A DNA stretch of 19,731 nt from Chloroflexota bacterium (lineage in GTDB: Bacteria > Chloroflexota > Anaerolineae > 4572-78 > J111). Both the position numbers and the translations under genes were made by a program. Below the pieces are notes generated by a model. It was given only the letters and a program-made list of their open reading frames with translations. It was not told where the DNA came from and did not search any database. The stretch's first letter is position 1. The number at the start of each line of letters is the position of its first letter. Below, piece after piece: positions 1 through 19,731 of the stretch. The stretch lies in assembly GCA_003695455.1 (NCBI GenBank), contig RFJF01000012.1, forward strand, positions 1 through 19,731. The letters run 5' to 3'.

Positions 1-1
1 G

Positions 2-298
2 GTTGCCGGGTACGATGATTTAAAACGGGTAGAAACAACCATCAACAGCGCGCAGACCATCCAAACCCTGCGCAAGCTGGTAGCCAAAGATGGTCCCAAA
101 GTCGGCTACAAGGCATTTTGCTACATGCTGGGCGAAAAAATGACGCCGGAAGCCATGAAACCCGACGAGGCTTGCGCGGCGGCGGCCCGGCTGGAACAGC
201 AGGGCAACCACGCGGCGGCGCTGGAGATCTACAAAAAGGTGGCGGCCTTTCACCCGGACCACCCCATTGCCGGCCCAAAAGTAAACAACAGCGAGTAA
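2..298 (+). CDS. C-terminal fragment of an unidentified protein with a TPR-like end
   Basis: The open frame runs in from the left edge of the window and ends at TAA 296-298, giving the last 98 residues; the true start lies outside. The fragment is mostly charged helix, and its end (ARLEQQGNHAAALEIYKKV, then FHPDHP) resembles one tetratricopeptide hairpin, with the usual small-residue spacing and a Pro after the second helix. No catalytic motif is visible. It is followed 31 bp later by pdxS on the same strand with no terminator between them, so the two may be co-transcribed. I do not recognise the family. A role in protein-protein contact is only suggested by the TPR-like end. Confidence 0.6.
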   Translation, partial: VAGYDDLKRVETTINSAQTIQTLRKLVAKDGPKVGYKAFCYMLGEKMTPEAMKPDEACAAAARLEQQGNHAAALEIYKKVAAFHPDHPIAGPKVNNSE

Positions 299-329
299 GC
301 TGCAAAAATTATTTTGAAGGAGAGAAAAA

Positions 330-1250
330 ATGACAACTCAAAATGGCTCAGGAAATAATAAAAATGGACAGGAAAGCGGCACCTGGCGCGTAAAAGTAGG
401 GTTGGCGCAGATGCTCAAGGGCGGCGTGATTATGGACGTGGTCACGCCGGAGCAGGCCAAAATTGCCGAGGATGCCGGCGCCTGCGCAGTGATGGCGCTG
501 GAGCGCGTACCGGCAGATATCCGCGCCGACGGCGGCGTGGCCCGCATGAGCGACCCCGGGATGATTGTGCGCATCATGGAAGCGGTTTCAATTCCGGTGA
601 TGGCCAAAGCACGGATTGGGCATTTTGTGGAAGCCCAAATTCTGGAGGCCATCGGCGTGGATTACGTGGACGAGAGCGAAGTGCTCACCCCCGCCGATGA
701 GGCGTACCACATCAACAAACACAACTTCAAAATTCCGTTTGTGTGCGGCTGCCGAAACCTGGGCGAAGCGCTGCGGCGCATCGGCGAGGGGGCGGCGATG
801 ATTCGCACCAAAGGTGAGGCCGGCACCGGCGACGTGGTTGAGGCAGTGCGCCACGCCCGCACCGTGCTGGGCGACATTCGGCGGCTGACCACCATGCCGG
901 ATGAAGAACTGATGACCTACGCCAAAGAAATCGGCGCGCCATATGATTTGGTGAAAGAAACCAAAGAACTGGGCCGCCTGCCGGTGGTCAATTTTGCCGC
1001 CGGTGGTGTGGCTACCCCCGCCGACGCCGCGCTGATGATGCAGCTCGGTGTGGATGGCGTGTTTGTGGGCAGCGGCATCTTCAAAAGCGGCAATCCGGCG
1101 CAACGGGCCAAAGCCATTGTTGAAGCCGTAACCCACTACAACAACCCGGAAATTCTGGCCGAAGTCAGCAAAAATCTGGGCGAACCGATGGTGGGCATCA
1201 ACGTGAGCAGCCTGCCCCGTGAAGAAATGCTGGCCGAACGCGGCTGGTAG
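330..1250 (+). CDS. pdxS: Pyridoxal 5'-phosphate synthase lyase subunit PdxS
   Basis: This is the synthase subunit of the DXP-independent vitamin B6 pathway. It condenses ribose 5-phosphate, glyceraldehyde 3-phosphate and ammonia to PLP, normally with ammonia supplied by the glutaminase PdxT. The 306-residue protein is a (beta/alpha)8 barrel of family length. Spacing from Bacillus PdxS places the catalytic residues at Asp36 (VIMDV), Lys93 (MAKARIGH) and Lys161 (RTKGEAGTG); all three are present, with the phosphate-binding GGVATPADA and VGSGIFKS segments near residues 230-255. The first 18 residues are an Asn/Gln/Gly-rich extension before the conserved [14 protein letters not shown]. The ATG at 330 has a strong Shine-Dalgarno (AAGGAGAG) with a 5-6 nt spacer. 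A strong terminator follows at 1341-1382. No pdxT lies next to it in this window. Confidence 0.97.
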
Positions 1251-1340
1251 GCGCAGAGCAACAGAGAAACAGCGCCGAAAACAGGCGTGATTTACCGGCC
1301 CGTACCGCCAACTTTCTGTACGCTGGATTCTGACTTGCAT

Positions 1341-1382
1341 ACCGACCTCGCAGGGGAGGCGCCTCTGCGGGGTCGGTTTTTT
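1341..1382 (+). terminator. Rho-independent terminator of pdxS
   Basis: A 13-bp stem (left arm ACCGACCTCGCAG at 1341-1353, right arm CTGCGGGGTCGGT at 1365-1377, one G-U pair) is followed by a run of six T. The loop contains the self-complementary AGGCGCCT, which can extend the stem. It ends the pdxS transcript before the promoter of the next gene. Confidence 0.9.
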
Positions 1383-1473
1383 GGTTTTCGGCAGGAAAAT
1401 ACCAAAAATTGCTGGCCTGCCTGTTTGACGTGTTAAAGTTCTGTAAAAATTGGCGGTAGTACTCATGAAAGGC

Positions 1474-1502
1474 TTGACGCTGGCCGATACACCCTTTAGA
1501 AT
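1474..1502 (+). promoter_or_regulatory. Sigma-70-type promoter of the PAP2-like gene
   Basis: TTGACG (1474-1479), a 17-bp spacer and TAGAAT (1497-1502) are close to the housekeeping consensus. Transcription would start near 1509, downstream of the ATGs at 1450 and 1474. The translation start must therefore be at 1561 or 1564. Confidence 0.75.
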
Positions 1503-1563
1503 ATCTTTTGCAGAATGGAACCCGCCCGGTCAGCGCAGAGATTTGAGGAGTGAACGAGGAGTG

Positions 1564-2205
1564 ATGTCACTTTTGGCCCCCATGAAACGGACATTCAAAA
1601 TCATCAAAAATAATGACGAAGCGATTGCCCGCTGGATATCGCACGTGGTCAGCCCGCATGTGGTGGGGATTGTGCTCACAGCCGCGCTGTCTTACCAGTA
1701 CAGCGACAGCCCGTTGGAAACAGTGCTGTGGTTGCTGGTGTTGATTCCGCTGGTGGTGGTTCCGCCGTTTGCCTACATTTTGTGGTTGGTACAAAAAGGC
1801 ACGCTGGAGGATATTTACATGCCGCGCCGCGAAACCCGAATGCGCCCGCTGGTGGTGATGTTTGCCTGGATGCTGCTCTGCATTGGGCTGGTGCGCTACT
1901 GGAACGCGCCGGTGGTGGTTGAAACCATTTTGGTGATGGGGCTGGTGCTGCTGGGCGTGTTGAGCGTGGTCACGCTCTTTTGGAAGATTAGTTTTCACGG
2001 GGCGGCTATCTCGGCGGCGGCTACGGCTACGGTAATGGTAGCCGGCAGTTGGACATGGCCGGTAATGCTGCTGGTGCCGCTGGTTGGCTGGTCGCGGATA
2101 CGGTTGCTGCGGCACACGCCCCGGCAAGTGGTGTACGGCTCGCTGGTGGGAAGCGTGATTGCGCTGGTGCTGGTTCACGGTATTTTGCTGCGGGTGCTCC
2201 ACTAA
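1564..2205 (+). CDS. PAP2-like integral membrane protein
   Basis: This 213-residue, very hydrophobic protein has about six membrane spans (roughly 28-44, 52-76, 97-112, 116-140, 146-175 as one or two, 190-211). Traces of the PAP2 phosphatase signature remain: an Arg-rich RRETRMRP (88-95) in place of KxxxxxxRP, SFHG (143-146) in place of PSGH, and SRIRLLRHTPRQ (177-188), which keeps SRxxxxxH but has Gln where Asp is usual. A lipid-phosphate or prenyl-phosphate phosphatase-like fold is likely, but activity is uncertain because the motifs are degenerate. The longest open frame begins at 1450, but a promoter at 1474-1502 rules that out. I chose ATG 1564, preceded by GAGGA; GTG 1561 or ATG 1582 are possible. 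The gene is convergent with dnaN and shares a terminator with it. Confidence 0.65.
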   Translation: MSLLAPMKRTFKIIKNNDEAIARWISHVVSPHVVGIVLTAALSYQYSDSPLETVLWLLVLIPLVVVPPFAYILWLVQKGTLEDIYMPRRETRMRPLVVMFAWMLLCIGLVRYWNAPVVVETILVMGLVLLGVLSVVTLFWKISFHGAAISAAATATVMVAGSWTWPVMLLVPLVGWSRIRLLRHTPRQVVYGSLVGSVIALVLVHGILLRVLH

Positions 2206-2224
2206 TCACCCTGACAATTTAAAC

Positions 2225-2258
2225 AAAAAAGGCCGGCGCGTTGAACGCCGGCCTTTTT
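2225..2258. terminator. Bidirectional terminator between PAP2-like gene and dnaN
   Basis: A perfect 8-bp GC stem (GGCCGGCG at 2231-2238, CGCCGGCC at 2246-2253) with a 7-nt loop is flanked by A6 on the left and T5 on the right. It therefore works as an intrinsic terminator in both directions for the two convergent genes. Confidence 0.93.
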
Positions 2259-2274
2259 GATTCAATCAAACACA

Positions 2275-3456
2275 TCAGCGGGTCTGAATGTGCATGGGCA
2301 TAATCACGTGAGTAAAATTCTCATCGCCAATGGAACGGAATACGCCCGGGCTGGATGAGGTGCTGGTTTCCAGCGCAAACTGCGGGCTGTCAATGATAGA
2401 CAGAACATCAATGAGATATTTGGCGTTAAAGGCTACCTCCATCGAGTCGCCCTCGATTGAAGCATCAATTTCAGCCACGTTGTCCCCCAGTTCGGCGCTG
2501 GTAGCTACCAGTGTAATGCGCCCGTTCATCAATTCATCGCCACTGGGAGATATTTCCAGCCGCACAATGTTGGCCGAATCGCGGGCAAACAGGTGCGAAA
2601 TTTTGACCGCCTTGAGAAAGTTGGCGGTGTCCAGCACGCTGCGCGTAGAGTATCCCTTTGGAATAATCCGGTTGTAATCCGGAAAATCGCCTTCGATGAG
2701 TTGAGATACCAGTTCAATATCTTGCAGGTGGAATAAAATCTGGCGGCGGCCCGATGTCACAATCAAATCAATGGGTTCTTCCTGTTCACCGGATACCCGC
2801 GCCAGTTCGGTGAGCGCGCGGGCCGGGATAATCAGGCTGGGCGCTTTTGCGCCATTGCCGGCAAGCCCCGCATCTTCCAGCGTGTCGGCAACATTTTGGT
2901 TGAGTACGGCGGACCTCACTGACAGACGAAAGCCGTCGGCGGCGGCCATGGTCAGCTTGTCGGCATCAAATTGCAGCAGCACGCCGGTAAACACCGGGCG
3001 GCTTTCATCGGTGGCGGCGGCAAACACCACCTGTTTAATCATCAGGCGCAGTGATTCGGGGTCGAGCTTAATGGCAACATCGCTGTCAGATGCACTGGCA
3101 ACCACCGGAAACTCTTGTGCGTCAATGCCTTTGATGTTTGATTCAAAGCGGGCGCATCGGAGGTGAAGCGTTTGGGTAGATTCATCCAATTCCATGTCAA
3201 TTCGCTCCGGCGGCAGCGAATTGACAAAATCTGCCAGCAGCCGGGCCGGAATGGTGATGGCTCCTTCCTGTTCAATTTTGGCGCCTACCCAGCAGTTAAT
3301 ACCTAATTCAAAATTGTTGGCCGAAAGTTTCAGCCTGTCGCCATCGGTGGCTAACAACACGTTTGATAAAACAGGTAATGTACTCCGGCTGGCAACCGCG
3401 CGCCCAACAATGCTCAGGCCTTTGGCCAGATTTTCTTGTAAACAGGAAACCTTCAT
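2275..3456 (-). CDS. dnaN: DNA polymerase III subunit beta (sliding clamp)
   Basis: This is the ring-shaped processivity clamp, which encircles DNA and tethers the replicative polymerase and many repair proteins. The 393-residue protein has the three-domain repeat of the family, slightly longer than the usual 365-380. It opens with MKVSCLQENLAKGLSIVGRA. Around residues 29-36 it has the conserved PVLSNVLL segment, and mid-protein AAADGFRLSVR followed by IIPARALTEL. The C-terminus VIMPMHIQTR keeps the terminal MPM(R/H) strand that borders the client-binding pocket. The start ATG at 3456 follows AGAGGTG at suitable spacing. It has its own promoter (3528-3556) loaded with palindromes. dnaA and recF are not adjacent; the upstream neighbour is an unrelated surface protein. 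Confidence 0.98.
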   Translation of the reverse strand: MKVSCLQENLAKGLSIVGRAVASRSTLPVLSNVLLATDGDRLKLSANNFELGINCWVGAKIEQEGAITIPARLLADFVNSLPPERIDMELDESTQTLHLRCARFESNIKGIDAQEFPVVASASDSDVAIKLDPESLRLMIKQVVFAAATDESRPVFTGVLLQFDADKLTMAAADGFRLSVRSAVLNQNVADTLEDAGLAGNGAKAPSLIIPARALTELARVSGEQEEPIDLIVTSGRRQILFHLQDIELVSQLIEGDFPDYNRIIPKGYSTRSVLDTANFLKAVKISHLFARDSANIVRLEISPSGDELMNGRITLVATSAELGDNVAEIDASIEGDSMEVAFNAKYLIDVLSIIDSPQFALETSTSSSPGVFRSIGDENFTHVIMPMHIQTR

Positions 3457-3498
3457 GGTCGCACACCTCTGGCAGATTTTATGAGAACGGGGATTTTT

Positions 3499-3548
3499 GT
3501 ACCATAAATAGTGGTACTTGATAAAGTAGTATACTACATTTTGTACAA
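3499..3548. repeat. Three palindromes clustered on the dnaN promoter
   Basis: There are three dyads in 50 bp: TTGTACAA (3541-3548) inside the promoter spacer, GTAGTATACTAC (3526-3537) covering the -10 box, and GTACCA-N7-TGGTAC (3499-3517) just after the predicted start. Their positions are those of operators or leader hairpins. The binding factor, if any, is unknown. Confidence 0.55.
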
Positions 3549-3556
3549 GTGGACAA
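3528..3556 (-). promoter_or_regulatory. dnaN promoter
   Basis: On the minus strand, TTGTCC (3551-3556), a 17-bp spacer and TATACT (3528-3533) form a good sigma-70-type promoter. Transcription would start near 3521, leaving a leader of about 65 nt before the dnaN ATG. Confidence 0.75.
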
Positions 3557-3581
3557 AGCGAAAACGCAGATTCAAACGGGG

Positions 3582-3619
3582 AAAAAAGAACCCTCGCAGG
3601 CCGGAAAACCTGCGAGGGT
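3582..3619 (-). terminator. Terminator of the surface-protein gene
   Basis: An 11-bp perfect stem (3590-3600 with 3609-3619, ACCCTCGCAGG and its complement) with an 8-nt loop is followed on the minus strand by TTCTTTTTT. It lies just after the surface-protein stop and before the dnaN promoter, so dnaN is transcribed separately. Confidence 0.92.
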
Positions 3620-3631
3620 GATACGCGCCGG

Positions 3632-5128
3632 CTACGCGTCTTTTCTGTGGGTTAGCAAGCCAACGGCTGCGGCTGCGGTAACCACCAGCAGCAACAGCCC
3701 GCCCATCACCAGAATTCCCTGCGCGGCAGGCCGGGCCAATATGCCGCCGGAGTTGGGCAATCCGGCGTCCTCCCCGGCGGGTGAGCCGTCGGCGGCGGGT
3801 TGTTCTGCGGCGGGCGGGTTGGCTGTTGACTGGACAACACCCGGCTGCGGCCCCACCAACATAACGTCATCAATATCCATGTTGAGTTCAACCTGGGTGG
3901 GGAATTTTTTCAGCCCGCGAATAAACAGGGTAATTTTGCTGGAGTCTGCGGTGCGAACCGTACCGGTAATTCGCTCGTAAAAGAGGGGTTCATCATCCAG
4001 AAATGCGCCACTGACAGACCCCAACCGGTTTTGCTCGGTCAGCGGCATCAGGTTCCATTCGGTCACGTTGTCGTAATTGCCTTCGCCCAGCGGGTCAATA
4101 CCCCAGTGCATTTCAACTTCGTCGGTGTTGCGCGATTCTTTGTTGGCGTCGCTGCGCATAATGGCGTACAGCACCAGCGCATATTCTGAATTGGGAACCA
4201 CATCTACCGTTTGATGAATTGCCATCACCCGGTCCAAAACGGTGGGGTCATCGTGCAGAAAAATTTCCATCAGTTGGGCGCGCTCGCCGCTGCGAACGGC
4301 CTCGGGCCAGGTTTCTTCATACCAGCCAAAGTGGGCGCGCCCGTTGTCGTAGGCTTCCCATTCGGGGGCTACGGCCTCGTGGGCGCCAAACGGAATTTCA
4401 AAATCTCCGTTGCGAATGACATTGAAGCCGGTGGGGTCGGTGGCGGCAGGGCTAACGCCTCCCTGTCCCGGCTGAATGGGGGGCACAAATCCCGGAGTTT
4501 GCCCGGCAGCGGAAATCAGGCCGGAGGGATCGCCGGAGTTTTCAGTCAGACGCACGTCAATTTCAACCGGGTTTTGCCAGATTGCGGTGCGCCCCAGTTG
4601 CTCCTGGTCTGCATTGCTGCCCAGAATGAGCCGCCCGGATATGCTCACGGTATCTGAGCCGCCGACCGACGTCACAGCGCCGGGGTCCAGATTTCCCCTG
4701 AAGATGGAGATTTCCCGCTCTCCCTGGTTAACAATGCTAACTGAAATATCGGCTTTGCCCTCAAAAAATATATTGTTGAGTTGGTCCAGCCCCTGCCCGG
4801 AGCCGGAACCCACAATTGTTTTTCCGCCGTCCGCATGGGGGGTTTCGGTGTATTTAAAATCGCCGCCACTGGCATCGGCGGCGGCTTTCAACTGCTTGGC
4901 CCACTGACTGTAGCGCTCAACGCTTGCATCGCCGGCATCCATTGAGCCGGCCACCGCCGGCGATAACTCAAGCTCTACCCGGCCTTCCCATTGAGCGTTA
5001 GCGTACAGCGTAACCTGCACATCGGTTGTGGCAGCGCCGGGTAATTGAAACAATACCAACGCGCTCAGCACAGCCAGCGCGCCAAGCAGTTTTTCAGACG
5101 CATTTGCGGTGAACAAAAAGGTTAACAT
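3632..5128 (-). CDS. Secreted surface protein with an LPNSG sortase-like C-terminal signal
   Basis: This 498-residue exported protein starts with a hydrophobic segment (about 14-34) that could be a signal peptide or anchor. Residues 36-200 are beta-rich, with a pattern (WAKQLKAAADASGGDF, then GLDQLNNIFF, then SIFRGNLDP) that reminds me of LppM/DUF3153-type lipoprotein domains; this is a weak resemblance. A Pro/Gly linker (about 208-232) leads to a beta-sandwich beginning NVIRNGDFE (237-244), the typical opening of carbohydrate-binding-module-like jelly-roll domains. A Pro/Ala-rich spacer follows, then LPNSG (457-461), a membrane segment (about 471-492) and a basic tail HRKDA. That is the layout of a sortase substrate, with Ser in place of Thr. 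The start has AAGGAGG 6 nt upstream. It is monocistronic, with promoter 5192-5220 and terminator 3582-3619. A role in binding surface polysaccharide is inferred. Confidence 0.7.
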   Translation of the reverse strand: MLTFLFTANASEKLLGALAVLSALVLFQLPGAATTDVQVTLYANAQWEGRVELELSPAVAGSMDAGDASVERYSQWAKQLKAAADASGGDFKYTETPHADGGKTIVGSGSGQGLDQLNNIFFEGKADISVSIVNQGEREISIFRGNLDPGAVTSVGGSDTVSISGRLILGSNADQEQLGRTAIWQNPVEIDVRLTENSGDPSGLISAAGQTPGFVPPIQPGQGGVSPAATDPTGFNVIRNGDFEIPFGAHEAVAPEWEAYDNGRAHFGWYEETWPEAVRSGERAQLMEIFLHDDPTVLDRVMAIHQTVDVVPNSEYALVLYAIMRSDANKESRNTDEVEMHWGIDPLGEGNYDNVTEWNLMPLTEQNRLGSVSGAFLDDEPLFYERITGTVRTADSSKITLFIRGLKKFPTQVELNMDIDDVMLVGPQPGVVQSTANPPAAEQPAADGSPAGEDAGLPNSGGILARPAAQGILVMGGLLLLVVTAAAAVGLLTHRKDA

Positions 5129-5191
5129 TGCAGCCCTCCTTTGCGGCTACAGGCGGTCGCCACCAGCAACAATACATAATCCTGCACGTTC

Positions 5192-5220
5192 ATCATAACA
5201 TACCTGACTTTTTTTTTCAA
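5192..5220 (-). promoter_or_regulatory. Promoter of the surface-protein gene
   Basis: On the minus strand, TTGAAA (5215-5220), a 17-bp spacer that begins with an A-tract, and TATGAT (5192-5197). The leader is about 57 nt and ends in a strong AAGGAGG ribosome site. Confidence 0.78.
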
Positions 5221-5252
5221 TGTAGCTGCAGGTTTGTGCGTGGTGCAGAGAA

Positions 5253-5285
5253 TCAAAAAGACACAACCGGCGGGTTGTGTCTTTT
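5253..5285 (-). terminator. Terminator of the polysaccharide/methyltransferase operon
   Basis: A perfect 13-bp stem (AAAAGACACAACC at 5256-5268, its complement at 5273-5285) with the loop GGCG. On the minus strand the second arm runs into TTTTTGATT. It lies 20 bp after the methyltransferase stop and before the surface-protein promoter. Its A/T flanks would also permit function on the plus strand. Confidence 0.9.
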
Positions 5286-5305
5286 CAGTTCGATACAGTT
5301 AGCAG

Positions 5306-6217
5306 TCAGGCCGGAGTTTGTACCGGGGTTTTGAAATCGTAAATGCCGCCGGCAAATGACCAGCCCCGGCGACATTGATGGCAGGTTAGCACAAACTCGC
5401 TGTCCGAGCGGCGCCCGGTGACGGCCAGTGCGGCGGACTTGCAGGTGGGGCAGCGAAAGAAGCCGGCGGGCGATTCTGGCGGCGCCGGCTTTTGGGCCTG
5501 GGCCTGCAAAAACACGCTGGGGGCAAGCTGCCACCACCGGCCGGTGGGCTGGGCCAGGCTGTCAAGCCGCACCAACAGCCAGGTAGGCAGCCAACGTTTG
5601 AGAACGTCAATGCGGTAGTGCGACAGCGTACGAATTTTCTGCACCGGCAGGCCGGCTTCCGCAAACTGGCGGCGCATCCAGGCCGGGTGAAAATTAAAAT
5701 TCAGTTCGACAAATTCAATGGGGGCGGGGTCAAAAGGACTCCAATCCTGCCGCCCCAAAGTCCAGCGGGCAATCGCCTTGAGGTTAAGTTTGTTGGCGTG
5801 TTCAACAACGGCAATTCCCTGCGGGCGGAGAATTCGCTGGATTTCTGCCAGCGCGCCGGGCACATTGACCAGGTGGTGCATCACCCGTACCATCGTCAAG
5901 GTGTTGAACAGATGGCTGACAAAGGGCAGGTTGTAAACATCGGCCACCACAAAAATAAAGCGGTCATCATGGCCCAGGTAACGCTGGGCTTCTTCCAGTT
6001 GGGTACGGGCGTAATCCAGCAGCACAATCTGGCGGTACCCCTGGTACAAATCAACAAGGCGACCAAAGCCGGCCCCAATTTCAATGAGGTTGTTACCGGT
6101 GGGGGGGAGCAGTTTTTTCATTGCCACCCGTTCCACGGCATCCTCGTATGCGCGGTTGCCGCTTTCCCAGAATTCGCTGCGATACCGGCTGCCTTCGTAA
6201 TCGCAAATTTTTGTCAA
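5306..6217 (-). CDS. Class I SAM-dependent methyltransferase with C-terminal zinc ribbon
   Basis: From a TTG at 6217 the protein is 303 residues. It carries the SAM-binding motif I IEIGAGFGR (45-53), an acidic strand end (VLLDYA) and a post-motif VRVMHHL as in Methyltransf_11-type enzymes. The C-terminus holds a CxxC...CxxC ribbon (Cys256, Cys259, Cys279, Cys282) ending in a Trm112-like GIYDF. The substrate is unknown. It follows a sugar transferase and a glycosyltransferase, so lipid-linked or polysaccharide substrates are plausible. The frame is open to an ATG at 6343, but that start would translate straight through a perfect parS site and has no ribosome site. TTG 6217 is preceded by AAGGA with a 7-nt gap and lies just before the conserved-looking YEGSRYRSEFWE, so I prefer it. 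Confidence 0.8.
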   Translation of the reverse strand: MTKICDYEGSRYRSEFWESGNRAYEDAVERVAMKKLLPPTGNNLIEIGAGFGRLVDLYQGYRQIVLLDYARTQLEEAQRYLGHDDRFIFVVADVYNLPFVSHLFNTLTMVRVMHHLVNVPGALAEIQRILRPQGIAVVEHANKLNLKAIARWTLGRQDWSPFDPAPIEFVELNFNFHPAWMRRQFAEAGLPVQKIRTLSHYRIDVLKRWLPTWLLVRLDSLAQPTGRWWQLAPSVFLQAQAQKPAPPESPAGFFRCPTCKSAALAVTGRRSDSEFVLTCHQCRRGWSFAGGIYDFKTPVQTPA

Positions 6218-6289
6218 TGGTGTTTCCTTACAGGTTTCAGCCAATCCGGCGCAGATGGCGCTATATTTAGTGGGTGGTAAAACAATATT

Positions 6290-6306
6290 ACCCACATTTT
6301 GTGGGT
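6290..6306. repeat. 7-bp inverted repeat beside parS
   Basis: ACCCACA (6290-6296), a 3-nt loop and TGTGGGT (6300-6306) form a perfect dyad that ends 8 bp from parS. Another TGGGT occurs at 6271-6275, and TGGGTGT/ACACCCA (6302-6308 and 6327-6333) flank the parS site in inverted orientation. These could be a small hairpin in the methyltransferase leader or an accessory protein site. Confidence 0.45.
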
Positions 6307-6313
6307 GTGCAGA

Positions 6314-6329
6314 TGTTTCACGTGAAACA
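6314..6329. other. parS centromere site (ParB-binding)
   Basis: The 16-bp sequence TGTTTCACGTGAAACA is a perfect palindrome and matches the bacterial chromosomal parS consensus (TGTTNCACGTGAAACA, defined in Bacillus) at every position. ParB-CTP clamps load at such sites and spread to organise and segregate the origin region. Known parS sites are strongly concentrated near oriC. It sits in the 122-bp non-coding stretch between the sugar-transferase stop and the preferred methyltransferase start, about 2.9 kb from dnaN. No parA or parB is in the window. Confidence 0.93.
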
Positions 6330-6339
6330 CCCAACCACA

Positions 6340-7731
6340 TCAATAGGCGTTGGTATCACTGAAAAGCTGCATAATGGTGCGGATAATAATTCTGAAATCA
6401 AGCGCCAGCGACCAGTTTTCTGTGTACCACAAATCGTATTTTGTTCGTTCAATAATTGACGTATCGCCGCGCAGCCCGTTAATTTGCGCCCAGCCGGTAA
6501 TGCCTGCCTTCTCGCGGTGGCGGTCCATGTACCGGGGAATTGTCTGCCGAAACTGTTCCACAAAAACCGGGCGCTCAGGGCGCGGCCCAACCAGACTCAT
6601 ATCGCCAATCAACACATTGATTAACTGCGGCAATTCATCAATTGAAAAGCGACGAATGAACGTGCCCAGCCGCGTACGCCGGGAGTCATCGGCTGTTGTC
6701 CAAACCGGGCCGGTATCACTTTCGGCGTCAGGGCGCATCGAACGGAATTTAAGCATCATAAAGCGCTTGCCATCCAACCCCATGCGTTCCTGCGTGTAAA
6801 AAACCGCCCCTTCAGAATCAAGTTTGATTAACACCGCCAGCAGCATCATAATTGGCGACAGCAGCACCAACCCAATGGCGCTGCCAACCACGTCAATCAC
6901 CCGCTTCAGCGTGAGCTGCCAGCCGCGCATTGCCGTATCACGTACGGTCAACAGCGGCAACCCACCCAAATCGCCAATGGTTACTTCGCTGGCCATAATT
7001 TGGAACACATCCGGAAAAACCTTGATGGCAACCTTGCCCCGGTCACACTTGCTGACAATTTTCAGCGTTTCCTGATGGGTGGCTTCCGGCATGGCAATGA
7101 TGACTTCGTTTATGTTTTCAGTAGCAATAATGTCCGGAATATCGTCTGTATTCCCCAATACCGGCACACCGTGGATAGCCTTGACCGCGGCGTGGTCATC
7201 CACAAAACCAACCACCCGGTAGCCCAGTTCCGGCGAACGTTGAATTTTCTGCATCACAATCCGGCCTACTTCGCCGGTGCCTACAATCAACACCCGCTCA
7301 TCTCCCCAATCCCGCGCCTGTAATGAGCGCTGCACCCTGGACTGCACAGTTCGCCCAACGGCTGTAAACAGAATGGTCAAAATCCAGACATATACCATCA
7401 TCAACCGGGGGTAATCCAGTTGATTCTTGAAGAAGAATGAAATAAATGCAATAGCGATGATAGTGCCTACCGACGCCGCACCAAAAATCGAATAAAACTG
7501 GTCCACATACGATAGCGAACGCTGGCGATGATAAAGCCGGTAAAAGAAAAACACAACCAGAATTGACACAGTATGCACCAGCGCCATGCCAATGTAATTA
7601 GAAAACGGCAAAATATTTTCAAACTCAGACCGGAGCCGCAACTGGTACCCCACATAAAATGCCAGCCCGGTCATCACCGAATCAATAATAACCAGTGAAA
7701 GCGTAAACCACAGACGTGCACGTTTCTTCAT
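6340..7731 (-). CDS. Polyprenyl-phosphate sugar-1-phosphate transferase (WcaJ/WbaP type)
   Basis: This initiating enzyme of surface polysaccharide synthesis transfers a sugar-1-phosphate from a nucleotide sugar to undecaprenyl phosphate at the inner membrane face. The 463 residues have the full family layout: four N-terminal membrane spans within about 8-125, a Rossmann-like domain (GTGEVGR at 151-157, about 140-250), then the catalytic bacterial sugar transferase domain (about 273-463) with its membrane hairpin (285-303). The catalytic domain carries KRVIDVVGSAIGL, FRSMRPDAE (329-337), DELPQL (365-370), VGPRPERP (381-388) and QINGLRGDT (416-424). The sugar specificity cannot be read from the sequence. 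The start has GGAGGTG and lies only 1 nt after the stop of the upstream glycosyltransferase, so the two are coupled. Confidence 0.95.
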   Translation of the reverse strand: MKKRARLWFTLSLVIIDSVMTGLAFYVGYQLRLRSEFENILPFSNYIGMALVHTVSILVVFFFYRLYHRQRSLSYVDQFYSIFGAASVGTIIAIAFISFFFKNQLDYPRLMMVYVWILTILFTAVGRTVQSRVQRSLQARDWGDERVLIVGTGEVGRIVMQKIQRSPELGYRVVGFVDDHAAVKAIHGVPVLGNTDDIPDIIATENINEVIIAMPEATHQETLKIVSKCDRGKVAIKVFPDVFQIMASEVTIGDLGGLPLLTVRDTAMRGWQLTLKRVIDVVGSAIGLVLLSPIMMLLAVLIKLDSEGAVFYTQERMGLDGKRFMMLKFRSMRPDAESDTGPVWTTADDSRRTRLGTFIRRFSIDELPQLINVLIGDMSLVGPRPERPVFVEQFRQTIPRYMDRHREKAGITGWAQINGLRGDTSIIERTKYDLWYTENWSLALDFRIIIRTIMQLFSDTNAY

Positions 7732-7732
7732 G

Positions 7733-8665
7733 CTACACCTCCGCCGTTTGCTTCTTTTTTTGTTGCTGTTCCAATTTTTGGGCGCGCAGCTTCAATTGGG
7801 TCATTTTGCGTTTGAGATTAATACCAAAAAGAATCAGGCCATTCAACCAAAACGGGGTTGTACCGGCATAATACTTGTGATAAAAAATTTCCATGGCCCG
7901 GTAAAACTCAAGTTGCGCCTTGGGGCTGCGCCGACTGGCGGCCCGTTTTACATGTGTTACAGTTACTGCCGGGTTGTAAAAAATTTTCCATCCGTGGGCC
8001 TTTATCTGGTAGGCCCAATCAAGGTCCTCACCGTACATAAAGTAAGTTTCATCCAGCAGGCCAGCCTGGGCAATTGCCTCCCGCCGAACCATCATAAACG
8101 CCCCCACCAACGCATCAACTTCCAGCAATTCATCCGGGTCAGCAAAAGTCATGTTGTAGCGCCCAAACACCCGGCTCCGGGGAAACAATTTTGACAGTCC
8201 TACCATCCGGTAAAAGCTGACCTGTGGCGTTGGAAATGACCGCCGGCATGCCAAATCCAGACTCCCGTCCGGGCGCACCAGTTTTGGGCCGGCTGCGCCA
8301 ATATCGGGGTGGTCATCCAAAAATTGAACCATCTCTGCCAGTGCGCCCGGTGGCAGCACTGTATCCGGGTTGAGCAACAGGGCATAGCGCGGCGCATTTG
8401 CCCCGGGCGTGCCATCGGCGGCAAAGCCCGCCTGCTTCAGACCCAGATTATTGGCAAAAGAAAAGCCGCCATTCACGCTGCTGGCAATCAGTGCAACTTG
8501 CGGAAATTCAGACTGCACCATAGCCACACTGCCGTCCGGCGAGTTGTTATCAACCACAATCACATTAAATGTGATATCCCCCTCGCTCCGATAAATAGAG
8601 TTGAGGCAATCTTGCAATAATTTACAGGTATTATAATTTACAATTACAATTGATAAGTCAACCAT
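7733..8665 (-). CDS. Family 2 glycosyltransferase (WbbL/rhamnosyltransferase-like)
   Basis: This 310-residue cytoplasmic GT-A enzyme probably adds a sugar, perhaps rhamnose, to a lipid-linked or polysaccharide acceptor. It shows SIVIVNYNT (5-13), VVDNNSPDGS (37-46) for nucleotide binding, NGGFSFANNLGL (65-76), LLLNPDT (97-102) as the metal-binding DxD-equivalent, and YGEDLDW (211-217) as the catalytic-base motif. All are typical of the WbbL-like branch. It ends in a basic helical tail. The gene is the first of a three-gene set with the sugar transferase (1-nt gap) and methyltransferase. ATG 8665 has no clear Shine-Dalgarno and lies just after a terminator, so its promoter is not obvious. Confidence 0.93.
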   Translation of the reverse strand: MVDLSIVIVNYNTCKLLQDCLNSIYRSEGDITFNVIVVDNNSPDGSVAMVQSEFPQVALIASSVNGGFSFANNLGLKQAGFAADGTPGANAPRYALLLNPDTVLPPGALAEMVQFLDDHPDIGAAGPKLVRPDGSLDLACRRSFPTPQVSFYRMVGLSKLFPRSRVFGRYNMTFADPDELLEVDALVGAFMMVRREAIAQAGLLDETYFMYGEDLDWAYQIKAHGWKIFYNPAVTVTHVKRAASRRSPKAQLEFYRAMEIFYHKYYAGTTPFWLNGLILFGINLKRKMTQLKLRAQKLEQQQKKKQTAEV

Positions 8666-8670
8666 GCGGC

Positions 8671-8700
8671 AAATTTAAAAGACTGAGCAGCGCCCAGTCT
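8671..8700 (-). terminator. Terminator of the kinase-MaoC-GNAT operon
   Basis: On the minus strand, a 9-bp stem (AGACTGGGC with GCTCAGTCT, one G-U pair) and a 3-nt loop (8680-8700) are followed by TTTTAAATTT. It separates this operon from the glycosyltransferase gene, whose ATG is 6 bp beyond. Confidence 0.75.
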
Positions 8701-8746
8701 GGTGAGTGTTGAATGCAGAACACGGCAGCATCTTCCAACACGTTGA

Positions 8747-9754
8747 TTACATTTCGCGCTTCATCCAAATCAGGGTTTGCGATTCTTGCAGGCCAAAGGA
8801 TTTGTAGGCTTCAACAGCCTCGGTGTGGTAAGCCGGGTGCCGGATTGCGATTTTCCGGTTACGCCAGCGGCTCAAATACGTCAGCGCCCGGCTGATGAGT
8901 GGCTTTTCCAACTCGCCGCGCCAGTCCGGGTGAACCACCAAATCAATTGTGTGGACGGCGCCCCAGGTGCCGGGTTGAACATTTACGGTTGCCACTGCCC
9001 GCTGCCCGTCTTCGGCCAGCCAGTAGGCCGATGGCCCGCCGCCCCGCAACCAGCGGAACGCATTTGAAAGCTGCTCATTGCTGCCCAGCCGGTACTGGCT
9101 TTGCCGGAGCGGCCATTCTTTTTGAACGGCCACCGGCACCGCCGCACAGGCCAGATTGTAAGCCGCCCGCGAATCGGGTGTGCCAAAATGGCGCGGGCGC
9201 AGTAACACGGCCTTGGGCATGGGTACTACCTTTACGGATGGTACAGTATCGGCGTGCAAGTGCGTGGTTCCTGAAATTTGGGTAAATTTCAGATCGGTGT
9301 AGAGTTGCAGCGCAGGGTCGTTGTCGGCGCGAACCTGCAAGGAAACCACCGACCCATTCAGTTCTTCGGCCAAATCAAGGGCGGCGTACATTAACCCGCG
9401 GGCAATGCCCCGGCGGCGATATTTTTTGGACACTGCCAGGTTGCTGATTAACCAGCGCCGCGATGCCGGACCGGTGCGGTTGATGGTAATGTTACCCACA
9501 ATTTTTCGGTCTTCTTCCCAGACAAACCCCGATAAAAAATCGGTGTGGTCGGGGTTGGTATACACCATCCACCACAGCACCGGTTTCATGCGGCTCAGCC
9601 AGCGTAATTCGCGCAGGGCGCTTTTGCCTGATTGGTCCAGGTCATCTGCAAAGGCTTCTTCAATCAGGTCGGCCACGCCACGCAAATCTCTGATGGGGTC
9701 CATCGGACGCAGGCCAAAATCTTTTTCAGTTACCTGACTTGCCAAAACAGCCAT
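8747..9754 (-). CDS. Tandem GNAT-family N-acetyltransferase
   Basis: This 335-residue protein has an N-terminal GNAT domain (about 14-165). The acetyl-CoA pyrophosphate loop KYRRRGIARGLMYAA (111-125) follows beta-4 ISNLAVSK, and a typical end YTDLKFTQISGT follows. The second half (about 185-335) looks like a degenerate second GNAT repeat: DLVVHPDWRGELEKPLISRALTYL has the right secondary structure but lacks the Q/RxxGxG/A loop, and it ends YKSFGLQESQTLIWMKREM. The acceptor is unknown. It is the last gene of an operon behind MaoC (4-bp gap) and the PfkB kinase. ATG 9754 has no clear ribosome site; ATG 9703 (MDPIRDLRG) is an alternative start at the beginning of the domain. Confidence 0.87.
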   Translation of the reverse strand: MAVLASQVTEKDFGLRPMDPIRDLRGVADLIEEAFADDLDQSGKSALRELRWLSRMKPVLWWMVYTNPDHTDFLSGFVWEEDRKIVGNITINRTGPASRRWLISNLAVSKKYRRRGIARGLMYAALDLAEELNGSVVSLQVRADNDPALQLYTDLKFTQISGTTHLHADTVPSVKVVPMPKAVLLRPRHFGTPDSRAAYNLACAAVPVAVQKEWPLRQSQYRLGSNEQLSNAFRWLRGGGPSAYWLAEDGQRAVATVNVQPGTWGAVHTIDLVVHPDWRGELEKPLISRALTYLSRWRNRKIAIRHPAYHTEAVEAYKSFGLQESQTLIWMKREM

Positions 9755-9758
9755 GTTT

Positions 9759-10217
9759 CTATGCCGGGTTTGATTTTATCAGCATCCGCCATTCACCTTT
9801 GTGAACAACATCGCCGTTTTGATTGAGCACGCGGGCGTCAAATACCACCAGCCCACCACCCAACCGGGCCATAGGTTTGGTTTGGGTGACCTGCACCACC
9901 ACGTGAACGGTATCGCCAATATAGACGGGTTTGGTGAATTTCCAGGTGAGTTCACGGAAGGCCAGTGTGGTGCCGTCAATGAAGCCCTGCTGCACCGCCA
10001 GCCCGGTGGCAATTGAGGCCACCAACATTCCGTGCGCCACCCGCTGCCCAAAGGGTGTACCGGCGGCGGCGGGCGCGTTGGTGTGGATAAAGTTGAAATC
10101 GCCGGAAAGGCCGGCAAAGTTTACAATATCAGTTTCAGTGATAGTGCGGGCGCCGGTAATAATTTCCAGCCCTTCGGAAAATTCTTCAAAGTACATTCCA
10201 CGTACAGGGTTGTCCAT
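9759..10217 (-). CDS. MaoC-family (R)-specific hydratase-like hot-dog protein
   Basis: At 152 residues this is a single hot-dog domain of the MaoC/PhaJ type, which hydrates or dehydrates 2-enoyl-CoA or related thioesters. The hydratase motif is visible as SGDFNFIHTN, with the catalytic pair Asp40 and His45. The Pro usual after Asn (DxNPIH) is Phe here. The Ser/Gly-rich overhang GQRVAHGMLVASIATGL (57-73) and the C-terminal strand are also typical. ATG 10217 is preceded by GGAGG with a 5-nt spacer. It lies 14 bp after the PfkB gene and 4 bp before the GNAT gene. The acyl substrate is unknown, and there is no obvious CoA pathway among its neighbours. Confidence 0.92.
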   Translation of the reverse strand: MDNPVRGMYFEEFSEGLEIITGARTITETDIVNFAGLSGDFNFIHTNAPAAAGTPFGQRVAHGMLVASIATGLAVQQGFIDGTTLAFRELTWKFTKPVYIGDTVHVVVQVTQTKPMARLGGGLVVFDARVLNQNGDVVHKGEWRMLIKSNPA

Positions 10218-10231
10218 TCAATCCTCCAACA

Positions 10232-11173
10232 TTAAATGACCAGGCTATCGTACAGTAGTTCCAGGCTTAATTCCTGGTAGACCGTGTCATCAGAGGCCAG
10301 GGTGAGTGCGGCGGCGCTGACCCCCAGCCGGATGGACTCATCGGCGGGTATGTCGTTGAGCAGGCCAAACACCACCGTGGCGGTGAGCGCATCGCTGGCG
10401 CCGGTTGAATCAACCAGTTCGGTGGCCATGGCTGGCACATGGCCGCTGGCGCTGGCGGTGGCGTACACCACGCCTTCTTCTGCCAGGGTGATGAGTGCAA
10501 TCTTCACGCCGGCGTTCACCAGTTTTCTGGCGGCAAAAATGGCGTCGTTTTCATCTTCAATAGTACAGCCGGCTAACACTTCAGCTTCAGCCACATTGGG
10601 GGTTATCAGGTAAATATCAGACAGATGAGGTTTGAGCCGCACCGCCAGCGAGGTGGAGGTGGGGTCGGCGCAGACCGGCACACTGTAACGTACGGCCATC
10701 CGAATCAGCGTGTCAACGGTTTCTTGCGACAGGTTACTGTCAAGCACAACCATGTCGGCGTTTACAATCAATTCGCGGCGCTCTTCGATGGTTTGGGGCG
10801 TGATGCAGTGCATCACATTCATATCATCCACCGACATCACCAGGTTGCCTTTTTCATCGAGCACAGCCAGGTAGGCCGAGGTGTGATATTCCTCTGACAC
10901 AATGCAAAAATCGGTGTTGATGCCTACTTCGGCGGCGTTGTTGAGAATGCGTTTGCCGGAGCCATCGTTGCCAATGGCAGAGAGCAGAACCGTCTCCACG
11001 CCCAGCCGGGTCAGGTTATCGGCCACGTTACGGGCCACCCCGCCCACCGAAACGCGCACCCGGCCCGGGGTGCTGGTTCCCAGCATGAGCGGGCGCTCGC
11101 TGCGGCCTTTGGAATCGATGCTCGCCGCACCGACTACCAGTACATAAGATTCCGATGGAATTTGTTGGGCCAT
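10232..11173 (-). CDS. PfkB-family carbohydrate/nucleoside kinase, PsuK (pseudouridine kinase)-like
   Basis: This 313-residue ribokinase-fold enzyme opens with VVGAASIDSKGRS and has the first signature GGVARNVADNLTRLG (44-58), which closely resembles pseudouridine kinase. The pattern ID..G....L....S.PG(R/K)(V/I) before it and SAYLAVLDEKGNLVMSVDDMNV (99-120) also fit that branch. The second PfkB signature is DSTGASDALTA (255-265). The catalytic base Asp261 is kept, but the anion-hole GAGD reads GASD, an unusual change. The reaction is probably phosphorylation of a sugar or nucleoside 5'-hydroxyl by ATP. No pseudouridine-5'-phosphate glycosidase gene lies next to it; MaoC and GNAT genes follow instead. 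The start at 11173 follows a CAGGCGG sequence; a promoter lies at 11207-11235. Confidence 0.88.
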   Translation of the reverse strand: MAQQIPSESYVLVVGAASIDSKGRSERPLMLGTSTPGRVRVSVGGVARNVADNLTRLGVETVLLSAIGNDGSGKRILNNAAEVGINTDFCIVSEEYHTSAYLAVLDEKGNLVMSVDDMNVMHCITPQTIEERRELIVNADMVVLDSNLSQETVDTLIRMAVRYSVPVCADPTSTSLAVRLKPHLSDIYLITPNVAEAEVLAGCTIEDENDAIFAARKLVNAGVKIALITLAEEGVVYATASASGHVPAMATELVDSTGASDALTATVVFGLLNDIPADESIRLGVSAAALTLASDDTVYQELSLELLYDSLVI

Positions 11174-11206
11174 GGCCGCCTGCCGTTTTTTTCTTGATTT
11201 TAGAAA

Positions 11207-11235
11207 ACTATACCATCAAGTTGAAGGGGTTGCAA
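11207..11235 (-). promoter_or_regulatory. Promoter of the kinase-MaoC-GNAT operon
   Basis: On the minus strand, TTGCAA (11230-11235), a 17-bp spacer and TATAGT (11207-11212). CTTGAT/ATCAAG (11193-11198 and 11215-11220) form an inverted repeat around the -10 box and could be an operator. Confidence 0.65.
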
Positions 11236-11255
11236 AAAGCACTTATCTGCCGTTG

Positions 11256-12353
11256 TTATTTGTTCACATTAAACCGGATTACCAAAATGTCGCCGTCACT
11301 AACGGAATACTCTTTGCCTTCCAGCCGAATGTGCCCCAGTGAGCGGGCCGCCGCGTTGGAACCGGCGGCCATCAGGTCTTTGTAGCTAACCACCTCGGCG
11401 CGGATGAAGCCCCGGGCCAGGTCGGTGTGGATGGTGCCGGCGCATTCCAGCGCCGACGCCCCGCGGTGGGTTTCCCAGGCGCGTACTTCGTCTTCGCCCA
11501 CGGTAAAAAAGACCATCCGGTTGAGCAGGTTGTAACTTTCGCGGATAATCCGCCCTGCGCTCAACTCGGTGATGCTGTACTCGTCCATAAAAATGGCGCG
11601 GTCTTCTTCGTCATCAAGTTGGGCAATGTCCATTTCCAGCCGCCCCCGCACCGAGGTAATGGCGCTCTTTTTGTGGGGGTAGTCCAGCGCCGGCGCTTCG
11701 GCATCATCGCCCAGGTTGAACATGACCAGCATCGGTTTGGCGCTGAGAAACTGAAAGCCGCGCAGCCGCTTGATTTCGTCATCCGTCAAATCAAAATCGC
11801 GGATGGGCAGGCCATTTTCCACATGCGGTTTGAGCCGGCTCAAAATATCAAACTCAATTTTGTCATCTTCAAATGTGGGAAAGGCCTTGCCTTTTTTCAG
11901 GCTGACTTCCAGCTTTTCCAACCGGTTTTCAATTTTGCTCAAATCCGAGAAGGTCAATTCGGCATCAAGCAGGGCCACATCGCGCAGCGGGTCTACCGTT
12001 TCCAGCGGATGCGGCACGGTATCATCGTCAAAGGCGCGCACTACGTGCAGCAGGGCATCGTTAACAGACATGGCATTCATCAGCTCGCCGCTGATGCTGG
12101 CGCCGCGCTTTTCGGCATCGGCGCTGCCACTCAGGCCGGCAATATCGGCGTATTCCACGCGGGCGTAGGTGGTTTTTTTGGGGTGGTACATTTTGGTGAG
12201 CGCATCAACCCGCGGGTCCGGCACATCTACCAGCAGGGTATTCACCTGAAATGTGCCGCCGGTGTAGGCAGCCGTCGGCGCGTTGCCGCCGGTGAGAACG
12301 TTAAAAATGGTGGTTTTGCCGCTGTTGGGCAGCCCAATAATTCCAATTCGCAT
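11256..12353 (-). CDS. ychF: YchF/Obg-type GTP/ATP-binding protein, divergent
   Basis: YchF proteins are ribosome-associated P-loop ATPases linked to translation and stress control. This one is 365 residues, the family length. It has G1 GLPNSGKTT (7-15; usually GLPNVGKST), VPDPRVDAL (44-52) as in YchF, G3 DIAGL (70-74), HVVRAF (103-108) and a coiled-coil helical insert (about 130-160, IENRLEKLEVSLKKGK). The C-terminal TGS domain is clear (about 280-365): FFTVGEDEVRAW, the segment around TIHTDLARGFIRAEVVSY, and DGDILVIRFNV. The switch II segment, normally rich in GEGLGN, reads SADAEKRGASISGELMN, and the base-recognition Asn is followed by LGDD, so this is a divergent branch. The start has AGAAAGG 7 nt upstream. 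Confidence 0.88.
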   Translation of the reverse strand: MRIGIIGLPNSGKTTIFNVLTGGNAPTAAYTGGTFQVNTLLVDVPDPRVDALTKMYHPKKTTYARVEYADIAGLSGSADAEKRGASISGELMNAMSVNDALLHVVRAFDDDTVPHPLETVDPLRDVALLDAELTFSDLSKIENRLEKLEVSLKKGKAFPTFEDDKIEFDILSRLKPHVENGLPIRDFDLTDDEIKRLRGFQFLSAKPMLVMFNLGDDAEAPALDYPHKKSAITSVRGRLEMDIAQLDDEEDRAIFMDEYSITELSAGRIIRESYNLLNRMVFFTVGEDEVRAWETHRGASALECAGTIHTDLARGFIRAEVVSYKDLMAAGSNAAARSLGHIRLEGKEYSVSDGDILVIRFNVNK

Positions 12354-12374
12354 GGATTTGCCTTTCTACAGAAA

Positions 12375-12395
12375 CGCCCACCAAACGGGTGGGCG
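12375..12395 (-). terminator. Hairpin after rnj, also at the 5' end of the ychF transcript
   Basis: A perfect 8-bp GC stem (CGCCCACC at 12375-12382, complement at 12388-12395) with a 5-nt loop is followed on the minus strand by TTTCTGTAG, a weak U-tract. It could end the rnj transcript. It would also sit at the very 5' end of any ychF transcript made from the -10 box at 12406-12411. Confidence 0.6.
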
Positions 12396-12405
12396 AAGTC
12401 TGCGT

Positions 12406-12414
12406 ATTTTAGCA
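12406..12414 (-). promoter_or_regulatory. Extended -10 promoter of ychF
   Basis: On the minus strand, TGCTAAAAT is an extended -10 box (TGn plus TAAAAT). No good -35 lies at 17 bp; TTGAAT is present with only 14 bp. The same TGnTAAAATACG pattern occurs ahead of the metallophosphoesterase. Confidence 0.5.
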
Positions 12415-12450
12415 CAATTTGGCTGATTCAAGGAAATGGCGCGGCGGGTG

Positions 12451-14103
12451 TTACCCCTCAATCACCACGGGCATAATCATCGGGCGGCGCTGGGTTTCGC
12501 TGAACAGGTAGTTTGCCAGCGATTTGCGAATGGCCGTTTGCGGGTCTGTGCCGTTGCGGCGCAGCGCGTCAATCACCTGTTCCTCGGCGTGTTCAATCAA
12601 ATCCATGTTATCTTTGACAAACACAAAACCGCGGGTGATGATTTGCGGGCGGCCCAGCGGCTCGCCGGTTTTCCCGTTGATCCGTACCACCGCCAGCACA
12701 AATCCATCCTGCGAGAGGATTTCACGGTCGCGCAGCACTTGCGGGCCAATATCGCCCACGCCGCTGCCGTCTACAAACACGTAGCCGCCGGGGATGCGTT
12801 CAACCACGCGGGCGCTCTCCTCAGAAAATTCCAGCACGGTGCCGTTTTCGGCAATGAAAATATTTTCCTGCGGAATTCCCTGCTGCCGGGCCAGTTCGGC
12901 GTGGGCGTGTAGTTGCCGCAGTTCGCCGTGAACTGGCAGAAAATATTTGGGTTTGACCAGATTGAGCAGCAATTTCAGCTCTTCCTGGCTGGCGTGCCCA
13001 CTCACGTGAACATTGCCGCTGCGCCCGTAAATAACGCGCGCGCCCCGCTGAAACAGGTTGTTGATGGCCCGGCCCACAACTTCTTCATTACCGGGGATCA
13101 CCCGCGATGACATGACCACGGTATCGCCCTGTTTGATGGAAATGTGCTTGTGCCGCCCCACGGCCATGCGGCCCAGCGCGGCGCTCGGCTCGCCCTGGCT
13201 GCCGGTGGCAATAATGGCGATATTGTGGTCGGGCCGGCCCTTGAGTTGCGACAGGCTGACCAGCACGCCGGGCGGCACATCCAGATAGCCCAAATCCTGC
13301 GCGCGTTCCACGCTCTCTTCCAGACTGCGGCCATCTACCGCCACCACCCGGTTGTGGCGCGCGGCGGCGTGAATAATTTGTTGCACCCGTGAAATCAGCG
13401 AGCCAAACGTAGCCAGAATAACCCGGCCTTTGGCCTCGCGGAAAACCTTGTTCAGCCCCTCTTCCACGGTTTTTTCCGAGGGAGTGAAGCCGGGGTTTTC
13501 GGCGTTGGTGCTGTCACTCATGAGGACCAGCACGCCTTCGTGCCCAAAACGGGCCAGTGCGCCAAAGTCGGGCGGCTCGCCCCAGGCCGGCGTGTAGTCG
13601 AACTTGAAATCGCCGGTGTGAACCACCAGCCCCACAGGCGTGCGGATGGCCAGCCCCACGGCATCGGGAATAGAGTGACAGACGTGGAAAAACTCCACGT
13701 CAAACAGGCCGCCCAACGATTTGCGCTCGCCGGGAGCCACAATGTTTAAATTGGCACGACTACTCATGTTGTGTTTGCTGAGTTTCAATTCCACCAGTCC
13801 GGCCGTGAGCCGGGTGGCAAAAATCGGCGCGTCTACTTCGGCCAGCAAATAGGGCAGCGCCCCAATGTGGTCCTCGTGGCCGTGAGTTACCACAATACCG
13901 CGCACCCAATCTTTTTTGTCTTCCAGATAGTTGGTGTAATCGGGAATAACCAGGTCAATGCCCAGCATATCGTGTTCCGGGAACATCACCCCGGAATCGA
14001 TGATGAGAACGTTACGGCCGTACTCGATGGCCGTCATATTTTTTCCAACTTCCCCCAGTCCTCCCAGGGGGATAATTCTTAGTTTGTTACTATTGTTTGC
14101 CAT
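12451..14103 (-). CDS. rnj: Ribonuclease J
   Basis: RNase J is a metallo-beta-lactamase/beta-CASP nuclease with endonuclease and 5'-3' exonuclease activity, central to mRNA decay and RNA maturation in bacteria that lack RNase E. The 550 residues match the family. They begin with LRIIPLGGLGEVGKNM, carry the zinc motif HGHEDH (74-79), further metal ligands in HSIPDAVGLAI and HTGDFKFD, the beta-CASP domain in the middle (VILATFGSLISRVQQI; SRVIPGNEEVVGRAIN), then SGHASQEELKLLLNLVKPKYFLPVHGELRQL and a C-terminal domain ending in VVIEG. ATG 14103 is preceded by AAGGAG with a 9-nt spacer. No clear promoter is visible between it and the csp terminator. It is likely a global RNA regulator and unrelated to its neighbours. 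Confidence 0.97.
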   Translation of the reverse strand: MANNSNKLRIIPLGGLGEVGKNMTAIEYGRNVLIIDSGVMFPEHDMLGIDLVIPDYTNYLEDKKDWVRGIVVTHGHEDHIGALPYLLAEVDAPIFATRLTAGLVELKLSKHNMSSRANLNIVAPGERKSLGGLFDVEFFHVCHSIPDAVGLAIRTPVGLVVHTGDFKFDYTPAWGEPPDFGALARFGHEGVLVLMSDSTNAENPGFTPSEKTVEEGLNKVFREAKGRVILATFGSLISRVQQIIHAAARHNRVVAVDGRSLEESVERAQDLGYLDVPPGVLVSLSQLKGRPDHNIAIIATGSQGEPSAALGRMAVGRHKHISIKQGDTVVMSSRVIPGNEEVVGRAINNLFQRGARVIYGRSGNVHVSGHASQEELKLLLNLVKPKYFLPVHGELRQLHAHAELARQQGIPQENIFIAENGTVLEFSEESARVVERIPGGYVFVDGSGVGDIGPQVLRDREILSQDGFVLAVVRINGKTGEPLGRPQIITRGFVFVKDNMDLIEHAEEQVIDALRRNGTDPQTAIRKSLANYLFSETQRRPMIMPVVIEG

Positions 14104-14200
14104 ATAATTTTACTCCTTGTTGAAAATTGGCGTTGTTTTTGGTGATGGTGTTGAAGATAAACAGGTGGGTGAGCAGGCGCGAGGCCGAAATTGCGGTATG

Positions 14201-14227
14201 TAAAAAACCCCGGACGGAGCCGGGGTT
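14201..14227 (-). terminator. Terminator of the cold-shock gene
   Basis: On the minus strand, AACCCCGG pairs with CCGGGGTT (14206-14213 and 14220-14227) around a 6-nt loop, followed by TTTTAC. It lies 31 bp after the csp stop and before rnj. Confidence 0.9.
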
Positions 14228-14258
14228 GAGGTTTGATTCAATTGAGCGCTGCGGTTGG

Positions 14259-14468
14259 TTACACTCTGGCAACTTGCAGAGCTACCGGACCGCTGGGTTT
14301 GCGCGTCACTTCAAATTCAACGTGGTCTCCGGCCAACAGATTTTTAAAGCCGTTTCCCGTTATCGATTGGTAATATACAAATACATCTTCATTCATCCCG
14401 GCGTCAATGTACCCGTATCCTTTTGAAGCGTCAAACCATTTAACCGTACCCGTGAGTCGTTGAGACAT
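14259..14468 (-). CDS. Cold-shock domain protein (Csp)
   Basis: This small single-stranded nucleic-acid-binding protein of the CspA family probably acts as an RNA chaperone. From ATG 14468 it is 69 residues, a single OB-fold. It has TGTVKWFD (6-13), the RNP1-like KGYGYI (16-21; commonly KGFGFI) and the RNP2-like DVFVYY (28-33), where the usual His of VFVHF is Tyr. The open frame extends to 14507, but ATG 14468 follows AGAGGAC with a 7-nt gap and starts exactly at the conserved domain. A strong promoter lies over 100 bp upstream, giving a long leader with a terminator-like structure, as is common for regulated csp genes. Confidence 0.93.
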   Translation of the reverse strand: MSQRLTGTVKWFDASKGYGYIDAGMNEDVFVYYQSITGNGFKNLLAGDHVEFEVTRKPSGPVALQVARV

Positions 14469-14505
14469 TGTGTGAGTCCTCTCTTCTGATTGATGTTCAG
14501 GCAAC

Positions 14506-14542
14506 AAAAAAACCGCCGGATCAATACAGCAAATCCCTGCGG
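14506..14542 (-). terminator. Terminator-like attenuator in the csp leader
   Basis: On the minus strand, CCGC-AG-GGAT (14533-14542), an 11-nt loop and ATCC-G-GCGG (14513-14521) form an interrupted 8-bp stem, followed immediately by TTTTTTT (14506-14512). It lies between the csp promoter and the csp start codon, so most transcripts could stop here unless the structure is opened. Confidence 0.6.
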
Positions 14543-14582
14543 CTTTGCGAAAGACTGCTTATCCTTTTTAACTCCGTGAAAA

Positions 14583-14610
14583 AGTATACAGTCTTTTTTG
14601 ATTTTGTCAA
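14583..14610 (-). promoter_or_regulatory. Promoter of the cold-shock gene
   Basis: On the minus strand, a perfect -35 TTGACA (14605-14610), a 16-bp spacer and TATACT (14583-14588): the best promoter match in the window. The leader would be about 108 nt. Confidence 0.85.
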
Positions 14611-14622
14611 GCGCTTTTTTAT

Positions 14623-14644
14623 AAGAAGTTTGTTAAAACTTCTT
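14623..14644 (-). terminator. Possible weak terminator of the Eis-like gene
   Basis: A perfect 9-bp AT-rich stem (AAGAAGTTT at 14623-14631, AAACTTCTT at 14636-14644) with a 4-nt loop lies 6 bp after the Eis-like stop codon. The sequence after it on the minus strand (ATAAAAAA) lacks a U-tract, so termination is uncertain. Confidence 0.4.
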
Positions 14645-14650
14645 TACGAA

Positions 14651-15871
14651 CTAAAACCAGTCGCCGGCAGGAATGAAAAGCGGCGTGTCAACAATGATTT
14701 TGTCCAGCCAGCTGGCGGTGTCGGCATCGGTGCGGAAGCGACCCAACTGGCGCGCATTGCGAGCCGTCAGGTAGCCGCACAGCACTTGCGTTAGCGTGGC
14801 AATGTCGGTTTCAATTTCCGGGGATGCGCCATCGGCGGGCAAAATTTCGGCGCGGCCGTCTACCAGCCGGAAAACGATGGGTTCCTGGTTGGCGGGCAAA
14901 AGCGGGTCCGTTACTTTGAGTACCCGCCGCCCAGACATGCCCCGTGTGTAAAAGCGGGTGGTCAGCGCTTTGTGCAGGTTGATAATCCGGGCCATGGGGC
15001 CGGCTGTCACGTGGCACAGGTCGTTAAAAATCCAGTACCGATTTTCGGCGTTGTCGGCCAGCGGTTGTTTGAGGCTGTGGCGCAGAGGGGTATCGGCCGG
15101 GGCCAGGTAATCAATCACGTCTGCATCCTGCTCAGCCAGAAACGCCAGCAATCCCTGGTAGGCCTCCGGTTCGCCGGCAAAAAATTCATGAATCTTCAGC
15201 ACCCGCCGCCCCGATGAGTCTGCACTGATGTTGAAAAAGCAGTAGCCGTCAATCATATCATCATTATCAAAGACCACCAGGTTGGTCCAGCGCTCTATGA
15301 TTCTATCCCACCAGGCGTTACTGCGGGTAAACCAGCCGTTGTGCCACGTCATTTGCCCTTTGTACACCACCCGCAGCATGGGCAGGTCATCCGGCGCAAA
15401 GGGGCGAACTTTGGCAGAATCGCCGGTAACGGCAATATTTTGCGGCGCAATGCGGTAGGCGTGCAGATCGCTGACGGGGGCGTAGCCAAATTTGTTGTAA
15501 TATTTGTGAGAAAACGGAAACAGCACGGACAGGGCAAAATCATCGGCGTGCATTTGAACCACGGCGCTTTCCATCATTTTGGCGGCAATGCCCTGCCGCC
15601 GGTGCGCTTCCGGCACGGTAACGCCGGCTACCGCGCCCACATCCAGCGGCACGCCGCTGAGCCACATTTTGGCCGGAAACACCGTGGTGGTGCCCACCAG
15701 TTGGCCGGAATAATCTGCCACCCAAATGTGACTTTCGTTGTAGCGGGGATTCCGTTTGAAGCGTTCCATGGTTTGCTCGGCGGTGCCGCCAAAGCCGGCG
15801 GCTCGCATGGCAATTACCGTATCCAGTTCGGCGGCCTGCATGGGCCGGATTTCTACCTGATTGATGTTCAT
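14651..15871 (-). CDS. Eis-like GNAT N-acetyltransferase
   Basis: This 406-residue protein has the Eis architecture. The first GNAT domain (about 5-150) has the acetyl-CoA loop HRRQGIAAKMM (90-100) after beta-4 VAGVTVPEA, and the characteristic LFPFSHKYYNKFGYAPVSD (117-135). A second GNAT-like domain (about 155-285) and an SCP2-like C-terminal domain (about 290-406) follow. It ends in Phe406; the free C-terminal carboxylate of a terminal Phe takes part in catalysis in mycobacterial Eis. Family members acetylate amines of varied small molecules, including aminoglycosides in some cases. The native substrate here is unknown and no resistance claim can be made. ATG 15871 follows AGGGGG. Heptamer repeats lie directly upstream. 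Confidence 0.9.
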   Translation of the reverse strand: MNINQVEIRPMQAAELDTVIAMRAAGFGGTAEQTMERFKRNPRYNESHIWVADYSGQLVGTTTVFPAKMWLSGVPLDVGAVAGVTVPEAHRRQGIAAKMMESAVVQMHADDFALSVLFPFSHKYYNKFGYAPVSDLHAYRIAPQNIAVTGDSAKVRPFAPDDLPMLRVVYKGQMTWHNGWFTRSNAWWDRIIERWTNLVVFDNDDMIDGYCFFNISADSSGRRVLKIHEFFAGEPEAYQGLLAFLAEQDADVIDYLAPADTPLRHSLKQPLADNAENRYWIFNDLCHVTAGPMARIINLHKALTTRFYTRGMSGRRVLKVTDPLLPANQEPIVFRLVDGRAEILPADGASPEIETDIATLTQVLCGYLTARNARQLGRFRTDADTASWLDKIIVDTPLFIPAGDWF

Positions 15872-15885
15872 TATTCCCCCTGTTT

Positions 15886-15920
15886 ATTCAGATTTCAGAA
15901 TACAGAGTACAGAATCCGGC
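15886..15920 (+). repeat. Degenerate heptamer repeat, copy 1
   Basis: Five consecutive 7-mers in register: ATTCAGA, TTTCAGA, ATACAGA, GTACAGA, ATCCGGC. They fill most of the 51-bp gap between the LOG-family stop and the Eis-like start, beginning 15 bp upstream of that start codon. Confidence 0.7.
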
Positions 15921-15922
15921 GT

Positions 15923-16474
15923 TTACGCGGCCAGTTTTTTCACCAGCAGGTCCACCGCTTCGGCGGCGGTGTGCGCCGGAGAGACCAGCGCCTGATGTTC
16001 GGGCCGCATGTACTCATCGCTGAGAAAGGCAGCCAGCGTGCGCTGCCACAACCCGCCCACGGCAATAATCGGGCGCGGCGAAACCTCGCCCACCTGCACA
16101 AAACTCCAAATCAGCGCCAGTTCAGAGAGCGTACCCACCCCGCCGGGCATTACAATTGCCCCGTGGCAGTGGTCTACCAAATAGAGCAGGCGGTGGCGCA
16201 GCGTTTGCTGCTTAATTTCTTCTGCCACCCAGCGGTTGGCCGGCTCTGGCCGAAACTGTTCAATCTGGGCGCTGGTTACGCCGATGACGTGGCCGCCGGC
16301 TTCGCTGGCGCCCTGGCTGGCTCCGGCCATCACCCCGCCGTAGCCGCCGGTTTGCACGGCAAAACCGGCCTCGGCCAGCTTGCGGCCCACCACCCGCGCC
16401 GATTCGTAATCGGCGGTGCCGGCTTTGGGTCTGGCGCTGCCAAAGACACTGATAATTTTTTGGGTACTGTTCAT
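15923..16474 (-). CDS. LOG-family (TIGR00725/00730-like) nucleotide-binding protein
   Basis: From ATG 16474 the protein is 183 residues with a Rossmann-like LOG fold. It begins IISVFGSARP, then has FAVQTGGYGGVMAGASQGASEAGG (38-61) and the family signature PGGVGTLSE (110-118), with Arg93/Arg95 before LLYLVDHCHGAIVM. Some LOG proteins are nucleoside 5'-monophosphate phosphoribohydrolases that cut AMP or cytokinin nucleotides to base and ribose 5-phosphate; many are uncharacterised. The signature Glu118 and upstream Arg fit that chemistry, but the substrate is unknown. A GTG at 16477, directly before the ATG, is an alternative start; the ribosome site is weak. Heptamer repeats lie upstream, as for the two other genes in this region. 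Confidence 0.88.
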   Translation of the reverse strand: MNSTQKIISVFGSARPKAGTADYESARVVGRKLAEAGFAVQTGGYGGVMAGASQGASEAGGHVIGVTSAQIEQFRPEPANRWVAEEIKQQTLRHRLLYLVDHCHGAIVMPGGVGTLSELALIWSFVQVGEVSPRPIIAVGGLWQRTLAAFLSDEYMRPEHQALVSPAHTAAEAVDLLVKKLAA

Positions 16475-16496
16475 CACATTTCTCGCATAAAATAAG

Positions 16497-16538
16497 ATTC
16501 AGGAGTCGGGAATCGGGTGTTAGGGGGGTGGTGACTCT
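16497..16538 (+). repeat. Degenerate heptamer repeat, copy 2
   Basis: Consecutive 7-mers ATTCAGG, AGTCGGG, AATCGGG, TGTTAGG, GGGGTGG, TGACTCT, many ending in GG, beginning 23 bp upstream of the LOG-family start. It shares its first 35 positions with copy 3 at about 25 of 35 bases without a gap. Confidence 0.65.
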
Positions 16539-16557
16539 TGTTGCCTGCCGTTCTGCC

Positions 16558-16577
16558 GGGGCTGTCACACTCCTTTG
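16558..16577. repeat. 20-bp element shared with 19679-19698, copy A
   Basis: GGGGCTGTCACACTCCTTTG matches the 20 bp at 19679-19698 at 16 positions. It overlaps the last codons of pheA. Each copy follows a heptamer-repeat tract and a GTTGCC/GCCG-rich stretch, so the two regions look like relatives of one longer element. Confidence 0.45.
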
Positions 16578-17398
16578 GGGTACGAGCCAAGAACCCGGAA
16601 AAATGAGGTAATCTCTTGCAAATGGTTCAGGGCGTTGCGGCAGCGTTCTTCATGCACGCTGCCTAAAAAATCAATGTAAAAGAAGTACTGCCAGCGTTTG
16701 CCCTGCAACGGACGAGATTCCATTTTGGTCAGGTCAATGTCTCGCAGGGCAAACACGGCCAAACTTTTAAACAGCGCGCCGGGCACGTTATCCATGGCAA
16801 ATACAATGGAGGTTTTGGCCTGCCCCTGCGGAACAACCGGTTCTTGCGCCACCACCACAAAGCGGGTGTAATTTTCCGGGTTGTCCTGCATATCGGCCTG
16901 CAAAATGTTCATCTGATAAATTTTGGCCGCCCGCCGGCTGGATAGCGCCGCGGCGGTGGTAATATTTTCATCTCTCAGCATTTTGGCGCTGCCGGCAGTA
17001 TCATACGCCGAAACGCGCTCGGCGTGGGGCAGCAGCCGGTTGAGCGAGTGTTCACACTGGGCCAGCGCCTGCGGGTGAGAGTAAACTTTTTGCACGTCGG
17101 CCAGTTGCACGCCGGGCAGGGCAATTAACTGGTGGGCAATGGGGATTTGCGTTTCGCCGACAATGGAAAGTTCGTGCCGCAGCAGCAAATCGTAATTGCG
17201 GTGAATACTGCCGGCCAGCGAGTTTTCTACCGGCAAAATGCCGCGCTCCACCTCTCCGCCGGTCACGGCTTCAAAAATGCTATCAAAATCTTTGTACGAG
17301 ACCGTTTCAACGGTATCGCCAAAAAAGGCCACGGCCGCCGCCTCGCTGTACGAGCCACGCTGGCCCAAAAACGCCACACGTAGGGGAGCGTTGCTCAT
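16565..17398 (-). CDS. pheA: Prephenate dehydratase
   Basis: This monofunctional prephenate dehydratase converts prephenate to phenylpyruvate, the committed step to phenylalanine. At 277 residues it has the normal length. The catalytic domain (about 6-185) has VAFLGQRGSYSEAAA, GILPVENSLAGSI (53-65), VYSHPQALAQC and the catalytic TRF motif in NYTRF (176-180). The regulatory ACT domain (about 195-277) has the Phe-binding pair GALF (207-210) and KMESRP (225-230), so feedback inhibition by phenylalanine is expected. No chorismate mutase domain is fused. ATG 17398 overlaps the stop of the upstream metallophosphoesterase by 4 nt (ATGA), indicating translational coupling. Confidence 0.97.
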   Translation of the reverse strand: MSNAPLRVAFLGQRGSYSEAAAVAFFGDTVETVSYKDFDSIFEAVTGGEVERGILPVENSLAGSIHRNYDLLLRHELSIVGETQIPIAHQLIALPGVQLADVQKVYSHPQALAQCEHSLNRLLPHAERVSAYDTAGSAKMLRDENITTAAALSSRRAAKIYQMNILQADMQDNPENYTRFVVVAQEPVVPQGQAKTSIVFAMDNVPGALFKSLAVFALRDIDLTKMESRPLQGKRWQYFFYIDFLGSVHEERCRNALNHLQEITSFFRVLGSYPKGV

Positions 17399-18075
17399 GC
17401 GGGCACCTCGATATCCAGAATTTTGTAGGGGTAAATATTGTAAATATGGGTTTGATGAAATTTGGTGTAGGTAATTTCTGTGGGGTTGTACACGTGCCGG
17501 TGTCCGTGAACCATGTAGCGGGGTTTGAAAACTTTAAGCAGCCACAAAAAAGCGTGAAATCCAACGTGGATGCGGTCGTCGCCGTTGTGAATGCCGTAGG
17601 GCGGCGAATGGGCCACAAAAATATCCAGATAACGCCCGTAGCGCAAACGGTTGCCCAGCAGCCGGGGCACCAGATGAACAAACACATTCATCCACATTTG
17701 CTGCTGGCTGTACTGAAAAAGTCCCTCACGGTAACGGATGGAACCCTCAAGGCCGGCCAACAATAAATTTTTGGATCGATAGGTTTGGCCGTGCAGATTT
17801 ACCCCCCCCATTGGCCCGGTCACTACCGAGCCGTCTGACAGGTATTCCCGTTCCGGGTCATGGTTGCCATGTACATACACCAGCGATACATTCATTACCG
17901 ACTGGATATATTCCAGATAATAGTAGGGCAGGTCGCCGCAACCAACAGCTAACGATACATCAGCATACCGGGTGGCAATGGAGGGGCTGTATATGTGTTC
18001 AACTACTTTGTCGCTGACAAAAAGAACCTTCACGGGCGGTTGTGTACCTGCGGCCTGCCGCACCAAAATTGGCAC
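17395..18075 (-). CDS. Calcineurin-like metallophosphoesterase
   Basis: From GTG 18075 the protein is 226 residues with the metallophosphoesterase motifs: SDKV (21-24; the His of the usual DxH is Val), GCGDLPYYYLEY (45-56), GNHDP (70-74), AHSPPYG (155-161) and HGHRH (190-194). Four of five metal-binding blocks are intact. The altered first block suggests a subfamily with modified metal ligation. The substrate is unknown. The conserved part begins VKVLFVSDKVV, so an in-frame GTG at 18033 (giving 212 residues) may be the real start; neither GTG has a clear Shine-Dalgarno. It is the first gene of a two-gene unit with pheA (ATGA overlap), with a promoter at 18097-18125. Confidence 0.85.
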   Translation of the reverse strand: MPILVRQAAGTQPPVKVLFVSDKVVEHIYSPSIATRYADVSLAVGCGDLPYYYLEYIQSVMNVSLVYVHGNHDPEREYLSDGSVVTGPMGGVNLHGQTYRSKNLLLAGLEGSIRYREGLFQYSQQQMWMNVFVHLVPRLLGNRLRYGRYLDIFVAHSPPYGIHNGDDRIHVGFHAFLWLLKVFKPRYMVHGHRHVYNPTEITYTKFHQTHIYNIYPYKILDIEVPA

Positions 18076-18096
18076 CGCACAGCATAAGATGCCCGT

Positions 18097-18125
18097 ATTT
18101 TAACACGAAGTTACGGCTTTTCCAA
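18097..18125 (-). promoter_or_regulatory. Promoter of the metallophosphoesterase-pheA unit
   Basis: On the minus strand, TTGGAA (18120-18125), a 17-bp spacer ending in TGT, and TAAAAT (18097-18102), which also forms an extended -10. It overlaps the lysC stop codon. Confidence 0.65.
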
Positions 18126-19520
18126 CTCAAACTCTTTGTGAATTGCCTTAACGGCGCTGTCGGCATCGCCCTGGGCAATGACAATGGAGATGTTGTATTC
18201 GCTGCTGCCCTGGGCAATGGCAATTACGTTGATTTTTTCTTTGCCCAGCGCGCCAAACAGCCGCCCGCTGACGCCGGGCATCCCCTTCATTCCGGAGCCG
18301 ACCACCGCCAGCACAACCGTGTTGTCTTCGGCTTTTACCCGGTCAAGATCTCGCCGTTCAATTTCACGGATTAATTCCTGTTCCAGTGCATCTATGACCC
18401 GCGTCACATCGGCGGTGGGTACCACAAAACAGATTGATTGTTCTGACGATGCCTGGCTAATCATCAGCACGTTGGTGTGGGTACGGGCTACGGCGGTAAA
18501 GGTGCGTCCGGCCACACCCGGAATGCCAATCATACCGGGGCCGGCTACTGTAACCAGACTCATGCCTTTAATGGCGGCAATGGCCTTAACGGTTTTGCCA
18601 TTAACGGGAGACTCTGCCGTGATGAGTGTGCCGGGGTGGTCCGGTTCAAAGGTGTTGAGAATTCTCACCGGCATGCCAACCCGGCGCGCCGGGCGAATGG
18701 CCTGCGAGTGCAGTACTTTTGCGCCAAAAAATGAGAGTTCGCTGATTTCTGCGTAAGAAAGGCGGCCAATGGGGTGGGCTTCCGGCACCACGCGCGGGTC
18801 GGTGGTCATTACCCCGTTGACATCTGTCCAAATCCAGACTTCATCGGCTTTCAGCGCCCGGCCAATGATGGTGGCGCTGTAATCGCTGCCGCCGCGCCCC
18901 AACGTGGTTGTGATGCCCTCTTTTGTGGCGCCAATAAATCCGGTTACTACCGGTACCACCCCCTGCGCCAGCAGCGGGCGCAAACCGGCCTGGGTTTTTT
19001 GAGCGGTGTCCTCAATAATAGGAACGGCGCTGCCGTGCCGTCTGTCTGTGACAATCAGTTCTGTGGCTTCTACTCCCTGCGCCGTTACCCCGGCGTTGCT
19101 GAGAATGGCTGCCACCTGCGGCACACTCATCCGCTCGCCCAGCCCGCCAATAACATCCAGCGCGCGCGGGGTTAATTCTCCCAACACGTGAATTCCGTGA
19201 CACAACGATTCAAATTCATCAAGCAGGGGCCGAATGGTAGCCATCACCGAATCCCGCTGCGGTGTGTTGCCCAGAAAATGCAGCGTGGCTTCGGCGTGTT
19301 TCTGTTCGATTTGCTGCCGGGCCTGGTGTGCGCTGGTTTCGTCGCCGGCTTCAGCCCGGTGGGCGGCATCCAGAAGCAAATTGGTTACACCGCTCATGGC
19401 AGATACAACAACCACCACGTCGTGTCCTTCGTTACGAGCTTTGCGCACAATGTTGACCACCTGGGTCAGCGCCCGCACACTCCCCACCGATGTACCGCCA
19501 AATTTCATCACAACAAGCAT
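18111..19520 (-). CDS. lysC: Aspartate kinase
   Basis: Aspartokinase makes aspartyl-4-phosphate, the first step to lysine, threonine, methionine and diaminopimelate. The 469 residues comprise an amino-acid-kinase domain (about 1-295) and two C-terminal ACT domains. The kinase domain has KFGGTSVGS (6-14), VVVVSAMSGVTN, GGLGERMS (125-132), TLGRGGSDYSA (206-216) and WTDVNGVMTTDPR (231-243). The two ACT domains (about 316-390 and 400-465) carry matching blocks, GPGMIGIPGVAGRTF and GSGMKGMPGVSGRLF, and SSEYNIS (439-445). This layout is that of the kinase half of ThrA-type enzymes without the homoserine dehydrogenase, so allosteric control by an aspartate-family amino acid is expected. ATG 19520 has AAGGAG with a 6-nt spacer. 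Heptamer repeats lie just upstream. Confidence 0.96.
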   Translation of the reverse strand: MLVVMKFGGTSVGSVRALTQVVNIVRKARNEGHDVVVVVSAMSGVTNLLLDAAHRAEAGDETSAHQARQQIEQKHAEATLHFLGNTPQRDSVMATIRPLLDEFESLCHGIHVLGELTPRALDVIGGLGERMSVPQVAAILSNAGVTAQGVEATELIVTDRRHGSAVPIIEDTAQKTQAGLRPLLAQGVVPVVTGFIGATKEGITTTLGRGGSDYSATIIGRALKADEVWIWTDVNGVMTTDPRVVPEAHPIGRLSYAEISELSFFGAKVLHSQAIRPARRVGMPVRILNTFEPDHPGTLITAESPVNGKTVKAIAAIKGMSLVTVAGPGMIGIPGVAGRTFTAVARTHTNVLMISQASSEQSICFVVPTADVTRVIDALEQELIREIERRDLDRVKAEDNTVVLAVVGSGMKGMPGVSGRLFGALGKEKINVIAIAQGSSEYNISIVIAQGDADSAVKAIHKEFELEKP

Positions 19521-19543
19521 TGGGAACTCCTTTTTATTGCAAG

Positions 19544-19585
19544 ATTCAGGGGCCAGGATTTTGGAGTTAGAGGCGAGGGGTGAGT
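19544..19585 (+). repeat. Degenerate heptamer repeat, copy 3
   Basis: 7-mers ATTCAGG, GGCCAGG, ATTTTGG, AGTTAGA, GGCGAGG, GGTGAGT, beginning 24 bp upstream of the lysC start. The first unit is identical to that of copy 2 and differs by one base from copy 1. Confidence 0.6.
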
Positions 19586-19678
19586 CTCGGGTATGTCAAC
19601 CTAAGCGCGGCAAAAGGGTTTCCTGACCGGAAAACTGTTATTTTTCATTTGCTGTTGCCGTTGCCGTGCCGCAGGCCA

Positions 19679-19698
19679 GGGACTGTCCGACTCCTCTG
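19679..19698. repeat. 20-bp element shared with 16558-16577, copy B
   Basis: GGGACTGTCCGACTCCTCTG, 16 of 20 positions identical to copy A. Here it is intergenic, about 160 bp upstream of the lysC start. Confidence 0.45.
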
Positions 19699-19731
19699 AA
19701 ACAGAGAAAATACCAGGCCGGCAAAAAAAAA

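Follow-up and report, generated by a model that had tools for sequence, protein, structure and literature searches.

The closest described systems are the chromosomal ParABS systems of Bacillus subtilis (where ParB is Spo0J) and Caulobacter, which combine a Bacillus-type 16-mer with a canonical ParB and a ParA, often near replication genes. In such model bacteria, a ParB dimer binds parS, with one helix-turn-helix per half-site, and slides to neighbouring DNA as a CTP-dependent clamp; ParA moves the ParB-parS complex, SMC is recruited and the replicated origins are pulled apart. The locus considered here, in a window of 19,731 nucleotides (i.e. the whole stretch of DNA analysed) from a draft Chloroflexota genome, is alike in these components. 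It differs in that one site was found, that parAB does not adjoin it, and that a methyltransferase other than RsmG does. A narrow literature search reached no title on parS in this phylum.

Two further systems invite comparison. The gidA-gidB(rsmG)-parA-parB cluster resembles the arrangement of some members of the class, in which a methyltransferase lies by parAB and parS-like sites. The methyltransferase of the window, however, matches Methyltransf_11/UbiE-type models, and no RsmG model was found among its NCBIfam/Pfam matches (E<=0.001), so that an rsmG-parAB cluster was ruled out; in the window's order, moreover, the cluster is dispersed. Noc is likewise a ParB-family protein with short palindromic sites, but its site differs in sequence. 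The ParB of the window's genome has R173, T179, N184 and G201 where Noc has Q, K, K and R, at the positions that separate ParB from Noc; a Noc binding site was ruled out, as the cognate protein lacks the Noc-type residues (R173, G201).

Our reading, to which we give a probability of about 0.88, is that the site would be the chromosomal centromere parS, a putative relic of a former parAB-methyltransferase cluster. The features of the window that bear on this reading are as follows.

2275..3456, minus strand: dnaN, DNA polymerase III beta clamp, 2.86 kb from parS
3632..5128, minus strand: 498-aa protein with no Pfam/NCBIfam match, between dnaN and the methyltransferase
5306..6217, minus strand: SAM-dependent methyltransferase (Methyltransf_11) with a C-terminal four-cysteine region, constant parS neighbour in the order; putative TTG start at 6217
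6290..6306, minus strand: weak hairpin of terminator type, lying between parS and the methyltransferase; such sites are not enriched in the region over shuffles
6314..6329, no strand: candidate parS TGTTTCACGTGAAACA, unique in the draft and present in 18/18 order genomes with the methyltransferase 5' flank assembled
6340..7731, minus strand: undecaprenyl-phosphate sugar phosphotransferase (EPS_sugtrans/WcaJ type), variable parS neighbour
7733..8665, minus strand: family 2 glycosyltransferase

The site occupies an intergenic gap, 10 bases past the sugar transferase stop and 96 bases ahead of the probable TTG start of the methyltransferase (6217); the 345-aa open reading frame listed at 5306-6343, which spans it, is probably an over-extended frame. 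Neither dnaA, parA nor parB was recognised in the window, and all three are found on other contigs of the genome. Part of the 498-aa protein recurs near the methyltransferase in many genomes of the order.

At positions 6314-6329, TGTTTCACGTGAAACA is a perfect, strand-less 16-bp palindrome that agrees with the Bacillus-type parS consensus at 16/16 positions. It remains the single match in the window even with up to 3 mismatches allowed, whereas 11/200 shuffled windows give a match as loose as 3 mismatches. Across the draft genome (4,378,693 bases in 929 contigs), it is the sole place at 0-1 mismatch; the draft being 87% complete, more copies may exist beyond this one. Four additional places appear at 2 mismatches, a number that does not exceed the reversed-pattern control, and they were dropped as candidate further copies. 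As far as the draft shows, the chromosome-segregation parS is thus a single site. With the window's composition, 0.0006 exact copies would be expected in a genome of this size, and a chance match is ruled out by this rarity together with the conservation described below. The first-pass annotation had described a perfect palindrome matching Bacillus-type parS throughout, expected by chance far less than once per genome, in a window with dnaN about 2.9 kb away and devoid of dnaA, parA and parB; each of these points was borne out. It had also regarded many scattered copies or the lack of a ParB homologue as grounds for doubt: copies are not scattered, and a canonical ParB and a ParA are encoded on another contig. 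With ParB and ParA in the genome, the 16-mer rare and the site kept in 18/18 order genomes, its identification of parS is strongly supported, and by the available comparative tests we regard TGTTTCACGTGAAACA as very probably a real parS.

The partner proteins were sought with TIGR00180 and Pfam models. The canonical ParB of the window's genome (294 aa) adjoins ParA on G000:C100, and genes of the YidC and Jag families lie 1-3 kb upstream. This ParB has all three Pfam ParB domains, and its best match among solved structures is to a chromosomal ParB (5e-58). Wherever a single match to the main ParB of an order genome spans both positions (21 genomes), R173 and G201 are present, and they are also found in the fuller of two ParB fragments of G007; G058, G053 and G044, which belong to the wider class, differ from G at position 201. 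The TIGR00180 search matched 27/29 genomes (26 above the cut-off), with nothing in G013 and G021 and a weak match in G019, though the latter has parS. In a second set of 18 genomes (16 of the wider class), 14 matched, 13 of them above the cut-off, and G026, G463 and again G013 and G021 gave no match. These missing matches, and the weak one of G019, perhaps reflect incompleteness. The parB gene lies 415 kb from parS in G018 and on another large contig in G001, G006 and G010.

Exact parS was found in 18/25 genomes of the order (window's own genome counted), in all 18 directly 5' of the same methyltransferase ortholog and 21-263 bases from its ICDYE codons. Six of the seven genomes without the site have no methyltransferase ortholog (i.e. 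general, weak methyltransferase matches only), and in the seventh, G021, the methyltransferase starts at base 9 of its contig, the 5' flank being missing; the count is therefore 18/18, since all order genomes with a readable methyltransferase 5' flank have the site. Among the site-less genomes, G005 has neither the methyltransferase ortholog nor dnaN, a pattern expected of a local assembly gap, while in G003, G022 and G024 dnaN is present and parS and the methyltransferase are absent, a combination that fits an assembly gap only if that gap is local. In the 18 aligned rows, all 16 parS letters are identical and the 40-base flanks, averaging 0.39 and 0.42 majority, are at background level of conservation, although 14/16 positions were fixed by the search pattern, so that the gene-side count of 18/18 is the fairer figure. 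The check in relatives proposed by the first-pass annotation thus came out in favour of the site.

The neighbour on the other side varies within the order, i.e. a sugar transferase, a glycosyltransferase or genes without counterpart in the window. In G001, 16 genes follow the same order as in the window. The first-pass annotation had placed parS in a polysaccharide operon: a sugar transferase does adjoin it, but that neighbour varies and the constant one is the methyltransferase. Because the sugar-transferase neighbour differs among relatives, the polysaccharide-gene setting is incidental. Multiple sites were found in G011 (three), G020 (two) and G002 (two). In G002, the sugar transferase is parted from the methyltransferase and each has a parS (L194 1511, L195 7600), the second at the sugar transferase end, much as a duplication of the site at the break would have left them.

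The pattern TGTTNCACGTGNAACA was found in 37/61 relatives against 1/61 for the reversed control. In samples of the class (<=1 mismatch) and of the phylum (exact site), parS was present in 79/120 and 149/400 genomes, respectively, against 6/120 for the class controls and control columns of 0 throughout for the phylum. The pattern is present in 19 of the 36 class genomes G025-G060 and adjoins the methyltransferase (within about 300 bases) in 13 of these 19 (G025, G029, G032, G041, G043, G045, G046, G052, G053, G054, G055, G059 and G060, the last having parS on the methyltransferase's 3' side). It is not adjacent in G027, G034, G050, G056 and G057, and no methyltransferase was found in G033. For the 17 pattern-negative class genomes, the methyltransferase locus was obtained in 13. 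A one-mismatch site lies just 5' of the gene in G030, G039, G040 and G049, just 3' of it in G038 and inside it in G037; G026, G031 and G035 have an asymmetric site just 5' of it; no site was seen at the methyltransferase locus of G028, G042, G058 and G051 (the last at a contig edge). From the methyltransferase alignment, 3 of the 16 chosen rows were omitted: L203 (reported stop in range), L210 and L034. The methyltransferase profile finds nothing at E <= 1e-25 in 17 site-bearing genomes of other classes, and the parS-methyltransferase link is therefore at most class-wide. In the phylum sample, some genomes have many exact copies (e.g. G182 22, G384 27, G400 29 and G142 18), as noticed in families f51, f58 and f108 and in G142; exact parS is absent from the sampled f48 and f59 members and from most of f29 and f61.

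So constant a position, 21-263 bases from the ICDYE codons of the same gene in 18/18 order genomes, is also what would be seen if the palindrome were an operator through which a regulator, or ParB itself, controlled the methyltransferase instead of or besides segregation. Variant sites in the same 5' place in other families fit such an operator, and a neutral link might break more often, but selection may simply disfavour breaks within the short 5' flank. We consider the operator quite improbable, given that the sequence equals the parS of many bacterial phyla (at least 118 stretches) and stands beside parAB in some class members, that parS follows the methyltransferase in G060, that the second copy of G002 lies at a sugar transferase without methyltransferase, and that site and gene are apart in five class genomes.

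A role in RNA, either as a hairpin or within a terminator downstream of the sugar-transferase gene, would account for the folding of the minus-strand transcript (-21.8 kcal/mol, z -3.5, 0/200 shuffles as good) and for the terminator-like hairpin that follows. A hairpin, however, requires pairing and not fixed letters, whereas the parS letters are kept and the flanks are not; the asymmetric variant of other families disrupts the pairing, the genes on the other side vary between genomes, and terminator-like sites number 5 in the region against 4.0 in shuffles, which leaves this role highly improbable. Finally, additional ParB-like genes in these genomes could suggest that the site came with an integrated plasmid or element having its own ParABS; with no parAB or mobile gene recognised near parS in the window, the window's gene order shared with G001 over 16 genes, and vertical conservation in 18 genomes beside the same gene throughout the order, we hold this origin to be exceedingly improbable.

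The reading of the site as a chromosomal centromere left by a former cluster is consistent with arrangements found outside the order. A parA-parB-methyltransferase cluster occurs in four such class members (G035, G056, G060 and G456). In G056 and G060, dnaN comes next after parA-parB-methyltransferase; the parS of G060 falls between the last two of these genes, and that of G056 is 40 kb away. In G035 and G456, the order is parA-parB, two asymmetric sites and methyltransferase, the inner asymmetric site of G456 sharing 8 bases with the beginning of the methyltransferase match. The methyltransferase also adjoins dnaN in G031, G040, G057 and G059. An ancestor may thus have had parA-parB and parS together with the methyltransferase and dnaN; parAB would later have left the cluster (it stands beside yidC-jag in the window's genome), parS would have remained at the methyltransferase 5' flank, and surface-polysaccharide genes would have come to occupy its other side. 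The present position of parS would then be due to parAB having moved while parS stayed by the methyltransferase. Judging from these gene orders, descent of the placement from a parAB-methyltransferase-dnaN cluster is likely; we infer both the ancestry and the direction of rearrangement, a tree of 47 methyltransferases giving no proof of direction.

By analogy with model bacteria, we infer that the ParB encoded on G000:C100 would bind the window parS, load as a CTP-dependent clamp and slide, and that ParA would move the parS complex and SMC would be recruited, leading to the separation of replicated origins. In a group whose dnaA, dnaN and parAB are often scattered, the site could serve as a sequence marker of the segregation origin, and its persistence suggests that centromeres can survive the dispersal of the operon to which they belonged. 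Together, canonical, one-letter variant, asymmetric and relocated relatives form a set for the study of ParB-parS co-evolution and of a possible methyltransferase link.

The asymmetric parS-like 16-mer TGTAAAACGTGAAACA lies just 5' of the methyltransferase in G026, G031, G035, G453 and G456 (loci L386, L387 and L389-L394). These five genomes belong to three class families and lack any canonical site at <=1 mismatch. It also occurs after parB in G035 and G456, and two copies, 38-93 bases apart, are present in G035, G453 and G456. The pattern TGTAAAACGTKWWACA was found in 6/120 class genomes against 2/120 for the control; in the sixth genome, G030, the match lies elsewhere and differs by one letter. 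In the tree of 47 methyltransferases, 17 forks are open and the origins of the asymmetric site are not countable; the asymmetric group there comprises 4 genomes, G456 having been left out. A bolder interpretation would be a lasting centromere-methyltransferase unit, in which ParB at parS controls, or is served by, the methyltransferase, with three families having an asymmetric centromere made of a TGTAAAAC half-site and a canonical half-site, i.e. a drift of centromere specificity caught in place. We consider it unlikely; against an altered specificity, the four ParBs from asymmetric-site genomes retain R173 and G201, the TIGR00180 search giving no ParB in G026.

The first-pass annotation had also taken the window to be probably origin-proximal. 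In support, dnaN lies 1.3-3.5 kb from parS in 8/18 order genomes (G000, G001, G006, G009, G010, G015, G017 and G020), and dnaA lies at 6.6, 6.2, 2.7 and 18.5 kb in G006, G010, G018 and G001, the four with both on one contig. On the other side, at least 6/18 are without dnaN at this place: it is 1.25 Mb from parS in G018, and the 6 kb or more assembled on the side of the methyltransferase contain none in G002, G004, G008, G012 and G014. In G007, G011, G016 and G019, the contig ends too early for dnaN linkage. Moreover, G012 and G014 have dnaA on another contig than parS, at a depth of 97 and 39 kb, respectively, and skew within the order was uninformative. Origin proximity is supported in part, and a location of parS in the origin region seems probable.

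Among one-contig genomes of the class, dnaA and parS are 0.88 Mb apart in G034, 1.8 Mb in G050 and 0.82 Mb in G053; dnaN is 6.2 kb from parS in G050 and parB 85 kb from it in G053. Skew was sampled in 20 stretches of 20 kb in G175, G034, G050, G018 and G006, covering about a tenth of each genome (for G006 its contig C1, a fifth), and G053 was left out; the p values come from several tests, uncorrected, with data and shuffles on equal grids. G018 gave no origin signal (GC p 0.93, TA p 0.40) and G006, tabulated without test, no clear switch. The best GC-skew origin of G175, a genome of another class, falls 0.10 Mb from parS, with dnaN 1.66 Mb off (p 0.023; TA p 0.16). GC skew places the origin of G034 at 0.10 Mb from parS, with dnaA 0.98 Mb off (p 0.013), and TA skew (p 0.0044) points to another place, 0.54 Mb from parS, 0.20 Mb from dnaN and 0.33 Mb from dnaA. 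For G050, the skew origin is 0.21 Mb (GC, p 0.12) or 0.01 Mb (TA, p 0.040) from parS, with dnaA 1.8-2.0 Mb off. These values, from few genomes, several tests and coarse sampling, are a hint that the origin can be marked by parS in genomes whose dnaA has been relocated.

In 12/25 order genomes, a weak ParB-like match, in an open frame of about 330-580 aa, is accompanied at a distance of about 1-4 kb by a protein whose single match is to the DnaA N-terminal domain. The pair of the window's genome is on C689 (219-440 and 4781-4930), and similar pairs occur in G002, G003, G004, G005, G006, G008, G010, G011, G015, G017 and G019; they are possibly replication and partition pairs of plasmid or element type.
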